A program made the position numbers and the translations under genes. From Maribellus sediminis (GTDB taxonomy: Bacteria > Bacteroidota > Bacteroidia > Bacteroidales > Prolixibacteraceae), in assembly GCF_011799805.1 (NCBI RefSeq), contig NZ_WXUB01000003.1:496001-560000 (forward strand): a DNA stretch of 64,000 nt. The letters are read 5' to 3'. This document shows, piece by piece, positions 1 to 64,000 of this stretch (within the stretch, counting starts at the first letter, position 1; each line of letters begins with the position of its first letter). The notes below the pieces were generated by a model that searched no databases, had not been told where the DNA came from, and saw only the letters and a program-made list of their open reading frames with translations.

Positions 1-1
1 T

Positions 2-139
2 AATGGTTCGTTCCCTAAAATGGCAACCTTTTTTGCCCGCGAGAACAACCTGAGTGTAGAAGAGCTGGAGGAAATCCTGAAAATTACCGAGGCAGAACTG
101 AAGCGGACTAAAGAACAAAAGCCATGGAAACGTTTTTAA
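2..139 (+). CDS. BlaI/MecI-family transcriptional repressor, C-terminal fragment
   Basis: Only the last 45 codons are inside the window, open from its first bases and ending in TAA at 137-139. The tail reads GSFPKMATFFARENNLSVEE and then a charged, helical segment, which resembles the C-terminal dimerisation end of BlaI/MecI-type winged-helix repressors. The gene overlaps the start of the M56/BlaR1-type gene by 16 bases in another frame. This is the usual translationally coupled repressor-sensor arrangement and the strongest support for the call. In known systems the sensor's protease activity leads to loss of the repressor. The DNA-binding half lies left of the window, so the assignment rests on tail and context. 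Confidence 0.7.
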   Translation, partial: NGSFPKMATFFARENNLSVEELEEILKITEAELKRTKEQKPWKRF

Positions 140-1782
140 TTTACCTGTTAAATGCATCAGGAGGAATCGCCTTGTTTTACATGGTGTTCTGGTTCTTCCT
201 GAGGCACGAAACTTTTCATACGGCCAATCGGTGGTTTCTGATTGGCTCACTTGGTTTGGCCATTCTGTTACCGGCCATTCCGCTGCATTACAGCGTTCTT
301 GTTGAACCGAATTCAACAAGTAATGGCTTAAAAACCATTTCAGACTCCTTTAAAAACATTCCCGTTTTTACAGACACTGCTGAAACCACATCTTCAATCG
401 GATGGAAACAAGCGCTCCTGCTGGTATATGTTACCGGTGCGGCCATCTTTCTGCTACGGCTGCTTATTCAGACCTTCGTATTAATTCACCTTATGATAAA
501 ACACCACATTAAATCATTAAACGGTGTTCGCATCATCGAGAACGAAAAATACGGCCTCCCCTTTTCCTTCTTTAATATCATATTTATCAATCCGAAATTT
601 CACACACAGGACGACCTGCCGGAAATTCTGGCTCACGAAAAAGTGCACATTCGTGAGAATCACTGGTTCGACCTGCTTATAATAGAACTGTTAACAGTCA
701 TCTTTTGGTTCAATCCATTTATTTGGCTCTTTGAACGATCAATCAAACAAAACCACGAGTACCTGGCCGACAAAGGTGTTCTTGCGCAGGGACACACTGT
801 GGCTCGCTACCAGGCTTTATTAGTAAACCAGCTGATGGGCATGCAGATTATTGGAATTACCAACAACCTGAATTTTGCACTCAGCACAAATCGATTAAAA
901 ATGATGACGAAAAAGAAAACGCCCCGCTTGCTGGGCCTGAAATTTATGTGGGCACTGCCCGTACTTGCGCTGTTGTTGTATGCTTTTGCTGAACCGGAAT
1001 ATCAGCTTAAAGAATCGAGTTCCGCAGTGGCGGAGTCGGCAGTGAACTTGCCCGATAAAAATGAAAAAATGACAATTCACGGGAAAGTTGTTTCGAAAGA
1101 AACGGGAGAAGTAATTCCGGGTGCCTCAATTGTAATAAAAGGTACAAGTACCGGCACCGTTTCTGATCGGGATGGAACATTTACCCTGGTTGATGAAAAT
1201 CCTATAGTAAAAACTGATGGAAGTTTAAGTACCGAAGTTGTAGTTTCATTCGTCGGCATGCAAACCATTGTGAATACGCTTACAGCATCAGGTTCTGGTG
1301 TGGACAAAACAAAGTATACCTTCAAAATGGAAGATGCCGTACAGTTGCTTTACAATAAATCGTACTCGGGGGAACAATTGGTTCCACCACCGCCGCCACC
1401 ACCTCCTGCAAAGAAAGCTGCAAATGCAACAAATGGAGACGTTCCACCACCACCGCCACCACCGGTTAGCGGAGAAAAGGAAATGTTCTACATTGTTGAG
1501 GATATGCCAAAATATCCCGGAGGTTATGAGACCATGCAGGATTATATCGCGAAAATGCAACAGAAAATTGCCCAGGGAAAAGGAGTAAAAGGGAAAGCAA
1601 AAGTGGCCTTCACAGTAGACGCTGAAGGGAAAGTCAGCGACATTAAAGTGGTTGAACAAGACAACGACGGTGCCGCAAAAGGAGCTTATGTCATCGCGAA
1701 CAGTATGCCCGAATGGACACCGGGGAAACAACGTGGCAAAGCTGTTTCGGTAAAATACCTGCTACCTGTGGAATTTAAATAA
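124..1782 (+). CDS. M56 family (BlaR1-like) membrane peptidase fused to carboxypeptidase-regulatory-like and TonB C-terminal domains
   Basis: 552 residues. Membrane helices are visible near 4-24, 36-56 and 95-125, and another near 275-292. The zinc-protease motif HEKVH (His171, Glu172, His175) sits in the cytoplasmic loop, with a likely third ligand in NHEYLAD near 210-216, as in M56/BlaR1 sensors. After the last helix the periplasmic part has a carboxypeptidase-D-regulatory-like beta sandwich (about 318-390, with GTSTGTVSDRDGTF), two polyproline stretches (about 420-450) and a TonB C-terminal-like domain (about 455-552, starting near YPGGYETM). No penicillin-binding domain is present, so a beta-lactam signal should not be assumed. 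It overlaps the upstream BlaI-type gene. Inference: an envelope-signal sensor that cleaves or triggers loss of its repressor. The target genes are not visible here. Confidence 0.85.
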   Translation: METFLIYLLNASGGIALFYMVFWFFLRHETFHTANRWFLIGSLGLAILLPAIPLHYSVLVEPNSTSNGLKTISDSFKNIPVFTDTAETTSSIGWKQALLLVYVTGAAIFLLRLLIQTFVLIHLMIKHHIKSLNGVRIIENEKYGLPFSFFNIIFINPKFHTQDDLPEILAHEKVHIRENHWFDLLIIELLTVIFWFNPFIWLFERSIKQNHEYLADKGVLAQGHTVARYQALLVNQLMGMQIIGITNNLNFALSTNRLKMMTKKKTPRLLGLKFMWALPVLALLLYAFAEPEYQLKESSSAVAESAVNLPDKNEKMTIHGKVVSKETGEVIPGASIVIKGTSTGTVSDRDGTFTLVDENPIVKTDGSLSTEVVVSFVGMQTIVNTLTASGSGVDKTKYTFKMEDAVQLLYNKSYSGEQLVPPPPPPPPAKKAANATNGDVPPPPPPPVSGEKEMFYIVEDMPKYPGGYETMQDYIAKMQQKIAQGKGVKGKAKVAFTVDAEGKVSDIKVVEQDNDGAAKGAYVIANSMPEWTPGKQRGKAVSVKYLLPVEFK

Positions 1783-1807
1783 AACAGAAAACTATCGTAT
1801 AACCTAT

Positions 1808-1849
1808 TTCACCCGTTGATTTCCGTCAGCTGACGGATCACCGGGTGAA
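1808..1849. repeat. REP-like nested palindrome left of the RAYT remnant
   Basis: Outer arms TTCACCCG (1808-1815) and CGGGTGAA (1842-1849) are exact reverse complements and enclose a perfect 16-bp palindrome, TCCGTCAGCTGACGGA (1822-1837). The structure lies 25 bp after the BlaR1-like stop codon and just before the end of the RAYT pseudogene. REP palindromes next to their own RAYT gene are the known arrangement. The inner palindrome recurs at 58388, 61688 and 62418. Confidence 0.75.
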
Positions 1850-1855
1850 TTTCAT

Positions 1856-2482
1856 TTAAACCAAACCAAATTCCTGAATACAATTTAAATTTAACAAACT
1901 ACCTTTTCTTAATCCTATTACATCACGATATGAAGAAAATTCCCAATCTTCAGGTTGCTTAACCAATCTTCCGTATACCGGATTTGAATGAATAAAATCA
2001 AAACATACTTTTGGATAACTTCTCAATGGATCCTCAACATTTATAAGTGTTCCAAAACTTGAAGAAAACCAAGCCGGACTAATCTGAGAATTATCCGTCA
2101 AACATTTGGCTTTTGTAGACATTTGAAAGAGCGATCCTGTCCTGCTTTCCTGATTATTTATTGCGCGTGTGTATGAGCGAAGCATTATTCCAATCGAGTG
2201 GCTAAGATCATTTTTCGTATTTCCTTTTGTCCCCCATTTCACTCCATATTTATCTTTACTTTCTCCCGGAACAGGATCGAACTCCAATTCCGCACGTATT
2301 ACATAAATCATTAAATGAAAATGATTTGGCATCAGACACCAAGCTAGGATATCTGCGAATGGCAATATTCTGGTTCTGATCTTTTTTAGGAAGAAAAGAT
2401 AATTATCTCGCTTGAAAAAGATGTTTTATGAATTGTTTCCGCGATTATAAATATGGTAAATGTGATTGGATTCAAAATTCAT
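1856..2482 (-). pseudogene. REP-associated tyrosine transposase (RAYT), interrupted by an in-frame stop
   Basis: The reading frame starts with ATG at 2482 (MNFESNHIYHIYNRGNNS), meets TAA at 2428-2426 and continues in the same frame as NIFFKRDNYLFFLKKI and then LAWCLMPNHFHLMIYV. HFH is the two-histidine metal-binding motif of Y1 (HUH-type) transposases, and YHIYNRGNN is the usual RAYT N-terminus. Family members normally have a Gln or similar residue where the stop falls, so one C-to-T change (CAA to TAA) would explain it. Without the stop the product would be about 208 residues, normal for the family. The downstream ORF (from an internal Met at 2365) lacks the N-terminal strand. Known role: single-strand processing of REP palindromes, copies of which flank it. 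I infer it is inactive unless the stop is suppressed or restarted. Confidence 0.85.
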
Positions 2483-2532
2483 ACAAAACAGATTTAGTGC
2501 AATTTACAAAACCCATACTAAATATTTTATAA

Positions 2533-2545
2533 TTCACCGGGTGAA
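2533..2545. repeat. short palindrome right of the RAYT remnant
   Basis: TTCACC-G-GGTGAA is a 13-bp palindrome that shares CGGGTGAA with the outer arm at 1842-1849. The RAYT remnant is therefore bracketed by related sequences. A second TCAACCGGTGAA-like stretch follows at 2552-2562. The remaining bases up to 2615 hold the promoter region of the next gene; no clear -33/-7 pair was assigned. Confidence 0.5.
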
Positions 2546-2615
2546 CTGAAGTCAACCGGTGAAAGTCCGATATGCATGAATATTTTTCTTAATTTGAACA
2601 ATCATTTTCATACGT

Positions 2616-3185
2616 ATGCATACCAAATATTTTGAAACCGATAGCGAATGGGAAAACTGGTTGCAGGAAAACCAGGATAAAGAGACCGAACTATGGCTGG
2701 TATATTACAAGAAACACACCGGCAAGCCAAGCATCGCTTATGAAGACTCGGTGAAAACAGCGCTTTGTTATGGATGGATCGACGGTTTGGTAAAGCGCAT
2801 CGACGATGAATGTTATGCCCGTAAATTCACGCCGCGAAATGCGAAAAGCCAATGGTCGGAATCGAACAAAAAGCGCATTGCCGAGCTGACGAAAGCCGGC
2901 AGAATGCAAGCCGCAGGACTAAAACTGGTGGAAGCCGCCAAACTAAACGGCAACTGGGACAAGGTGATTGCCCGGCCTGAAATAGATCTTTCGTTACCGC
3001 CTGAATTTGAAGAAGCGCTGAAAAACAATCCGAATGCATCAGCGTACTATCAGGGTTTAAACGAACGACATCAGAAAGAATACCTGATGTGGATAAAAAT
3101 GGCAAAACGTACCGAGACCAAACAAAAAAGAACCCGGAAAGCGATCCGGCTTTTGGAATCAGGACAAAAACTAGGGTTAAAATAA
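2616..3185 (+). CDS. YdeI/OmdA-type protein
   Basis: 189 residues, cytosolic, no signal peptide. The N-terminal half carries the family pattern seen as WLVYYKKHTGKPSIAYEDSV, ALCYGWIDGL and RKFTPRNAKSQWS. The C-terminal half is basic and helical (MAKRTETKQKRTRKAIRLLE). Proteins of this family (bacteriocin-protection, YdeI/OmpD-associated) are widespread, and their biochemical role is poorly defined. It is a single gene, convergent with the minus-strand operon ending at 3201 (15 bp apart). The ATG at 2616 gives the full family length. Family call is confident, function is not. Confidence 0.85.
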   Translation: MHTKYFETDSEWENWLQENQDKETELWLVYYKKHTGKPSIAYEDSVKTALCYGWIDGLVKRIDDECYARKFTPRNAKSQWSESNKKRIAELTKAGRMQAAGLKLVEAAKLNGNWDKVIARPEIDLSLPPEFEEALKNNPNASAYYQGLNERHQKEYLMWIKMAKRTETKQKRTRKAIRLLESGQKLGLK

Positions 3186-3200
3186 GCAGGTTACTACAGT

Positions 3201-4073
3201 TTACCCGGAGATCATCTCATTAAAAATATCCAGTTGCTCTTTCATGGCAGCAATGCGGTCGGCCGGTGAGGTGCGGGCTTCCAGCAAAATCCAGCCATCG
3301 TACTTCATTTCAACAAACAAATTCATCAGTTGCTGATAAGGATAGTTGCCCACATTTAGCTCACGAATATGCACAGTATCGCCAAAGTACTTTTTCACCG
3401 AATTAAAATTGGCTTCCAAACCCGGTGGCAGTAAATCCTGCTCGTTACAATTCCAGCACATTTTTACACTTTTCTCGGTTACCTGTTCAAAAATGGCTTT
3501 CATGTTTGGTATCTCCTGCGAAACATTACCATGCACTTCTACGCGAATTACCTGCCCCAAATCTTTCGCAGCTTTACCGCACTCGTTTAAAGCGGCTGCA
3601 ATTTGTGAAATGGTTTTTTCTCGTGGTACTTCGGTTGGAATACCGTTTGGTTTCACTTTTACACCGGTGGCACCAATATCGGCGCATAATTTCAGGTATT
3701 CAATTGTATCCTGAATATTCTTTTTTACAAGGTTCTGATCAACGTGGTGATAATCGAAGTTTGATCCGTAGCCAACACAAGTAACCGGACTGTCGGCAAA
3801 CCGTTTTTTAACTTCACGCCGCTCATTCTGGCTCAACGCTGTTTCAACTCCGTGGGCATGTTCCGTACGAAGTTCAACCCCCATAAAACCTGTCTTTTCG
3901 CAATTTGCAATTAGGGTTGGCAAATCCCAGTCTTTTCCCCATTGGTAGGTTACCAAACCGAGTTTCATTTTTGATTTTTTGCTGGCAGCAAGTACCGAAA
4001 CAGGATTAACAAGAGTTAATCCCGTTCCTGCAAGTAAACTATTCTGTATAAATTTTCTTCTTGACTGATTCAT
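3201..4073 (-). CDS. sugar phosphate isomerase/epimerase-like TIM-barrel protein with Tat-like signal
   Basis: 290 residues. The N-terminus has a twin-arginine-like signal (SRRKFIQNSLLAGTGLTLV), so export to the periplasm is likely. The rest matches the xylose-isomerase-like TIM barrel (AP-endonuclease 2 superfamily): KLGLVTYQWG, GVELRTEHAHG, VRVEVHGN, MCWNCNEQD, HIRELNVG and ending GWILLEARTSP. Glu/His/Asp residues in these strands are the expected metal ligands. It is the third gene of an operon behind a PmoA-like protein and a Gfo/Idh/MocA oxidoreductase (16 and 7 bp gaps), a combination often seen in Bacteroidota for unusual sugar or sugar-ether breakdown. The actual substrate cannot be told from sequence. 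Confidence 0.85.
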   Translation of the reverse strand: MNQSRRKFIQNSLLAGTGLTLVNPVSVLAASKKSKMKLGLVTYQWGKDWDLPTLIANCEKTGFMGVELRTEHAHGVETALSQNERREVKKRFADSPVTCVGYGSNFDYHHVDQNLVKKNIQDTIEYLKLCADIGATGVKVKPNGIPTEVPREKTISQIAAALNECGKAAKDLGQVIRVEVHGNVSQEIPNMKAIFEQVTEKSVKMCWNCNEQDLLPPGLEANFNSVKKYFGDTVHIRELNVGNYPYQQLMNLFVEMKYDGWILLEARTSPADRIAAMKEQLDIFNEMISG

Positions 4074-4089
4074 AAGGCTTTTCTATAAG

Positions 4090-5151
4090 TTACATGCCTG
4101 CAAAGGTATCGGCAAGCTCATTAATCTGATCGTCGTTTAAATCCTCGCCGGCAACAACCAGCCTGTACTTAAAGGTAACCGATTCTCCTTTTTTCAGGCT
4201 GAAATTAAGCTCCTTTTCACCATTCGAAAACACTTTTTGTCCGAGTGGATTAGCAGCAAATAAGCCATAATCACGGGCATGCCAACAGGTTGGGTATCCT
4301 ACATTTTCGGGATGGTCAATAATTACCAGGGCAACAGGTTCTCCATTTATCGTGCCCGACAACTTCATCCAACGGCCTCGGGTTCCCCAAACTTCCTTAC
4401 CCTCAACACCTTCTGAACTTCGATAATTCCCTGTTATATCAGTGTTATCCATATTCTGGACTTCGGTTACCACTCCATGCGAATCAAGCAGTTTTGTCGG
4501 ACTATTGGTTGGGAGTTCCAGTTCTCGCGCCACACGAATAGCAAACATTCCCTCTTTATTGTCGGTGAATTTAACCTCGTCAACCTGTGCTTTTAAAGTT
4601 GTTGTCCTATCGATAATACGCAAATTGCCTTTCACTCGAAATGTAAAGCTTGTATAATCATCGAGTAAAACCTGATTATCTGGAGACTTCCATTCGGCTT
4701 CGGTTTCCAAAATCGCTTTATCTTTTTCGCTTTTTGCACTTTTTATTGCCTTTTGAAAAATTCGGCCGTAACTACTTCTGTTCTCAGCCGGAATAGCTTC
4801 CGAGTTGTTCCAGAAATCGAGTCCGTTAACATTGCCATAATTCAGCCAAACACCTACGTGGTGAGGATGATCCGTACGATCGCCTTCCTTATTTATTAAG
4901 GGATAACTCCGGGTAAGCATGTTCCCTGCAGGCGACATAACCGGCCATAAAACAGGTTTCATAATGTTATCCGGATAGATATATGTAGTAAACAATGTCC
5001 CATCAATATTCACATCCACCTTCTTAGCTGCATTGTCAACATTCAATTGAATGGTTGGCTGACTATTGCAACTACTTATAAGGAAGAACAAAACTGCTGT
5101 TCCGAACAAAAACAGTATTTGTCGGATTTTTATTCTAAAGTAAGTCTTCAT
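4090..5151 (-). CDS. PmoA-like (DUF6807) lipoprotein
   Basis: 353 residues. The signal peptide ends in a lipobox (FLISSC, Cys about residue 28), predicting a lipid-anchored periplasmic or outer-membrane protein. The body shows family hallmarks: LWPVMSPAGNMLTRSYPL, HPHHVGVWLNYGNVNGLDFW, RGRWMKLSGTINGEP, IIDHPENVGYPTCWHARDYG and a C-terminal FSLKKGESVTFKYRL. The family was named from similarity to a 'methane oxygenase PmoA' entry, but these proteins are not membrane monooxygenases; they appear in polysaccharide-use loci with Gfo/Idh/MocA oxidoreductases, as here. Its reaction is not established. It is the middle gene of the operon. Confidence 0.8.
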   Translation of the reverse strand: MKTYFRIKIRQILFLFGTAVLFFLISSCNSQPTIQLNVDNAAKKVDVNIDGTLFTTYIYPDNIMKPVLWPVMSPAGNMLTRSYPLINKEGDRTDHPHHVGVWLNYGNVNGLDFWNNSEAIPAENRSSYGRIFQKAIKSAKSEKDKAILETEAEWKSPDNQVLLDDYTSFTFRVKGNLRIIDRTTTLKAQVDEVKFTDNKEGMFAIRVARELELPTNSPTKLLDSHGVVTEVQNMDNTDITGNYRSSEGVEGKEVWGTRGRWMKLSGTINGEPVALVIIDHPENVGYPTCWHARDYGLFAANPLGQKVFSNGEKELNFSLKKGESVTFKYRLVVAGEDLNDDQINELADTFAGM

Positions 5152-5158
5152 TATTTAT

Positions 5159-6496
5159 CTATACTATGTTTGGAACTTCGAATCCTTCACGATAATTACG
5201 GCTAAGCATTTCGTCAGCTTCCGGATCGTTAACAAAATGCTCTGCCTGCGGATTAAAGGTTAACACCTTACCCATCCGATAGGCAATATTTCCAAGATGT
5301 GCCAGTCCTGATGACAAATGTGCGGTTTCAACAGGGGCATTTAAAATACTGGCATCATGTTCTCTTACTGCTTGAATAAAGTTTGCAAAGTGGCCATCGG
5401 TACCACCTGCTCCCCTGTCAATTCCTGAGGCTGCTATACCACCATCGTCTCCCGAAATACCGGGTTCGCGATTTTGACCAAGATAGGTTTTAAATTTATC
5501 GTATCCATCAACCACCAATATACCTTTATCGCCATAGAAAATGTTTCCAACTTCAGCACCTTCTTCGGAATTCGTACACCACGGACGTACTTCAAATTGA
5601 ATAATTTTATTTTCTTCGGGATAATGATAAACCGATGTTAAAACTTCAGGTACCTCTTTGCAATCGTCCCATAAAAATTTACCGCCCATCGATGTGATCT
5701 TTGTAGGCAGGCCAACATCCAGTCCCCACATACAAAGGTCGGTTTCGTGAATTCCCTGGTTGCCCACATCACCGTTTCCATAGTCCCAATGCCAATGCCA
5801 GTTATAGTGTACCAAATTTCTGGTAAACGGCCGCATTGGCGCCGGACCGGTCCAAAGGTTGTAATCCAAACCATCAGGAACGGGCGAAAATCCCTGGTCG
5901 CCTATATCCGGCCTCCAGCGAAATACCAGCCCGCGTGACATATACACCCTCCCAATATATCCTTCGCGCAATAACTGTATAGCCTGATTAACAGCCGGCG
6001 AACTTCTAAGCTGAACACCATGCTGCACAATGCGGTCGTATTTATGCACCGCCTCAACCATTTTCCGGCCCTCCCAAATATTATGCGAACCCGGTTTTTC
6101 CACATAACAATCCTTACCTGCCTGGCAAGCCCAAATAACTGATAGAGCATGCCAGTGATTTGGTGTGGCAATGCTTACCACATCTATATCTTTATCATCG
6201 AAAACCCGACGCAAATCCTGTACAAGACTAACATCTTTGTTGTATTTCTCTTTAAAAGCTTTTTGACGCTCTTGCAGAACATTCATGTCAGGATCGCACA
6301 AAGTTGTTACCTGCACATTTTCCTGATTCATCAGTCCTGAAACATGGGCTTTCCCGCGACCGTTAAGGCCAAGTACAGCCGCATTAATTCGGTCGTTTGC
6401 TCCAAAAACATTGGCCGAAATTAAGGTAGGAGCTACAATAGCTGCCGAACCTGCAACAGTGGTTTTTTTAATAAATGATCTCCTTGATTCTTTCAT
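5159..6496 (-). CDS. Gfo/Idh/MocA family oxidoreductase with Tat signal
   Basis: 445 residues. A twin-arginine signal (SRRSFIKKTTVAGSAAIVA) predicts export of a folded, cofactor-loaded enzyme. The Rossmann fold begins at INAAVLGLNGRGKAH, and the family motif is EKPGSHNIWEGRKM (the EKP lysine is the usual catalytic or cofactor-proximal residue). The C-terminal alpha/beta domain includes NWHWHWDYGNGDVGNQGIHE, a His/Asp-rich stretch common in exported members. It is the first gene of the three-gene operon. Expected role is NAD(P)-dependent oxidation or reduction of a sugar-derived substrate, possibly using a tightly bound cofactor in the periplasm as in glucose-fructose oxidoreductase. Substrate unknown. 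Confidence 0.88.
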   Translation of the reverse strand: MKESRRSFIKKTTVAGSAAIVAPTLISANVFGANDRINAAVLGLNGRGKAHVSGLMNQENVQVTTLCDPDMNVLQERQKAFKEKYNKDVSLVQDLRRVFDDKDIDVVSIATPNHWHALSVIWACQAGKDCYVEKPGSHNIWEGRKMVEAVHKYDRIVQHGVQLRSSPAVNQAIQLLREGYIGRVYMSRGLVFRWRPDIGDQGFSPVPDGLDYNLWTGPAPMRPFTRNLVHYNWHWHWDYGNGDVGNQGIHETDLCMWGLDVGLPTKITSMGGKFLWDDCKEVPEVLTSVYHYPEENKIIQFEVRPWCTNSEEGAEVGNIFYGDKGILVVDGYDKFKTYLGQNREPGISGDDGGIAASGIDRGAGGTDGHFANFIQAVREHDASILNAPVETAHLSSGLAHLGNIAYRMGKVLTFNPQAEHFVNDPEADEMLSRNYREGFEVPNIV

Positions 6497-6652
6497 TTTT
6501 AGTTGGCTTAAGTTATAAATACGCCGTTAACGCTAACGAACAACTAAAAATAATGAGATTTACTTTATTTCTGTTGGAAATGGATATGTCATTAAGCATT
6601 TGGGGATGCAAAATTTGACCGTAATTTACTGTTGAATTTCTATTGACTTTCA

Positions 6653-6689
6653 GAAAAAAAGAAAGGTCGGTAAAGCTACCAACCTTTTC
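6653..6689 (-). terminator. rho-independent terminator of the maltose catabolic operon
   Basis: Read on the minus strand, GAAAAGGTTGGTA pairs across AGCT with TACCGACCTTTC and is followed by a run of T. It stands about 120 bp after the stop codon of the last gene of the minus-strand amylase operon. The stem is long and the T-tract clear. Confidence 0.75.
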
Positions 6690-6809
6690 TCAAATCAACC
6701 TAAACCTAAACTAAACCAAAAACCAAACCATCTTATGATGGCGAGATTGTATTCTCGTGATAGTAAAACAAATGTTCTTTAAAAAAGGTTTAGACCGATT
6801 ATAAAAATT
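6690..6809 (-). other. 3' untranslated region with TTTAGGTTTAGG-rich tract and two small hairpins
   Basis: Between the amylase stop and the terminator the minus strand holds CCATC-ttat-GATGG, CGAGA-attaca-TCTCG-like pairs, and a GT/T-rich tract with repeated TTTAGG and TTTGG units. No ORF. The tract may hold the transcript open for termination or bind RNA; this is inference. Between 6497 and 6652 lies the leader of the Gfo/Idh operon, with no clear motif assigned. Confidence 0.4.
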
Positions 6810-8171
6810 TTAGTTTTTTATCAGAATTTTGTAATCCCATGGATCCAAAGTGAAGTTGGCATTGGCATCCAGCGTAATTTCACCACCAGCAAAATACGAG
6901 GAATAGACACCTGCTTCGCTTTCAACTGTACCAGCTAATGGCTCTGCTGAAAGGTTCATAACAACAAGTACCGAATTTCCTTCTTTTTCGCGTGTGAATG
7001 CAAGCAGTTTTTCAGGAGCAGAAGTTTCAAGGAATTCGATTTCGCCACCGGCTTCACCATTCCAGAGTGCAGGATTTTCCTGCTTCAGATCGATGAGTTG
7101 CTTATAAAGTTCGGTCATCGAAGGATCGCGGTTCCAATCGATTTCGTCTTTTTCAAAAAATTCAAGCCTTTTATCCAGACCGGCTTCCTGACCACTGTAA
7201 ACCAACGGCATTCCGGGAATGGTAAACGAAAGTACCGCAAAAGTTTTTACAGCATCGCCCAAACGTTCGTAGGCCGTTCCGTTCCAGCTGTTTTCGTCGT
7301 GATTGGAGGTAAACTGCAGCGGATACGTTCCGAACGGATAAGTGGAATCAACCTGTGCAAAGTAAGTTTTAATATCATCCACCGATTTTTCACCACTGTA
7401 AATTTCGTTCATATAGTGGTGCATGGTCCAACCGTAGTTGCAATCAAAAGCCATGTTCAGCAAATCGAGGTGATCCTGATCTTCGGCCTGCATAAAAACC
7501 GGTTTTATTTCGTCGAGTGAAGCACGTGCTTCTTCCCAGAAATCTGTTGGAACACCACCGGCATAGTCGCAGCGGTAACCATCAATGTCGGCTTCGGCTA
7601 CCCAATATTCCATGGCATCGATCATGGCAGCCCGCATTTCCTCATTGTCGTAATTCAAATCGGCCACATCACTCCAATCGGGATTTGGAGGTAGTACATT
7701 GCCCAGCGAATCCAGGGTGTACCAGTCTTTGTGTTCGCTCATCCAAACATTGTCCCACGAAGTATGGTTGGCCACACAATCGATCAGCACTTTATATCCC
7801 ATCTCGTGCGCCTGTTTTACCAACGATTTAAAATCTTCAAATGTCCCGAATTCGGGATTCACTGCTTTATAATCCTGAATGGAATAATACGAACCCAGCG
7901 TTCCTTTACGATTCTCTTTTCCAATAGGATGAATAGGCATAAACCAAAGAATTTCAACCCCCAGTTCTTGCAGGCGTGGAAGATGCGTGGCGAATGCATT
8001 AAACGTTCCTTCGGGGGTGAATTGCCGCACGTTAACCTCGTACATTACGGCATCGTCGCTCCAGGCCAGTGGATTTTCATCGACAACGGGTGCCGTTGTT
8101 TTTTGGGTTGAATTTGAACAGGCTCCCACTACAAAAGCCAGTACAATTAAGATGGAATAATATTGTTTCAT
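6810..8171 (-). CDS. GH13 alpha-amylase family lipoprotein
   Basis: 453 residues. The signal ends in VVGACSN (lipobox), so the enzyme is lipid-anchored. All four GH13 regions are visible: DCVANHTS (region I), DGYRCDYAGG (region II, catalytic Asp nucleophile), PVFMQAEDQ (region III, Glu acid/base) and FTSNHDEN (region IV). There is a short C-terminal beta domain. No N-terminal extra domain. It is the last of four genes in the minus-strand operon (transporter, GH65, GH13, GH13), 11 bp after the preceding gene. Likely role: hydrolysis of maltodextrins at the cell surface or in the periplasm. Exact linkage specificity cannot be read from sequence. Confidence 0.92.
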   Translation of the reverse strand: MKQYYSILIVLAFVVGACSNSTQKTTAPVVDENPLAWSDDAVMYEVNVRQFTPEGTFNAFATHLPRLQELGVEILWFMPIHPIGKENRKGTLGSYYSIQDYKAVNPEFGTFEDFKSLVKQAHEMGYKVLIDCVANHTSWDNVWMSEHKDWYTLDSLGNVLPPNPDWSDVADLNYDNEEMRAAMIDAMEYWVAEADIDGYRCDYAGGVPTDFWEEARASLDEIKPVFMQAEDQDHLDLLNMAFDCNYGWTMHHYMNEIYSGEKSVDDIKTYFAQVDSTYPFGTYPLQFTSNHDENSWNGTAYERLGDAVKTFAVLSFTIPGMPLVYSGQEAGLDKRLEFFEKDEIDWNRDPSMTELYKQLIDLKQENPALWNGEAGGEIEFLETSAPEKLLAFTREKEGNSVLVVMNLSAEPLAGTVESEAGVYSSYFAGGEITLDANANFTLDPWDYKILIKN

Positions 8172-8182
8172 TTCTTATGATT

Positions 8183-10021
8183 TTACTTTTTGAGTTCAAT
8201 GATTACAGCCGATCGGGCAGGAACAGTCACGGATGAAATATCGCTAATAGTGCTTCCTGAAATGATTTCTTTCCCGGAAGTGTAAGCTGAAATCACCTCA
8301 TTAAAACGATCGGTTTTTAACGTTTTGGCTTCCCGGTTTTTATTCAGAACGACCATCACAGCGGCATCTTCAGTATATCGAAAATACACGTATGTGCCCT
8401 CTTCGGGTGCAAAGTGTTTTAGTTTTCCACGGTGAATCACACTGGCAGTTTTCCGCCAGTTCTGAATAGTGGAAACATACTTTTGCATGTCTTTGGCTTC
8501 TGCACTAAGTCCTTCTCCGGTAAAGGCATTTACCTTATCGCCTTCCCAGCCACCCGGGAAATCGGCACGAATATCGCCGTGTTCACTTCCGTCGTGTCGC
8601 ATCAGTATTTCGGTTCCGTAGTAAATCTGAGGAATGCCGCGGGTAGTCAGGAAAAATGCCACTCCCATCTTCAGCAGGTCAACATCTTCACCAACCTGCA
8701 CATAAAAGCGCGACATATCGTGGTTATCCGGAAAAATGGTAAGCATTTCAGGATCGGGATACAAAAAGTCGTTGGCCAGCATTTCATAGATTTGAATCAA
8801 GCCTGTCCCCCAGGTCTCTTCGTTTTTAAGCCCTTCGGAAACGGCACTTTGCAGTGGAAAATCCATCATGCTTGGCGCATAGTTTTTGTAGCCGTCGCGG
8901 TTGTTTTGCCCTTCCTGCCAGTATGAAACAATGGCCGGATTCAGGCTCCACTCTTCTCCAACAATGTTAAAATTCGGATACTCTTCCAGCACCGCTTTCG
9001 TCCAGTCGCTCATCATATTTTTGTCGGGGTACGGCCAGGTATCCTGACGAATTCCTTCCAAACCTTCGTACTCAATCCACCAAATACTGTTCTGGATCAG
9101 GTATTTTGCGAGGAACGGATTTTGCTGGTTCATATCGGGCATTGCCGTAACAAACCAACCATCAACCATCCCGCTGATATCAACGTCCGAAGCATAAGGA
9201 TCCTGATTGACTGTTCTCCGATGATTGGTAATTTTAATTTCCGGATAATTATTCAACCAGTCTTTCATGGGCATGTCGTGCATCCACCAGTGTTCCGATC
9301 CGCAATGATTAAAAATCATATCCATGATCAGTTTCATACCGCGTTTATCCAGTTCCTCTTTTAACCTCAGATACGCTTCGTTACCTCCGTAACGCGCATC
9401 TACTTTGTAAAAATCGGTAGTGGCGTAACCGTGATACGACGAACCTGGCATGTCGTTTTCGAGTACAGGATTCAGCCAGACTGCCGTGTAACCCAGCTTT
9501 TGCAAATAATCCAGGGAGTTAATAATTCCCTGTATATCGCCACCGTGACGCCCCCATTTATCGGCCCGGTTGAGTCCTTCTTTCATGCCTTCCACCTCAT
9601 CGTTCGAAGGATCGCCGTTTACAAAGCGGTCAGGCGTTATCAGGCATATCACATCCGAAGGATTAAAACCTTCGCGTTCTGCCGAGTTTGGCTTTCGTTC
9701 CCTGAGTTCATAAGAATAGCTGAACACTTCCTTTTTTCTGGTTTTAAAATGAATATCGAAGGCGCCAGGTTTCACATCCTTAGCCAGCTTCAAATCGATA
9801 AAAAGGTAGTTCGGATTTTCTACTTTACTCACCGACTCCAATTCTACGCCGGGATAATCAAAACTTACATCAAGGTTTGAAATATCAGTTCCATGTACCA
9901 TCAACTGCAGCTCGGTTGATTTCATTCCGGCCCACCAGTTGGGCGGCTCTACCCTGTCGACAGTTTGTGCCCCAACTTGAAGCGTGATCAGTAATATAAC
10001 TAATGCGAATAATTTTCTCAT
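8183..10021 (-). CDS. GH13 cyclomaltodextrinase/neopullulanase-like enzyme, SusA-like
   Basis: 612 residues with a cleavable signal peptide (LFALVILLITLQVGAQ). An N-terminal beta-sandwich of the cyclomaltodextrinase type covers about 20-115 (VEPPNWWAGMKSTELQLMVHG is its usual opening). The catalytic barrel follows, with MDMIFNHCG, EGIRQDTWPYPD, NIVGEEWS and FPDNHDMSR as regions I-IV. A C-terminal beta domain ends in VTVPARSAVIIELKK. The architecture is that of periplasmic SusA-type neopullulanases, which cut imported malto-oligosaccharides to glucose and maltose. It is only 1 bp from the GH65 gene upstream, so the two are surely co-transcribed. Confidence 0.92.
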   Translation of the reverse strand: MRKLFALVILLITLQVGAQTVDRVEPPNWWAGMKSTELQLMVHGTDISNLDVSFDYPGVELESVSKVENPNYLFIDLKLAKDVKPGAFDIHFKTRKKEVFSYSYELRERKPNSAEREGFNPSDVICLITPDRFVNGDPSNDEVEGMKEGLNRADKWGRHGGDIQGIINSLDYLQKLGYTAVWLNPVLENDMPGSSYHGYATTDFYKVDARYGGNEAYLRLKEELDKRGMKLIMDMIFNHCGSEHWWMHDMPMKDWLNNYPEIKITNHRRTVNQDPYASDVDISGMVDGWFVTAMPDMNQQNPFLAKYLIQNSIWWIEYEGLEGIRQDTWPYPDKNMMSDWTKAVLEEYPNFNIVGEEWSLNPAIVSYWQEGQNNRDGYKNYAPSMMDFPLQSAVSEGLKNEETWGTGLIQIYEMLANDFLYPDPEMLTIFPDNHDMSRFYVQVGEDVDLLKMGVAFFLTTRGIPQIYYGTEILMRHDGSEHGDIRADFPGGWEGDKVNAFTGEGLSAEAKDMQKYVSTIQNWRKTASVIHRGKLKHFAPEEGTYVYFRYTEDAAVMVVLNKNREAKTLKTDRFNEVISAYTSGKEIISGSTISDISSVTVPARSAVIIELKK

Positions 10022-10022
10022 T

Positions 10023-12350
10023 TTACAGAATATGTTTAGCTACCTTTCTTAAACGAAGGGTATCGTTTCCTTTAATAGTCACTTTTTCTCCCCAAACAAG
10101 CGCTTTTACTTCTTTTGCTGAATGATTCTCAAGCACAAAAAAGTCGCCTTCTTTGGTTACTTTCAGGTGTGCTCCTCCAAAGTCGATGCGGAACGAATAC
10201 GACTTCCACTTATCAGGGAGGAAAGGATTAAAAGTCAGTTCGCCATTTACCACACGCATTCCGCCAAGTCCCATCACAAACGACATCCACGTTCCCCCCA
10301 TACTGGTAATGTGCAGTCCGTCTTCGGTGTCGTTGTTGTAATCGTCGAGATCGAGTCTTGCGGTTCGCAGGTACATTTCGTACGATTTTTTCTGGTAGCC
10401 AATTTTGGCAGCCAGAATGGAATGCACGCAAGGCGACAACGACGATTCGTGAACGGTCAAAGGTTCGTAAAAATCGAAATGCGCTTTAATTTCTTCTTTT
10501 GTGAAATTCTCCTGAAACAGGTAAACACTTTGCAAAGTATCAGCCTGCTTGATATATGGAGCTCTCAAAATCCGGTCCCACGACCACTTTTGGTTGATCG
10601 GTCGATCCGATTCAGGCAATTCTGCAACCGGAGTCAGGTCCTTATCCAGAAAGCCATCCTGTTGCAGGTAGATGCCGCGTTTTTCGTCGCGCGGGAAGTA
10701 CATGTTTTGAATGATGTCCTGCCACTTTTCCGTCTCCTGAATTTCGTTGAACTTCCATTTGGTAATCAGTTCTTCATATAAAAACGGAAATTCGGCTTTC
10801 AGGTACGCAATGGCTTCAAGCGTGTATTTCAAAGTCCACACCGCCATGTAGCTGGTATGGAAATTATTATTGACATTGTTTTCGTATTCGTTTGGTCCGG
10901 TTACGCCCAGCATCACGTATTTCTGTTTATCGCCCGACCAGTTTACACGCTGAGACCAGAACCGGCTGATTCCCAGCAAAACTTCGAAACCATATGGCGC
11001 CAAATACTCCTTATCGCCGGTGTAGTTGATGTAATCGTAAATGGCATAAGCAATGGCTCCGTTTCGGTGAACTTCTTCAAACGTGATCTCCCACTCGTTG
11101 TGGCATTCTTCGCCGTTTATGGTCACCATCGGATACAGTGCGGCACCATTGGTAAAACCGAGTTTTTCAGCATTTTCAATCGCTTTCTGAAGGTGCTTAT
11201 GACGGTATATCAGCAAGTTACGCGAGACATTTTGCGGAGCTGTACTCAGGTAAAAAGGCAAACAGTAGGCTTCAGTATCCCAATAAGTTACACCGCCGTA
11301 CTTTTCGCCGGTAAATCCTTTTGGCCCGATATTTAGGCGTTCATCTTCGCCTGAATAAGTCTGGTTGAGCTGAAAAATATTAAAGCGAATGCCCTGTTGT
11401 GCTGCAACATCACCTTCAATTTTAATATCGCTGGTTTCCCATTTATCGAGCCATTTGTTTTTGTGGCTTTCGAAAAGTATGTCGAAACCTGCTTCCACAG
11501 CCAGATCGATGGCTTCCTTCGCTTTCTCAACCAATTCATCGTTATTATAATACAAGGAGGAAACCGTTGATGAGAATTTCTCTACCGTTATTTCGTCGCC
11601 TTCGGCAACCGTAACTATTTGTGAAGCTTCCACATATTTTTCCTTGTTCCGGTTGGTGATCTTCGAATCTACTTTTTCGCCGTTTTTCAGCACGTGAAAC
11701 CACATTCCAGTGCACAGTTGAAACTGTGTTTTTAGCGTTTCAACGGTAAGATAACCTTCGTTACCACCAACTGCGCGCGAAACTTCAACCCAAAATTTTT
11801 CATCGTAGTTCGAATCTTCGTTCTCAACATCGCCATCGAGATAAGGAGTGACCTGAATTTCGCCTGAAAAGTTTATGGCTTTTACCGTGTAGCGAATGGC
11901 ACCGATCTCGGTAGCGGTGACGCTTACAAAGCGATGCGAACTCACCTCAACCTGGTTGCCGTTCTTAAGTTCGGCTACAAAACGGCGCGAAAGCAAACCG
12001 TGTTGCATATCCAATTCCCGGGTGAACGACAGCACTTTTACTTTTGCCAGATCAAGTTCCTGTCCGTTGATCTTCACCCGAATACCAATCCAGTTGGTTG
12101 AATTGATGATCTTGGCGAAATACTCGGGGTACCCGTTTTTCCACCAGCCCACCCGGGTTTTATCGGGGTAGTAAATGCCGGCCACATAAGTACCGTTAAG
12201 TGAATCGCCGGAATATTTTTCTTCGAAATTAGCCCGTTGTCCCATTTTTCCGTTTCCGATACTGAAAATGCTTTCGGAAATCCGCATGTACTCCGGGTTA
12301 AATCCTTCTTCGATTATTTTCCAGTTGTGATGAATTATATAATCCTTCAT
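10023..12350 (-). CDS. GH65 family glycoside phosphorylase, probably maltose phosphorylase
   Basis: 775 residues, the usual length for GH65 phosphorylases, with no signal peptide, so cytosolic. The N-terminal super-sandwich domain is followed by the (alpha/alpha)6 barrel. VTGPNEYENNVNNNFHTSYM holds the catalytic acid (Glu in GPNEYE), and TVHESSLSPCVHSILAAKIG with RLDLDDYNNDTEDGLHITSM is the phosphate-binding and C-terminal region. Known reaction for close families: maltose + phosphate to glucose + beta-glucose-1-phosphate. Other GH65 specificities (kojibiose, trehalose) are possible; context favours maltose. No beta-phosphoglucomutase gene is next to it, although many such loci have one. Confidence 0.88.
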   Translation of the reverse strand: MKDYIIHHNWKIIEEGFNPEYMRISESIFSIGNGKMGQRANFEEKYSGDSLNGTYVAGIYYPDKTRVGWWKNGYPEYFAKIINSTNWIGIRVKINGQELDLAKVKVLSFTRELDMQHGLLSRRFVAELKNGNQVEVSSHRFVSVTATEIGAIRYTVKAINFSGEIQVTPYLDGDVENEDSNYDEKFWVEVSRAVGGNEGYLTVETLKTQFQLCTGMWFHVLKNGEKVDSKITNRNKEKYVEASQIVTVAEGDEITVEKFSSTVSSLYYNNDELVEKAKEAIDLAVEAGFDILFESHKNKWLDKWETSDIKIEGDVAAQQGIRFNIFQLNQTYSGEDERLNIGPKGFTGEKYGGVTYWDTEAYCLPFYLSTAPQNVSRNLLIYRHKHLQKAIENAEKLGFTNGAALYPMVTINGEECHNEWEITFEEVHRNGAIAYAIYDYINYTGDKEYLAPYGFEVLLGISRFWSQRVNWSGDKQKYVMLGVTGPNEYENNVNNNFHTSYMAVWTLKYTLEAIAYLKAEFPFLYEELITKWKFNEIQETEKWQDIIQNMYFPRDEKRGIYLQQDGFLDKDLTPVAELPESDRPINQKWSWDRILRAPYIKQADTLQSVYLFQENFTKEEIKAHFDFYEPLTVHESSLSPCVHSILAAKIGYQKKSYEMYLRTARLDLDDYNNDTEDGLHITSMGGTWMSFVMGLGGMRVVNGELTFNPFLPDKWKSYSFRIDFGGAHLKVTKEGDFFVLENHSAKEVKALVWGEKVTIKGNDTLRLRKVAKHIL

Positions 12351-12368
12351 CTTAATGCTTTTAAATTT

Positions 12369-13907
12369 TTAATTTTCTGCTGAAACATCTTTTACAAACA
12401 ACACCAAAACAGCTGCTATTACCATCGAAATTCCTCCAAATAACAACGCATAAATGGCCTCACCATCAAACAGGTCTTTTACCATAAAACCAAGAATGGT
12501 AGCCGCCAGAATTTGCGGAATCACAATAAAGAAATTGAAGATGCCCATGTAAATCCCCATTTTGTTCGACGGCAGTGAGCCGGTAAGAATGGCATAAGGC
12601 ATGGAAAGAATGCTTGCCCAGGCAACACCAACTCCCACCATTGGCAGAATCAGCCAGGTTGGGTCTTTGAAAAGATAAATGGAAGCCAGTCCAATACCGC
12701 CGATCACCAAACTGATAAAGTGTGTGATTTTCCGGTTGGTATACTTAGCCAGAACCGGCAACGCAAAAGCCACCAGTGCGGCAACGCCGTTATAAACCGC
12801 AAAAAGTACATTTACCCAGTCGGCTCCGTCGTTGTAGAGTTTTGTGGTAGGATCGGTTGCCCCGTAAATATGACTGGTAACACCGGCTGTGGTATAGATC
12901 CACATCGAGAACAAACCTACCCAGGTAAAAAACTGCACCAGTGCCAGTTGTTTCATCGTTAGCGGCATTCGAAGCAAATCGCTAAAAATCTCCACCAGCG
13001 CATTCTCATCTTTATTCTGCGATTTCAGGGCCGAAGCCATTATCATCAACAGGAAAAACAATAAAAGAATACCGCCCATGATGTACAATTCCTTTTCGAG
13101 GTGCATTGCCCATGTAACTACAACGATGAGTAAACCGATCAAACCAAATAGTCCGCCAACACGGACAAACCGGCCACTAAGCACTTCCTCTTCATTGATC
13201 TGTTCCTGCTTGTTCGTTGCTTGCCGTTCCGCTTCTTCGAATTCCTTTAATTTCTCCGGCGGATATTCTTTTGTTGAAAAGATCGTCCAGAGAATAGCCA
13301 GGAAAAACACGAATCCGCCAATGTAGAACGACCATTTTACCGAAGGCGGAATAATCCCCTCGGGTGCTGTATTTGAAATGTTCAGCCAGTTGGTCATTAC
13401 ATATGGCAGCACGGACCCCACAACAGCACCGGTACCAATAAAAAAGCTCTGCATGGCAAAACCCTGGGTGCGTTGCTCGTTCGGAAGCATGTCGCCAACA
13501 AAAGCGCGGAAAGGTTCCATCGAAATGTTGATGGATGCATCCATTATCCAAAGCATTCCGGCAGCTATCCACAGCGCCGGTGAGTTGGGCATAAAAAGCA
13601 GCGCCGCCGAAGCAAAAATAGCGCCGAACAAAAAATAAGGACGCCGGCGTCCGAGGCGGTTCCAGGTTTTATCACTCATGTGACCAATAATAGGTTGAAC
13701 GATCAATCCCGTTACCGGTGCAGCGATCCATAAAATCGGAATGTCTTCAACATTCGCTCCCAGCGTTTCGAAAATACGGCTCACGTTTGCATTTTGAAGG
13801 GCGAATCCAAACTGGATACCCAAAAATCCAAAACTCATGTTCCATATTTGCCAAAAGCTAAGCCTTGGTTTTTTACTCATGACAGGTGCTTTAAAGTTTG
13901 GCTGCAA
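12369..13907 (-). CDS. MFS (SLC45-like) sugar transporter, probable maltose importer
   Basis: 512 residues, hydrophobic throughout, with about 12 membrane helices and a central cytoplasmic loop rich in Glu/Lys (about 225-250). PIIGHMSDKTWNRLGRRRPY is the characteristic loop of SLC45/GPH-type sugar transporters. It is first in the operon with GH65 and the two GH13 genes, and a strong promoter precedes it. Inferred role: inner-membrane uptake of maltose and short maltodextrins, feeding the cytosolic phosphorylase. The start at 13907 may be a few codons early, since PRLSFWQIWNMSFGF is the usual beginning of the first helix. Confidence 0.88.
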   Translation of the reverse strand: MQPNFKAPVMSKKPRLSFWQIWNMSFGFLGIQFGFALQNANVSRIFETLGANVEDIPILWIAAPVTGLIVQPIIGHMSDKTWNRLGRRRPYFLFGAIFASAALLFMPNSPALWIAAGMLWIMDASINISMEPFRAFVGDMLPNEQRTQGFAMQSFFIGTGAVVGSVLPYVMTNWLNISNTAPEGIIPPSVKWSFYIGGFVFFLAILWTIFSTKEYPPEKLKEFEEAERQATNKQEQINEEEVLSGRFVRVGGLFGLIGLLIVVVTWAMHLEKELYIMGGILLLFFLLMIMASALKSQNKDENALVEIFSDLLRMPLTMKQLALVQFFTWVGLFSMWIYTTAGVTSHIYGATDPTTKLYNDGADWVNVLFAVYNGVAALVAFALPVLAKYTNRKITHFISLVIGGIGLASIYLFKDPTWLILPMVGVGVAWASILSMPYAILTGSLPSNKMGIYMGIFNFFIVIPQILAATILGFMVKDLFDGEAIYALLFGGISMVIAAVLVLFVKDVSAEN

Positions 13908-13983
13908 TTATGTACAATAGAAATTACAGCAATGAATCTTGCTGTTGATATGAAATTGGAAGAAAACCTTGATTGTGCCGTGA

Positions 13984-14016
13984 CAAATATAAAACAGAAT
14001 GTGGCAGAATTCCAAA
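13984..14016 (-). promoter_or_regulatory. Bacteroidota-type promoter of the maltose catabolic operon
   Basis: On the minus strand TTTG (14016-14013) and TATATTTG (13991-13984) are separated by 21 bp, matching the Bacteroidota sigma consensus (TTTG, 19-21 bp, TAnnTTTG) exactly at the -7 box. It lies about 77 bp upstream of the MFS start codon. Confidence 0.75.
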
Positions 14017-14071
14017 CTTAAAGTTGATCTAAGCGCCTGTAAATATTAAGGTTTTGAAAATTAGACCCCAT

Positions 14072-14085
14072 TTCAAACGTTTGCA
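14072..14085. promoter_or_regulatory. LacI-family operator upstream of the MFS operon
   Basis: TTCAAACGTTTGCA contains the 10-bp palindrome CAAACGTTTG with a central CG, the classic LacI/GalR operator form. It lies about 56 bp upstream of the -33 element. That position is unusual for simple steric repression and would suit activation or looping. The LacI-type gene is directly adjacent. Confidence 0.7.
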
Positions 14086-14127
14086 GAAATCAAAACATAT
14101 TCTACAACATATTTTAGAAATAGTTCT

Positions 14128-15141
14128 CTAAATGGAAGATCCGCGAACGATCAGGTCGGCATTTAACACTCTAGTTTCAAAAGGATATGTGTCGTCTTCA
14201 GCCGAAATTCGTTTCAACAACATTTGGGTGGCAATTGAACCCATTTCGTAGCCGTGCTGATCCACCGAAGTTAAGGTAGGATCGGTGATTCCCGAGAAGC
14301 GACCGTCGGAGAATCCAACAATAGCTATTTCATCAGGTATTTTTATGCCACGTTTCTGAACGGTTTGCATGGCACCGATGGCAGTGAGGTCGTTCACCGC
14401 GAAAATCGCATCGAAATCCCGCTTTTCATTGAGCAGGCGCATCACGGCCAACCTGGCTTTTTCAAACGAATCGGCTTCAATAATCAGCTTTTCATCTACT
14501 TCCAGCCCGGCTTCCCGTATTGCTTTAATGTACCCGTCTTTTCGATGTTTTCCAATCAGCAATTTTTGCGGGCCGGCAAAATGAGCTATGCGTTTTCGGC
14601 CACTATCTACCAAATGTTTGGTAACACGGTAGGCAGCATCAAAGTCGTCGATAATAACCTGATCGGCCTCCAGACCCGGCACAATACGGTCGTAAAAAAC
14701 CATTGGAACATTGTTATTCCGAAGGTTAAAAAGGTGGGAAAAATCTTCTGTTTCTTTTGAAATGGACACCAGCACTCCGTCGACACGGCTGGCAAGAAGT
14801 GTTTTTGAGTTGGCCACTTCACGCTCGTAACGTTCGTTCGACTGGCAAATAATAACGTTGTAACCGGCATCGTAGGCTACGTCTTCAATACCGCTGATTA
14901 CCGACGAAAAAAAGTAGTGAACAATCTCGGGAATAATAACACCAATAGTGTTGCTTCTGCGTTGTTTCAGGCTAAGTGCAACAGCGTTGGGCTGGTAATT
15001 GAGTTTTTCAGCCAGTTCGTGAACGGCCTTTTTTGTTGCCTCACTAATGTCAGGGTGATTTTTCAGCGCACGCGAAACCGTTGATGCTGATATTTTTAGC
15101 TCACGAGCCAGGTCCTTTATGGTTACGAGTCCGCTTTTCAT
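14128..15141 (-). CDS. LacI/GalR-family regulator of the maltose/starch locus
   Basis: 337 residues, full length. The N-terminal helix-turn-helix reads VTIKDLARELKISASTVSRA followed by a hinge helix (NYQPNAVALSLKQRRS). The periplasmic-binding-protein-like ligand domain follows (NTIGVIIPEIVHYFFSSVIS, RVDGVLVSIS, GFSDGRFSGITDPTLTSVDQ). It lies between the two divergent halves of the locus, and operator-like palindromes with a central CG occur on both sides. In flavobacterial-type Bacteroidota, LacI-type regulators replace SusR for starch utilisation; that parallel is from family knowledge. The effector is probably maltose or a phosphorylated product, not determinable here. Confidence 0.92.
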   Translation of the reverse strand: MKSGLVTIKDLARELKISASTVSRALKNHPDISEATKKAVHELAEKLNYQPNAVALSLKQRRSNTIGVIIPEIVHYFFSSVISGIEDVAYDAGYNVIICQSNERYEREVANSKTLLASRVDGVLVSISKETEDFSHLFNLRNNNVPMVFYDRIVPGLEADQVIIDDFDAAYRVTKHLVDSGRKRIAHFAGPQKLLIGKHRKDGYIKAIREAGLEVDEKLIIEADSFEKARLAVMRLLNEKRDFDAIFAVNDLTAIGAMQTVQKRGIKIPDEIAIVGFSDGRFSGITDPTLTSVDQHGYEMGSIATQMLLKRISAEDDTYPFETRVLNADLIVRGSSI

Positions 15142-15295
15142 ATCAATCGATTAGTCCAAATTTGATCGTCCTTTCAAATCATTCTGATCATTGGTTTCTT
15201 ATCGGAATAAAAATACACATTTCGGCCAAATTTCAACGACTTATTAATCCATATTTATATCCAACCAGTAACTACCTGTTTTATAACATATTGAG

Positions 15296-15321
15296 CGCAA
15301 ACGACACCGCAATCGTTTGCG
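15296..15321. promoter_or_regulatory. LacI-family operator(s) upstream of susC
   Basis: CGCAATCGTTTGCG (15308-15321) has CGCAA/TTGCG arms around a central CG, a near-ideal LacI-family site. A second half, CGCAAACG (15296-15303), is the exact reverse complement of CGTTTGCG (15314-15321). The sites lie about 45 bp upstream of the probable -7 box of the susC operon and can also act on the divergent regulator gene. Confidence 0.75.
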
Positions 15322-15366
15322 GAAGTTGCAGTGCTAAAAAGCGTAATTTTTTCTTAACATTTATTA

Positions 15367-15374
15367 TACATTCG
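15367..15374 (+). promoter_or_regulatory. probable -7 element of the susC operon
   Basis: TACATTCG agrees with TAnnTTTG at all but one fixed position. A T-rich stretch (15347-15354) lies at about the right distance for a weak -33 element. The leader to the susC ATG is about 115 nt. The rest of the 350-bp region 15142-15491 holds no other motif I can support. Confidence 0.45.
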
Positions 15375-15491
15375 CCTCGAGAATTTGATTTTGCTGAATA
15401 TGAAACGACTTTAAAACCTTGATTCGATGCCATTTATGAGTTGAAGATTATTTAACTAAAATTCAAAGATCACAAACTAATAACATTTAAC

Positions 15492-18467
15492 ATGAGGATT
15501 ATTCGTAAAAACCTTAAAGTAGTCTTGTTTTTAGTTGCCATACTAAGTTACAGCTTAAGTTATGCGCAGGTAAAAACGGTTACAGGTAAAATAACAGACG
15601 CCGAAAACGGCGAGCCTTTACCTGGTGTTACCATTGTGGTAAAAGGAACTACAAATGGAACTATTACTAATTTCGATGGTGAATTCACAATCAATGTAGA
15701 AGAGGGACAAACGCTGGCATTCTCCTTTATCGGATACACTCCGCAGGAAGTCTTGGTTGGGACCAACAATGTTTTAAATCTGCAGCTTGAGCAATCCATT
15801 GAAAATCTGGAAGAAATTGTTGTAATTGGTTATGGTACCGTAAAAAAGGAAGATGCAACCGGTTCGGTATCGGCGGTAACTTCTGATGATTTTAACCAGG
15901 GTGCAATTACTTCGCCACAGGAACTGGTAAGCGGTAAAATTGCCGGTGTGCAAATTACCAATAGTGGCGGTGCTCCGGGAGCAGGATCAACTATCCGCAT
16001 TCGCGGAGGTTCGTCGCTTTCTGCAAGTAACGACCCACTCATCGTTATCGATGGTGTACCAATGGACAGCGAAGGTGTTTCGGGTATGAGTAACCCGCTG
16101 AACACTATTCACCCCAGCGATATAGAAACGTTCACCGTTCTTAAAGATGCCTCTGCAACCGCCATTTACGGATCGCGCGCATCAAACGGTGTAATTCTTA
16201 TTACAACCAAAAAAGGAAGAAAAGGTGCAGGCCTGAAATTATCATACAATGGTTTTGCATCGTATAGCACTCCAACTCAATTTGTTGACGTTTTCTCACC
16301 TGATGAATACCGGCAGTTAATTGTCGATCAAAAAGGAGCAAACTCAACAGCCGCAAGCTTGCTGGGCAACTCCAATACCGATTGGCAGGATGCAATATTC
16401 CGTTCATCAGTAAGCCACGACCACAATGTGAGCCTTACCGGAAACATCAAGGAAATGCCGTTCAGGGCATCGGTTGGATACTCCGACAATAACGGTATTC
16501 TGATGAACTCTTCGATGGAGCGCTGGACCGGAACAGTAGGTTTCAATCCTAGCTTTTTTGAAGACCATCTTACCATGAACCTGAATATGAAAGGGATGTT
16601 GATCAACAACAACTTCTCGAACCAGGGAGCAATTGGTACAGCAGCCAGTTTCGACCCCACAAAGCCAATTTATGATTCAGGCAGCCCATATGGAGGATTC
16701 TTTACCTGGTCGCAACAAAACGGCGACCCAAACACGCTGGCACCCAATAACCCTATGGCATTGATCATGCAACACGAAGATATTTCGGATGCAAACCGAC
16801 TGATTGGTAATGCCCAGATTGATTATAAATTTCATTTTCTGCCTGAATTAAAAGCCACTTTAAATTTAGGTATGGAATATTCCGATTCGGAAGGAACTAT
16901 TATCGATGATAACGATGCCGCCTGGACCTTTAGTAATGGTGGTGGATATTACAGCAAATACACTCAGAAAAAGAAAAATAATCTGCTCGATCTGTACCTG
17001 ACCTACGATAAGGATCTGGAATCAATCAACAGTAATCTGAGTGTTATGGGTGGTTACTCGTGGCAACATTTCTGGAGAGAAAACACCAACTTTGCAGCGG
17101 CCGGAGAAGACGGCAAAGGAGAAGTTCTTAATCCATACAACGAAGATCCTACCGAGTATTACCTGGTATCGTTTTTCGGACGTTTAAATTACACACTGGC
17201 CAACCGTTACCTTTTAACATTTACTGTTCGCCAGGACGGAACATCGCGCTTTTCGCCCGACACACGCTGGGGTACTTTCCCATCGGCAGCCTTTGCCTGG
17301 AGAATCAGTGAAGAAGGATTTCTGCAAAATTCAACCGTACTATCCGATTTGAAACTTCGCCTGGGATGGGGTATTACCGGACAGCAAAACATTGGAAGCG
17401 GCGACTATCCTTACATTCCTCGCTATACCTGGAGTAGGACGAATGCGCAATATCAGTTCGGTGACACTTATTATACCACTATCCGTCCTGAGGGTTATGA
17501 CGCAAACATTAAGTGGGAAGAAACAACTACTTACAATATCGGTTTTGACTATGGCTTTTTTGACGACAGACTTAGTGGTACTTTGGATGTTTACAAACGC
17601 GAAACCAACGATCTGCTGAACCATATTGATGTGCCGGCAGGTACCAACCTTACCAACCGAATTTTAACCAACGTTGGTAACCTCGAAGTACAAGGTTTCG
17701 AATTCTCCGTTTTGGGTCGGATTATTTCAAAAGAAAACCTCTCGTGGGAAGTTGGCTTTAATGCTACCTACAACGAAAATAAAATCACAAAACTGAATAC
17801 TGTAGATCCGGAACTGGACACCTCTCCGGGTGTGGAAACCGGCGGTATTTCGGGTGCTGTTGGAAACAACATCCAAATTCATACCGTAGGTTATCCTAAA
17901 AGCTCATTCTATGTATACGAACAGGTGTACGACGAAAACGGCTCGCCTATACAAGGTGTTTACGTCGACCGGAATGGTGACGGCCAAATTACAGGAGAAG
18001 ACAAATACCACTACAAAACTCCGGATGCCGACTGGTTTATGGGATTCAATTCAAGATTATACTGGAAAAACTGGGACTTTGGTTTTGCCGGAAGAATCAG
18101 CCTTGGCAACTATGTTTACAACAACGTGTGGTCATCAAATGGCTCGTTGAACAACCTTTACTGGTCGTCGAATTACCTGCTAAACGTGAACAAAAATGCA
18201 GTTGTAACCAACTTCCAGAACCCTGAATACTGGAGCGACTACTACGTTAAAAATGGTTCTTTCCTGCGTTTAGATAACATTTCTTTGGGACATACATTCA
18301 AAAATCTGAATGCCGACAAAATGAGTCTCCGCTTGTACGGAACTGTTCAGAACGTGTTTGTCATTACCGATTACGAAGGTCTCGATCCTGAAGTTAGTGG
18401 GGGTATCGACAACAACATCTACCCACGCCCAAGAATATTCATGATGGGCTTAAGCATTGATTATTAA
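15492..18467 (+). CDS. SusC/RagA-family TonB-linked outer-membrane transporter
   Basis: 991 residues, normal SusC length. Signal peptide (LVAILSYSLSYAQ), then a carboxypeptidase-regulatory-like domain (about 27-105: VTGKITDAENGEPLPGVTIV), the TonB box/plug region (EEIVVIGYGTVKKEDATGSV, the SusC signature), the plug (RIRGGSSLSASNDPLIVIDG) and a 22-strand barrel ending in PRPRIFMMGLSIDY with the C-terminal aromatic. It is first in an operon with SusD and SusE and divergent from the LacI gene. Role: energy-dependent import of maltodextrins across the outer membrane in complex with the SusD lid. Confidence 0.95.
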   Translation: MRIIRKNLKVVLFLVAILSYSLSYAQVKTVTGKITDAENGEPLPGVTIVVKGTTNGTITNFDGEFTINVEEGQTLAFSFIGYTPQEVLVGTNNVLNLQLEQSIENLEEIVVIGYGTVKKEDATGSVSAVTSDDFNQGAITSPQELVSGKIAGVQITNSGGAPGAGSTIRIRGGSSLSASNDPLIVIDGVPMDSEGVSGMSNPLNTIHPSDIETFTVLKDASATAIYGSRASNGVILITTKKGRKGAGLKLSYNGFASYSTPTQFVDVFSPDEYRQLIVDQKGANSTAASLLGNSNTDWQDAIFRSSVSHDHNVSLTGNIKEMPFRASVGYSDNNGILMNSSMERWTGTVGFNPSFFEDHLTMNLNMKGMLINNNFSNQGAIGTAASFDPTKPIYDSGSPYGGFFTWSQQNGDPNTLAPNNPMALIMQHEDISDANRLIGNAQIDYKFHFLPELKATLNLGMEYSDSEGTIIDDNDAAWTFSNGGGYYSKYTQKKKNNLLDLYLTYDKDLESINSNLSVMGGYSWQHFWRENTNFAAAGEDGKGEVLNPYNEDPTEYYLVSFFGRLNYTLANRYLLTFTVRQDGTSRFSPDTRWGTFPSAAFAWRISEEGFLQNSTVLSDLKLRLGWGITGQQNIGSGDYPYIPRYTWSRTNAQYQFGDTYYTTIRPEGYDANIKWEETTTYNIGFDYGFFDDRLSGTLDVYKRETNDLLNHIDVPAGTNLTNRILTNVGNLEVQGFEFSVLGRIISKENLSWEVGFNATYNENKITKLNTVDPELDTSPGVETGGISGAVGNNIQIHTVGYPKSSFYVYEQVYDENGSPIQGVYVDRNGDGQITGEDKYHYKTPDADWFMGFNSRLYWKNWDFGFAGRISLGNYVYNNVWSSNGSLNNLYWSSNYLLNVNKNAVVTNFQNPEYWSDYYVKNGSFLRLDNISLGHTFKNLNADKMSLRLYGTVQNVFVITDYEGLDPEVSGGIDNNIYPRPRIFMMGLSIDY

Positions 18468-18486
18468 TCTGATAAAACATTTGATC

Positions 18487-20703
18487 ATGAATATAATGAA
18501 ATTCAAATATTTAAGCATTGCAGTACTTGCGATCTTGCTTGTGGTTACATCGTGTGTAAACGATCTGGACACCGTGCCAATCGATAAAGATGTAATTACC
18601 TCTGAAACAGTATACGAAAAGCCGGAAAATTACATACACGTTCTGGCTAAACTTTACGCCGGACTGGCAGTAAGCGGTCAGGAAGGCCCAAGTGGCAACA
18701 ACGACCTTAGCGGTTTGGATGAAGGTTTCGGACAATACCTGCGTGCATTGTGGTATGCCGAAGAATTACCAACTGATGAAGCAGTAATTGGATGGAACGA
18801 TGCTACTATCCGCGACTTTCACGATATCGACTGGTCGGCCGACGATAATTTCATTCGAAACCTGTACTCGCGTATTTTCTACCAGGTTTCGCTGTGTAAT
18901 GAGTTTATCCGCGAAACAACCGAAGAGAAACTCAATAGCAGAGGTATCGAAGGAGCTGTTCGTACCGATATTGCCATGTACCGTGCAGAAGCACGTTTCC
19001 TGCGTGCACTGAGTTATTCGCACGCCATCGACCTGTTTGGCAATGTTCCTTTTGTAACTGAAGAAGACAATGTAGGTTCCTTCTTTCCCGAACAGATCTC
19101 GCGTGCCGACCTTTTCGACTATGTTGAAAGCGAATTGCTGGCCATCGAGTCGGAACTGGCTGCGCCAAGAAGCATTGAATACGGAAGAGCCGATCAGGCA
19201 TCAGTGTGGATGGTTCTTGCCAAATTGTACCTGAACGCTGAAGTGTACATCGGACAGGATAAATATACTGAATCTTTAACGTACACCAACAAAATAATTA
19301 ATGCCGGCTATACGCTCGAACCTGAATACACCCACTTATTTATGGCTGATAACCATAAATCAAACGAGATCATCTTCCCGGTTATTCAGGACGGTGTAAA
19401 TATTCGTAACTGGGGTGGAACTACTTTCCTGGTACATGCTCCTGTTGGCGGATCAATGGTACCTGAAGATTTCGGTATCGATGGCGGTTGGAGTGGTTTG
19501 AGAGTAACCAAAGAATTCGTGGGTAAATTCCTCGATCTTGAAACACTTACACCAAAAATTAAAAGCGCCAAAGCCACTGCCGATTACCCGGTGATTTACG
19601 TACCAGGCGGATACCAGTCTGCTTCAGGTTATGGCGGTGACTGGTCGCCGGATGTAGCGCCAATGCTGGGAGCTGTAAATTCCGACGACAACTACGAAGG
19701 TTATGTTTACTTTGCCGATGCTGCCGAATTCAAGTTTACTGCAGGCCCTAACTGGGATGTGAACTGGGGCGATAATGGTGGAGATGGCATCCTGGATCCT
19801 GGTGGTGCAAACCTTTCGGTTACCGAAGCTGGTTATTACAAAATGAACGTAAATATTGCCGACCTTACTTATACCATCACTAAAACTGATTGGGGAATTA
19901 TTGGTTCGGCAACTGCTGGTGGCTGGGATTCGGACCAAAACATGGAATTCGACGCAGCAAGCAAAACGTGGGTAGCCGAAATTGATCTTGCAGCAGGCGA
20001 AATTAAATTCCGCGCCAACGACGATTGGGGAATCAACTATGGCGATGACGGCGCTGACGGTGTTCTTGAAGCAGGTGCTGCAAACATTGCAATTGCTGAA
20101 GGTGGTAGTTACAAAATCACCATGAAGCTCGAGAATCCTGATTACACATATACCGTTGAGAAATACAGTTCTGATGGCCGTGGCTTGTTCTACACCGACG
20201 GACAGAACCTCGAAATCGAAAATCTTTTCGAATTTACTGATGGTTATGCCATTACCAAATGGAAAAACGTTACATCAACCGGTGAAACAGGATCAGACTT
20301 AACGCATCCTGACACCGACTTCCCAATGTTCCGTTTAGCTGATGCTTACCTAATGTATGCCGAGGCCGTTGTAAGAGGTGGTTCAGGTGGAAGTATGAGT
20401 ACTGCTGTCGATTACGTAAATATGGTTCGGGAAAGAGCTTACGGCGACGACTTTGGAAACATTACCGCATCTGATCTCACACTCGATTTTATTTTGGACG
20501 AGCGCGCCCGCGAATTGTACTGGGAAGGTCAACGTAGAACCGACCTCATCCGTTTTGGAAAATTTACAGGATCGAGCTATTTGTGGGCCTGGAAAGGTGC
20601 TGTTAAAGAAGGTAAATCGGTTGACGACAAGTACCGGCTTTATCCAATTCCGGAAACAGATCTGACCGTCAATCAAAATCTCACCCAAAATCCTGGATAC
20701 TAA
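18487..20703 (+). CDS. RagB/SusD-family lipoprotein with an inserted SusE/F-like glycan-binding region
   Basis: 738 residues from the ATG at 18487. An earlier in-frame ATG at 18457 overlaps susC and would put ten extra residues before the signal, so I prefer 18487. The lipobox is LLVVTSC. SusD tetratricopeptide-like helices run through the first half (MYRAEARFLRALSYSHAIDL) and the C-terminal part is standard (FPMFRLADAYLMYAEAVVRG, FILDERARELYWEGQRRTDL, RLYPIPETDLTVNQN). Between about 370 and 560 lies extra sequence with two tandem units, each with a W-x-NYGDDG/NWGDNG-x-DGxL motif (WDVNWGDNGGDGILDPGG and WGINYGDDGADGVLEAG), closely like SusE/SusF carbohydrate-binding modules. Ordinary SusD proteins are about 500-550 residues. 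Role: surface lid of SusC, here apparently with built-in starch-binding modules. Confidence 0.9.
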   Translation: MNIMKFKYLSIAVLAILLVVTSCVNDLDTVPIDKDVITSETVYEKPENYIHVLAKLYAGLAVSGQEGPSGNNDLSGLDEGFGQYLRALWYAEELPTDEAVIGWNDATIRDFHDIDWSADDNFIRNLYSRIFYQVSLCNEFIRETTEEKLNSRGIEGAVRTDIAMYRAEARFLRALSYSHAIDLFGNVPFVTEEDNVGSFFPEQISRADLFDYVESELLAIESELAAPRSIEYGRADQASVWMVLAKLYLNAEVYIGQDKYTESLTYTNKIINAGYTLEPEYTHLFMADNHKSNEIIFPVIQDGVNIRNWGGTTFLVHAPVGGSMVPEDFGIDGGWSGLRVTKEFVGKFLDLETLTPKIKSAKATADYPVIYVPGGYQSASGYGGDWSPDVAPMLGAVNSDDNYEGYVYFADAAEFKFTAGPNWDVNWGDNGGDGILDPGGANLSVTEAGYYKMNVNIADLTYTITKTDWGIIGSATAGGWDSDQNMEFDAASKTWVAEIDLAAGEIKFRANDDWGINYGDDGADGVLEAGAANIAIAEGGSYKITMKLENPDYTYTVEKYSSDGRGLFYTDGQNLEIENLFEFTDGYAITKWKNVTSTGETGSDLTHPDTDFPMFRLADAYLMYAEAVVRGGSGGSMSTAVDYVNMVRERAYGDDFGNITASDLTLDFILDERARELYWEGQRRTDLIRFGKFTGSSYLWAWKGAVKEGKSVDDKYRLYPIPETDLTVNQNLTQNPGY

Positions 20704-20725
20704 CCACTAGTAAAAATTTAAGAAC

Positions 20726-21847
20726 ATGAATAAAATAAAATCATTATTAAGCATTTTCGCCATTTTACTGGTGGCTGTTTCCTGCGAAGAGGAAACATAC
20801 GATCCGGTAATAAAATATGGCGACGGCCCGATTCTCACCAGCTCAGAAGCCGGTGGAGAGACATTCCTTCTCACTGAAGAAGAGGCGGATAATGAACTCT
20901 TTTCGTTTAGCTGGACACAAGCAGACTTTGGTTTCCCGGCAGCAATAACTTATGCTCTTGAAATCGATGACGCCGGAAACAGCTTTGCCGGTGCTTCCGA
21001 AATTGCATCATCTTCCGGTTTTAGTTATAACATAACCGTCGGAGAATTGAACTCGCTGCTTACTTCGCTTGAATATCCAACCGGAACTGAAACTCCGCTC
21101 GAGATTCGGGTAAAAGCTTCGGTAAGCGAATATGCCAATGCTCTTTATTCTGAAACCTTTGGTTTTAATGTAATCACGTACTCGGTGAAACTGCCTCCTA
21201 TTTATTTACTGGGCGATGCAACCGATGCCGGCTGGGACAACAATACAACTTTGGAAGCTCCGTACATGTCGAGCGGAAAATACGGTATTGCCGCACATTT
21301 GAAACCCAATGCATGGCTGAAATTCATTAAAACACAGGGACAGTGGGCTCCGATGTGGGGCTCCGACGGAACAGGTGATGCTTTCAGTGGTAAACTTACT
21401 TACCGGCCTACTGAAGACGATACTGACCCTGCTTCCATCCCGTCACCATCAGTTGAAGGAGATTACCGCATTGATGTGGACATTACCAACCTTACTTATT
21501 CGGTATATAAATTACCCGATGTAATCTACCTGGTAGGTGGAGCCACAACCATTGGTTGGGATCCCGCCAACGGACTGGCTTTCACAAAAGACGGAGTTGG
21601 TAAATACTCATTGGTTACCACGCTTTCAACCGGAAACGGCGGTATGAAAATTATGGCTGGTAACAGTGGTGCCTGGGCTCCACAATGGGGTTCTGATGGT
21701 AACGGAAACAGCTTGCTTGGCAAACTGTCGTATCGCGCCGGCGATGCCGATCCTGATCCGGCAGAAATTCCTGAGCCAAGTTCTGCAGGTACTTACAAAA
21801 TTGAAGTTGATTTTAGCGAATACACGTATAAAATCACCAAGCAATAA
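20726..21847 (+). CDS. SusE/SusF-family outer-membrane starch-binding lipoprotein
   Basis: 373 residues. Lipobox LLVAVSC. An N-terminal SusE beta-sandwich covers about 25-150 (FSWTQADFGFPAAITYALEI). Two tandem C-terminal binding modules follow: YLLGDATDAGWDNNTTLEAP... with WAPMWGSDGTGDAFSGKLTY, and YLVGGATTIGWDPANGLAF... with WAPQWGSDGNGNSLLGKLSY. The paired Trp residues and the matching GSDG motifs identify SusE/F-type glycan binding. It follows SusD in the operon by 22 bp. Role: captures malto-oligosaccharides at the cell surface for SusC/D. Its modules resemble the insertion in the neighbouring SusD. Confidence 0.93.
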   Translation: MNKIKSLLSIFAILLVAVSCEEETYDPVIKYGDGPILTSSEAGGETFLLTEEEADNELFSFSWTQADFGFPAAITYALEIDDAGNSFAGASEIASSSGFSYNITVGELNSLLTSLEYPTGTETPLEIRVKASVSEYANALYSETFGFNVITYSVKLPPIYLLGDATDAGWDNNTTLEAPYMSSGKYGIAAHLKPNAWLKFIKTQGQWAPMWGSDGTGDAFSGKLTYRPTEDDTDPASIPSPSVEGDYRIDVDITNLTYSVYKLPDVIYLVGGATTIGWDPANGLAFTKDGVGKYSLVTTLSTGNGGMKIMAGNSGAWAPQWGSDGNGNSLLGKLSYRAGDADPDPAEIPEPSSAGTYKIEVDFSEYTYKITKQ

Positions 21848-21865
21848 TTGACAATATTTTAGTTG

Positions 21866-21906
21866 ACAGGTAGCATTGCAAAAGTGATGCTACCTGTTTA
21901 TTCTTT
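21866..21906 (+). terminator. terminator or attenuator between susE and the exported amylase
   Basis: ACAGGTAGCAT (21866-21876) and ATGCTACCTGT (21887-21897) form a perfect 11-bp stem with a 10-nt loop, followed by TTATTCTTTC. It stands 19 bp after susE and about 20 bp before the amylase ATG. It may end the sus operon or lower read-through into the amylase. Confidence 0.75.
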
Positions 21907-21920
21907 CAACTTACAATACG

Positions 21921-24656
21921 ATGTTCAAACAACTCCTACCTTTCGTTTTTATTCTGGGGCTTTTACAAAGTAGCTTTGCCCAAATTACCACCAGCCCGGA
22001 AATCCCGGTAGCATCAGGCCCGGTTACACTAACTTTTAATTCGGCCGAGAGCCAGCTTGGTTATTATACAGGCGATCTCTATGCCCATACCGGCGTTACC
22101 ATCGAAGGCGAAGGCCGCTGGCAGTATGTGATTGAATCGTGGGGAAACAACAGCACTCAACCCAAACTCACCAACAAAGGAGGCGGTATTTATGAATTGC
22201 TGATCTCGCCCAATGTCTATTCGTTTTACAGTGTTGATGCTGGCGACAAAATCACCGAGTTGTGTTTTGTTATCCGCTCTGCCGACGCCAGCAAGCAAAC
22301 CAAGGATTTGTTTGTTACCATTTACGACGAAGGTTTGGTAGTTGATATAACTTCACCCTCGGGTTCTTCAATATTAGAAAAGAACCAGGAACTCACCTTT
22401 TCTGCTCGTTCGTCGGTTGAAGCCGCATTAAAACTCAGTTTAAATGAAACCGTTTTAGCCGAAACTACCGGCAACGAAATCACTATCAATTATACTTTTT
22501 CTGAAGGCGGTAACTATTGGTTAATAGCCGAAGCAAGTGCTGATGGCAAGACTGTTTTTGATTCGATGGAAATATTTGTTCGTAACGAAGTTACCAGCGA
22601 ACCAAAACCGTCTGTTTACAAAAAGGGTATCAATTACCTCGACGATAACACGGTTGCACTGGTTTTATTTGCCCCCTTAAAAGAACATGTTTTTGTAATT
22701 GGCGATTTCAACAACTGGGAGGTTCAGAATGAATTCCAAATGAAAAAGGATGGCGATTATTTCTGGCTCGAAATCCCAAATCTTGAAAAAGGAAAAGAAT
22801 ACATTTTTCAGTATTTAATTGACGGGGAGATCAAAATTGCCGATCCTTACACCGAAAAGATTGTCGATCCCTGGAACGATCCCTTCATTTCAGAAGAAAT
22901 TTATCCCGAACTGCTTGCCTATCCAACGGGAAAAACCGAAGGCATTGCCGCTGTTCTTCAAACCGGACAGGAAACTTACAACTGGCAGGTTACCGATTTT
23001 GAAACACCCGACAGAAACAAACTGATAATCTACGAATTACTGGTGCGTGATTTTACCACCGAACAAAGTTTCCAGGGAGTGATCGACCAATTGGATTACC
23101 TGGAAGACCTGCGAGTAAATGTGCTGGAATTGATGCCGGTTAACGAGTTTGAGGGAAACAATAGCTGGGGTTACAATCCATCGTTTTATTTTGCGCCCGA
23201 TAAAGCTTATGGCCCGAAAAACAAGCTAAAAGAATTGATCGACGAATGCCACCAACGCGGAATTGCCGTGGTTCTTGATATGGTGTTGAACCATAGTTAC
23301 GGACAAAGTCCGTTTGTGCAAATGTACATGGACAACTGGACAATTTTACCCGAAAATCCATGGTACAATGTTGAGTCGCCAAATACAACTTATTCGTGGG
23401 GTTACGATTTTAACCACGAAGCGGATGTGGTAAAAGAGCTCGTTGACAGCATAAACAGCTTTTGGATCAACGAATACAAAGTGGATGGTTTCCGCTTCGA
23501 TTTTACCAAAGGATTCACACAGAAATCGGGCGATGGCTGGGCTTACGACGCATCGCGTATCGCCATTCTCGAACGCATGGCTGATGAAATATGGAAGCGC
23601 GATTCGGATAACCTGGTTATCCTGGAACACCTCACTGATAACTCGGAAGAAACCGAACTGGCCAACCACGGCATTATGCTTTGGGGAAATATGCACGGCA
23701 GTTACCTGCAGGCGGCCATGGGAAATGTGAGCAACTCTGACCTTAGCTGGACCATCTACAGCGAACGTGGATGGAACGAACCAAACCTAGTTTCGTATCC
23801 TGAAAGCCACGACGAAGAACGAATAATGTACGACATTAAAAATAGCGGATTGAGTTCGGGCGATTACAACATTAAAAACCAAAAAACAGCACTAAAACGC
23901 ATTGAATTGAACTCGCTGTTCCACCTTCCCCTGCCCGGCCCGAAAATGATCTGGCAATTTGGCGAACGCGGATATGATCTTTCGATCAACCGCTGTGAAG
24001 ATGGCAGCATTAGCAATGATTGCCGCACCTATCCAAAACCACCGTACTGGCACTACCTGAATAATACCGACCGGCTTGCTCTCTTTAACGTAATGGCAAA
24101 ATTGAATGAACTCAAACAGAAATATGAAGAGTTCACCCCGGAAAGTTTTACTTACAATTTAAGCGAAGCTGTAAAATCGTACACTTTAAGTAACGACGGA
24201 GATTATGTGTTGGCAGTGGGTAATTTCGATATACAAGCCACTTCGCCAACAATCAGTTTCCCGGAAACCGGTAAATGGTACGAATTTTTTAGCCGCGACT
24301 CGGTTGAATTCACAACTACCGATCAGATCCTTAATCTGCAACCCGGAGAATACCGTCTGTATTCCACCCAAAAGTTTGAGGTTTCGAACGACATTACCGA
24401 CGTTGAAAGACTTGAACAAACAAATGCTGAACTTCGGGTTTATCCAAATCCGGCCAGTTCGTTTATTACTATTTCTGCAGATGAAGACATGAGTGAGATT
24501 CAGCTGTATAATCTGCAGGGAAAACTTATTTATCAACAAAGTAAAATCGGAGATAAACAAACACAAATTCCTGTTCAAGACTACGTTTCAGGAATATATT
24601 TAGTACGGGTTGTGCTTGATAATACCATAAAAACACAGAAGATTATTATTGAATAA
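21921..24656 (+). CDS. secreted GH13 alpha-amylase with type A T9SS sorting domain
   Basis: 911 residues. Signal peptide (FILGLLQSSFAQ). N-terminal beta domains (about 20-225), then an E-set/CBM48-like domain (about 235-325: VALVLFAPLKEHVFVIGDFN). The GH13 barrel carries LDMVLNHSYG, VDGFRFDFTKG, NLVILEHLTD and YPESHDEER. A C-terminal beta domain follows. The last about 80 residues are a T9SS type A sorting domain (LRVYPNPASSFITISADED, LYNLQGKLIYQQ, SGIYLVRVVLDN, KIIIE). The protein should therefore be exported and attached to the cell surface or released to cut starch into pieces the SusCDE proteins import. It follows the susE terminator-like hairpin. Confidence 0.93.
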   Translation: MFKQLLPFVFILGLLQSSFAQITTSPEIPVASGPVTLTFNSAESQLGYYTGDLYAHTGVTIEGEGRWQYVIESWGNNSTQPKLTNKGGGIYELLISPNVYSFYSVDAGDKITELCFVIRSADASKQTKDLFVTIYDEGLVVDITSPSGSSILEKNQELTFSARSSVEAALKLSLNETVLAETTGNEITINYTFSEGGNYWLIAEASADGKTVFDSMEIFVRNEVTSEPKPSVYKKGINYLDDNTVALVLFAPLKEHVFVIGDFNNWEVQNEFQMKKDGDYFWLEIPNLEKGKEYIFQYLIDGEIKIADPYTEKIVDPWNDPFISEEIYPELLAYPTGKTEGIAAVLQTGQETYNWQVTDFETPDRNKLIIYELLVRDFTTEQSFQGVIDQLDYLEDLRVNVLELMPVNEFEGNNSWGYNPSFYFAPDKAYGPKNKLKELIDECHQRGIAVVLDMVLNHSYGQSPFVQMYMDNWTILPENPWYNVESPNTTYSWGYDFNHEADVVKELVDSINSFWINEYKVDGFRFDFTKGFTQKSGDGWAYDASRIAILERMADEIWKRDSDNLVILEHLTDNSEETELANHGIMLWGNMHGSYLQAAMGNVSNSDLSWTIYSERGWNEPNLVSYPESHDEERIMYDIKNSGLSSGDYNIKNQKTALKRIELNSLFHLPLPGPKMIWQFGERGYDLSINRCEDGSISNDCRTYPKPPYWHYLNNTDRLALFNVMAKLNELKQKYEEFTPESFTYNLSEAVKSYTLSNDGDYVLAVGNFDIQATSPTISFPETGKWYEFFSRDSVEFTTTDQILNLQPGEYRLYSTQKFEVSNDITDVERLEQTNAELRVYPNPASSFITISADEDMSEIQLYNLQGKLIYQQSKIGDKQTQIPVQDYVSGIYLVRVVLDNTIKTQKIIIE

Positions 24657-24693
24657 GTTGGGAACAAAACAATAAACTCAAATACCGAATGAT

Positions 24694-25638
24694 TTATTTT
24701 GAGGCTGTTGAACTGCTTGAACGGCCGGGGAATAAGTTGAAATTGTAGCTGAGCATAACTTCATGCGATCCGTTTTGGAATCCACTTAAATCGCCGATTG
24801 TAATGTCGTAGGAATATCCAATTGTTAATTCAGGCAAAGGCTTAAACTGCGCTATGGCACCGTAAGCTGCATCGAAGCGGTACATGGCGCCAATCCAGAA
24901 TTTCTCTCTGAAACCGAACAGAGCAGTTAAGTCAAACGAAAGCGGAGCACTTTTTACCCACTTCATCATTCCACTTGTTTTGAGTTGAAAATCCGGACTC
25001 AATTCAAACTGATGACCACCAACAAAGTACAGGTGCATTTCCTGTTTGTTTACATAGTCGGTACTTACATCTTCACGGGTGATTTTATTTTCAATAAGCC
25101 GCGGTGCTGATAACCCGAGGTAGGTATTGTCGGAAAACAAATAAAAGCCTACTCCCACGTTGGGCAAAAAATTCTCGTAAATATCGTTGTCCAGAATCGG
25201 ATCGCCCGGATCAATCGTAATCAGATCGGTAAGGTTGGCGCGGTAAAAGCTTACTCCTCCTTTTAGTCCCATGCCCAACTTAAAGTCTTCAGAAACCTGC
25301 AGAAAATAGGAATAATCAACATAAAATCCGGTCTGTTTTATGGGGCCAATTCGGTCGGATAAGAGCGAAATGCCAACACCAATATTTTTCCCTTCCACCG
25401 GCGAGTTAAAGGCAAAAGATCGAGTAGCCGGAGCACCGTCGAACGACACCCACTGGCTGCGGGCAACCACCATGGCATTTCCAATATTTTTGGAGCCGGC
25501 ATAACCTGGATTTATCACCAGCAGGTTATCCATGTACTGGGTATAAAGCGGATCTTGCTGAGCCATGGCTTTTCTGTTATTGAAAAGCAGCATCAATAAC
25601 AGGCCCGTGAAAATCAATATGTATTTACTTGCTCTCAT
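24694..25638 (-). CDS. PorP/SprF-family type IX secretion outer-membrane protein
   Basis: 314 residues. Signal peptide (LLLMLLFNNRKAMAQ) and the family opening QQDPLYTQYMDNLLVINPGYAGSKN-like start; I read QDPLYTQYMDN and INPGYAGS directly. The body is a beta barrel with repeated aromatic strands and ends YNFNLFPGRSSSSTASK. SprF-type PorP paralogues are encoded beside one T9SS type B cargo protein and are needed for its secretion or surface attachment. Here the start codon overlaps the stop of the type B CTD protein by one base (TAATG), so the pair is translationally coupled. Confidence 0.93.
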   Translation of the reverse strand: MRASKYILIFTGLLLMLLFNNRKAMAQQDPLYTQYMDNLLVINPGYAGSKNIGNAMVVARSQWVSFDGAPATRSFAFNSPVEGKNIGVGISLLSDRIGPIKQTGFYVDYSYFLQVSEDFKLGMGLKGGVSFYRANLTDLITIDPGDPILDNDIYENFLPNVGVGFYLFSDNTYLGLSAPRLIENKITREDVSTDYVNKQEMHLYFVGGHQFELSPDFQLKTSGMMKWVKSAPLSFDLTALFGFREKFWIGAMYRFDAAYGAIAQFKPLPELTIGYSYDITIGDLSGFQNGSHEVMLSYNFNLFPGRSSSSTASK

Positions 25639-27644
25639 TATCTGTCGAGATACACTGATCCCCCAATCTTTTTATCTCCGTTTCCTAAATCAATTACATA
25701 AAAGTAAGTTCCGGTTGGCAGGTCACCATTTCCTCCACCTACATTCGATTTGCCATCCCAGAATACCGGGTTGGTGTTAATACTGTAGTTTTTAGCCTCG
25801 TATACTTTTTTGCCCCAGCGGTTAATTATTGTAATGGAGTTACCCGGGTAATATTGTATTCCTTTGATTTCGAAGAAATCGTTGATGTTGTCGCCATTTG
25901 GCGTAAAGGCCTCCGGGATTAAAAAATCTTCGCGCGATATATACACATACACTTGTGCCTCATCGCAGAGTTGATCCACATTACAGATTCTGTATTCAAA
26001 AAGATCGCTGCCAACAAAATTATTGCCGGGGGTGTAGTCGATGGTTCCATTGGCATAATTCACACTTGCATTTCCGTTTAGCGGGTATTGCACAATTTCC
26101 AGGGTATTGATGTCAGGTTCGCTGCCGGTAAATTCATCGTTGGCCAAAACATCGATCGCTACCGTACTCTGGAAATCAGTAGTATCATAATCATTGTTAG
26201 CAATTGGCGCATAAATCACCCTGCTTACTACAACCGAATCAAGCGCGGTACATCCAAATTTATCGCTAACCTCCAGGTAGTAGGTTCCGGCTTGACTCAC
26301 GATGGGGAACGCAGTGGTAGCACCTTCATCAATATTTCCATTTTCTGTTGTCCACTGGTAGGAAATATTTTGCCCTTCACTTGCCGATCCATCCAGTAAA
26401 ACGGTGGATCCTTCCGGAATCATTAGATCTTCGCCTGCATTGGCGGTAATTTCCACTACACTAATAACAACAGTGTCGCGTGCACTGTTTCCTGCCGAAT
26501 TACTGACAGTTAACACATAGCTTGTAGTTGCACCTGCGGTGAAAGTCGGGCTTGGAACAGTAGGATCGCTTAAATATTCAGCCGGCTCCCACGAATAGGT
26601 ATACGTTTCATCAACAGGGGTAACCTTATCGAAGAAGTAGGAATTACAACTTCCGATTGTTGTGTCAGGTCCCGCATAAACCTGAATCGGTTCCGGATCT
26701 GTATTTACTTCAACTGTCTGTCGAACTGTATCACTAATACAGGCATTTCCATCGGTAACAACGACTTTCACGGTGTATATTCCCGATGGACCATCCCAGT
26801 AAATATCAGCAGTTGATGTGTCAATCGTACTTAAATCGGTGCTACTACCTTCAGGTGGATCGACAAACCAACTGTAAACGGCATTCTCGCTGTTACCTCT
26901 TATCATTGAAACCGTGTAGGTTCCTACATCTTGTTCTTTTTCCGAAGTACTTGGATTATCGAATTGCAAGACCGGCAAAGCATGAATACTCCGTATATGT
27001 TCGCTGCCACCACTTGAAACGGGTATATTTATTCCTTTGATATCTTTTGCCGATTTTAATCGGACCGGTACCATAGATTCCTGATCGGGACTAACATTGA
27101 ACCAATTTGAGTCGATGTTGATTTGTTGATTGTCGTACGCTACTTGCTGTTCAAATGAATTTTCGTTCACCTGAAATTCCACCAGTACCGGATAATCAGT
27201 GCCGGGGAGTGGCAGCCCGGTTTCATCAAGTAATATTACTGGCAGAACAAAAGAATTATCAGTTAAACTATAGCAGTCGCTACTTACCAAATTAGTAAAG
27301 GAAATGTTACGGTTATTTGGCATTACATTAACAACCATCACTTTTCGGTTTGTACAACCGGTTATGTCTGTTTCGCTAACATTCAGGTAATACATTCCTG
27401 CTGTTTTCCATAGAACTGTTACTTCGTTCCGGTTAACATTTGTAGTAAAATCATAGTCCGCTGTATCAGCTTCTGTGTCGGGATTAAGATCAATGAGAAC
27501 ACTCCAGGAATATTCACTTCCAGGATGATCTTCAACAAAAAAGCTCTTTTCGGCACCTTCGTACACGACAAAAGCCTCCTGAGCTGCCCCGCTTAGGGCA
27601 GCCAGAAGAGCTATGATCATTATGAAAAATGCCTTTATTTTCAA
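25638..27644 (-). CDS. Ig-like surface protein with type B (gliding-motility-associated) T9SS C-terminal domain
   Basis: 668 residues with a signal peptide (IMIIALLAALSGAAQ). The N-terminal domain (about 20-110) is shared with the two small proteins upstream (motifs WSV, V-T-V-L-W, GCTNRKVMVVNV). Several PKD/Ig-like domains follow (IQVYAGPDTTIGSCNSYFF; ITANAGEDLMIPEGSTVLLD), then a cadherin-like VLANDEFTG domain (about 505-575). The type B sorting domain is at the end: IPEAFTPNGDNINDFFEI, IINRWGKKVYEAKNY, WDGKSN, GTYFYVIDLGNG. Expected to be exported by T9SS with the help of the adjacent PorP/SprF protein and displayed as an adhesin-like filament. Confidence 0.92.
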   Translation of the reverse strand: MKIKAFFIMIIALLAALSGAAQEAFVVYEGAEKSFFVEDHPGSEYSWSVLIDLNPDTEADTADYDFTTNVNRNEVTVLWKTAGMYYLNVSETDITGCTNRKVMVVNVMPNNRNISFTNLVSSDCYSLTDNSFVLPVILLDETGLPLPGTDYPVLVEFQVNENSFEQQVAYDNQQINIDSNWFNVSPDQESMVPVRLKSAKDIKGINIPVSSGGSEHIRSIHALPVLQFDNPSTSEKEQDVGTYTVSMIRGNSENAVYSWFVDPPEGSSTDLSTIDTSTADIYWDGPSGIYTVKVVVTDGNACISDTVRQTVEVNTDPEPIQVYAGPDTTIGSCNSYFFDKVTPVDETYTYSWEPAEYLSDPTVPSPTFTAGATTSYVLTVSNSAGNSARDTVVISVVEITANAGEDLMIPEGSTVLLDGSASEGQNISYQWTTENGNIDEGATTAFPIVSQAGTYYLEVSDKFGCTALDSVVVSRVIYAPIANNDYDTTDFQSTVAIDVLANDEFTGSEPDINTLEIVQYPLNGNASVNYANGTIDYTPGNNFVGSDLFEYRICNVDQLCDEAQVYVYISREDFLIPEAFTPNGDNINDFFEIKGIQYYPGNSITIINRWGKKVYEAKNYSINTNPVFWDGKSNVGGGNGDLPTGTYFYVIDLGNGDKKIGGSVYLDR

Positions 27645-27739
27645 CTAATATATTTTATTTGAACATAATTTCTGAATGCACTACATTCTTTCCTCAATCA
27701 AATTTGTCGAAGAACAATTTCGTTCAATCCGGTTAAATA

Positions 27740-28558
27740 TTAGTTTGTACCTATACCGCTGGTATTTGGTCTGGCTACATTGGTGTCGCCAGTGTAACCA
27801 CCAGTTCCGTTGTCGTCTACACCGTTCGATGCTTCGCCATTCAAGATGGTAACAGTTGCTGTATAATCCTGTGCATCTAACGCAGAACCGTTTGTGAATT
27901 CGGTCGCATTGTTGACCTCGAATGTGAAGGTTACAGGATTGTTATCCGTTACTGTAATTTTCGTTCCTGAAACCGATCCATTTCCTGAAGTAACCGCAAG
28001 AGTTTCGGACATTGTACCACCATACGAATTGTAATCGATACCTGCATCGAATGAGTATCCGGAATATGAATCACTTAAGCCTGTTGGACTAACAGTAAAC
28101 TGAATGGTGGCTGTTCCGTGAACATAAGTTATAACACTCGGATCCGAAATGTCGATTGAAGCAGTGACGGCGCCATCGTAACATTGATCAGTTGCACCAG
28201 ACAGCGTCAGGAAGAACGGACTTTGAGTAATCTGAACAGGAAGAATTTTATTGTTGGTACAGCCTAAAGCGTCCTCCTCGGTTACATGAACATAGTACCA
28301 ATCACCAACCGAAACAGTATCAGCCCATGCAATACTAATAGAATCAGACTGAATTACAGAAATTGATCCGGCATCGGTTGTATCAGTCAAGGTTGCTTTT
28401 GTAATCGTCCAGGAGATAGAACTTGTTTCACTTCCCGGAGTAATAAAATAAGTTTGTGTTGCCCCCGGAGCCGGTTTCGTTCCGGTGCTTTGCGCAAAAA
28501 CATTCGCGCTCATCGCGGTCGTTACGACCGCAAAAAAAAGTAAAATCAACTTTTTCAT
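27740..28558 (-). CDS. secreted Ig/PKD-like protein of the T9SS adhesin operon
   Basis: 272 residues. Signal peptide ending ANVFAQ. The first domain (about 25-125) aligns by eye with those of the 260-residue and 668-residue neighbours: an aromatic-rich YFITPGSETSSISWTITKA opening, SISIAWADTV, a tyrosine-rich strand, EEDALGCTNNKILPVQI, and a Cys after about 20 residues (ATDQCYDG). The second domain is a plain beta sandwich. The tail is RPNTSGIGTN, similar to the C-termini of the two upstream genes. No enzyme motif. Likely an accessory surface or secreted subunit; no known family name assigned. Confidence 0.8.
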   Translation of the reverse strand: MKKLILLFFAVVTTAMSANVFAQSTGTKPAPGATQTYFITPGSETSSISWTITKATLTDTTDAGSISVIQSDSISIAWADTVSVGDWYYVHVTEEDALGCTNNKILPVQITQSPFFLTLSGATDQCYDGAVTASIDISDPSVITYVHGTATIQFTVSPTGLSDSYSGYSFDAGIDYNSYGGTMSETLAVTSGNGSVSGTKITVTDNNPVTFTFEVNNATEFTNGSALDAQDYTATVTILNGEASNGVDDNGTGGYTGDTNVARPNTSGIGTN

Positions 28559-28600
28559 AATGATTGTTTTTAGTGAGATTATTAAATTCTTGACAGTTTT

Positions 28601-29383
28601 TTAATCTGTTATAATGCTTGAGGTATTTGGTATGGGATTAATGATTCCTGTTGCGGTCCAATCGTTGGTATCCTTGTCGGGAGTATTGTAATCAAGTTCT
28701 TTTGCTTCGGTAATTTCCACAACGGCACTTAATTCATCAAATGCACTACCTGCAACTCTTACAGAAATGGTTGCAGCTCCTTCTCCAGATGCTGAAGTAA
28801 TCCCAGTTAACGTGAAAGATCCGCCTCCATTATCTGTTAATGTACCTGAAGTAGACGAAACATCATCAATTGTTGAAGCAATATTACCAGAAGCTACGTT
28901 AAATGTAATTTCCCAATTCGGATTCCATGTGGTACTACCACTGACCATGCTTACGCTAAAATCAGTTGTTGTAAAATTATTGTTGGCATCTGTGGTATCA
29001 GTTGCGCTGTTACACTCATCATCGGGAGAAGCAATACTCACATCAAATGTATTATCAACTACATTCAGGGTAAGCTCTTTGGTTGTTATACAGTTTGTTG
29101 TAGCATCAGTTTCCTGAAAAATTATTTTATGCGGATTCCCCACCTTCGTCAACCAGGTAATATTTAAGGAATCGGTAGTTGTAGAGGCCGAATTTATTGT
29201 ATAATCAGTTCCTGCTACTCCCCCGGTAACCGACCATTGAAACGTATTCCCCGATTTGCCGGGAACTACTTTGTAATAATGCGTTGAGCCTACAAGTGGA
29301 TTCTGACCACCTTGTGCCATTGCTGCTGCACTAATTATCATCAGTGCTGCTGTCGCGATTAAGTAAGTATAAATCTTTTTCAT
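28601..29383 (-). CDS. secreted Ig/PKD-like protein of the T9SS adhesin operon, paralogue
   Basis: 260 residues. Signal peptide ending ISAAAMAQ. The first domain shows HYYKVVPGKSGNTFQWSVTG, SLNITWLTKVG, ETDATTNCITTKELTLNVV and DDECNS, homologous to the 272-residue gene 42 bp downstream and to the N-terminus of the 668-residue protein. The C-terminus PIPNTSSIITD resembles the tails of the neighbours. It probably arose by duplication within the operon. No catalytic residues; a structural or adhesive role is inferred from context only. Confidence 0.8.
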   Translation of the reverse strand: MKKIYTYLIATAALMIISAAAMAQGGQNPLVGSTHYYKVVPGKSGNTFQWSVTGGVAGTDYTINSASTTTDSLNITWLTKVGNPHKIIFQETDATTNCITTKELTLNVVDNTFDVSIASPDDECNSATDTTDANNNFTTTDFSVSMVSGSTTWNPNWEITFNVASGNIASTIDDVSSTSGTLTDNGGGSFTLTGITSASGEGAATISVRVAGSAFDELSAVVEITEAKELDYNTPDKDTNDWTATGIINPIPNTSSIITD

Positions 29384-29410
29384 TTTTTAGTTTTTATAGT
29401 TGTGTTTTAA

Positions 29411-32179
29411 TTAATCGGGTATTATTTCTCCGGTAGATGGTAATTCGCTAATTACGATTGAAATATTATATGCACCGCTAACACATCCAGTAACACTATT
29501 ATCTACTGTAAGTGTTGCACTATAAGATCCAGGATTTTTATCCGAAGGAAAAACAAGCAAAATACTGCCTCCCGAAAGAGCAACGTTTGTTACATCTGGT
29601 ATATCATTGTCAACATAATCAATACTATAGCGGTTTGCACCACCACTGATCGCAGTATAACTCAAGCTGCCATTTCCTTCTGCATAACACGTTTCTGCGA
29701 TATTCGATTCTAATGTTATTGAGGGGATTGGATAACTATTTATGGTGATTGTATTTGAAGTATCGGGACTATTACTCACACAAATCAAACTACTTATCAT
29801 TTCACACGAAATAACATCTCCATCGTTCAAGGCCGAGCTAACAAATACGGAGGAGGTTTCGCCCGGCACTGTTACTCCATTAATCATCCATTGATAAGCA
29901 GGATTCGTTCCTCCATTAACGGGGGTCGCACTAAAAGTTACTTCTGTACTGTCGCATACTGAAGCTGACGGTGAGACACTGATCGAAACATCGGCAATTG
30001 TTGATCCATCTGTATCTATAACCGTCATGTAATCTATATAAAAAGCAGGCTGACCACTTTCCTGAATCTTGGCCTTAATAACGTATGTTCCAGGTGCATT
30101 AAACGTAATATCTGTTGCTTGCGAATTCGGATCAGAGATTGTAGCATCCGGTCCGGTTACTATCCATTTTGATTTACTCCCCCATATATCATTATATGCA
30201 TATGCGATGGTTGACCCGGTACACACGGTATCTAAATCAGGTTCTGTTTCAATTGGAGTATAATCCTGCACAGTAATGAAATAACTACATGACTCAGTGT
30301 TTCCACTAGCATCATAAGCTATTGTCGTTACCGGAACGACATCAATTACGGACAAATCAACTGTAATTGGATTGGAACTTTTTGAAACTCCGGGACAATT
30401 GTCATTTACTTCGATGGGCACCAATGAAAAGACATTAATGATTGTATCAAATGGAGTGGAAAAAACTGCATCGGGACAAGTATCAATGGTTGGGAGCTCT
30501 GAATCAACAACCTGCAAAAAAATTGTATCAGTTATGGAATTACCAGACAAATCCTTTGCCTGAAAACTTATGGGAGTAATACCAATCGGAAAAACTGTCC
30601 AACTAGTGTCTTGTGATGTTCGAGTAATCGTTACGGTCGAACAATAATCGATCGCAGTTGGCTGAGGCAAACTGCCAGGATTAATTACCCATCCACATTC
30701 TCCGGGAGTATTGTCAAAAGTAACAGTATCACGAATTCCAGTTCTAAAAACCGGAGGATTTATATCTGAAACCAAAACATAAAAACTGCAGGTATCTTTA
30801 TTTCCTGCAGCATCCGACACTTCGTAGCTAACTAAAGTGTTACCAAGCGGAAAAGTATCACCGGGAGAATAGCCTTCAATTAATGTGATGCTTTCAACTA
30901 TACAATTATCAGAGGCAGTAGGGATTGTGTAATTAACTTCTGCACCACATAGAGAATCGTCGCTATCGACCAACATATCCACTGGGCAACTTAAAAATAT
31001 TGGTTTTATGGTATCTTCAACTGATGCCATATCACTAATTCCAACCAAAGCACTGTTACAGCTTTCAGTAATAATTGAATCCAATGTTAGTACCTGATTC
31101 GTTAAAGCGCCGGCAATAAGTATATCAACTGCCCCCCCCCACAAGACCGTTGAATCCTGAACACCATTGAGCGAATAAAAAATAATGGCTTCCGAAGTTC
31201 CGGAGAGGTTAAAAATTACGTTATCCCCCGAACACACAGGACCATTATTTCCAGTTATTACTGCAAATGCAGAAGCACCAGCAACCTTTGCCCTGTGCGA
31301 TATAATCGTAGTTGTTCCTTCAATAATTTTGACAAAATACTCACCCGGCTGTGATACATTGAATTGAAAATTCGTCTCACCCGGGATTTCAACCCCGCTG
31401 GAGTCGCACCACTGATAAGCATCAGCTGTTTCATTTATTGCAGAAATTGTAACCGTTTCTCCTCCACACAATTCTGAATAAACCGGGGTTACTCCTTTAT
31501 TCACATCCCCTGAAACAAAGAGATCATAAACACCAGTGCTATCATTCTCATTGTCTTCCATGGAAATAATATCCCCGTAATTACATGTATCTCCGGAATG
31601 AGGAATATAAGATGCGGGATCACCACACTGCAACCCGGCAATGTCGGTTGAAACCGTTCCAAGTATGTAAATTGCAGCAGTTGTGTCTACCTGCGCAGTA
31701 AACTGTGAACCCGTTGTGTTAAGATCACCTGCAATAAGAAGATGTGCACCAATGCTAAGGTCAATTTTGTTTTTAATTATTAGATCGCCATAAATGATGC
31801 AAACAGCACCCATGTTAATGGTAAAAACGGCACCAGAAAAGGTAAAGTCGGAATTTATAATTAAAGTATCGTTTATTATAAGTGTATCCTTGGGACCAAA
31901 ACTGGGAATATTGTTTGTCCAGGTAGTATAAGTGCTAATAATTGTGGAACTCCCTCCCGGAGCTTTAGCTGCTGCCGCCTTTGCCGAAAATGGAGCAAAA
32001 GCAAGAGTCCCCATAAATATCAGTGCCAACAGGATAAGCCAATTGAATTTAAATGAGCGTACGACACTATACCAGACATGATTCCATGCGTGGAACCGTT
32101 GACCCTTTATGGTATCCCACGACCAAACATTGGTCAAAACAACACAACTTAACTTTATCTTATCTTTTGCGCAATTCAA
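29411..32179 (-). CDS. large secreted HYR/Ig-domain protein, first gene of the T9SS adhesin operon
   Basis: 922 residues. The N-terminus is long and polar before one hydrophobic segment (about 44-62, WLILLALIFMGTLAFAPFSA), an extended signal region often seen in large adhesin-like proteins. HYR (hyalin repeat) domains occupy the centre: CPVDMLVDSDDSLCGAEVNY, ASDNCIVESITLIEG, VSYEVSDAAGNKDTCSFYV, then a second and third unit with DNCPG and YDASGNTESCSYFITV. PKD-like domains follow. The C-terminus ELPSTGEIIPD matches the tail pattern of the next two proteins. It lacks a recognisable type A or B sorting domain. A run of nine G (coding strand, 31132-31140) lies inside the gene. Confidence 0.8.
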   Translation of the reverse strand: MNCAKDKIKLSCVVLTNVWSWDTIKGQRFHAWNHVWYSVVRSFKFNWLILLALIFMGTLAFAPFSAKAAAAKAPGGSSTIISTYTTWTNNIPSFGPKDTLIINDTLIINSDFTFSGAVFTINMGAVCIIYGDLIIKNKIDLSIGAHLLIAGDLNTTGSQFTAQVDTTAAIYILGTVSTDIAGLQCGDPASYIPHSGDTCNYGDIISMEDNENDSTGVYDLFVSGDVNKGVTPVYSELCGGETVTISAINETADAYQWCDSSGVEIPGETNFQFNVSQPGEYFVKIIEGTTTIISHRAKVAGASAFAVITGNNGPVCSGDNVIFNLSGTSEAIIFYSLNGVQDSTVLWGGAVDILIAGALTNQVLTLDSIITESCNSALVGISDMASVEDTIKPIFLSCPVDMLVDSDDSLCGAEVNYTIPTASDNCIVESITLIEGYSPGDTFPLGNTLVSYEVSDAAGNKDTCSFYVLVSDINPPVFRTGIRDTVTFDNTPGECGWVINPGSLPQPTAIDYCSTVTITRTSQDTSWTVFPIGITPISFQAKDLSGNSITDTIFLQVVDSELPTIDTCPDAVFSTPFDTIINVFSLVPIEVNDNCPGVSKSSNPITVDLSVIDVVPVTTIAYDASGNTESCSYFITVQDYTPIETEPDLDTVCTGSTIAYAYNDIWGSKSKWIVTGPDATISDPNSQATDITFNAPGTYVIKAKIQESGQPAFYIDYMTVIDTDGSTIADVSISVSPSASVCDSTEVTFSATPVNGGTNPAYQWMINGVTVPGETSSVFVSSALNDGDVISCEMISSLICVSNSPDTSNTITINSYPIPSITLESNIAETCYAEGNGSLSYTAISGGANRYSIDYVDNDIPDVTNVALSGGSILLVFPSDKNPGSYSATLTVDNSVTGCVSGAYNISIVISELPSTGEIIPD

Positions 32180-32576
32180 ATTTGTCCCAAAACTTGTTTT
32201 ACAATCACATCGTTTTCATTCTCATCCTTTAACTATGCATTATCGTATCAAGCCGCTCACACTAAAAATCAAAATGAGACATTGCTCAAAACGACCAAAT
32301 ACCTAATTGACAAACGTGCACAAATTTTGTTGACGACCATACCCTATTTAGAACCAGTCCTAATAAATATAATCCTGTTAACCAGCAAGTCACACAATTA
32401 TCAACCTCCAGTATAGCAATTTAAAATCGATATGAAAATAAGTAATTTGAGACAGCACCCCTAACGGCAAATTCCACATACGGGATATTTTGCCATAATG
32501 GGACACATGGGGTTTTACTTTCGAAATTATTTATAAAAGAGGGGTTTTATTGAGAAATTTTTAGGCTCCTGCCAAG
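32180..32576. other. intergenic leader of the adhesin operon
   Basis: About 400 AT-rich bases with no convincing ORF. On the minus strand it should hold the promoter of the HYR-protein operon. Several TTTG and TTTGG words occur, but none has a TAnnTTTG partner at a convincing distance, so no promoter is assigned. Confidence 0.4.
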
Positions 32577-33077
32577 CTATTTTGAAAAACCTTTTCCGGT
32601 AGCTTTTAAGCCCTCCAGATCGTTAACCGTAAAATCGCCATAGAACGAAACAAGGAAACTGTTTCCTGACGAATTATCATTATGAAGAAAAACATGACAC
32701 TCTTTATACTTTTTACCTTTTCCGAGTAACCAAATTTCAGCATTTGAATCGTCTTCTTCATCTTCGTATTTTTTATACTGCGAAGGAAGCATCGAAACCG
32801 CCTTTTTCAAAAACGCTTCTCCCGACATATCTCCTTTCTCAGGATTATAGGACAGGAACCTGATTTTCTGTAAATCGCCGGACACTTTCTTTTCTTCACC
32901 GTCATCACCAAGATCGATGTTAAAAGCATCGGTCATGTCTTTCGTGAACGTAAAACTGGTAACACCATCTTTATTATCAAAAGCATCATAAATCTTATCG
33001 GCTTTACTTTGCGACATTGCAAGGAGGCTCGACAACAATAGCCCGAGCGCAAAAAAAAGTGTTGTTATTGTTTTCAT
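32577..33077 (-). CDS. DUF4252-type secreted protein
   Basis: 166 residues. Signal peptide (FFALGLLLSSLLAMSQ). The body follows the DUF4252 pattern: KADKIYDAFDNKDGVTSFTF near the N-terminus, a central LQKIRFLSYNPE strand, and a closing FLVSFYGDFTVNDLEGL. The function of the family is unknown; members lie near ECF sigma/anti-sigma or stress genes in Bacteroidota. Here it follows the PspC-domain gene by 115 bp on the same strand and may share its regulation by the PadR-type repressor. Confidence 0.75.
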   Translation of the reverse strand: MKTITTLFFALGLLLSSLLAMSQSKADKIYDAFDNKDGVTSFTFTKDMTDAFNIDLGDDGEEKKVSGDLQKIRFLSYNPEKGDMSGEAFLKKAVSMLPSQYKKYEDEEDDSNAEIWLLGKGKKYKECHVFLHNDNSSGNSFLVSFYGDFTVNDLEGLKATGKGFSK

Positions 33078-33192
33078 GAGAAAAAGTTTAAAAATATGAA
33101 TGAATAATACGAAGACGCAAAGCTTTAAAAAAGATTACATTCAAATCAAACTTTGTGTCTCCGCATTATGGCATTCGAATGATCTTAAGTAA

Positions 33193-34767
33193 TTAGTTGG
33201 CTTCTTTTAAGGTCAGGCCTTCCGGCTTCATTTCCCAATATTTCCCAACCATATCACGATCCCAGGTATTCGAGGTATTTTCAATGTCGTGAATGATCTT
33301 CTGCATTCCTTCTCCCAAATAAATGGATTTTCCCTCGGGAACTTTTACCGTTATATACACTTCCTGGTTACGCCACTTATCGGTTTCGCCTAAAAAGAAA
33401 TAAGGATCGAAAACAATTGTTGAATCATTAACGGTAAAGTTGTATACAATATCCTGGCTGTATTCTTTGGCTTCATCTCTCGACTTGCCACGCGATACTC
33501 CTTTAACGGCTACTGTAAACTCATCAGAATTAGAACGAACTACATCCAACTCAGGTTCGCCGACAAATACCTCGTCGCCATCTACCATATACACACTAAA
33601 ACCTTCGATGTCCCAATCGAGCTCGGCGTAGTCTTCGTATTTATTCTCAGCAATATTTAAATAAAGTGTTTCGCACGAATCACAATCAATCACTTTGGTC
33701 GAGGTTACCGAAGAGCGATCTTTAAAGTGTTTCACCTGCGCTGCTGAAATCGATAAGAGAACAATGAGCGAAACAAACCACACTCCGATCATACTCAAAA
33801 CAATGGCTGCATTGTTCGATTTAAAACGAAACACCAGCTTAGTTCCTGCAAACAGCATGGCCAGCAAAGGAATTCCAATCAGAATACCTACAAGCACTAG
33901 ACCAAGCGTAACAGTTCCGGGCTCAACAAAATAATTCAGGAAATCAGGCATATATACTTCCGGGCTCCAAATCATTGGCAAGCCTGAAACAAATGAATGA
34001 CCAATAACCATCGAAGAAATAAGCCCGAGTAATCCGAAGAAACCTGACAGAAGCAGGATCACACCAAAAATGATCACAAAAATCTTAAGGATTACTTTCA
34101 CGATATTAAAAGCAACATCACCGGCTCCTTTCATCGATTTTTTTCCCTTAGAGTAGGTATCCGACTCCTTAAATTTTTTGTAACTCTCTTTTACTTCCTT
34201 TACTTCTTCCTTTATCGATTTTTCGATGTTTTTTACCGTAGCTTCCTGCCCCCGCATTTCAAGGCGCTGCGCAGTATTTATTGCTTTTGGAACTGCAATC
34301 CATAAGATAATGTATGCAATAGGTCCTGCCGGGAAAGTAACAAAAAATAATATTGCAAAAATGATACGCAGAACCACCGGATCCATTCCGAAATAAGCGC
34401 CCAAACCACCACAAACGCCACCCAACACACGATGGTCAGGATCGCGGTATAAACGACGTTTGCGCTTAGCTTCCGCAGCGATACTTTCTTCTTCTTCGCC
34501 TCCTTCTTCGGCAAAATCCTCAGGAGTTCCCATGGTCTTAACCACTTCGTCCACCCATTCAACCGTAATTACTTTTTTATCTTCGCTGGTTTTTGAGCTG
34601 AATATTTCGGCAATCCGCGCTTCTATATCAGACAAAATCTCCTTTCCTTCATCATCGTTTCCAAAATGACTTTTCAGGTTGATCAAATACTTCTGAAGTA
34701 TGTCGTACGCATCTTCCTCAATGTGAAAAACTGTACCACTTATATTAATTGTGAATGTCTTCTTCAT
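33193..34767 (-). CDS. PspC-domain membrane protein
   Basis: 524 residues. The N-terminal cytosolic domain (about 1-95) contains DAYDILQKYLINLKSHFG. The PspC domain follows (about 104-165: RRLYRDPDHRVLGGVCGGLG, AYFGMDPVVLRIIFA). Then a coiled Lys/Glu-rich stretch (about 175-210), three or four membrane helices (about 220-345) and a periplasmic beta domain at the C-terminus. PspC-type proteins take part in envelope-stress sensing. It lies 32 bp downstream of a PadR regulator, a common pairing in which PadR represses the operon. No partner PspA-like gene is present. Confidence 0.9.
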   Translation of the reverse strand: MKKTFTINISGTVFHIEEDAYDILQKYLINLKSHFGNDDEGKEILSDIEARIAEIFSSKTSEDKKVITVEWVDEVVKTMGTPEDFAEEGGEEEESIAAEAKRKRRLYRDPDHRVLGGVCGGLGAYFGMDPVVLRIIFAILFFVTFPAGPIAYIILWIAVPKAINTAQRLEMRGQEATVKNIEKSIKEEVKEVKESYKKFKESDTYSKGKKSMKGAGDVAFNIVKVILKIFVIIFGVILLLSGFFGLLGLISSMVIGHSFVSGLPMIWSPEVYMPDFLNYFVEPGTVTLGLVLVGILIGIPLLAMLFAGTKLVFRFKSNNAAIVLSMIGVWFVSLIVLLSISAAQVKHFKDRSSVTSTKVIDCDSCETLYLNIAENKYEDYAELDWDIEGFSVYMVDGDEVFVGEPELDVVRSNSDEFTVAVKGVSRGKSRDEAKEYSQDIVYNFTVNDSTIVFDPYFFLGETDKWRNQEVYITVKVPEGKSIYLGEGMQKIIHDIENTSNTWDRDMVGKYWEMKPEGLTLKEAN

Positions 34768-34799
34768 CTTGATTATTGTTTGAAATTTTCGGGTTTTGC

Positions 34800-35132
34800 T
34801 TATGCTTTATTGGATTTTATTTTATCGACTGCCATCACCAATTCGGTCCATGAACCTTCCAGTTCGCCAAGAAAAGTCCTTCCGGTATCGGTCAGTTCAT
34901 AGTACTTCCGCGGCGGCCCCTGGGTAGATTCTTCCCATCGATAAGCCAGTAATCCGTCGTTTTTCAGACGAGTTAAAAGCGGATACAAGGTACCTTCAAC
35001 AACAATCATTTTTGCGGCTTTTAACGATTCAATGATGTCGCTGGCGTAGAGTGGCTTGCCATCCAAAACAAGCAGAATACAATATTCCAATACCCCCTTA
35101 CGCATTTGAGCTTTTGTGTTTTCAATCTTCAT
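34800..35132 (-). CDS. PadR-family transcriptional regulator
   Basis: 110 residues. The winged helix reads LEYCILLVLDGKPLYASDII, VVEGTLYPLLTRLKNDGLLA and PRKYYELTDTGRTFLGEL, the standard PadR core with the wing. The short C-terminal helix is typical of the small (subfamily 2) PadR proteins. It is first in an operon with the PspC gene. Likely autoregulates and controls envelope-stress genes; the inducing signal is unknown. No operator palindrome was recognised upstream (35133-35177 is AT-rich). Confidence 0.92.
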   Translation of the reverse strand: MKIENTKAQMRKGVLEYCILLVLDGKPLYASDIIESLKAAKMIVVEGTLYPLLTRLKNDGLLAYRWEESTQGPPRKYYELTDTGRTFLGELEGSWTELVMAVDKIKSNKA

Positions 35133-35177
35133 TATCTGTCCCTCTTTAGTTGATTTTCCTGTTTTCTCCCCGTTCTG

Positions 35178-35606
35178 TTAAATATTCCAAACATCAGTCG
35201 AAACCATCCACTCTTCAAGCTGAAGTGCCGATTCAGTTTCAACAGATGTTTGAAATAAGTTTTGATCTAACATCCAGTATTCCAGCTCCATTGACTTGTC
35301 GCTTAATTCTTCTACATGAAAGGCCGAAACCGCAAAATTCGACTCACTTGTCATCCAGGACTCCATTTCGAGGCGAGTTTCCATTTCGGTTTCATAAAAG
35401 AACTCAACACCAGCGGCATTTTCTGCCGATGCTTCCGTGGCTTCGCCACTATCGACCATTGCCATAGCAATGTGTCCGAAGCTGCTGTTTTCAAGAAATC
35501 GTTTCCAGAAATCCTGTGCGCTCACCGTGTAGCTTATCAATACAAAACTAATAACTACTGCGGCAAATCTCAGAACTGCTTTTTGAACATTGTTTTTTGT
35601 TTTCAT
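35178..35606 (-). CDS. small secreted protein with three tryptophan-methionine repeats
   Basis: 142 residues. Signal peptide (VVISFVLISYTVSAQ). The mature part is acidic and holds three imperfect repeats, each about 25 residues apart: LEMESWMTSESNF, MELEYWMLDQNLF and LQLEEWMVSTDVW (Trp at about 84, 111 and 133). No known domain name is assigned. It lies 45 bp upstream of the PadR gene on the same strand and may be part of the same transcript. The repeats suggest a repeated binding or amphipathic element; function not known. Confidence 0.7.
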   Translation of the reverse strand: MKTKNNVQKAVLRFAAVVISFVLISYTVSAQDFWKRFLENSSFGHIAMAMVDSGEATEASAENAAGVEFFYETEMETRLEMESWMTSESNFAVSAFHVEELSDKSMELEYWMLDQNLFQTSVETESALQLEEWMVSTDVWNI

Positions 35607-36236
35607 CTTGTTTAAATTTTAGCTTTCTGTTGTACTGGATGTAACTTGCAATCAAAATTGTTTTCATGGCTTTGAATTTTTCTGAATGCTCGTTTCATTG
35701 TTTCTTGTTTTTGTTTCTGTTTTGCTTCTTGTTTTCGCTGAATCTATTTTCAGTGCTTTTGTACTATTAGGACGATTCCTTTTTGCCTTCGTTACAACCG
35801 TAAAGAACTTTTTTTAAAATATTACCAAGCTTTACATCGTTGTTTGCATTACAAATATATATCTTTTTATTAGTACCATGCAACACATAGTACCATATTT
35901 TTATTAGAAATGTGCAATGAATAAACTTCATTTGCCTCTGCTACTGAACGTTAACATCATTTCGTTAGATTATTATTTTTTATGAATGAAGGGGCTAATC
36001 AAAATTTTGTTTAACAATATAATTATAATGACACCTTCAAAACGGCGAAAAGCTCTGCCACTAATGTTTATAATCTCTTGATAAGCTGTTAACAACTCTG
36101 ATCATTTGTTTAACAACTAAGCTACTTTTTATTTGCTTATCCCTTTGTTTAATATGAATTTTAGTTGATGAATTAAGGATGAGCTGGGGATATTATATTA
36201 ACATATAATTTAACTTCCTGTTAATATAAAATAGAA
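35607..36236. other. AT-rich intergenic region
   Basis: About 630 bases, very AT-rich, without a supported gene. It contains the promoter region of the 142-residue protein on the minus strand and several short TTTG-type words. The stretch TTTGTTTCTTGTTTTTGTTT-like around 35697-35740 is low complexity. No hairpin terminator was seen. Confidence 0.4.
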
Positions 36237-36528
36237 AAAGAAAACTTTCTTTTGCCAGAGATTTATGGACTAAAGATCGGGATAATAAAAATGAAGCACA
36301 TGTATCCTTTTGAGATTTGGTTTAGATACTTATTACACACCACAAGGGTGTTAACTACCAAAATGCTACTTCAAACCGGGATAACTTTTATTACGGAATT
36401 ACATTGAAATTCAATATTTATTCTTTATTCAAAAAGAATGGTTCTATGAAAAAAGCAAATACACAATTGGAAAACTCTGCCAGCACCATTGGCGTACTTC
36501 AAATTCAAACATGCAATACCTTATAGCA
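36237..36528 (+). pseudogene. frameshifted remnant of an outer-membrane beta-barrel gene
   Basis: Three reading frames in succession read like the C-terminus of a Bacteroidota beta-barrel protein: frame 1 FLLPEIYGLKIG then KMKHMYPFE; frame 2 RFGLDTYYTPQG; frame 3 GVNYQNATSNRDNFYYGITL then KFNIYSLFKKNG, ending at TAG 36526-36528. Alternating aromatic and polar residues and the YYGITLKFNIY ending fit a barrel strand. No start or upstream part remains. It lies just upstream of the Oar-like receptor. The call rests on reading three frames by eye, so it is tentative. Confidence 0.4.
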
Positions 36529-36572
36529 AAATATTTATTCTCAAATTTATATTAATCCAAATCAAAAGTTTT

Positions 36573-39500
36573 ATGAAAAGAATTAGAATTTTTGTAGGTG
36601 TGATATTGTTTATTACAATTATCATATCACAAGTTCAAGCACAGGTAACCACTTCCAGTATGGGTGGACGTGTTTCTGATGCTGATGGAGCTGTAATCGG
36701 TGCAACGGTGATTGCTACACACACACCTTCAGGAACAACTTATGGTACTGTAACCAACCTGGAGGGCCGATTCTTCCTAAACGGTATGCGTGTAGGAGGG
36801 CCTTACACTGTTAAAGTTACTTTCATTGGCTATGGTGCATACACGCAAAACAACATTACTTTGAGTTTAGGTGAAAACTATGTAATGAATGTTGTACTCT
36901 CGGAAGAAACATTATCGTTAGATGAAGTTATTGTTTCGGCCACCCGCACAAAGTTCTCTAATGAGAAAACGGGAGCAGTGACCAATATCACAAACGACCA
37001 GATAGCTAATTTGCCCACAGTGAATCGCAGCATTTCAGACATTACCCGCCTTTCACCTTATGGTGGAAATGGGATGAGCTTTGCCGGCACGGATGGCCGT
37101 ACGGCTAACTTTACTGTGGATGGAGCTAATTTCAACAATAACTTCGGTTTGAGTGATGCGCTTCCTGGTGGTGGCAATCCAATTTCTATTGAAGCTATCG
37201 AAGAATTACAGGTTGTAATCGCGCCATACGATGTTCGTCAAACTAACTTTATTGGTGGTGGTGTAAACGCTATTACAAAATCGGGTACAAATACATTCAC
37301 AGGTAGCGCTTACGTTTATCACAAAAATGAAAACATGCGCGGTGATGCTGTTGATGGTCAACTAATTGCAGGAGCACGTGAAAAAGACCGTAATACAACC
37401 TACGGTTTCACTTTAGGTGGTCCGATTATCGAGAACAAACTGTTCTTCTTCGTTAACGCTGAAATGTCGGAAACACCAACAATTGCCAATCGTTGGAGAG
37501 CTTCAACTGATGGTGTTGCTGATCCGGACAATTTTATCTCCCGCACAACAGAAAGCGATCTTCAGACAGTTTCTGATTTTGTAAAAAATAAATATGGATA
37601 TGAAACGGGATCTTTTACAAGTTTCCCTGCAGATGAAAGCAACAAAAAATTGCTTGCTCGTTTGGATTGGAACATCACAGACAAGCATCGTTTAGCGCTA
37701 CGTTACAACTACACCAAGAATGCTTCATGGAGATCTCCCAATGCTTCTTCAATGGATGCTGGTACACGTATGTCAGAAGCAAGGATGTCAAAAGCTTCAA
37801 TGTCATATGCCAACTCAATGTATTCGATGGACAACCTTGTTCATTCATTCTCTTTTGACTTAAACAGTCGTTTATCGGATAACATCTCTAACCAATTCCT
37901 GGCAACCTACTCTAAACTTGACGATATTCGCGGAACAAATTCTAACGAATTTCCTTTTATCGACATTTTGAAGGACGGACAGGCCTACCTCTCATTGGGT
38001 TACGAGCTATTTACCTGGAACAATGGCGTTCACAATAACGTAGTGAACATTAAAGATGAAATGACCTATTATTTAGGTAATCATAAAATTGTTGGCGGTG
38101 TTGCTTTCGAGTATAAAATGGCTGATAACTCGTATATGCGTAATGGTACCGGATACTATCGCTACACAAGTCTTGATGACTTCCTGAACGAAGGAACACC
38201 TGAAATTGTAAACTTAACTTATGGTTACGACGGTGAGAGCAATCCTGCAGCTCGCATAAGAACAAACAAAATTGGTGTTTACGGGCAAGATGATTGGAGC
38301 CTTACTGAAAATTTCAAACTTTCGTATGGACTTCGTATTGATGGGCTTTTCTTCAACAATAGCGACCTGATCACAAACAATGCTATCGCTGCCATCGATT
38401 ATAACGGTCGTAATATCGATACAGGAAAATGGCCTGATGCAAATATCATATTCTCTCCCCGCATAGGTTTTGTATGGGATACATTTGGCGATAAGAGCTT
38501 GAAAGTTCGTGGAGGTACCGGTCTTTTCTCTGGTAACTTACCACTTGTATTCTTCACCAACATGCCAACCAATGGCGGTATGGTTCAATACCAGGCACAA
38601 ATAAATGCAAGAAATGCTGGGAATAATGGTTTCACAATGGATGAATTTGCCGGTGGTCTTGTAACTGATGCTAACGGAAATGCTAATATTGCTGCGCTTT
38701 ACGATAAGTTAATATCATTGGGATATCCTTCAACTATTTCTCCTGAAGACGGAACTGTTCCTTCTGCCATTGCAGCTGTTGATCCAAACTTCAAAATGCC
38801 TCAAGTATGGAAATCGTCACTTGCTGTTGATTACGCATTCAAAACATCTTTCCCATTCTCTGTAACGGTAGAAGGAATTTACAATAAAACAATCAACGGT
38901 GTTTCAATTTCTGACTGGAGTATTCCAAATGTAGGTGGTTTCGCCCGATTCAACGGTGTTGACAATCGTCCGATTTATCCTGCCGGTTATCGTACCGCCA
39001 CAAAAGCCTTTGTATTGGAAAATACAGACCGGGGCTATGGTTGGTCGGGCAACATCACACTTAATGCCAGACCAGCAGATTGGATCAGCCTGATGGCTGC
39101 TTATACGCATACAGTTGCTAAAGATGTAACCGGAATGCCGGGATCGAATGCTGAATCAGCATTTACATACGTTCCAACAGTAGAAGGTCCTAACAACATC
39201 AAATTGCACAATTCGCAATACACTACACCCGATCGTCTTGTTGCATCGCTTACTGCCCACGACAAAGGTGGCAACCACTTTAGTATTATCTATGAAGGAT
39301 GGCGCGGTGGATATAACTATTCATACATGACGGTTAACGACATCAACAGTGACGGTTACAACTACGATGCAATTTATGTTCCAACTGACGATGAAGTGGC
39401 CAAAAATGAGTTCCGCTTTGTTTCAGCAGACGATCAAACTCGTTTTATGGACTATGTGCATTCCGATGATTATTTGAAGGATCAACAAGGCAAATATGCT

Positions 39501-39842
39501 GAAGCCTATAGCGTTTACTCTCCGTGGGTACATCGCGTGGACTTGGGTTACAAACATGATTTTGCTGTTAAAGCAGGCAATAGCCAACACAAACTGCAAC
39601 TTAGCCTTGATATCAAAAACGTGATGAACCTGTTCAACTCCAGCTGGGGTGTAAGTAAACATTTGAACCCGGAAATTGGCTCAGAAGCTCGTATCCTCAA
39701 ATACGAAGGTGTTGATGCTGACGGTGTGGCTACATTCTCTACACCTGCTTCAATCCATGGTGATACCAAAACTTTTACACCAAACTACTCGTTGGGTCAA
39801 ACCTGGTATGCATTAATCGGTATCAAGTATATTTTCAATTAA
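36573..39842 (+). CDS. Oar-like TonB-dependent receptor with carboxypeptidase-regulatory-like domain
   Basis: 1089 residues from ATG 36573. The longer ORF to 36489 would place 28 residues before the signal, so I use the internal Met directly before the signal peptide (FVGVILFITIIISQVQAQ). An N-terminal regulatory-like domain covers about 25-110 (GGRVSDADGAVIGATVIATH). The plug follows (LDEVIVSATRTKF, NLPTVNRSISDITRLSPYGG, FTVDGANFNNNFGLSDALPGG), then a very long barrel ending in TWYALIGIKYIFN. This plug pattern is that of the Oar/TonB_dep_Rec class rather than SusC, and no SusD gene follows. It is co-oriented with a BACON/OB-fold lipoprotein 19 bp downstream. Substrate unknown. Confidence 0.9.
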   Translation: MKRIRIFVGVILFITIIISQVQAQVTTSSMGGRVSDADGAVIGATVIATHTPSGTTYGTVTNLEGRFFLNGMRVGGPYTVKVTFIGYGAYTQNNITLSLGENYVMNVVLSEETLSLDEVIVSATRTKFSNEKTGAVTNITNDQIANLPTVNRSISDITRLSPYGGNGMSFAGTDGRTANFTVDGANFNNNFGLSDALPGGGNPISIEAIEELQVVIAPYDVRQTNFIGGGVNAITKSGTNTFTGSAYVYHKNENMRGDAVDGQLIAGAREKDRNTTYGFTLGGPIIENKLFFFVNAEMSETPTIANRWRASTDGVADPDNFISRTTESDLQTVSDFVKNKYGYETGSFTSFPADESNKKLLARLDWNITDKHRLALRYNYTKNASWRSPNASSMDAGTRMSEARMSKASMSYANSMYSMDNLVHSFSFDLNSRLSDNISNQFLATYSKLDDIRGTNSNEFPFIDILKDGQAYLSLGYELFTWNNGVHNNVVNIKDEMTYYLGNHKIVGGVAFEYKMADNSYMRNGTGYYRYTSLDDFLNEGTPEIVNLTYGYDGESNPAARIRTNKIGVYGQDDWSLTENFKLSYGLRIDGLFFNNSDLITNNAIAAIDYNGRNIDTGKWPDANIIFSPRIGFVWDTFGDKSLKVRGGTGLFSGNLPLVFFTNMPTNGGMVQYQAQINARNAGNNGFTMDEFAGGLVTDANGNANIAALYDKLISLGYPSTISPEDGTVPSAIAAVDPNFKMPQVWKSSLAVDYAFKTSFPFSVTVEGIYNKTINGVSISDWSIPNVGGFARFNGVDNRPIYPAGYRTATKAFVLENTDRGYGWSGNITLNARPADWISLMAAYTHTVAKDVTGMPGSNAESAFTYVPTVEGPNNIKLHNSQYTTPDRLVASLTAHDKGGNHFSIIYEGWRGGYNYSYMTVNDINSDGYNYDAIYVPTDDEVAKNEFRFVSADDQTRFMDYVHSDDYLKDQQGKYAEAYSVYSPWVHRVDLGYKHDFAVKAGNSQHKLQLSLDIKNVMNLFNSSWGVSKHLNPEIGSEARILKYEGVDADGVATFSTPASIHGDTKTFTPNYSLGQTWYALIGIKYIFN

Positions 39843-39861
39843 TTTAAAAGCACTGACAATT

Positions 39862-41355
39862 ATGAAATTAAAAAACATATTTCCATTTTTCATTGCACTA
39901 CTTGCCTTAATGACAAGCTGTACCGATGAAGAAACAATGACATTGCTTGATGGAATTCAGGTATCGTCATCTTACGTGTCCATCCCTGTAGATGGCGGTT
40001 CTACAGCCATTACTGTAACAGCTAAAGAAAGCTGGACAATCGAGAATACTACCACTTGGTTGACTATTTCCTCAACATCTGGCGGTGCCGGTGAATCAAC
40101 GCTTACATTTTCGGCAGAATCAGCCTTAGATGGTCGTACGGCAGAAGTTTTAATTAAAACCGAAAACGAAACTCAGCGCATAAATATCATCCAGGGTTTG
40201 GCAACAATTTCATCTGCCACATGTGCTGACGTAATTGCCGGACCTGACAGCAAGACCTATCAGGTAACCGGAGTTTGTACAGCAATAGCTAATACAACTT
40301 ACGGTAACTGGTATTTGGAAGATGAAACTGGTTCTATTTATATCTATGGTACTCTTGATTCAAAAGGTGGAGAGAAAAACTTTTTAAGTTGGGGACTTGA
40401 GGTAGGTGATGAAATTACTGTTCAGGGACCAAAAACTACTTACAATGGAACTGTAGAGTTGGTAAATGTAACAGTTATCAGCATCAATAAATCGCTGGTG
40501 AAAGTTGATTCGGTAGCAAACGCAGCGCTACCTCTTGAAGGCGGTGAATTTACAGCTTACCTTACCTGCAAAGGACAAGGTGTTTCTGTTGAAATTCCTG
40601 ATGATGCCGCATCCTGGTTATCAATTTCTTCTATCCAGTCAGCAGGTACTAATACTGTTGTGACATTCAAAGCCGAAGCTAATTCTGGTGGAGATCGTGA
40701 GACTACACTCACCTTCAAGACTACCGACGGAACTAAAAACTATAGCGCACAAACTTCGCTGAGCCAGGCGGGAGCGATTTTAGAAGTAAGTATTGCAGAA
40801 TTCCTTGCAGCTGATGTTAGCAACACTTCATATCGTTTGACAGGTGTTGTAGCAAGTCTTTCCGATGCTTCATCGGGCAAATTATACCTGAGCGATTTCT
40901 CTGGAGAAACATATGTATATAAAATTCAGGATTTTGCCGACGCAGGCGTAAAAGAAGGCGACATTATCACAATTGTTGGGAAACGTGCAGCATATAATGG
41001 ATCTCCTCAGGTAAGTGGCTCTGTTTTGGAAGAAGTTATTCCTGTGACTCCTGCTACTATTGCAGAAGTGCTGGCTAAACCTGACGATGCCAACACCTAC
41101 TTTATGGTAACAGGTAAAATTACATCGATTACCAGTGAAACTTACGGTAACCTTTATTTGCAAGACGATAGTGGTGAAATATACGCATATGGTTGTTATC
41201 CGGGTTGGGGTGCAACCGGCGACGATAGAAAATATCTGTTATCCGACAAGGGCATTAAAGTGGGTGATACACTAACCATGATTGCAGCAAAGGGTTCCTA
41301 TAATGGATCACCTCAGCTTTCTCATGGTTTTTATTTCAGCCATGTAAGTAATTAA
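39862..41355 (+). CDS. BACON and OB-fold (DUF5689-like) surface lipoprotein
   Basis: 497 residues. Lipobox LLALMTSC. Domains by eye: BACON 1 (about 35-110, WTIENTTTWLTISSTSGGAG), OB-fold 1 (about 115-205, YQVTGVCTAIANTTYGNWYL), BACON 2 (about 208-305, AASWLSISSIQSAGTNTVVT), OB-fold 2 (about 310-395, YRLTGVVASLSDASSGKLYL) and OB-fold 3 (about 398-497, YFMVTGKITSITSETYGNLY). Each OB unit ends with KxxYNGxxxL/Q/V. It shares a transcript with the Oar-like receptor. BACON domains often bind glycans or mucin; OB-folds of this type occur with secreted nucleases. Inference: a surface binding partner of the receptor, for a carbohydrate or nucleic acid ligand. Confidence 0.82.
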   Translation: MKLKNIFPFFIALLALMTSCTDEETMTLLDGIQVSSSYVSIPVDGGSTAITVTAKESWTIENTTTWLTISSTSGGAGESTLTFSAESALDGRTAEVLIKTENETQRINIIQGLATISSATCADVIAGPDSKTYQVTGVCTAIANTTYGNWYLEDETGSIYIYGTLDSKGGEKNFLSWGLEVGDEITVQGPKTTYNGTVELVNVTVISINKSLVKVDSVANAALPLEGGEFTAYLTCKGQGVSVEIPDDAASWLSISSIQSAGTNTVVTFKAEANSGGDRETTLTFKTTDGTKNYSAQTSLSQAGAILEVSIAEFLAADVSNTSYRLTGVVASLSDASSGKLYLSDFSGETYVYKIQDFADAGVKEGDIITIVGKRAAYNGSPQVSGSVLEEVIPVTPATIAEVLAKPDDANTYFMVTGKITSITSETYGNLYLQDDSGEIYAYGCYPGWGATGDDRKYLLSDKGIKVGDTLTMIAAKGSYNGSPQLSHGFYFSHVSN

Positions 41356-41389
41356 TATTCGTACATTATAACTTAATGGAGTAGATACG

Positions 41390-41414
41390 AAAGCCGCCTT
41401 GTGCGGCTTTTTTT
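41390..41414 (+). terminator. rho-independent terminator after the BACON/OB-fold gene
   Basis: AAAGCCGC-cttgt-GCGGCTTT followed by TTTT: an 8-bp GC-rich stem with a T-run. It separates the receptor operon from nadA and shows that the upstream extension of the nadA ORF is not translated. Confidence 0.9.
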
Positions 41415-41508
41415 ATGCTTCAAAACCAAACATTTACATGTAGCTGCTGTTTTTTTTAAAGGAATTTATAATTTTGCGCCCTGTTTATCAGGGAAATTCA
41501 GGAAAGAG

Positions 41509-42501
41509 ATGGAACAGCTACAAATAGATCAAATGTTGGAAGAGAAGGGATTTATCGATGAAACCATCGATCCTTCAGTGAAGTTGGCAGAAGAAATTAA
41601 GCGGCTGAAAAAGGAGAAGAACGCAGTCATTCTTAGCCACTTTTATGTTGACGGACCGCTGCAGGACATTGCCGATTATGTAGGCGACAGTTTGGGACTG
41701 GCTCAGGCAGCTGCCGAAACCGATGCCGAGATGATCGTATTCGTCGGCGTACACTTTATGGCCGAAACAGCCAAAATCATCAATCCGAATAAAAAGGTGA
41801 TCCTCCCCGATCTGAAAGCCAGCTGTTCGTTGGCTGAATCAGCTCCTGCAGATAAATTTGCTGCCTTTAAGGCACAATATCCCGACCACAAAGTGGTAAC
41901 TTATATCAATGCAACAGCAGCATTGAAAACGATGTCCGACATTGTTTGCACTTCGGCCAATGCAGCTAAAATCGTTGAAAGCTTTCCGAAAGATCAGAAA
42001 CTGATCTTCGCCCCTGATAAAAACCTGGGGAATTACATCAACAGCATCACCGGCCGAAGTATGGTACTTTGGGACGGCGCCTGTATGGTTCACGAACAAT
42101 ATTCAGTAGAAAAGATCGTGGAACTGATGGATCAGTACCCCGATGCAGAATTTATTGCTCACCCGGAATGCGAAAAGCCGGTGCTTTTGCTGGCCAAACA
42201 CATTGGCTCTACTACTGCTCTTTTGAATTATGTACAGAAGAGCGAAGCCAAAAAGTTCATTGTAGCAACCGAAAGCGGCATCCTGCACCAAATGACCAAG
42301 GCTTGCCCCGATAAGACGTTTATTCCTGCGCCATCGAACGATTCAACCTGTGCCTGCAACGACTGCTCGTACATGAAATTAAACAGCTTGCAAAAGCTTT
42401 ATGTGTGCCTGAAACACGAACAACCGGAAGTGAGTTTGCCAATGGATGTAATTGAAAAAGCACAGGTGCCGATCAAACGCATGTTGGATATCTCGAAATA
42501 A
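41509..42501 (+). CDS. nadA: quinolinate synthase A
   Basis: 330 residues from ATG 41509, preceded by AGGAAAGAG. The longer frame starting at 41401 runs through the terminator and is rejected. It condenses iminoaspartate with dihydroxyacetone phosphate to quinolinate in NAD synthesis, using a [4Fe-4S] cluster. The three cluster cysteines are in LKASCSLAE, WDGACMVHEQ and CACNDCSYMKLN. Other family motifs: ILSHFYVDGPLQDIADYVGD, FVGVHFMAETAKI, PDKNLGNYI and FIAHPECEKPV. nadB and nadC are not in the window. The stop overlaps the start of the methyltransferase gene (TAATG). Confidence 0.96.
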   Translation: MEQLQIDQMLEEKGFIDETIDPSVKLAEEIKRLKKEKNAVILSHFYVDGPLQDIADYVGDSLGLAQAAAETDAEMIVFVGVHFMAETAKIINPNKKVILPDLKASCSLAESAPADKFAAFKAQYPDHKVVTYINATAALKTMSDIVCTSANAAKIVESFPKDQKLIFAPDKNLGNYINSITGRSMVLWDGACMVHEQYSVEKIVELMDQYPDAEFIAHPECEKPVLLLAKHIGSTTALLNYVQKSEAKKFIVATESGILHQMTKACPDKTFIPAPSNDSTCACNDCSYMKLNSLQKLYVCLKHEQPEVSLPMDVIEKAQVPIKRMLDISK

Positions 42502-43154
42502 TGCCGGGTAAAAACCTTCAACTGGCCGATGATTTTGCAGCTGATTACGATGCGTCAGTACTTCAGAATAACTGGACCGGACCACAGGTTTTATTCGAAC
42601 TGCTTGACGCTGAATTAAGCACTCCTTCACAACTATTAGATCTTGGAATTGGCACCGGCGAAAGTGCACGCCGCTTTTCCGAAGCCGGGCATGCGATTAC
42701 CGGAATTGATGGTTCGGAGAAGATGCTGAAACAGTGCCGCAACAAAAACATTGGCGATCGATTGATCTGTCACGATCTTGAGCAAGTTCCCTATCCGCTT
42801 GAAAACAAATTCGACGCCATCATTTCAAACGGAGTATTCCATCTTATAAATCCCATAGAACCGCTTTTTAACGAAGTAAAACGTTTGCTGAAGCCCAATG
42901 CTGTGTTCGCCTTTACTTTTGAAGAAGCCGGAAATACCGAAAAGTTGATAGAAATAGAAACAGGTGTCTGGGAAAAGGAAACAGAATCGGGTGTATTAAC
43001 CTACAAGCACAGCCTGAATTACATTCAACATTTACTGGCTGAAAACCATTTTACCGTCGTTCAGCAAAAACAATTTCTTGCTTTTCGGAACAAAAAAAGT
43101 GATACCGATTTTTATTTTACCCTTATCGTGGCACGTTTACAACCGAATCGGTAG
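42501..43154 (+). CDS. class I SAM-dependent methyltransferase
   Basis: 217 residues, cytosolic. The SAM-binding motif I is LLDLGIGTGESARRFSEAG, followed by ITGIDGSEKMLKQC (motif post I) and FDAIISNGVFHLI (motif II). No substrate domain is recognisable. It is translationally coupled to nadA by a one-base overlap, but a link to NAD metabolism is not implied by the family. The last 32 bases overlap the 3' end of the convergent protease gene. Substrate unknown (small molecule or protein). Confidence 0.88.
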   Translation: MPGKNLQLADDFAADYDASVLQNNWTGPQVLFELLDAELSTPSQLLDLGIGTGESARRFSEAGHAITGIDGSEKMLKQCRNKNIGDRLICHDLEQVPYPLENKFDAIISNGVFHLINPIEPLFNEVKRLLKPNAVFAFTFEEAGNTEKLIEIETGVWEKETESGVLTYKHSLNYIQHLLAENHFTVVQQKQFLAFRNKKSDTDFYFTLIVARLQPNR

Positions 43155-44772
43155 CCACAATATTCTGCACCAACAGATTCTGTCGTGAAATATCGATGGC
43201 CCGCAGCAATGTTTTATCGATGTTTTTGATGATCGGGTAAAAACCTTCCTCCCCGATGATATTTCGGGCAATGTAAGCCTTTAATTGCGTATTTATAAGT
43301 TCACCTGACTCTTTCAATCCGGCAGCATCTTTTTTCACTCCTTTTTCCTCGGCATAAGCCATAAAATCGTCCATGGCGTTTTGCGTATCCAGATAGCGAT
43401 TGATCTCGTCGCCGGTGGTAAATGCCGACAACTCGTCACGGTGCTGATCAGCATAAGAGTATGCGTAGGTATAAATCAAACCACGGCGGTAGATCTTATT
43501 GAAATACTCTGAATTTCCGGTGGTATCAACCGGAACGAAAAAGTCGGGCATAATGCCGCCGCCGCCATAAACCACGCGGCCGCCTTTCGTTTCGTACCTT
43601 AGCGAATCGACAAAATGAATGCTGTCGGCTACCAGCTGTTCCATGTTATGAAAACGTTCGTAAATGTGGTTGTAATACTCTTCGTTTCCGTCTTCGTACG
43701 AGCTCTGAATACAACGTCCGCTGGGCGTGTAAAAACGGGCTACAGTAAGACGCAGGGCCGAGCCATCCATCAAAGGAATTTGCTCCTGAACCAGTCCTTT
43801 ACCAAACGAACGACGACCAATAACAATTCCGCGGTCGTTATCCTGCATGGCTCCGGCAAAGATCTCGCTTGCCGATGCCGAGAATTCATCGATCATGACA
43901 TACACACCAATGTCACCAAAACTGGTTCGCGATGATGCATTGTACGTTTTCCTGGCCTGATGCGATCCTTCGGTATACAAAATCGGTTCGCCGGCCGGCA
44001 GAAACTCATCCACCATTTGCAGCACACCAACCAAAGAGCCCCCGGGATTATTACGCAAATCGATAATTACCTTCTGAGCACCTGCAGCCTGAAGCTTTTC
44101 CATGCCTTCCATAAACTCGTCGTAAGTAGTATTGGCAAAACGACTGATTTTGATGAACCCGGTTTCATTGTCGATCATATAAGCAACATCGACGCTGTAA
44201 ATCGGAATATCGCCGCGAGTGATCTCAAAATCCAGTTCACCATCGTATCCTTTTCGGATTACTCCAACATTTACTTTTGTGTTTTTTTCTCCACGGAGCA
44301 AAGAAAGCACTGTGTTGCTTTCAACATCTACTCCTGCAATAACTGAATCATTAACAGTAACAATCCGGTCGCCCGGCAGTATGCCCACCTTACTCGACGG
44401 GCCACCTGAAATTACTTCTACCACCCTCACCGTGTCGTCCATAACCGAAAACTGAACACCTATGCCGGAAAAGTTCCCCTGCATTTCTTCCTGAACTTCC
44501 TGCATGTCGCGGGCAGGAATATAAGTGGTATGCGGATCGAGATTTTTCAGGATCTCGGGAATGGTCTCTTCAATAATATCACTGGTATTTATCTTGTCGA
44601 CATAACCCTGATCCACAAGATCAAGGATGGTTGCTATTTTATTGGGGTGCGAGAAATTCATCCCGGTGAATACCGGACTGGCATTCTTTTTTAACATATT
44701 CCCGATCAGTATTCCGGTAGCAACCGAAAGGGCAATAAGAATCGGAATAAGTATAACTGTTTTCTTGTTCAT
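43123..44772 (-). CDS. S41 family C-terminal processing peptidase
   Basis: 549 residues. One N-terminal membrane anchor (IPILIALSVATGILIGNM). A PDZ domain covers about 90-165 (IGVQFSVMDDTVRVVEVISG, GILPGDRIVTVND). The S41 core follows, with the catalytic Ser in EFSASASEIFAGAMQ and the Lys in RRSFGKGLVQEQ, giving the Ser-Lys dyad. The C-terminal part is helical. Such periplasmic tail-specific proteases trim or degrade envelope proteins. It lies 15 bp after the dCMP deaminase gene, in an apparent two-gene unit, and overlaps the convergent methyltransferase by 32 bp. Confidence 0.93.
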   Translation of the reverse strand: MNKKTVILIPILIALSVATGILIGNMLKKNASPVFTGMNFSHPNKIATILDLVDQGYVDKINTSDIIEETIPEILKNLDPHTTYIPARDMQEVQEEMQGNFSGIGVQFSVMDDTVRVVEVISGGPSSKVGILPGDRIVTVNDSVIAGVDVESNTVLSLLRGEKNTKVNVGVIRKGYDGELDFEITRGDIPIYSVDVAYMIDNETGFIKISRFANTTYDEFMEGMEKLQAAGAQKVIIDLRNNPGGSLVGVLQMVDEFLPAGEPILYTEGSHQARKTYNASSRTSFGDIGVYVMIDEFSASASEIFAGAMQDNDRGIVIGRRSFGKGLVQEQIPLMDGSALRLTVARFYTPSGRCIQSSYEDGNEEYYNHIYERFHNMEQLVADSIHFVDSLRYETKGGRVVYGGGGIMPDFFVPVDTTGNSEYFNKIYRRGLIYTYAYSYADQHRDELSAFTTGDEINRYLDTQNAMDDFMAYAEEKGVKKDAAGLKESGELINTQLKAYIARNIIGEEGFYPIIKNIDKTLLRAIDISRQNLLVQNIVATDSVVNVPR

Positions 44773-44787
44773 GGCTTTCTTTTCAAA

Positions 44788-45213
44788 TTAAATATCCACC
44801 TGGCTTACATCTATACCTGCTCGTTTTAGCAGGTTAATCCCGTCTTCAATGCGGTAATTCTCTGTGAAAATAACGCGTTTAATTCCGGCCTGGATGATGA
44901 GCTTCGAACACTCCATACACGGCGACGAGGTAACATACAATGTAGCTCCATCGCTACTGTTACCCGATTTAGCCACCTTGGTAATGGCGTTTGCTTCGGC
45001 ATGCAAAACATAAGGTTTGGTCACATTATTCTCGTCCTCGCAAACATTTTCAAAACCCGAAGGAGTGCCATTGTAACCATCCGAAATGATCATTTTATCC
45101 TTTACGATCAAGGCTCCAACCTGTCGGCGTTTACAATAAGAATTCTGTGCCCAGATATCAGCCATTTTCAAATAGCGCTGATCGAGTAAGAGTTGTTTTT
45201 CATCCATTGCCAT
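44788..45213 (-). CDS. dCMP deaminase family protein
   Basis: 141 residues. Zinc-dependent cytidine/deoxycytidylate deaminase fold with HAEANAITKVAKSG (His ligand, catalytic Glu) and SSPCMECSKLII (two Cys ligands). CKRRQVGALIVKDKMIISDG and YNGTPSGFENVCED are typical of the dCMP deaminase/ComEB group. It converts dCMP to dUMP for dTTP synthesis. It is first in a unit with the S41 peptidase. The MAMDEKQ start has two Met options; the difference is two residues. Confidence 0.93.
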   Translation of the reverse strand: MAMDEKQLLLDQRYLKMADIWAQNSYCKRRQVGALIVKDKMIISDGYNGTPSGFENVCEDENNVTKPYVLHAEANAITKVAKSGNSSDGATLYVTSSPCMECSKLIIQAGIKRVIFTENYRIEDGINLLKRAGIDVSQVDI

Positions 45214-45370
45214 GTATTGCGTTGTTTTTAATAGGTATCCTGTTTCTAAACGGATTACAAAATTAGCATTGATTTTTAATTATCGTACCTATAATAACGC
45301 ACTGAGCCGGTCAGTGTTTGATTTTATAGTTTTTTAATGTTTTCATTCGCGTCGGATAAAATTCCATTGT

Positions 45371-45423
45371 GGGCTAAAGCCCCTGAAATACCCGGCTTTC
45401 ATTAACTCCAGGCTTAAGCCTGG
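45371..45423. repeat. REP-like palindrome pair (GGGCTAAAGCCC type)
   Basis: GGGCTAAAGCCC (45371-45382) and CCAGGCTTAAGCCTGG (45408-45423) are two palindromes 25 bp apart. The same arrangement recurs at 60672-60727. They lie in the 540-bp gap 45214-45753, in which no gene was recognised; the open frame at 45528-45743 has no family resemblance and I do not call it. Confidence 0.7.
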
Positions 45424-45703
45424 GGATATTCAATTCGCTACCTGGACTTTAGTTCTGTTGCAGGTGGATTACCTGTAATTGAATTTTCATTTCATGTATT
45501 GTCGAGATTTGAACAACGCAGTATTCGTTGGCTTTTAGTAAAATGAAATGCAGGATATGTACAACACCCCTGTATGGGTTGGATAATAGGATTTTTGGCA
45601 GGGTTATTCGCTATCGAACTCTTACAGAGTTCCATTTGGGAGTGATATCGATTGAGTTACTACAATCGAATCCGTACCGGATTTACCAACAAATTTCGCC
45701 AAA

Positions 45704-45727
45704 CAAAAAACGCCGCAAAACGCGGCG
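45704..45727 (-). terminator. rho-independent terminator of the SPOR-domain gene
   Basis: On the minus strand CGCCGC-gtttt-GCGGCG is followed by a run of six or seven T. It lies 27 bp after the stop codon of the SPOR-domain lipoprotein gene. Confidence 0.85.
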
Positions 45728-45753
45728 CCAAAAATTCAAGTAATTCGTTAGAA

Positions 45754-46236
45754 TTATTCCTTAATTAATAGCCAAACATCGGAATATTTTTCAAAAGCCT
45801 GTCTGATCTGTGCGACCCTGCTACGAGCTTCTGTTTCGTTCTTGTAAGAGTTTACACAAACGCGGTAATAACCCGTTTCACTGTGCAGAATGATGGGTGT
45901 AAAACCTTCATTCAGTAAAGTAGTGCGGTAATTCTTTGCGTTTTCCAACTGGCTGAAAGAACCAAGTATTACAAAATAAGTGTTTCCTTCGTTTTTTACT
46001 TTATCCTGCTGATCGGTAAACGAAACCTGTTCTTTACGAATGGCAATCGGTTTCTCGTCAACAACCGGTGGGGCAGGTTTTTCAACCGCAGTTGTTGTTT
46101 CAGAACCGGGCACTGTAAAAACTTTAGTTGGAGCTGTATTGTCGGTCGTGTATTCCGACTGAGCAGGTTGCTTAATGGTTTTACACGCTGAAAATACCAA
46201 AATAAAGGCTGCGAATAAAAGTGTTATCCTTTTCAT
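45754..46236 (-). CDS. SPOR-domain lipoprotein
   Basis: 160 residues from ATG 46236, preceded by AAAAGAG. The ORF is open to 46320, but the signal (LLFAAFILVFSAC, lipobox) starts only after this Met. A linker rich in Thr, Pro and Lys covers about 30-75. The SPOR domain is at the C-terminus (about 85-155: TYFVILGSFSQLENAKNYRT, GYYRVCVNSYKNETEARSRV). SPOR domains bind denuded peptidoglycan, usually at the division site. It stands alone with its own terminator. Confidence 0.88.
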   Translation of the reverse strand: MKRITLLFAAFILVFSACKTIKQPAQSEYTTDNTAPTKVFTVPGSETTTAVEKPAPPVVDEKPIAIRKEQVSFTDQQDKVKNEGNTYFVILGSFSQLENAKNYRTTLLNEGFTPIILHSETGYYRVCVNSYKNETEARSRVAQIRQAFEKYSDVWLLIKE

Positions 46237-46367
46237 CTCTTTTAATTTTCTATCATTGAACTCAGCGAATATACGCAGAAAGCCTGCGCACTGCTTTCGA
46301 AAAGAACGCAAGTTTTGCACATGATGTTGTTTGCAACTCGAAATTTATCGACAGCCCATTATCACGC

Positions 46368-46643
46368 TTAGCACCTCGCTTTGGCTCCACCTCCGCCAAA
46401 AAATAGCATAACTCCCAACAAGTAGCCAAAATTGTACCAACCACCTGCATTCGGGAAGGCGTAGATCTCGTAATCTGTGAACAAACTGGCAATAAAACTG
46501 AACAATAAAATAAATCCGTGAAGTAGCCCTTTTAAGAATCCGGGTGGATTTCCAATGTTTTCGAACGACTGTGTGGCGCAGCCTGTAAAAACCAGGGCAG
46601 CCAGTACTAGAACAATTAAAAGTGGTAATCTTTTTCGCATCAT
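46368..46643 (-). CDS. small membrane lipoprotein
   Basis: 91 residues. Lipobox LAALVFTGC. After the Cys there are two hydrophobic segments (LKGLLHGFILLFSFIASLF and YNFGYLLGVMLFFGGG) and a short basic tail (AKARC). It resembles small conserved Bacteroidota lipoproteins seen with no assigned function. It is upstream of the SPOR gene on the same strand, with a gap of about 130 bp. Start: MMRKR at 46643; a one-residue-shorter start is equally possible. Confidence 0.7.
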   Translation of the reverse strand: MMRKRLPLLIVLVLAALVFTGCATQSFENIGNPPGFLKGLLHGFILLFSFIASLFTDYEIYAFPNAGGWYNFGYLLGVMLFFGGGGAKARC

Positions 46644-46762
46644 TCTTTTTCGAAGTAAGTTAATACCTTATAACTAAATGGACAAAATAAGAGTAGCAAA
46701 TAAATATTAAAGATATTTGGAGCCTGCTAAACACAAAATAAAGTTTCAAATCACGAACAATT

Positions 46763-46922
46763 CCCCTCCTTCCTGAGGAGGGGTGTCAGCGACACGAAAT
46801 TTGGTTTTAAAATTGAATCCTGATTTCGCTGACGGGGTGGCGCTTTCTCTATTACAACTCTTCAACCACCTCGACTTTCTGCTCCTTCCTCACAAAAACC
46901 CACTCCTCCTGTCAAGGAGGAG
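46763..46922. repeat. dispersed-repeat-like element with CTCC/GGAG inverted repeats
   Basis: CCCCTCC (46763-46769) pairs with GGAGGGG (46777-46783), followed by GTGTC-agc-GACAC (46783-46795), a GCTGACGGGGTGG segment (46829-46841) and a closing CTCCTCCTgtcAAGGAGGAG (46903-46922). There is no gene between 46644 and 46968. Repeats with CCTCC.GGAGG ends and a GCGACACG / GCTGACGGGGTGG centre are common in Bacteroidota intergenic DNA, from general knowledge. Function unknown. Confidence 0.55.
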
Positions 46923-46968
46923 AACGTTAGTTCCATTATCATTTTTGAACTACAAGTCTTTATTTTGT

Positions 46969-47793
46969 TTATTCACGGATAAGGCCTTTCAAAAAAGCGA
47001 TAAAGCCTGGAATATTCAATCGTTCGTTAAGCATTACGAAATGCGGATTGAGTAAATCTTTGCGATTGTACCGAAGGGTTTCAAAAGTATCGTGCCGTAG
47101 GACTGCCCCGCCAAACTCTTCCACCATCAATTGTCCGGGAGCGGTATCCCACTCCGAGCAAGGACCGGCTTTCAGGTACATATCAGCATTGCCTTTCACC
47201 ATCTGAACCTGTTTTTTTGAGCTCCCGCAGTGCAGAATCTCAACCGCATAATGGCGTTTCATTTTTTCGATCAACTCCGCCTCTCGTGGCTTGAAAAACG
47301 AACGGCTGGCTGCAATTCGAATAACATCTCTTTTTACTTCCGGCTTTTTAAGTGGCTTTATTTTTCCTTGGCTGAACTCAACAATTCCCTCGCCTTTTTT
47401 ACAAAACCAACCGGTTTCGGTAAGCGGTTGAAAAATCCAACCCATTACCGGAGAGGTACCTTCAATAAGTGCCAGATTGATACAAAACTCACCATTTTGC
47501 TTTATAAATTCTTTTGTTCCATCCAGCGGATCGACGAGAAAATACTTTTTCCATTTGCTGCGAACTTCATAGTCCGGAATGGAAGTCTCCTCATCCAAAA
47601 CAGGAACCTCAGGAAACAAGCTATTCAGTCCCCGGTTGATGATCCGGCTCGACGCCTTATCAGCACGGGTTACCGGCGAATTATCCTTTTTCAGCTCAGC
47701 GTCGAAATTGTCGCTGTTATACACCTCAACAATTGCATTCCCGGCTGCGGCAAGTAAATTGAATATTTCCTCCTGTTTGCTTCTTTCCATCAT
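46969..47793 (-). CDS. cysQ: 3'(2'),5'-bisphosphate nucleotidase CysQ
   Basis: 274 residues from ATG 47793; a TTG one codon earlier is open but needless. It removes a phosphate from PAP, the by-product of sulfate activation. Inositol-monophosphatase fold with the metal-binding motifs VLDEETSIPD, VDPLDGTKEFIKQNGEF and CSEWDTAPGQLMVEEFGG. Length and motifs are complete. It stands alone; no sulfate assimilation genes are near. The 300-bp region upstream (47797-48095) shows no gene or clear motif. Confidence 0.9.
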   Translation of the reverse strand: MMERSKQEEIFNLLAAAGNAIVEVYNSDNFDAELKKDNSPVTRADKASSRIINRGLNSLFPEVPVLDEETSIPDYEVRSKWKKYFLVDPLDGTKEFIKQNGEFCINLALIEGTSPVMGWIFQPLTETGWFCKKGEGIVEFSQGKIKPLKKPEVKRDVIRIAASRSFFKPREAELIEKMKRHYAVEILHCGSSKKQVQMVKGNADMYLKAGPCSEWDTAPGQLMVEEFGGAVLRHDTFETLRYNRKDLLNPHFVMLNERLNIPGFIAFLKGLIRE

Positions 47794-48095
47794 CAAAAGT
47801 TGACTCTTGTAAATTTACCTCGAAATGTTGTGGAAAACGATTTTCCGACTTCGGACGGTGATGATTTAAATGTTTTTTTACACTGTGCGTCCAAAAGAAT
47901 AACGGTACAACATCAACCAATTTTAGTTGGAGAAATAAGACAACCACTCACTATTGATACATTTCTTTGTTGTTGATTCCTGAGAAGATGGGGCAGCGTG
48001 AATGAGCGACAAACAAACGCCTTTAATATTGAAATTTTGAGCCTGGAAATAAAAACACTTAATCAGATTAATATTCGAGGAGCTATGAATCCGAA

Positions 48096-48821
48096 TCAAT
48101 GAAATACCTCGCGCAATACATTCAGCGATTTTACTTCACCTAAATTCTCGAAATGAAGTTGGTAATAATCAACCAGCGTTTGCAAGAGCGAATCGCGCAT
48201 ACTTCTCGACACTTTGAATGCCTCTAACTCACTAATTTTAAAGACTGATAGTTCTACTAAATATTTAGTAACATCTTTGTTGGCGAACAAGGGATGCGAC
48301 GGTTCGAAAGGCACTATTGCTCCTTTTTTCATATCGAACCACGACTCGAAACCTACCTTTTGCGTATCGGGCAAAAAGCCAAAATATTCAGTTAAACGAA
48401 ACAAAAAATACAGGTGAAAATTCTGCCAGCCTTCTTCCATCAGATCGAAATACAGCAAGGCGCTTTTAATAAATTCATACAGCTCCGGATAACTCTCCTG
48501 TTCGTGGATGGTTTTGTAAAGCATCTCGGCCAGAAAAATGGCCTGAGTTGATTTAGCAATATCGAAAGGAATGTTCTGATAGGCGTTCAGGCTTTTAAAT
48601 TCCTTTATCCGCTGAATCTCGCGGCTTTGTTTCTGATACACTTCCAAATCGAGCAAATACAAGGGCTGAAGTAAACCGGCTTTGTTTTTGGCTTTTCGGC
48701 TGCGCGAAGCATTAACAATGAAACTCTGCCGTCCGAATTCCTTTGTAAAAATAGTGGCAATAACACTGCTTTCGCCGTATTTAATGTGATGCAGAACTAT
48801 ACCTTCGGTTGCAGCGAGCAT
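48096..48821 (-). CDS. recO: DNA repair protein RecO
   Basis: 241 residues. N-terminal OB-fold (ATEGIVLHHIKYGESSVIAT, FGRQSFIVNASR) and a helical C-terminal domain (FLAEMLYKTIHEQESYPELY, YFGFLPDTQ). The zinc-binding cysteines of some RecO proteins are absent, as is usual in Bacteroidota. RecO works with RecR to load RecA on single-stranded DNA. It is a single gene; the intergenic region 48822-48998 has AT-rich direct repeats of the kind AGTTTAAAGT. Confidence 0.85.
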   Translation of the reverse strand: MLAATEGIVLHHIKYGESSVIATIFTKEFGRQSFIVNASRSRKAKNKAGLLQPLYLLDLEVYQKQSREIQRIKEFKSLNAYQNIPFDIAKSTQAIFLAEMLYKTIHEQESYPELYEFIKSALLYFDLMEEGWQNFHLYFLFRLTEYFGFLPDTQKVGFESWFDMKKGAIVPFEPSHPLFANKDVTKYLVELSVFKISELEAFKVSRSMRDSLLQTLVDYYQLHFENLGEVKSLNVLREVFH

Positions 48822-48998
48822 ACTTTAGTTTAGAGTTTAAAGTTCAGAGTTTAAAGTAGGCAAAAACAGTAGGCAATTGGCAACGGAGTTCATTATTCGT
48901 ATAATTTTTATTTACGCATTAGAGCATTTCTGCATTCAGGCATTCTCCGAATCAATCCTTCAATCCCTCATTGCCTCAGTCCCTCATTCCTTCAGTCC

Positions 48999-51329
48999 TT
49001 AATGGATAAACAAAAGCTTTGCAATCTTAGTCTCTTCACCACGTTTATCGTTACAGAACACCAGGTACACACCGGTTTTCACGCGGTTTCCGTTTAAGTT
49101 TCTTCCGTCCCAAACAGCCTGTCCGCCTAGCGAAGTAGTTTTGTATACGAGATTTCCGGCGATATCGGTAATCTTTAAGTCGGTTTCAGAGATCAATCCG
49201 GTAATGGTCACCGGTCCTTCGTAGGTTTCGCGCACCGGATTCGGATACACATAAACACCGCTGTAATCGTCCTTCCCTCCAATAGCATCACCCTGATATG
49301 AGATTAATCCTTTGTCGGTGCCAAAATATACCTCACCGCTTTCCTCGTCAATTGCAATCGCTTTGATTGTGTTTGATAACAAGGGACTGTTTTCTGCTGT
49401 AAAATGCAGCACTTCTGCCTCACCTGACTCTGACACGAGGTAGACTCCCGAGCTACTCGTTCCGAGCCATTTTCGGTTGGCCCCGTCAACGGCTATTGCG
49501 GTAACAGTTTCTGTCGAAAGCAGCGGATGATAAATACCGTCATTCAGGTCGAGACCGGGCTGTGTGGCATAAAAATTCTCAGTATCCCAAATTCGTGAAG
49601 GATTACTGTAAACAGCCACGCCTTGTGAAGTTCCAATCCATATTACACCCTCTTTATCTTCAGCAATCGAATAAACATCGCTCATTCTTGTGAAATATTC
49701 GTCGCTCCCGTTACTAAAATAAGTCGTTACCAGAAGTCGTTTTTTTGTACTCCCGGTCGCATCTACAACATAGGCATCATTACCCCGGGGCACCAGCACC
49801 CATTTATCGTTATTTTTGTTTACCAACAACTTACCAAGCGGCTTACCCAATACCTGAGGCATTGAAAACGATGCCCAATCGCCGGATGGACTTAAGGCAT
49901 GCAGATTATTTCCTGAGACTGCAAAGTTACTGATCCAAAGGTTTCCATTCGAATCAAAATCAAGCCCTCCAATTCTAACGTATGGTGCATTTGGCTGATC
50001 AGGCAAAGCAGTTTGTAACGGACTATTCAGGTTGGTATACCTGTTAATCAGTTCATCGTTTCTAAATTCAAGTAGTCCGCCACCCCAGCTACCTGCATAA
50101 AAATGTGAATCGTCGGACGGATCGATTGCAATACATACAATATCATGGAATCCGGTTAATTGCGGTATTTCAGTTTTTGTTAAATTGGTCCAGCCTTCCG
50201 TTGAAACCCGTTTGATATAAGGCGCAGTAAAACTGTTATTCCAGGCATCGTTTCTTCCTCCGGGAGCTACAAACAAAGTTGAGCTGCCAATTGCCAGATC
50301 AAAAGTCTCATTATCAATCGGTCCGTTCGGAAAGATGGATTCAAACGAGTTTCCGTCATAGCGAATAAGAGCATTATTTCTGTCTGCTATCCATATCTGA
50401 CCAATATCATCAACCAAAGCACTTTGTGAATAGATATAAGTAATTTGCGAACCATCCAGTTCGTAGCGATTAATTTTACCAAGCATTGTGTGGTTGTTCT
50501 CGAACAAAGCTATTTCATGATCGGCGGTCATGGTAAGGAAATTTCCATTCGACTCCATTTCGATGACATTGCTCAACCCTGCAAAATAGGACGACCAGGT
50601 TTCGTTATTTAGCATATAAGCCAAATCGTTCGCTGATGAACCGTTGGAATAATTGGCGATCAGGACTCCCTGGTGTACCACCAACTGCGAAAAACGCTCT
50701 CCTGAATGCGGAATACTTTCATCTTTTATCCAGCTTGCATAGTCCAGCAAATTCGCTCCACTTTCGGGAGCCCATAAAATGCCTTCTTCGGTAGCTGCAT
50801 AAATGCGGTTGTTGTAAAAGTCAACATCGTAAACAGCCAGTGGCAAACCATCGTCGCCAATAATGTAAGTGTCTTTTACTTCGTTCCTGTCGAGGTTTAA
50901 TACAACAATCCCAAATCCACAGGATATAAAAGCTTCACTACCCTTAAAACTGATATTATGGATCGTTTTGTCGGCAGTCATGTTTTTCCGTTTTATGTCG
51001 GAAAGATTCTGAACATATCCGCCACGAATAATGTCGATGTTGCTGTTGGAATAGGCCAGCACCAGTAAATCATTATCACGGCTGTAAGCCATGGTTTCAA
51101 TGCCAAAGTCGGACAAATTACTGACTTTGTTCACACTGTTGTCTTCAGTATCGAAATAGAAAAGTCCGCCTTCGGTGGCACAAAAGATTTCGCTTCCCGA
51201 ATCGGCCACTTTCAAACCGTTGGAATACGAAAGATAGTCTTTCCACGAACCTGCTTCACGTTGAGCGAACGATTGAAAGACCAGTAAAAAGCTAAACAAC
51301 AGCGTGATAAAACTTCTCATAAGCTTCAT
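48999..51329 (-). CDS. porZ: PorZ-like beta-propeller protein with T9SS C-terminal domain
   Basis: 776 residues. Signal peptide (LLFSFLLVFQSFAQ). Two beta-propellers are built of repeats such as IFCATEGGLFYFDTEDN, IYAATEEGILWAPESG, GQIWIADRNNALIRYDGN and GVIWIGTSQGVAVYSNPS. The C-terminal domain is T9SS-like: VYVYPNPVRETYEGPVTITG, DIAGNLVYKTTSLGGQ, WDGRNLNG, TGVYLVFCND. In Porphyromonas, PorZ is part of the attachment complex that delivers anionic LPS to T9SS cargo. The opening (SWKDYLSYSNGLKVADSGSE) fits this family. It directly abuts the rdgB gene. Symbol is by family resemblance, not proven. Confidence 0.85.
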   Translation of the reverse strand: MKLMRSFITLLFSFLLVFQSFAQREAGSWKDYLSYSNGLKVADSGSEIFCATEGGLFYFDTEDNSVNKVSNLSDFGIETMAYSRDNDLLVLAYSNSNIDIIRGGYVQNLSDIKRKNMTADKTIHNISFKGSEAFISCGFGIVVLNLDRNEVKDTYIIGDDGLPLAVYDVDFYNNRIYAATEEGILWAPESGANLLDYASWIKDESIPHSGERFSQLVVHQGVLIANYSNGSSANDLAYMLNNETWSSYFAGLSNVIEMESNGNFLTMTADHEIALFENNHTMLGKINRYELDGSQITYIYSQSALVDDIGQIWIADRNNALIRYDGNSFESIFPNGPIDNETFDLAIGSSTLFVAPGGRNDAWNNSFTAPYIKRVSTEGWTNLTKTEIPQLTGFHDIVCIAIDPSDDSHFYAGSWGGGLLEFRNDELINRYTNLNSPLQTALPDQPNAPYVRIGGLDFDSNGNLWISNFAVSGNNLHALSPSGDWASFSMPQVLGKPLGKLLVNKNNDKWVLVPRGNDAYVVDATGSTKKRLLVTTYFSNGSDEYFTRMSDVYSIAEDKEGVIWIGTSQGVAVYSNPSRIWDTENFYATQPGLDLNDGIYHPLLSTETVTAIAVDGANRKWLGTSSSGVYLVSESGEAEVLHFTAENSPLLSNTIKAIAIDEESGEVYFGTDKGLISYQGDAIGGKDDYSGVYVYPNPVRETYEGPVTITGLISETDLKITDIAGNLVYKTTSLGGQAVWDGRNLNGNRVKTGVYLVFCNDKRGEETKIAKLLFIH

Positions 51330-51908
51330 TTAATCAATAGTTTTCAGGTACTCAACCAATTTTTGAACTGCACGTCCGCGATGGCTGATCTTGTTTTTTT
51401 CGGCCAGATCCATCTCGGCAAACGATTGTTCCTTTCCTTCCGGCAAAAAAACAGGATCGTAACCAAAACCTGAGTTTCCCCTTTTTTCTGTCAGAATCTC
51501 GCCATTCACAATGCCTTCGAAAAGTTTTTCTTCTCCATTTATTATCAGCGAGATCACAGTCCTAAAACGAGCATTCCGCTGATTTATTTTGGCCATTTTT
51601 TCCAACACTTTTTTCATATTGGCTTCGGCACTTTTCTCCTCTCCCGCATAACGCGCCGAATACACACCCGGTTCGCCATTCAATGCTTCAATTTCGAGGC
51701 CGGTATCGTCGGCAAAACAGTTGTAACCGTACTTATCAAAAATATAGAATGATTTCTGGCTGGCGTTGCCCTCGAGCGTTGGCTGTTCTTCGGGAATGTC
51801 CTCATCGCAGCCAATGTCTTTTAAACTTAACAGGCGGAATTCGTTACCCAAAATGGCCTGCAGCTCTTTTAATTTATGTTGATTGTTTGTTGCAAAAACA
51901 AGATCCAT
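51330..51908 (-). CDS. rdgB: RdgB/HAM1-family XTP/dITP diphosphatase
   Basis: 192 residues, full length. It hydrolyses non-canonical purine NTPs (ITP, XTP) to monophosphates, keeping them out of DNA. Motifs: [13 protein letters not shown] (N-terminal), [20 protein letters not shown] (substrate and metal site), [19 protein letters not shown] and [12 protein letters not shown]. It lies directly upstream of the PorZ-like gene with no gap, so they share a transcript. Confidence 0.95.
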
Positions 51909-52031
51909 ATTTCGAATTTTGTGTAAAAATAACCAAAAGTACGGGCTTCCCGCAATTCAAGTTTATTCTTTCGTGATAGGATAAGTTTTCATTTCACGAG
52001 GCTTAACGATCCATCCTGAAAGATAAATCCA

Positions 52032-52085
52032 TTTTTCTCGCTTCGCTGCGACTGACTTTTTTCTGCAGCAAAAAAAGTCAGCAAA
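52032..52085 (+). repeat. 54-bp repeat, copy A, upstream of structured element A
   Basis: This stretch matches 57430-57482 with only one or two differences over more than 50 bases. It contains CTCGCTTCGCTGCGACTGAC and an inverted repeat CTGACTTTTTT/AAAAAAAGTCAG around CTGCAGC. It lies about 165 bp before the structured element (52250), against 20 bp in the second copy. The 735-bp gap 51909-52643 holds no supported gene; the extra stretch 52086-52249 is unique to this copy and includes another inverted repeat (CACTGAC / GTCAGTG). Confidence 0.75.
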
Positions 52086-52249
52086 AATGCCGCCGCTGAC
52101 ATGAAAATTGCTAAAATTTCGAGAACTCCGCTAAAAGAAAATAACTCCACTGACACTCGCTACTCTCGGTCAGTGTCAAACAGCTTTTCTTTTTTAACCT
52201 GCCCGACCGTGTCGTTCAGGCGGGCGCTACGTTCCCAAAATTTCTTAAC

Positions 52250-52501
52250 GCATTTTCCTGTAGGCGGAAGGAACGAGATGCATACATTAACCTTTGTCTT
52301 GAAGATTTCTTTCGAGAGTTGGCCTCTTTTTATCAATCCTTGAATCAAAATTTTAGCTTAGTGAGACCGGGAAGTTCCGAGTGTGCGAGGAAATCACCCG
52401 GCCGAACTTAGCTAAAATGAAGATGATAGGTGAAGATAAAAAGCAGCCTAGAATTTTCTGCTTCGTCTTTGTTTTATGACAAAGATGAAGGCCTCCGGCA
52501 G
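52250..52501 (+). ncRNA. candidate structured RNA, copy A
   Basis: The core 52304-52501 is exactly as long (198 nt) as the core of copy B at 57556-57753, and both fold alike. Helices in A: GATTTCT/AGAATTT (52304-52310 with 52450-52456); GGC/GCC and TTTTTATC/GATAAAAA (52327-52334 with 52435-52442); CCT/AGG; ATTTTAGCTTAG/CTTAGCTAAAAT (52350-52361 with 52407-52418); CCGGG/CCCGG; TTCC/GGAA; and a 3' hairpin CTTCGTCTTTGT/ACAAAGATGAAG (52461-52472 with 52479-52490) inside CTGC/GCAG. Several pairs differ from copy B but stay paired. G-U pairs occur only if the plus strand is the RNA. A 5' hairpin-like segment with CCTGTAGGCGGAAGGA precedes it. No family name is known to me. Confidence 0.65.
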
Positions 52502-52643
52502 GAAAATAATTAGATCTGAATGACCGGAAGTGATTTTATTCAAAACCTAAGCTCGAATTACAGAAAGCATGGTAGTTTAATACCGCATCAAGATAACAGG
52601 TAAAACAGAGTTTGCGGGGATTAAAAATAAGTGCAAAAAAAGC

Positions 52644-52946
52644 TTACTCGCAAGTACAGGTTTCCAGACAATCAACGATCTGGCTAAGAATTTCATATTT
52701 CAGGTAGTAAAACGTATTCTTACCTTCACGCTGTGAGCAGAGTACGCCCTTATCTTTCAGAATACCAAGATGATGCGAAGTAGTAGACTGTTCAATTTTG
52801 AGGTGTTCATGAATCTCTGTAACAGTCAGCTTTTTGCCACCTTCCAGATGTTTCAAAATAGCAATACGCATAGGATGAGCCATTGCTTTTAACATGTTGG
52901 CTGCAATTTCCAAACGCTCTACATTTAACTCCTTGAATTCTACCAT
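52644..52946 (-). CDS. ArsR-family metalloregulator-like repressor
   Basis: 100 residues. Winged helix with ANMLKAMAHPMRIAILKHLE, KLTVTEIHEHLKIEQSTTSH, HLGILKDKGVLCSQREGKNT and a beta wing. The C-terminus CLETCTCE is cysteine-rich and, with Cys in the wing-adjacent strand (VLCSQ), could bind a thiophilic metal. A 7-bp-arm inverted repeat overlaps its own promoter, suggesting autoregulation. No efflux or arsenate-reductase gene is next to it, so the regulated target is unknown. Confidence 0.9.
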   Translation of the reverse strand: MVEFKELNVERLEIAANMLKAMAHPMRIAILKHLEGGKKLTVTEIHEHLKIEQSTTSHHLGILKDKGVLCSQREGKNTFYYLKYEILSQIVDCLETCTCE

Positions 52947-52965
52947 TCTTCAGCTTTTAAAAATG

Positions 52966-52994
52966 CAAATATATAAATATTTGAGGACATCAAA
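52966..52994 (-). promoter_or_regulatory. promoter with overlapping operator of the ArsR gene
   Basis: On the minus strand TATATTTG (52973-52966) is a perfect -7 box, with TTTG (52994-52991) 17 bp upstream, slightly short for a -33 box. The same place holds the inverted repeat CAAATAT-ataa-ATATTTG (52966-52983), covering the -7 box, as expected for an ArsR/SmtB-type repressor site. Confidence 0.6.
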
Positions 52995-53114
52995 TTAAAC
53001 AAGCTCTCAAACATTTTAATCCCTGCTACTGTTAAAGATTTTTTATGAAATGGCTTTTTTTAGCCGAAAATGTTTTATGTTCGCTCAGTCAAGAAGAAAG
53101 GAGTATTCCGGTAA

Positions 53115-54089
53115 ATGTCCACAATTAGCAAGATAAAAAAACCAATTGATCAGGATTTAAAAGACTTTGAACCGTACTTTAAAAAGTCGCTGCAAAGCGA
53201 TGTGCCTTTATTGGCCACCATCCTGAACTTTTTGTACCGCACCAAAGGAAAGCAGTTGCGGCCAATGTTTGTTTTTTTATCGGCCAAATTGCACGGCGAT
53301 TCCAACGAATATACCAAACTGGCTGCCTGCTCGGTTGAACTGTTGCACACCGCAACACTTGTCCACGACGACGTGGTAGATGAATCGTACGAACGCCGCG
53401 GTTCGTTTTCAGTAAAAGCCCTGTGGAAAAATAAACTGGCCGTTTTGGTTGGCGACTATATCCTGGCAAAAGGCTTGCTCCTTCAGCTTGAAAATAAAAA
53501 ATACAACTTCCTGCATTTGATTTCGCGGGCTGTTCAGGACATGAGCGAGGGCGAAATCCTGCAAATGAAAAAAAGCCGAAAACTGGACATCGACGATGAA
53601 ACTTATTTTGAGATCATCCGCAAAAAAACGGCTTCGTTAATTGCTACCAGCATGGCCATCGGAACGGCATCGACTACCGACGATGAAGAGCTGGTGGAGA
53701 AAATGTACCGGATCGGACAGGATGTTGGAATCGCATTCCAGATTAAGGATGATATTTTTGATTACCAGGCCAAAGGCATTATCGGCAAACCGATTGGCAA
53801 CGATATCAAGGAAAAGAAAATTACTTTGCCGCTGTTGCATGTTTTGAATTCGGCCGACCGGAGCGAACGCAAACGCATTCTTCGCCTGGTGAAACACCGG
53901 AACAAAAACACCAAAGTGGTTAAAGAACTGATTCAGCTGGTGATCGCGCGTGGCGGCCTCGAATACGCCGAAGCCCGTATGAATGAGTTTAAAAACAAAG
54001 CGGTAAGTGCCATCGAGGAATTTCCACCCTCGGAAGCACGTGATTCATTGGTTGAACTAATGAACTACATCACTACACGGAGAAATTAA
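53115..54089 (+). CDS. polyprenyl diphosphate synthase family protein
   Basis: 324 residues, all-alpha trans-isoprenyl synthase. The first aspartate-rich motif is LVHDDVVDES, the second is QIKDDIFDYQ, with KGKQLRPMFVFLSAKL for the N-terminal substrate loop and GKPIGNDIKEKKITLPLLH after the second. It chains isopentenyl units to long prenyl diphosphates, probably for menaquinone side chains (octaprenyl/solanesyl type), inferred from family and organism. A possible -7 box (TATGTTCG, 53076-53083) lies about 30 bp upstream of the start. It stands alone; convergent with the DUF2797 gene. Confidence 0.93.
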   Translation: MSTISKIKKPIDQDLKDFEPYFKKSLQSDVPLLATILNFLYRTKGKQLRPMFVFLSAKLHGDSNEYTKLAACSVELLHTATLVHDDVVDESYERRGSFSVKALWKNKLAVLVGDYILAKGLLLQLENKKYNFLHLISRAVQDMSEGEILQMKKSRKLDIDDETYFEIIRKKTASLIATSMAIGTASTTDDEELVEKMYRIGQDVGIAFQIKDDIFDYQAKGIIGKPIGNDIKEKKITLPLLHVLNSADRSERKRILRLVKHRNKNTKVVKELIQLVIARGGLEYAEARMNEFKNKAVSAIEEFPPSEARDSLVELMNYITTRRN

Positions 54090-54149
54090 TACGAATAAAG
54101 AATGCCATCTGACTCAGATGAAACACGGACTGAAGGCATCTTTCAATTC

Positions 54150-54947
54150 CTAAAATTGCAGCTGAAGGTAATAGCCATTGTGCTTTCGCATATTCAGCAC
54201 CCGGCTGTCATCAAAAATCAGGTACTGTCCTTTAATACCGGCCAATTCTCCTTCTATTTCGGGTAGCTTATCGAAACCGATACTCTTAATAGCATTCGGG
54301 TATTTTTCTACCGGATAGACAATTTCGGTTACTTCATCCGAAGGCTCAACGTATTTTCTGAGTTCGGCCGGCAACAAATCCACCACTTTCTGCTTTTCCG
54401 TAGCCAGGTCGAAATCGCTTAGAACCTCGTTTTTAAGCATGGCCCGCCAGTTGGTTTTGTCGGTAAAATGATCTTTCAGAAATACTTCAATAATACCTGC
54501 AATGTGCCGGTTGGGTGCTTTAGCCAGTTTTATGGCAAAGCTGGCTCCCTGGTCGATCCAGCGGGTCGGGATCTGGTGATTTCGGGTAACACCAACTTTT
54601 AATTCACTCGAAACTGCAAGGTAAACGAAATGGTCGATCAGGTCGTGTTTTTCGGCCCACTCCATATCGCGCGCAATTCCCAGATGCGATTTCGACAACT
54701 CGGGCCGCATGATCGATTCACTGGCTTCGGGCGCCGTTTGAAGGCAGTTGTAACAAAATCCCTGTCCGAAAGAGGTTTTAGTTTGTTTTCCGCAGGAGAC
54801 GCAGTTGATCTGACCACTAAAACCGAATTTAATCGTTTTCCCGATCAACGCATTCATATCAACCAACTCCTCGCCCATGGGCAAAGTATATTTTACCGGC
54901 TTATCGAGCTCGGTTTTCATTTTTCGAATATTGCCTTCGTAATGCAT
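54150..54947 (-). CDS. DUF2797 family protein with zinc ribbon
   Basis: 265 residues from ATG 54947 (MHYEGNIRKMKTEL, the usual family start); the ORF is open 16 codons further. A four-cysteine zinc-ribbon-like motif is present: INCVSCGKQTKTSFGQGFCY with NC following. Later motifs: HLGIARDMEWAEKHDLIDHF, VYLAVSSELKVGVTRNHQIP, TRWIDQGASFAIKLAKAPNR. The central part has the look of a GIY-YIG-like fold (VGVTR followed by RWIDQGA). Function not established. It is 14 bp downstream of the 255-residue hypothetical gene's 3' end, on the same strand. Confidence 0.85.
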   Translation of the reverse strand: MHYEGNIRKMKTELDKPVKYTLPMGEELVDMNALIGKTIKFGFSGQINCVSCGKQTKTSFGQGFCYNCLQTAPEASESIMRPELSKSHLGIARDMEWAEKHDLIDHFVYLAVSSELKVGVTRNHQIPTRWIDQGASFAIKLAKAPNRHIAGIIEVFLKDHFTDKTNWRAMLKNEVLSDFDLATEKQKVVDLLPAELRKYVEPSDEVTEIVYPVEKYPNAIKSIGFDKLPEIEGELAGIKGQYLIFDDSRVLNMRKHNGYYLQLQF

Positions 54948-55009
54948 GAATAAATTTTTCTGACGTGAAAATAGCAGAGAAGTTCCAGCCTGCAAAGTCT
55001 GCTTAAGTT

Positions 55010-55777
55010 TTAATCATCAAAACCCGGACGTTTAAAATCCATCACTCCCGGAAATGTTTGCAGCAACTGTTTTTTTATGGAGGATAATTCAACCAGAAAC
55101 TTTAAAATATCGTCTTCTTTTTCCTTGAAATCGTTATAAAAAACTGACAGCGCGTCCATTGATCGCTGGATGGCAATTATAGCAATTTTTGCCGAACCCA
55201 GGTTATCGGAATACACATTGTACTCGTCTTCCGGATCGTTCCGGCGCTCTTCCAGATCGAGGTGCGCCCGGTGAACTTTGGCGCCAATAAAAAAGTAATA
55301 CCACTGGATGACTTCCAGCGCGTCTTTGTATTTTATGATCGATGCTTCGTCGTTGATCATGACCAGCTGTTCTGCTTTTTCAGCCATAAACTCACGGTTT
55401 TGTTCCAAAAAGTCGTGCATTTTCTCGCCGTATGTTTTGGCCTGAACTTCAAGCGGTGCTTCAATGTGTTCCGGCAACTCAAAATCAGCAACATCACTAA
55501 GATCAACTCCCATCTTCTCCGCATCTTCCTCAATCATTTCCATAGCCACCTCCCATGCCAGCCGAATGTGCTCCCAGAAACTTTCATTATCCTCATCTGC
55601 ACTTTGCCCATTGGAACCTTCTTTCATTTCCTGTTCGTGCAGATATGTGAGGCATTTCTGGGTCATTGTACAACGTTCGCACCAGCGATCACAGTAGTTG
55701 TAAATGCCAGGCACCAGCGCATCGCTGTTGGCCAGGTCGAGCAGTGATCTTTTGTAGCGTTCTTTTTTCGATTCCAT
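55010..55777 (-). CDS. conserved hypothetical protein with N-terminal Cys motif
   Basis: 255 residues, no signal peptide, acidic. The N-terminus has CDRWCERCTMTQKC (about 28-41), spacing that suits a metal or cluster site. The rest is helical with no named domain: LAWEVAMEMIEEDAEKMGVD, MHDFLEQNREFMAEKAEQLV, ALEVIQWYYFFIGAKVHRAH, and AIIAIQRSMDALSVFYNDF. Similar proteins are known to me only as uncharacterised Bacteroidota proteins. It is followed by the DUF2797 gene, also Cys-containing, in an apparent two-gene unit. Function unknown. Confidence 0.7.
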   Translation of the reverse strand: MESKKERYKRSLLDLANSDALVPGIYNYCDRWCERCTMTQKCLTYLHEQEMKEGSNGQSADEDNESFWEHIRLAWEVAMEMIEEDAEKMGVDLSDVADFELPEHIEAPLEVQAKTYGEKMHDFLEQNREFMAEKAEQLVMINDEASIIKYKDALEVIQWYYFFIGAKVHRAHLDLEERRNDPEDEYNVYSDNLGSAKIAIIAIQRSMDALSVFYNDFKEKEDDILKFLVELSSIKKQLLQTFPGVMDFKRPGFDD

Positions 55778-55845
55778 AAACGATGGACATTTAGAAGTTC
55801 TACAAGGTTAACAAGGCACGTCTTAAAAAAGTTGACGAAGATTGC

Positions 55846-57318
55846 TTATAGCGTTTCGTCGTTGGCCACCCCCATGATTCCCAGATACAAAAGTTTGGCT
55901 GCATCTTCCATAATTTCGGGCGTCAGCACATCGGTTTTGTCGCGCGGATCGTGGTAATACACCGGGAACACCGAATTTCTGGTCCAAAGCCCAAAAGTTG
56001 GGATTCCTACGTTTTCGAAATTGGATGCATCGGAGCGCGGGCGGCCGTAATTTTTTGTTACTGCGTTGGTTTGCAAACCACGGTGGATAAAGTGATTGTT
56101 AGCCGATTCAAAATGTCTGAACAGATCAGTATAGGTATTTCCGCCTGTCAAAAAGAATCCGGTTCCGTTGCCCACCATATCGAGGTTGATCATCAAACGT
56201 GTTTTTTCAACCGGGAAAAGCGGATGATCGGCATACTGTTTCGAACCGTATAAACCACATTCTTCACCGCCTATCAATATAAACAAAATCGAACGCTTAG
56301 GTTTTACTTCCGACTGAGCAAATGCTTTGGCAGCTGCCAGAATATCGGCAACACCCGATGCATTATCCAGTGCGCTCGGGAACATCACACCACCCATTTG
56401 CCCCTGTCCGTCGAGGTGGCCGCCAACAATAATCACCTCATCTTTTAATTCCGGATCCGATCCTTCAATCATTCCAACCACATTGCAGGCTTGCGCATCG
56501 GGATGGTACAAGGTTTTGGCGCTGATCTTGATCTTCTGCCCGGCAGGTAATTCAAACGAAGGAGCTTCAATATTTTTCAATTGTTCCTTCACAGCCGAAT
56601 AATCTTTCCCTGCATCGGCAAAAATCTGTTCCACAATTTTCGGCTCCACATGGGCATAAATAAAGCCGTCGAGGTGAACCGTGTTCGGATTGGCAATTTT
56701 GCTGGCGTAAATCATACCCGCTGCGCCATGTTTCACCGCATTTTTGAACTTGTAACGGTGGTAGGCATAAGGTGTCCATTTTCCCAGCTCAGGATCGTTT
56801 TTGGTATACGGCGTGCCGGTTTCAAGAATAATGATCTTACCCTTCACATCTACATTTTTATAATCGTCGTAACCCAGTTCGGGCGCTGTAATTCCGTGAC
56901 CGACATAAACCAGTTCGGCTTCGAGGGTGCCACTGTCGGAATTCGAACCCGGTAAATATTCCTCCGGAAATTTTAATTTTGTGGCTTGCCCCTTGTTGGT
57001 ATAAATCACCTCGCCCAGTTCAAGAACATCAGAATATTCATTTGGGAAGTATTGAAAATAGCTACCCTGATTGGCAGGTGAAATTCCCCATTCTTCAAAT
57101 TTCGAGGCACACCATTTGGCGGCTTCCATATACTCAGGCGAGCCGGATAAACGGCCTTCATATTTATCTGAACTCAGTTCTTCAACATACCCCATAATTT
57201 CGTTGCTCGAAATGGCATGAAAGGTTTCCAGCAGTTTATCCTTGTTTTCTTCCTGTGCAACACCACTAAACAATGCCGCGGTTATTAAAACCAGGCTTAA
57301 AAGTATTTTCGTCTTCAT
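55846..57318 (-). CDS. M28 family metallopeptidase with PA domain
   Basis: 490 residues from ATG 57318, directly before the signal peptide (LLSLVLITAALFSGVAQ); the ORF is open ten codons further. A protease-associated (PA) domain is inserted at about 130-240 (VGHGITAPELGYDDYKNVDV, FKNAVKHGAAGMIYASK). The M28 core has VIIVGGHLDGQGQ (first His and Asp), PSALDNASGVAD (bridging Asp), LIGGEECGLYGSKQYAD (catalytic Glu plus ligand), MINLDMVGNGTGF (Asp) and VYYHDPRD (last His). A secreted or periplasmic aminopeptidase. Single gene, 69 bp downstream of the 255-residue gene on the same strand. Confidence 0.92.
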   Translation of the reverse strand: MKTKILLSLVLITAALFSGVAQEENKDKLLETFHAISSNEIMGYVEELSSDKYEGRLSGSPEYMEAAKWCASKFEEWGISPANQGSYFQYFPNEYSDVLELGEVIYTNKGQATKLKFPEEYLPGSNSDSGTLEAELVYVGHGITAPELGYDDYKNVDVKGKIIILETGTPYTKNDPELGKWTPYAYHRYKFKNAVKHGAAGMIYASKIANPNTVHLDGFIYAHVEPKIVEQIFADAGKDYSAVKEQLKNIEAPSFELPAGQKIKISAKTLYHPDAQACNVVGMIEGSDPELKDEVIIVGGHLDGQGQMGGVMFPSALDNASGVADILAAAKAFAQSEVKPKRSILFILIGGEECGLYGSKQYADHPLFPVEKTRLMINLDMVGNGTGFFLTGGNTYTDLFRHFESANNHFIHRGLQTNAVTKNYGRPRSDASNFENVGIPTFGLWTRNSVFPVYYHDPRDKTDVLTPEIMEDAAKLLYLGIMGVANDETL

Positions 57319-57429
57319 AGTTATTTTTCTGAATCGATAAAAATACAATTTTTCAATGGGCCGAGATTTTAAAATGCAAAAAGTTGAATGTTTAGCCGGG
57401 TACAGAACAACTCAACAAGAACGAAATAC

Positions 57430-57482
57430 TTTTCTCGCTTCGCTGCGACTGACTTTTTTCTACAGCAAAAAAAGTCAGCAAA
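57430..57482 (+). repeat. 54-bp repeat, copy B, upstream of structured element B
   Basis: Nearly identical to 52032-52085 (TTCTCGCTTCGCTGCGACTG... CAGCAAAAAAAGTCAGC). Only one or two bases differ, notably CTACAGC for CTGCAGC. It is followed after 20 bp by structured element B. A short CCTACCTACCGGCAGGCAGG stretch joins them. Confidence 0.75.
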
Positions 57483-57502
57483 CCTACCTACCGGCAGGCA
57501 GG

Positions 57503-57753
57503 CGCATTTTCCTGTAGGCGGAAGGAGCGGGCTGCTTTCAGTAAATTTTATTGGGAAGCTCATCCGAGAGTTGGCCTTTTTTTATCAAGCCTGGAATCGA
57601 AACCTGGGCTTAGAGAGCTCGAGAAGCTCCGAAGAATTGAGGAGATCACTCGCGCGAACTTAGCCTGGGTGAAGATGAAAGGTGCAGATAAAAAGCAGCC
57701 TTGAGCTTTCTGCATACTATTTGGGTCAAGCCAAAGAGTATGGTTTCCGGCAG
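57503..57753 (+). ncRNA. candidate structured RNA, copy B
   Basis: The core 57556-57753 folds as copy A does: AAGCTCA/TGAGCTT (57556-57562 with 57702-57708); TTTTTATC/GATAAAAA (57579-57586 with 57687-57694); CCT/AGG; ACCTGGGCTTAG/CTTAGCCTGGGT (57602-57613 with 57659-57670, with two G-U pairs and the same T-T mismatch as A); GCTCGAG/CTCGCGC (one mismatch); CTCC/GGAG; and a 3' hairpin CATACTATTTGG/CCAAAGAGTATG inside CTGC/GCAG (57710-57713 with 57750-57753). The 3' hairpin shares almost no sequence with that of A, yet both have 12-bp arms. Unpaired TCCGGCAGG and CGAGAGTTGG are conserved. It lies in the 527-bp gap between the M28 gene and 57876. Confidence 0.65.
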
Positions 57754-57875
57754 GATTGAGAGATCAAAGCTCATCCTGATTCATTTTAATCTAAAGTCGA
57801 TTCAAACTGATGCAATAGTATCTAAAATCCATCTTTTTACGTACCTGCAATCAGCTATCCATAAAAAAAACTAAA

Positions 57876-58280
57876 ATGAAACTACTAAGAGGGACAATCT
57901 TTGGTGCCTGTGCCTTTTTCATTCTGGGCTGGCTTTTTTGGGGCATCCTGCTGATGGACTTTTCAGCAAACAACTACAACACGGATGTCTACTTGCCCGA
58001 CAATGAAATGATATGGTGGGCATTAATTCTTTCGAACCTGGTTTTTGCCTTATTGCAAACCTTATTTTTAAAATGGGGACAGGCAAAAACATGGACTGAT
58101 GGTGTAAAAATCGGTGCTCTTTTCGGAGTTTTGTATGCACTCACTACCGATCTGGGAATTTACTCCATGACCAACATCCTGCTGAATGTATGGGCAATTG
58201 TTGTTGATGCGCTGGCATATGCCGTGATAACAGGAATAACAGGAATTATAATTGTGCTGACCTGGGGAAAGGGCGAATAA
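57876..58280 (+). CDS. small four-helix membrane protein
   Basis: 134 residues with four hydrophobic segments (about 7-29, 46-66, 77-99 and 105-129). Pattern: GACAFFILGWLFWGILLMDF, WWALILSNLVFALLQTLFLK, VKIGALFGVLYALTTDLGIY, AIVVDALAYAVITGITGIII. It looks like other uncharacterised DUF-type four-helix proteins in Bacteroidota; I cannot name the family. No neighbour gene supports a function. The start at 57876 follows a run of A, usual for this group of bacteria. Confidence 0.7.
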   Translation: MKLLRGTIFGACAFFILGWLFWGILLMDFSANNYNTDVYLPDNEMIWWALILSNLVFALLQTLFLKWGQAKTWTDGVKIGALFGVLYALTTDLGIYSMTNILLNVWAIVVDALAYAVITGITGIIIVLTWGKGE

Positions 58281-58296
58281 ACGATGGTCTATACAA

Positions 58297-58570
58297 TTTC
58301 GTCCGGGACCACGAACAATCACAAATCAACTTTCATCGCCAGACGAGTCGTTGTCTGTTACATAACCCGGCGATGCGCACCGGGCTGTCCGTCAGCTGAC
58401 GGATCGCCCCCTCGGGGCTTTTTCCCTGCAATGCCAGCACTGAAAGTGAGTCATATTGTAGCCCAGGGCATAGTAATTCAGAAAATTACGTCGCCCTGGG
58501 TAAAAATAGCATGAAGTAAGTCGTCCGGCGAAGAAGGCTGATCAAAGCTTAACAGAAGTTCCGGACGAAA
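58297..58570. repeat. 274-bp MITE-like element with terminal inverted repeats
   Basis: TTTCGTCCGGGA (58297-58308) and TTCCGGACGAAA (58559-58570) match as inverted repeats at 11 of 12 positions. Inside lie the REP palindrome TCCGTCAGCTGACGGA (58388-58403), CGCCCCCTCGGGGC, and a nested stem CCCAGGGC...GCCCTGGG (58462-58469 with 58493-58500) containing GTAATT/AATTAC. No ORF of note. The combination suggests a mobile or structured repeat. It fills the gap between the 134-residue membrane protein and the PCMD gene (58281-58683). Confidence 0.6.
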
Positions 58571-58683
58571 ATGAACCAGAATCCCATAAAGATGTGTATA
58601 AAGACTAGATTTGACAAGGGAGAGACAGGAAAGAGGGTATAATTGAACTAAATTGTTTTCTTTTTTTGATTATGATTACCTTT

Positions 58684-59760
58684 TTACTCCTCCTCATAAA
58701 CCATTTCCACATCGTCGATGATGAGTTCGCTGCCAACGGCGCCTGCAAAAACAGCGCCTGCATAGCTCGATGAAGCCACAAAAGAAATATGTGTTGGTAA
58801 CATGTAAGCCGCCGAATCTGCCGGGACAAAATCCACATCTTCGCCGCGCATGTAATCAGGGTAGGAATTATCAAGCGGACCATATGCCACTTCCATTTCT
58901 TTGGTCACCAACTCGGGTTGGTTGGCATCGCTGCGAAACCAGGCAGTCCCCAATCGCTGCACCGTTCCGCCCAGGCGGACTTCCAGTAAGGCGTAAATAT
59001 CGCAATTGTCGTCGTAATCCAATACGTTTCCATTACGATCTTTATTTACAGGCCCCGGCACATAGGAATATTTAAAGCGTATCTTTTCGGGTCGCCCGGT
59101 AAAAGGTGTACCAAAAATAACAGCAGCTTCCGGGTCTGTTGGATCCAGTTTATCGGAATCGAAATAACCGGTGAATAATGATCCGGCGGCAATGGGTGTT
59201 TTTAACGGAATACCTGCCAATCCGAGGTCGTAGGTTAGCAGGCGTGCCGCTTTGTTACCTTCTCCCAAATCATAAGGCGTGGTTGCCGTCTTGCCCAGAA
59301 TTTGTGTGCCGGGATTTCCGGTACCCCAAATGGTGGAAGCCGCATCGACACCGGGTTCGTAATAGCCCGAACTGGTTTTGTACCAGGCATTCAAATCGCC
59401 GTTGGCAAGCTGGGGAGTGGCCGAAGCCACATAGGATTTGACGGTCCAAACATGTATGCTGCCATCTTCTGAAGTAACAGTTATCGTGGCATCATCGCTG
59501 AGGTCGATTACATCGCCTGCCGCAACGTTGGCAGTAGCAAACGATGAAAGCAATATTTCCTGAACGACCAGCTTCGTTAACTCAACTCCGCCAGGAATCT
59601 CAACGGTCACCAGCAAATTGTCGGCATTGATAATTGCATTACCCGCCTGGTTACTCACCAGAAATTTCTTGATGTTTCCATAGGGCGATAAGCCAAAGTG
59701 ATCTTCCTTAACACAGGCAAACAACAAAACAATCGCTAATATGCAGGCTATTTTCTTCAT
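58684..59760 (-). CDS. PCMD-type (putative carbohydrate metabolism domain) lipoprotein
   Basis: 358 residues. Lipobox ILAIVLLFAC. An N-terminal Ig-like domain (about 20-110, NADNLLVTVEIPGGVELTKL) is followed by the PCMD domain (about 113-355: LANGDLNAWYKTSSGYYEPG, WGTGNPGTQILGKTATTPYD, ARLLTYDLGLAGIPLKTPIA, AAGSLFTGYFDSDKLDPTDP, GRPEKIRFKYSYVPG, ending ELIIDDVEMVYEEE). PCMD proteins are surface lipoproteins of Bacteroidota, thought to bind carbohydrates. It overlaps the upstream barrel gene by one base (TGATG), so the two form a pair. Confidence 0.85.
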   Translation of the reverse strand: MKKIACILAIVLLFACVKEDHFGLSPYGNIKKFLVSNQAGNAIINADNLLVTVEIPGGVELTKLVVQEILLSSFATANVAAGDVIDLSDDATITVTSEDGSIHVWTVKSYVASATPQLANGDLNAWYKTSSGYYEPGVDAASTIWGTGNPGTQILGKTATTPYDLGEGNKAARLLTYDLGLAGIPLKTPIAAGSLFTGYFDSDKLDPTDPEAAVIFGTPFTGRPEKIRFKYSYVPGPVNKDRNGNVLDYDDNCDIYALLEVRLGGTVQRLGTAWFRSDANQPELVTKEMEVAYGPLDNSYPDYMRGEDVDFVPADSAAYMLPTHISFVASSSYAGAVFAGAVGSELIIDDVEMVYEEE

Positions 59761-60551
59761 CAGTTGCTTCTTTTTGTGTTCTTATTGGTTCCGAAGTAGT
59801 AGGCCAGCCCCAATTCCAGCGAAAGCAAGTTGATGTTGAAATCAACATTCTGCCGCACCTGTTTCGATTCAGGTCCGTCGTCGGTACTGCTTTTGGCCAC
59901 ATTCAGTTTATACCCCAGCACATTGTTCAACTGCACTTCGAAAGCAAAATTCTCCATCGCAAAAAAGGTGATTCCAGGACTCAATCCCACGCCAAAATCG
60001 AATTCGTTTTTATAGATCTTTTGCACCTCATCGATGTTTTTAGTGTTTCGGGTTAGTGCACTGCTTCCCCCCAGCGAGAATCCAATTTCGGTGAAAAAAC
60101 TCAGGCGTTCGGTACGGGTCAACGGTACCGATGATCGAAAGCCGGGGCGTATGGCAAATCCCCGTTTTAATGTTTTCGACTGTGCCGTATCCGGATCCTG
60201 AAAAATCGTTCCTTCAAAATGATCCTGATAATAATTCACATTAAGAATCACCATCCCATAGTCGCCCGTATAATAACCGCCTTTAAGCAGGATATCGTAA
60301 TCGAGCCGCTCTCCATCCACTACCTGCTGAATCAGATAATTTGTATTGGTCAGCTTTTTATCGGTGATCGAAAACGCCAGCCCCACATAGAAATTACCTT
60401 TCTGAAAAGGATGAAAATTACTGGAATAGTAGCTTGAAAGCAGGTCGTATGGAGTAACTTTTTCATCTATCCGGAGTGAATCTTCCTGCGCAAACAAAAA
60501 GCCCGGAAGAGTGATCAACATTGCAAGTAGCGGGTATTTAAGCCATTTCAT
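59760..60551 (-). CDS. outer-membrane beta-barrel protein
   Basis: 263 residues. Signal peptide (MLITLPGFLFAQ). The mature protein has alternating beta strands: YYSSNFHPFQKGNFYVGLAF, GYYTGDYGMVILNVNYYQDH, LSFFTEIGFSLGGSSALTRN, FAFEVQLNNVLGYKLNV, and ends LLSLELGLAYYFGTNKNTKRSN. The pattern is that of small porin-like or OmpA-barrel-like proteins of this group. It is translationally coupled to the PCMD lipoprotein, so the two probably work together in the outer membrane. Family name uncertain. Confidence 0.75.
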   Translation of the reverse strand: MKWLKYPLLAMLITLPGFLFAQEDSLRIDEKVTPYDLLSSYYSSNFHPFQKGNFYVGLAFSITDKKLTNTNYLIQQVVDGERLDYDILLKGGYYTGDYGMVILNVNYYQDHFEGTIFQDPDTAQSKTLKRGFAIRPGFRSSVPLTRTERLSFFTEIGFSLGGSSALTRNTKNIDEVQKIYKNEFDFGVGLSPGITFFAMENFAFEVQLNNVLGYKLNVAKSSTDDGPESKQVRQNVDFNINLLSLELGLAYYFGTNKNTKRSN

Positions 60552-60671
60552 GGATTAACAGATTTTGTCTATCAAATATAAAGCATTGAGTTTAAAACAG
60601 CTGCATGGACAGTGTGATTTAAGATTACGCTATACAAAGATGATGAAAGTTAGCTTACTGTATGTTATTAA

Positions 60672-60727
60672 GGGCTAAAGCCCCGCAGTATATGATCATG
60701 CATAACCCCGGCATTAATGCCGGGGTT
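60672..60727. repeat. REP-like palindrome pair (GGGCTAAAGCCC type), second copy
   Basis: GGGCTAAAGCCC (60672-60683) is followed by a perfect 24-bp palindrome at 60704-60727 with centre CCGGCATTAATGCCGG. The layout is that of 45371-45423: the same first palindrome, then a second one with a TTAA or ATTAAT centre. It lies between the barrel gene and the DUF4382 gene, in a 246-bp gap without other features. Confidence 0.75.
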
Positions 60728-60797
60728 AATAAATTTGTATCTAAAATCGAGCTTCAGCCCTTAATTCTCCTGCAAGTGTTTGGATAAGCTTTCAATT

Positions 60798-61322
60798 TTA
60801 TTCTGTAATAACTTTTATAACCGGTTTTAAGGAATAAGTTCCGTTTCCCTTATTGATGACCGATTTTTCGGCGTCAAAATCCAGGGTCATCGAATAGGTC
60901 TCCCCGTCAACAATATCGGCATGAATATTAAACTTCAGGCCCGACTGCTGAGCCGAAGGAGTTTCCAGGTCAAGCGTATCGCCATCAACAACAATCTCGT
61001 TATTCGAACCCAGTATCATGCGCATTTGGTTGATCCGCCCTTCAGGAATTTCGTCCTCGGTAAGCAGGATGGAATTTCCATTGGTAAGCATTAACAAATC
61101 GATTTGCCCCATGGTGTCGAGCGTTAAGTTTTGCCAGCCACTTTCAGTAGTGCTGTCGCTTGAAGCATTAATTTTTAAGCCCTGCAAATCGATAAGTACA
61201 GCATCATAAGTTGCCGGAGCATCAGTTAAATGAACTTTTAGCGTTCCCGTTCCTTTGTCGTCGTCGCTGCATGCCGTAAATAAAGCGGCTGCCAGGAAAA
61301 TCGATAAAATTCTGTTTTTCAT
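60798..61322 (-). CDS. DUF4382-type lipoprotein
   Basis: 174 residues. Lipobox IFLAAALFTAC. The family pattern is TGTLKVHLTDAPATYDAVLI, NLTLDTMGQIDLLMLTNGN, EIPEGRINQMRMILGSNNEI and KFNIHADIVDGETYSMTLDF. The family is common in Bacteroidota and some Proteobacteria; its role is not known (a small beta protein on the cell surface). Single gene. It lies just left of a decayed barrel gene fragment and the cassette array. Confidence 0.85.
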   Translation of the reverse strand: MKNRILSIFLAAALFTACSDDDKGTGTLKVHLTDAPATYDAVLIDLQGLKINASSDSTTESGWQNLTLDTMGQIDLLMLTNGNSILLTEDEIPEGRINQMRMILGSNNEIVVDGDTLDLETPSAQQSGLKFNIHADIVDGETYSMTLDFDAEKSVINKGNGTYSLKPVIKVITE

Positions 61323-61349
61323 AGTACTTTTAATTTAATGGTTTTTATA

Positions 61350-61535
61350 CTAAAAAGCTTCTCCTATTCTAAAATATACGCCCCAATCGTCGTGCCCAAC
61401 AGCAAAGTCGAGTCCCACCCTGATACCGGTTTCCTTGAGCAGTAGTCTAACATAAAACGAACAATCCCTGAAGTCATCATTTTCTGTGTTTGCACCCGCA
61501 AAGATTGAGAGCCAAAAGAATTTATTTTGAGATAC
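61350..61535 (-). pseudogene. C-terminal fragment of a BamA/TamA-like outer-membrane barrel
   Basis: The minus-strand frame ending TAG at 61352-61350 reads QNKFFWLSIFAGANTENDDF, then RDCSFYVRLLLKETGIRVGL and DFAVGHDDWGVYFRIGEAF. The end VGLDFAVGHDDWGVYFRIGE-like with a final Phe closely resembles the last strands of Bacteroidota BamA/surface-antigen barrels. An upstream TAA in the same frame (61538-61536) closes the fragment and no start or N-terminal part is found. Only about 60 codons remain. It is a decayed relic next to the cassette array edge. Confidence 0.6.
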
Positions 61536-61683
61536 TTAAACGTAGTCTAAATTTAACAAAAAAAATCGAAGAAATCATGACTGGATACGATTATCCGCCC
61601 GTGATTACTCTATACTTGCTGGCGTAACTTTTTGCAGGCTGATATTCGATATTATAATTCTTGCAGATTGCACCCCGATTACA

Positions 61684-61791
61684 TCCCGTCCGTCAGCTGA
61701 CGGACACGGAACTGCGAAACGACCCCGAGTGCTCGGGGGCAGTTGGCGTACCACCGAACCCCGCCCTGCAATATGTACTGTGTTTGCGGTT
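61684..61791 (-). repeat. attC-like site 1 (degenerate, left end of the array)
   Basis: Minus strand: AACCGCAAAC (61791-61782), ACAGTACATATTGCAGG, GCGGGGTTCGGTGGTACGCC and CAACTGCCCCCGAGCACTCG correspond position by position to sites 2 and 3. It also contains the palindrome GTCCGTCAGCTGACGGAC (61688-61705). The second half, which should hold GACAACATGTAC and the closing 10-mer, has diverged or been lost left of 61684. Its opening 10-mer matches the complement of the start of its own cassette (GTTAGCGGTT) in 9 of 10 positions. Confidence 0.65.
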
Positions 61792-61796
61792 GTTTT

Positions 61797-62345
61797 TTAA
61801 TTCTTATCACGTATAATTTTGTAATTATCAATTATATCAAATCCTAATGCTCCTTTTCGTATTTCTAATATTATTCCTTTGGCATTTTCGACAAGCTCCT
61901 TATCTGAAGTGTAAAAAACAAGTTCTTTTTCAAAATCGGCATAATCAATCTTTACAGTCGGTTGTCGTTTACTTGTAATTCTATAACCAGGTAGCGAACT
62001 TTTCGATTTAATTGTCAATTTATGTTCTGTTATATCATTGTCGGATAGATAATAGTTTGCAGCCAAGAATAAATAACTTACAATAAATCCCATGGATAAA
62101 ATGCTTTGTATAAATGGGAGAAAATTTCCTCTCAAATTATAAGTTGATTTATAATGTTTTTTAGTCAATGTAAAGGTTACAATGCCAGCAACTACAACAA
62201 TAATTGCCAAAATGCTAATATCAATAAGAGTCTTTCGATAAAGCAAAGTCTCTAAGTACAATAATGTCAATCCAAGGAAAAGAGTAACTGTATAAAATCC
62301 TTTCCAAAAACCATTATTGTCGATATGTCTAATTGATTGTTTCAT
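61797..62345 (-). CDS. cassette gene C: small membrane protein
   Basis: 182 residues, AT-rich compared with the main genome part of the window. Three hydrophobic segments (about 14-34, 40-60, 80-103) precede a polar C-terminal domain (about 110-182) with KIDYADFEKELVFYTSDKEL and GIILEIRKGALGF. No family recognised. It fills the last cassette of the array (62367 to the degenerate site). It starts 14 bp after the attC-like 10-mer at 62359, and no promoter is visible, as is usual for integron cassettes. Possibly an effector, immunity or defence product; this is only a guess from the setting. Confidence 0.65.
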   Translation of the reverse strand: MKQSIRHIDNNGFWKGFYTVTLFLGLTLLYLETLLYRKTLIDISILAIIVVVAGIVTFTLTKKHYKSTYNLRGNFLPFIQSILSMGFIVSYLFLAANYYLSDNDITEHKLTIKSKSSLPGYRITSKRQPTVKIDYADFEKELVFYTSDKELVENAKGIILEIRKGALGFDIIDNYKIIRDKN

Positions 62346-62358
62346 GTTTTTTCAAAAT

Positions 62359-62522
62359 AACCGCTAACGGTTGGTACATGTTGTCGGGGTCCCGAGTACT
62401 CGGGAGAGAGCGTTCCTGTCCGTCAGCTGACGGACACGGAACTGCGAAACGACCCCGAAGCCTCGGGGCGCAGTTGGCGTACCACCGAACCCCGACCTGC
62501 AATATGTACTGTGTTGTGTAGC
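62359..62522 (-). repeat. attC-like site 2
   Basis: 164-bp imperfect palindrome. Minus strand: opening 10-mer GCTACACAAC (62522-62513), ACAGTACATATTGCAGG, TCGGGGT..., and after a variable centre ACCCCGACAACATGTAC, CAACC and closing 10-mer GTTAGCGGTT (62368-62359). GTACATATTG-cagg-TCGGGGT pairs with ACCCCGA-CAACATGTAC, leaving CAGG bulged out on one side like extrahelical bases in attC. The centre holds GTCCGTCAGCTGACGGAC (62418-62435). The opening 10-mer is the exact complement of the beginning of the same cassette (GTTGTGTAGC at 63263-63254). Confidence 0.75.
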
Positions 62523-62532
62523 GTTTTTATTT

Positions 62533-63213
62533 TTAATCCCACCAAAACCACATTCTTTTTGAAGATTTAAGAAACTCAATTAATTCTCCCATGTCTGAGT
62601 GTCCTTGGTCAATTACGTCAGGACAGAATTTGTAAATTTCTTTTCCCAATTTTTTATATGACTTTGGTTCTGTTTCTATTTTTGCTTCAATTCTATCAAG
62701 ATCAGCTACAATTATTTCAAAATCAAATTCTTTTTGTCGCTCTTTAAACCAATTGATTACATCTTTAGTTGTTAAATCATAATTAACAGGTTCTGTGCCA
62801 ACGAATTTAATAAGTTCCCACTGGTCAGTTACGGGCGCAATTACAATGTCGTAATATGAATTATAGTTGCCGTCAAAATCAAGGTTCGTCAGGTACAAAT
62901 AATTTTTTGAATCCTTTACGTTTTGAAAATATTTATCGATTATCTCATATGCCAATTTTTCAGAAACATATTTGAATTTAGTTCCGCCAACGATTGAATC
63001 GTATGTTTCAAATGCGCCTGGTATTGTTTCTGATGGTTTATATCTAATCACTGAATTTTTTTCAGGTTTTTTAGTACTTAATCTTGATATTTCAGAAATA
63101 ATATTAGGATTTATTTCTATCCCGTCCTGTGCTCTATATTTTTCTCCGTTTGACGGTTTTTGATAACCACAGGATAAAATAAAAATTACAATCAAGTATG
63201 CTAGTCTTTTCAT
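62533..63213 (-). CDS. cassette gene B: DUF4253-like lipoprotein
   Basis: 226 residues. Signal peptide with lipobox (LIVIFILSC). The C-terminal part (about 125-226) matches DUF4253: YYDIVIAPVTDQWELIKFVG, DVINWFKERQKEFDFEIIVA, KFCPDVIDQGHSDMGELIEF and the final SKRMWFWWD. DUF4253 proteins are usually cytosolic and are often found in polymorphic-toxin immunity settings, so a lipid-anchored form is unusual. AT-rich. It is the only gene of its cassette (63262-62368), bounded by attC-like sites. Role in immunity is inference. Confidence 0.75.
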   Translation of the reverse strand: MKRLAYLIVIFILSCGYQKPSNGEKYRAQDGIEINPNIISEISRLSTKKPEKNSVIRYKPSETIPGAFETYDSIVGGTKFKYVSEKLAYEIIDKYFQNVKDSKNYLYLTNLDFDGNYNSYYDIVIAPVTDQWELIKFVGTEPVNYDLTTKDVINWFKERQKEFDFEIIVADLDRIEAKIETEPKSYKKLGKEIYKFCPDVIDQGHSDMGELIEFLKSSKRMWFWWD

Positions 63214-63253
63214 AATTCTGCTTTAAGGTACAATCGCCTCACTCAGTTTAAAT

Positions 63254-63403
63254 GCTACACAACGGTTGGTACATGTTGTCGGGGCGGATTTCGGAGAGCG
63301 TTCCTGTCCGAAGGACACGGAACTGCGATGCGACCCCGAGTGCTCGGGGGCAGTTGGCGTACCACCAAACCCCGCCCTGCAATATGTACCTTTGTTAGCA
63401 ACC
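63254..63403 (-). repeat. attC-like site 3
   Basis: 150-bp imperfect palindrome. Minus strand: opening 10-mer GGTTGCTAAC (63403-63394), AAAGGTACATATTGCAGG, GCGGGGTTTGGTGGTACGCC, a centre with TGTCCTTCGGACA in place of the longer palindrome, then CCCCGACAACATGTACCAAC and closing 10-mer GTTGTGTAGC (63263-63254). If the cassette model holds, the cassette it ends should start with GTTAGCAACC a little beyond the right edge of the window. Confidence 0.75.
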
Positions 63404-63410
63404 TGTGCTT

Positions 63411-63950
63411 TTATTTATTTAAATTTTTACTCATATTTTCTTCTGTAAATTCAATTATCCTGATAGGAAATTTTTCTCTTATCTCATTCTGGTCTTGACT
63501 ATTAAGCCAACTGTATTTTTGAGAAAATCTTCTTTGTGAATATTCATTTCTCAATTCGTGAACTGCCTTTGTTGATTCTGATAATACCTTAAAGTAGCTT
63601 GAAAAATTTATACTGTCATTTAAATAATATTTGATTAAATAATTAGGGTCGTGTGCAATTAATTGTTTCAAAGTTGTTTTTAAATTTTCGTTGTCCACCA
63701 ACAAATCATTAATTGAAATTATTCCCTTCCTGCTTTGTTTTATTTCTATGATGTTAGGTATTTTATTTATTTCTTGTTCTATCTCAGAGACTTTAATAAT
63801 TTCTGAATTCCAATCTGGAATTCTTGCAGGGAATGAAACTTCAGGATAGTACCAGTTGTCAAATTTGCTATTTGAAGGGATAACAGCATAAGAAATACGT
63901 GAAACGCCAGAATTTGACAATTCCTTTTTAAGCTTATTTATAAAATCCAT
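63411..63950 (-). CDS. cassette gene A: unrecognised small protein
   Basis: 179 residues from the Met at about 63950 (MDFINKLKKELSNSG); an earlier in-frame ATG at 63986 would add twelve residues. I prefer the later start because a GGTGG-type ribosome site precedes it. No signal peptide. Visible features: ISYAVIPSNSKFDNWYYPEV, EIEQEINKIPNIIEIKQSRK, LKTTLKQLIAHDPNYLIKYY and a closing KFPIRIIEFTEENMS. No family recognised. AT-rich. Its cassette begins right of the window and ends in attC-like site 3. Confidence 0.6.
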   Translation of the reverse strand: MDFINKLKKELSNSGVSRISYAVIPSNSKFDNWYYPEVSFPARIPDWNSEIIKVSEIEQEINKIPNIIEIKQSRKGIISINDLLVDNENLKTTLKQLIAHDPNYLIKYYLNDSINFSSYFKVLSESTKAVHELRNEYSQRRFSQKYSWLNSQDQNEIREKFPIRIIEFTEENMSKNLNK

Positions 63951-64000
63951 TTTAATTCCACCGTTGATATATAAACGATAAATCATAAAAGGAATTTCTA

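Follow-up and report, generated by a model that had tools for sequence, protein, structure and literature searches.

The window, a stretch of 64,000 nucleotides of the Maribellus sediminis genome, carries two copies (A and B) of a folded unit of ~198 nt, here called R. We consider it more likely than not that R is a module of a non-coding mobile repeat, which in relatives takes the form of a divergent pair of units carried by an ISAon1-moved miniature transposon, and that its fold perhaps acts as RNA. The cargo of a short bacterial transposon can thus consist of structured modules that are conserved and paired, and a selected fold need not imply a host regulatory RNA. Such a family of folded modules is apparently undescribed in Bacteroidota; the literature, covered mostly by abstracts or by sequence strings, gave no description of the element. 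One study reportedly deals with a MITE in Porphyromonas, another is said to list 104 candidate structured RNAs, and a third reportedly concerns Flavobacterium columnare.

Fold of the R Unit

Both copies lie on the plus strand, A at 52309-52506 (221.4 bits with the covariance model R1) and B at 57561-57758 (209.8 bits), and each fills all 198 model positions with 198 bases, in line with the 198-nt cores given for them in the preliminary description. That account had counted two copies; both are real, but in this genome ten full-length copies score strongly (163.8-221.7 bits), an eleventh is full-length but weaker (87.2 bits), and there are partial copies besides.

The unit has two parts, a long closed arm (GGC...GCC) and, behind it, a 3' hairpin. 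In the ten-copy alignment (A2), the helices are the closing helix P1 (GGC--TTTTTATC with GATAAAAAG--GCC), two short P2 helices, the covarying P3, P4, P5 and a 12-bp terminal hairpin. In A, the 5' strand of P1, GGCCTCTTTTTATC (52321-52334, plus strand), pairs with GATAAAAAGCAGCC at 52435-52448 of the same strand (helix 1, 95.8% of cells paired), a stretch that had been taken for unpaired. P3 (helix 4) is formed by ATTTTAGCTTAG at 52350-52361 and CTTAGCTAAAAT at 52407-52418, both on the plus strand, and shows changes on both sides in 7 of its 11 pairs among the ten own-genome copies. The 3' terminal hairpin (helices 8 and 9) occupies 52461-52490, again on the plus strand, with the loop TTTATG at 52473-52478.

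Across the ten own-genome copies, standard pairs are present in 95.6% of 540 cells (shuffles: 83.7 +/- 1.1), and the best slid version of the structure reaches a pairing of at most 54.4%. Both sides have changed in 22 of 54 pairs. In none of 500 shuffles do the pairing, the double changes or the covariation score come up to the real values; the tally of additional pair types does not stand out from the shuffles, 254 of which reach it. RNAalifold recovers the helices unaided, and those that the preliminary description had placed at the same positions with differing bases are present. A set of 27 diverged copies, drawn from Prolixibacteraceae, Flavobacteriales and others, is 95.2% paired, with both-side changes in 35 of 49 pairs, a covariation score of 0.586 (0.164 shuffled, at most 0.145 slid) and 292 double-change cells (89 shuffled, at most 81 slid), a count biased towards the model to which this alignment was fitted. 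As the core served as the search pattern, its invariance among copies found in this way is partly a matter of ascertainment.

G-U pairs had been said to occur solely on the plus strand, which overstates a real bias: read on that strand, G-U outnumbers A-C by 31 cells to 5 in the ten copies and by 74 to 11 in the 27. With the covariation, these strand-biased wobbles and no conserved gene near the copies, it is strongly supported, as originally claimed, that selection acts on the folded strand rather than on coding.

A 3' pseudoknot had been overlooked in the earlier reading of the structure. The loop of the 3' hairpin and a CTTGAN stretch behind P1 complement each other in most copies, giving an H-type pseudoknot. 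This pseudoknot helix is 88% paired in alignment A2, with both-side changes in one of its five pairs, and is weak in A's own R unit, where the equivalent stretch lies at ~52449-52453. Averaged over 55 units from four groups, complementarity to a unit's own partner is 4.94 against a maximum of 4.65 upon random re-pairing with other units (300 trials for each of two schemes). The average includes several units in which the automatic hairpin choice failed and v2 units with an inserted hairpin, which score low. The pseudoknot is convincing because its strands are replaced wholesale: CTTGAC/GTCAAG, CTTGAT/ATCAAG, CTTGAG/CTCAAG, CTTGCC/GGCAAG and GGGCGATT/GATCGCTC. By eye, the strands are CGGCA/TGCTG in the L unit of A described below, and at least three strand sets exist, of the CTTGA-, GGGCGAT- and CGGCA-type.

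Divergent Arrangement of L and R

A homologous unit, L, is frequently found beside R in head-to-head orientation and folds on the opposite strand. In 11 aligned pairs, the two units mostly share a 5' GGCCTC, the motif CAGCCT(T/A)G behind P1 and the design of the hairpin, while their arms differ. The model of L, R2, has 16 matches of at least 167 bits in 100 named loci. On L's own strand, G-U exceeds A-C by 44 to 1 in 11 copies (seven doubtful outer pairs omitted); given this excess in both units, each folds on its own outward strand. R1 also picks up L units, and R2 also R units, at some 20-60 bits, hence weak matches indicate the wider family and not R or L.

Copy A is such a composite, and the interval 52250-52501 first proposed for it truncates the element. 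Its longest alignment to another copy spans 52022-52505, with L folding on the minus strand and R, head to head with it, on the plus strand, and matches the interior of a transposon copy of genome G009 (L243; blastn, 71.5% over 502, A_win 722-1205). The L unit of A (52052-52267, minus strand) falls, by homology (alignment A6), into a diverged L subfamily together with those of L002 and eight G009 copies. Its hairpin lies at 52052-52081 on the minus strand, with the loop bases 52066-52070 complementary to 52088-52092; the limits, helices and pseudoknot of this unit were set by eye, and model R2 gives it just 16 bits (52041-52124, E 0.02). The orthologous intergenic region is shorter by 469, 604 and 613 bp in the genomes G033, G032 and G018, respectively, and the element is absent there. 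Copy B has retained R and, at 57425-57482 on the minus strand, a remnant of L, whose 58 bases share 94.8% identity with the left portion of the G009 copy L248.

A palindrome of ~20 bp like CCTGCCTACCGGCAGGCAGG, a separate short interspersed repeat, is inserted in P4 of one R unit (L012) and inside the L remnant of B, at ~57479-57500 of the window.

Transposon Ends in Relatives and the Candidate Helper

In relatives, the L/R composite is the cargo of non-autonomous transposons of ~500-780 bp with terminal repeats of ~24 bp; there is no transposase ORF inside these elements and no conserved gene near the named copies. On the G009 copies, the repeats read GGATCAC....AAAT.C.GGTGGA, and 8-bp duplications are found in the flanks. 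Twelve copies of ~510 bp in this genome are nearly identical (97-99% with one of the twelve as reference), and a more diverged group of ~600-690 bp has the same kind of ends. In a count of 24 G009 copies, which excludes the loci L253 and L285, the duplication is exact in 14, has one mismatch in five and two mismatches in one, and was not found in four. Draconibacterium orientale FH5T has a copy of 566 bp with an exact 8-bp duplication (L110) and one of 564 bp whose duplication has one mismatch (L142), and the 500-bp and 776-bp elements of G007 show one mismatch each. Among 13 named copies tested, the 11 other than L110 and L142 have no clear ends plus duplication; L092 has faint ends without a duplication. 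A search of 37 genomes of the window's genus finds the terminal-repeat pattern in 13 and a backward control pattern in none. Outside G009, at least 10 of the 42 pattern places adjoin R or L copies among the matches listed. The terminal repeats and the 8-bp target duplications point to a DDE-type transposase as the mover, and the mobility of the composite in the window's genus is well supported. A transposase of this type would move the L/R pair as the cargo of a miniature transposon.

Most likely, an ISAon1-group transposase of the ISL3 family supplies this function in trans, as we infer from shared ends. Genome G008 contains four autonomous elements of 1441 bp with terminal repeats matching those of the composite transposons; over 30 bp, the IS shares 90% identity at its left end with the L110 element. 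The ORFs, read in one copy, match ISAon1_upstream (NF049916), ISAon1_downstr (NF049917; 533.7 bits with a cut-off of 250) and the Pfam family DDE_Tnp_ISL3. The 1441-bp element has no room for L or R, and none of its four copies in G008 is surrounded by a clean 8-bp duplication. L and R are the cargo of an IS chassis. A literature search found no paper on ISAon1. In locus L309 (588-3482), two ISAon1-type copies of 1441 bp stand in tandem, with a GATCC-rich spacer of 13 bp.

The transposons of the relatives resemble MITEs of ISL3/ISAon1 elements in sharing the IS terminal repeats, the 8-bp duplications, the lack of a transposase ORF and the dispersed copies. They are unlike them in their two conserved, outward-folding and pseudoknotted modules, which are unrelated to the IS interior; four elements of ~410 bp with the same ends contain neither L nor R. 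For A and B, the ends of such MITEs were lost or never present. A search of the window's genome with the terminal-repeat pattern gives no match, and neither copy has recognisable terminal repeats or an 8-bp duplication, their scores of 30 and 27 lying within the null (median 24, minimum 13). Two further copies, L007 and L008, have faint ends, with scores of 14 and 13, the best of 200 random places being 13. In view of these unrecognisable ends, A and B are classed, by homology of the cargo, as relatives of transposon cargo, and a transposon origin for them is suggested by this homology. They are probably old copies, in which the L of A has diverged, that of B is reduced to a remnant and no transposon ends are recognisable.

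The three burst copies that were scanned combine an intact L (223-226 bits) with a broken R (63-64 bits), and L316 also moved without an intact R; an intact R is thus unnecessary for movement. That copies with a broken R move would suit a fold that is a by-product of neutral transposon filler, with compensatory changes stemming from palindromic ancestry. We hold this to be very improbable, as the double-change pairs (22/54 and 35/49) exceed every shuffle and slid version, and the pseudoknot strands are swapped as a set in other subfamilies.

The ~410-bp elements (L312 1257-1667, L313 1266-1675, L326 2550-2959 and L327 2515-2924) have ISAon1-like ends and a different cargo. They are 84-95% alike between copies, and an exact 8-bp duplication is present in L313 only. 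By eye, an inverted repeat at 58440-58500 of the window (GCCCAGGGCATAGTAATTC...GCCCTGGG) is like part of the cargo of a 410-bp element.

Known RNA Families, Gene Context and Role of the Fold

Neither the window nor any of 13 additional unit-bearing loci matches a family of Rfam 15 at gathering scores. With permissive thresholds, three unit-bearing stretches yield chance-level matches, with neither HEARO nor group II introns among them; the known families suggested in the preliminary description were, hence, not recovered by the Rfam comparison. HEARO, the omega RNA of IscB, is structured and tied to mobile elements, and stand-alone copies of it occur. The unit resembles it in these respects, being multi-copy, folded, pseudoknotted and located in mobile DNA. 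Nevertheless, an omega/HEARO-like guide or effector RNA, or a piece of a group II intron, is the least credible of the readings considered here: there is no Rfam match and no conserved neighbour gene, and no partner protein was found, the RRXRR/IscB search of the genome having no match, with all of its controls silent too.

No conserved neighbouring gene was recognised near the copies, and no conserved ORF explains the conservation, which agrees with the initial view of the element as non-coding. The largest ORF clusters consist of short frames (96 ORFs in 47 loci and 44 in 26 loci), of which 71 and 25, respectively, overlap a unit or the ~330 bases before it; the remaining short ORFs are taken for chance frames in repeated Mangrovibacterium sequence. 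Other clusters looked at contain, by eye, OmpA-like proteins and dehydrogenases.

The orientation relative to genes was scored in 57 copies chosen from 136 matches (weaker and inverted ones dropped), some of which are orthologous and not independent. In gaps between co-directional genes, 12 copies are sense and 14 antisense. This absence of an orientation rule disfavours a cis-regulatory RNA, one of the possibilities raised at the outset. For 15 of the 57 copies, no neighbour was called on one side; in the 42 with both neighbours known, 15 lie between convergent genes and one between divergent genes.

The fold, as a best guess, functions as RNA within read-through transcripts. As the units face outward, a transcript from either side would end with a correctly folded unit. 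The folded unit might insulate or protect this transcript, letting insertions persist. The excess of convergent over divergent neighbours (15 vs. 1) fits an insulator and, equally, the avoidance of promoters, and the lack of a sense bias (12 vs. 14) weakens the RNA-insulator reading. It is almost as likely that the fold works as single-stranded DNA instead. The near-identical recent copies in one genome, together with the autonomous IS in another, make the choice between RNA and single-stranded DNA testable.

Distribution across Bacteroidota

A covariance-model search of Bacteroidota, as the preliminary description had proposed, finds units across the phylum with the ten-copy model R1. With strict filters, R1 matches 37 of 61 relatives at E <= 0.01 (of these 30/37 in the window's genus) and 26 of 395 phylum-wide genomes at E <= 1e-5; R2, also surveyed under strict filters, is found in 34 of the 61 relatives at E <= 0.001 and in 20 of the 395 phylum-wide genomes. 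The hosts include Draconibacterium, Mangrovibacterium, Maribellus, Acidiluteibacter, Owenweeksia, Vicingaceae and uncultured Flavobacteriales. The covarying element, thus, spans Prolixibacteraceae to Flavobacteriales and more distant Bacteroidota, and stand-alone relatives of the unit are carried by other Bacteroidota. It is possible, if doubtful, that a Bacteroidota-wide class of folded units, divided into several subfamilies, has mobility or recombination machinery of its own, which acts on the folded strand, and that divergent pairs were later loaded into ISAon1 transposons. The single pattern match on a viral contig (L175), as well as L099, is without R1 match and was put down to chance, as was L150 with a partial R1 match of 14.5 bits.

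In G331, fifteen matches belonging to two unit variants lie at 560-629 kb of contig 1, all on one strand; taken over 535-692 kb, 15 of 15 matches are on one strand, and in the related genome G366, this holds for 10 of 11 on contig C23. Models of the two G331 variants found neither of them in 40 other 20-kb samples of this genome. Eleven of 12 full units of G331 follow '+' genes, seven of them at a distance of at most 90 bp, in one orientation, and in G366, three of the seven units looked at stand behind genes. The partial copies of G331 and G366, five without the 3' end and two without the 5' end, show no pattern of 5' truncation, and retro-mobility was rejected.

This regional one-strand bias (15/15 and 10/11), the inverted pairs of folded units scattered between genes and the compensatory changes would also be found in a REP/REPIN-like repeat, as in REP, BIME and REPIN families. 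Its single-stranded DNA fold would be the substrate of a Y1 HUH transposase (a RAYT, e.g., of subclass 2.6, Bacteroidetes), and the L/R pair would represent a giant REPIN captured by an ISAon1 transposon. We regard this as unlikely. Neither R1 nor R2 detects a unit at E < 0.01 in 37 Y1 loci, taken from 68 Y1 matches (best 0.029, L392). BLAST of 20 wider Y1 loci, seven of which surround genes already among the 37, detects units near the L410 gene only, ~1 and 1.8 kb off and with other genes between, and a crude pseudoknot scan of 57 Y1 loci returned L410 and three matches unlike units. The units, thus, adjoin no Y1 gene among the loci tested, and adjacency to RAYT/IS200 was rejected. The likelihood is lowered further by three of the 11 genomes with units that have no Y1 match (G255, G298 and G388, with 2-3 listed unit matches each). 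Moreover, REPs are hairpins of 20-40 nt, according to an excerpt of PMC3733652, while the units measure ~200 nt and possess a multi-helix arm and a pseudoknot, and the mover in the window's genus is of the DDE type.

The G331 units, folded-strand repeats placed directly behind genes (11/12), in one orientation and within a single region, are also reminiscent of a folded recombination site like the attC of integron cassettes, and the tandem arrays of Mangrovibacterium marinum would be compatible with such sites. The units are, however, longer than attC, and no integrase was recognised: crudely scanned for motifs, the regions of G331 and G366 yielded a single ORF, in a motif context unlike that of a tyrosine recombinase. 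Furthermore, G366 is strand-biased without a gene rule (3/7), and elsewhere, the orientation is evenly divided (12 vs. 14). A recombination site of this kind is, hence, quite improbable, and a repeat module carried by ISAon1-moved miniature transposons remains the preferred reading, one that the preliminary description had not proposed.

In Mangrovibacterium marinum, the units are repeated every 422-526 bp in the tandem arrays (L129, L116, L148, L102 and L123). In the G331 region covered by L357 and L358 (C1:597200-628717), the unit variants follow successive genes of what appears, by eye, to be a locus for sugar or polysaccharide biosynthesis.
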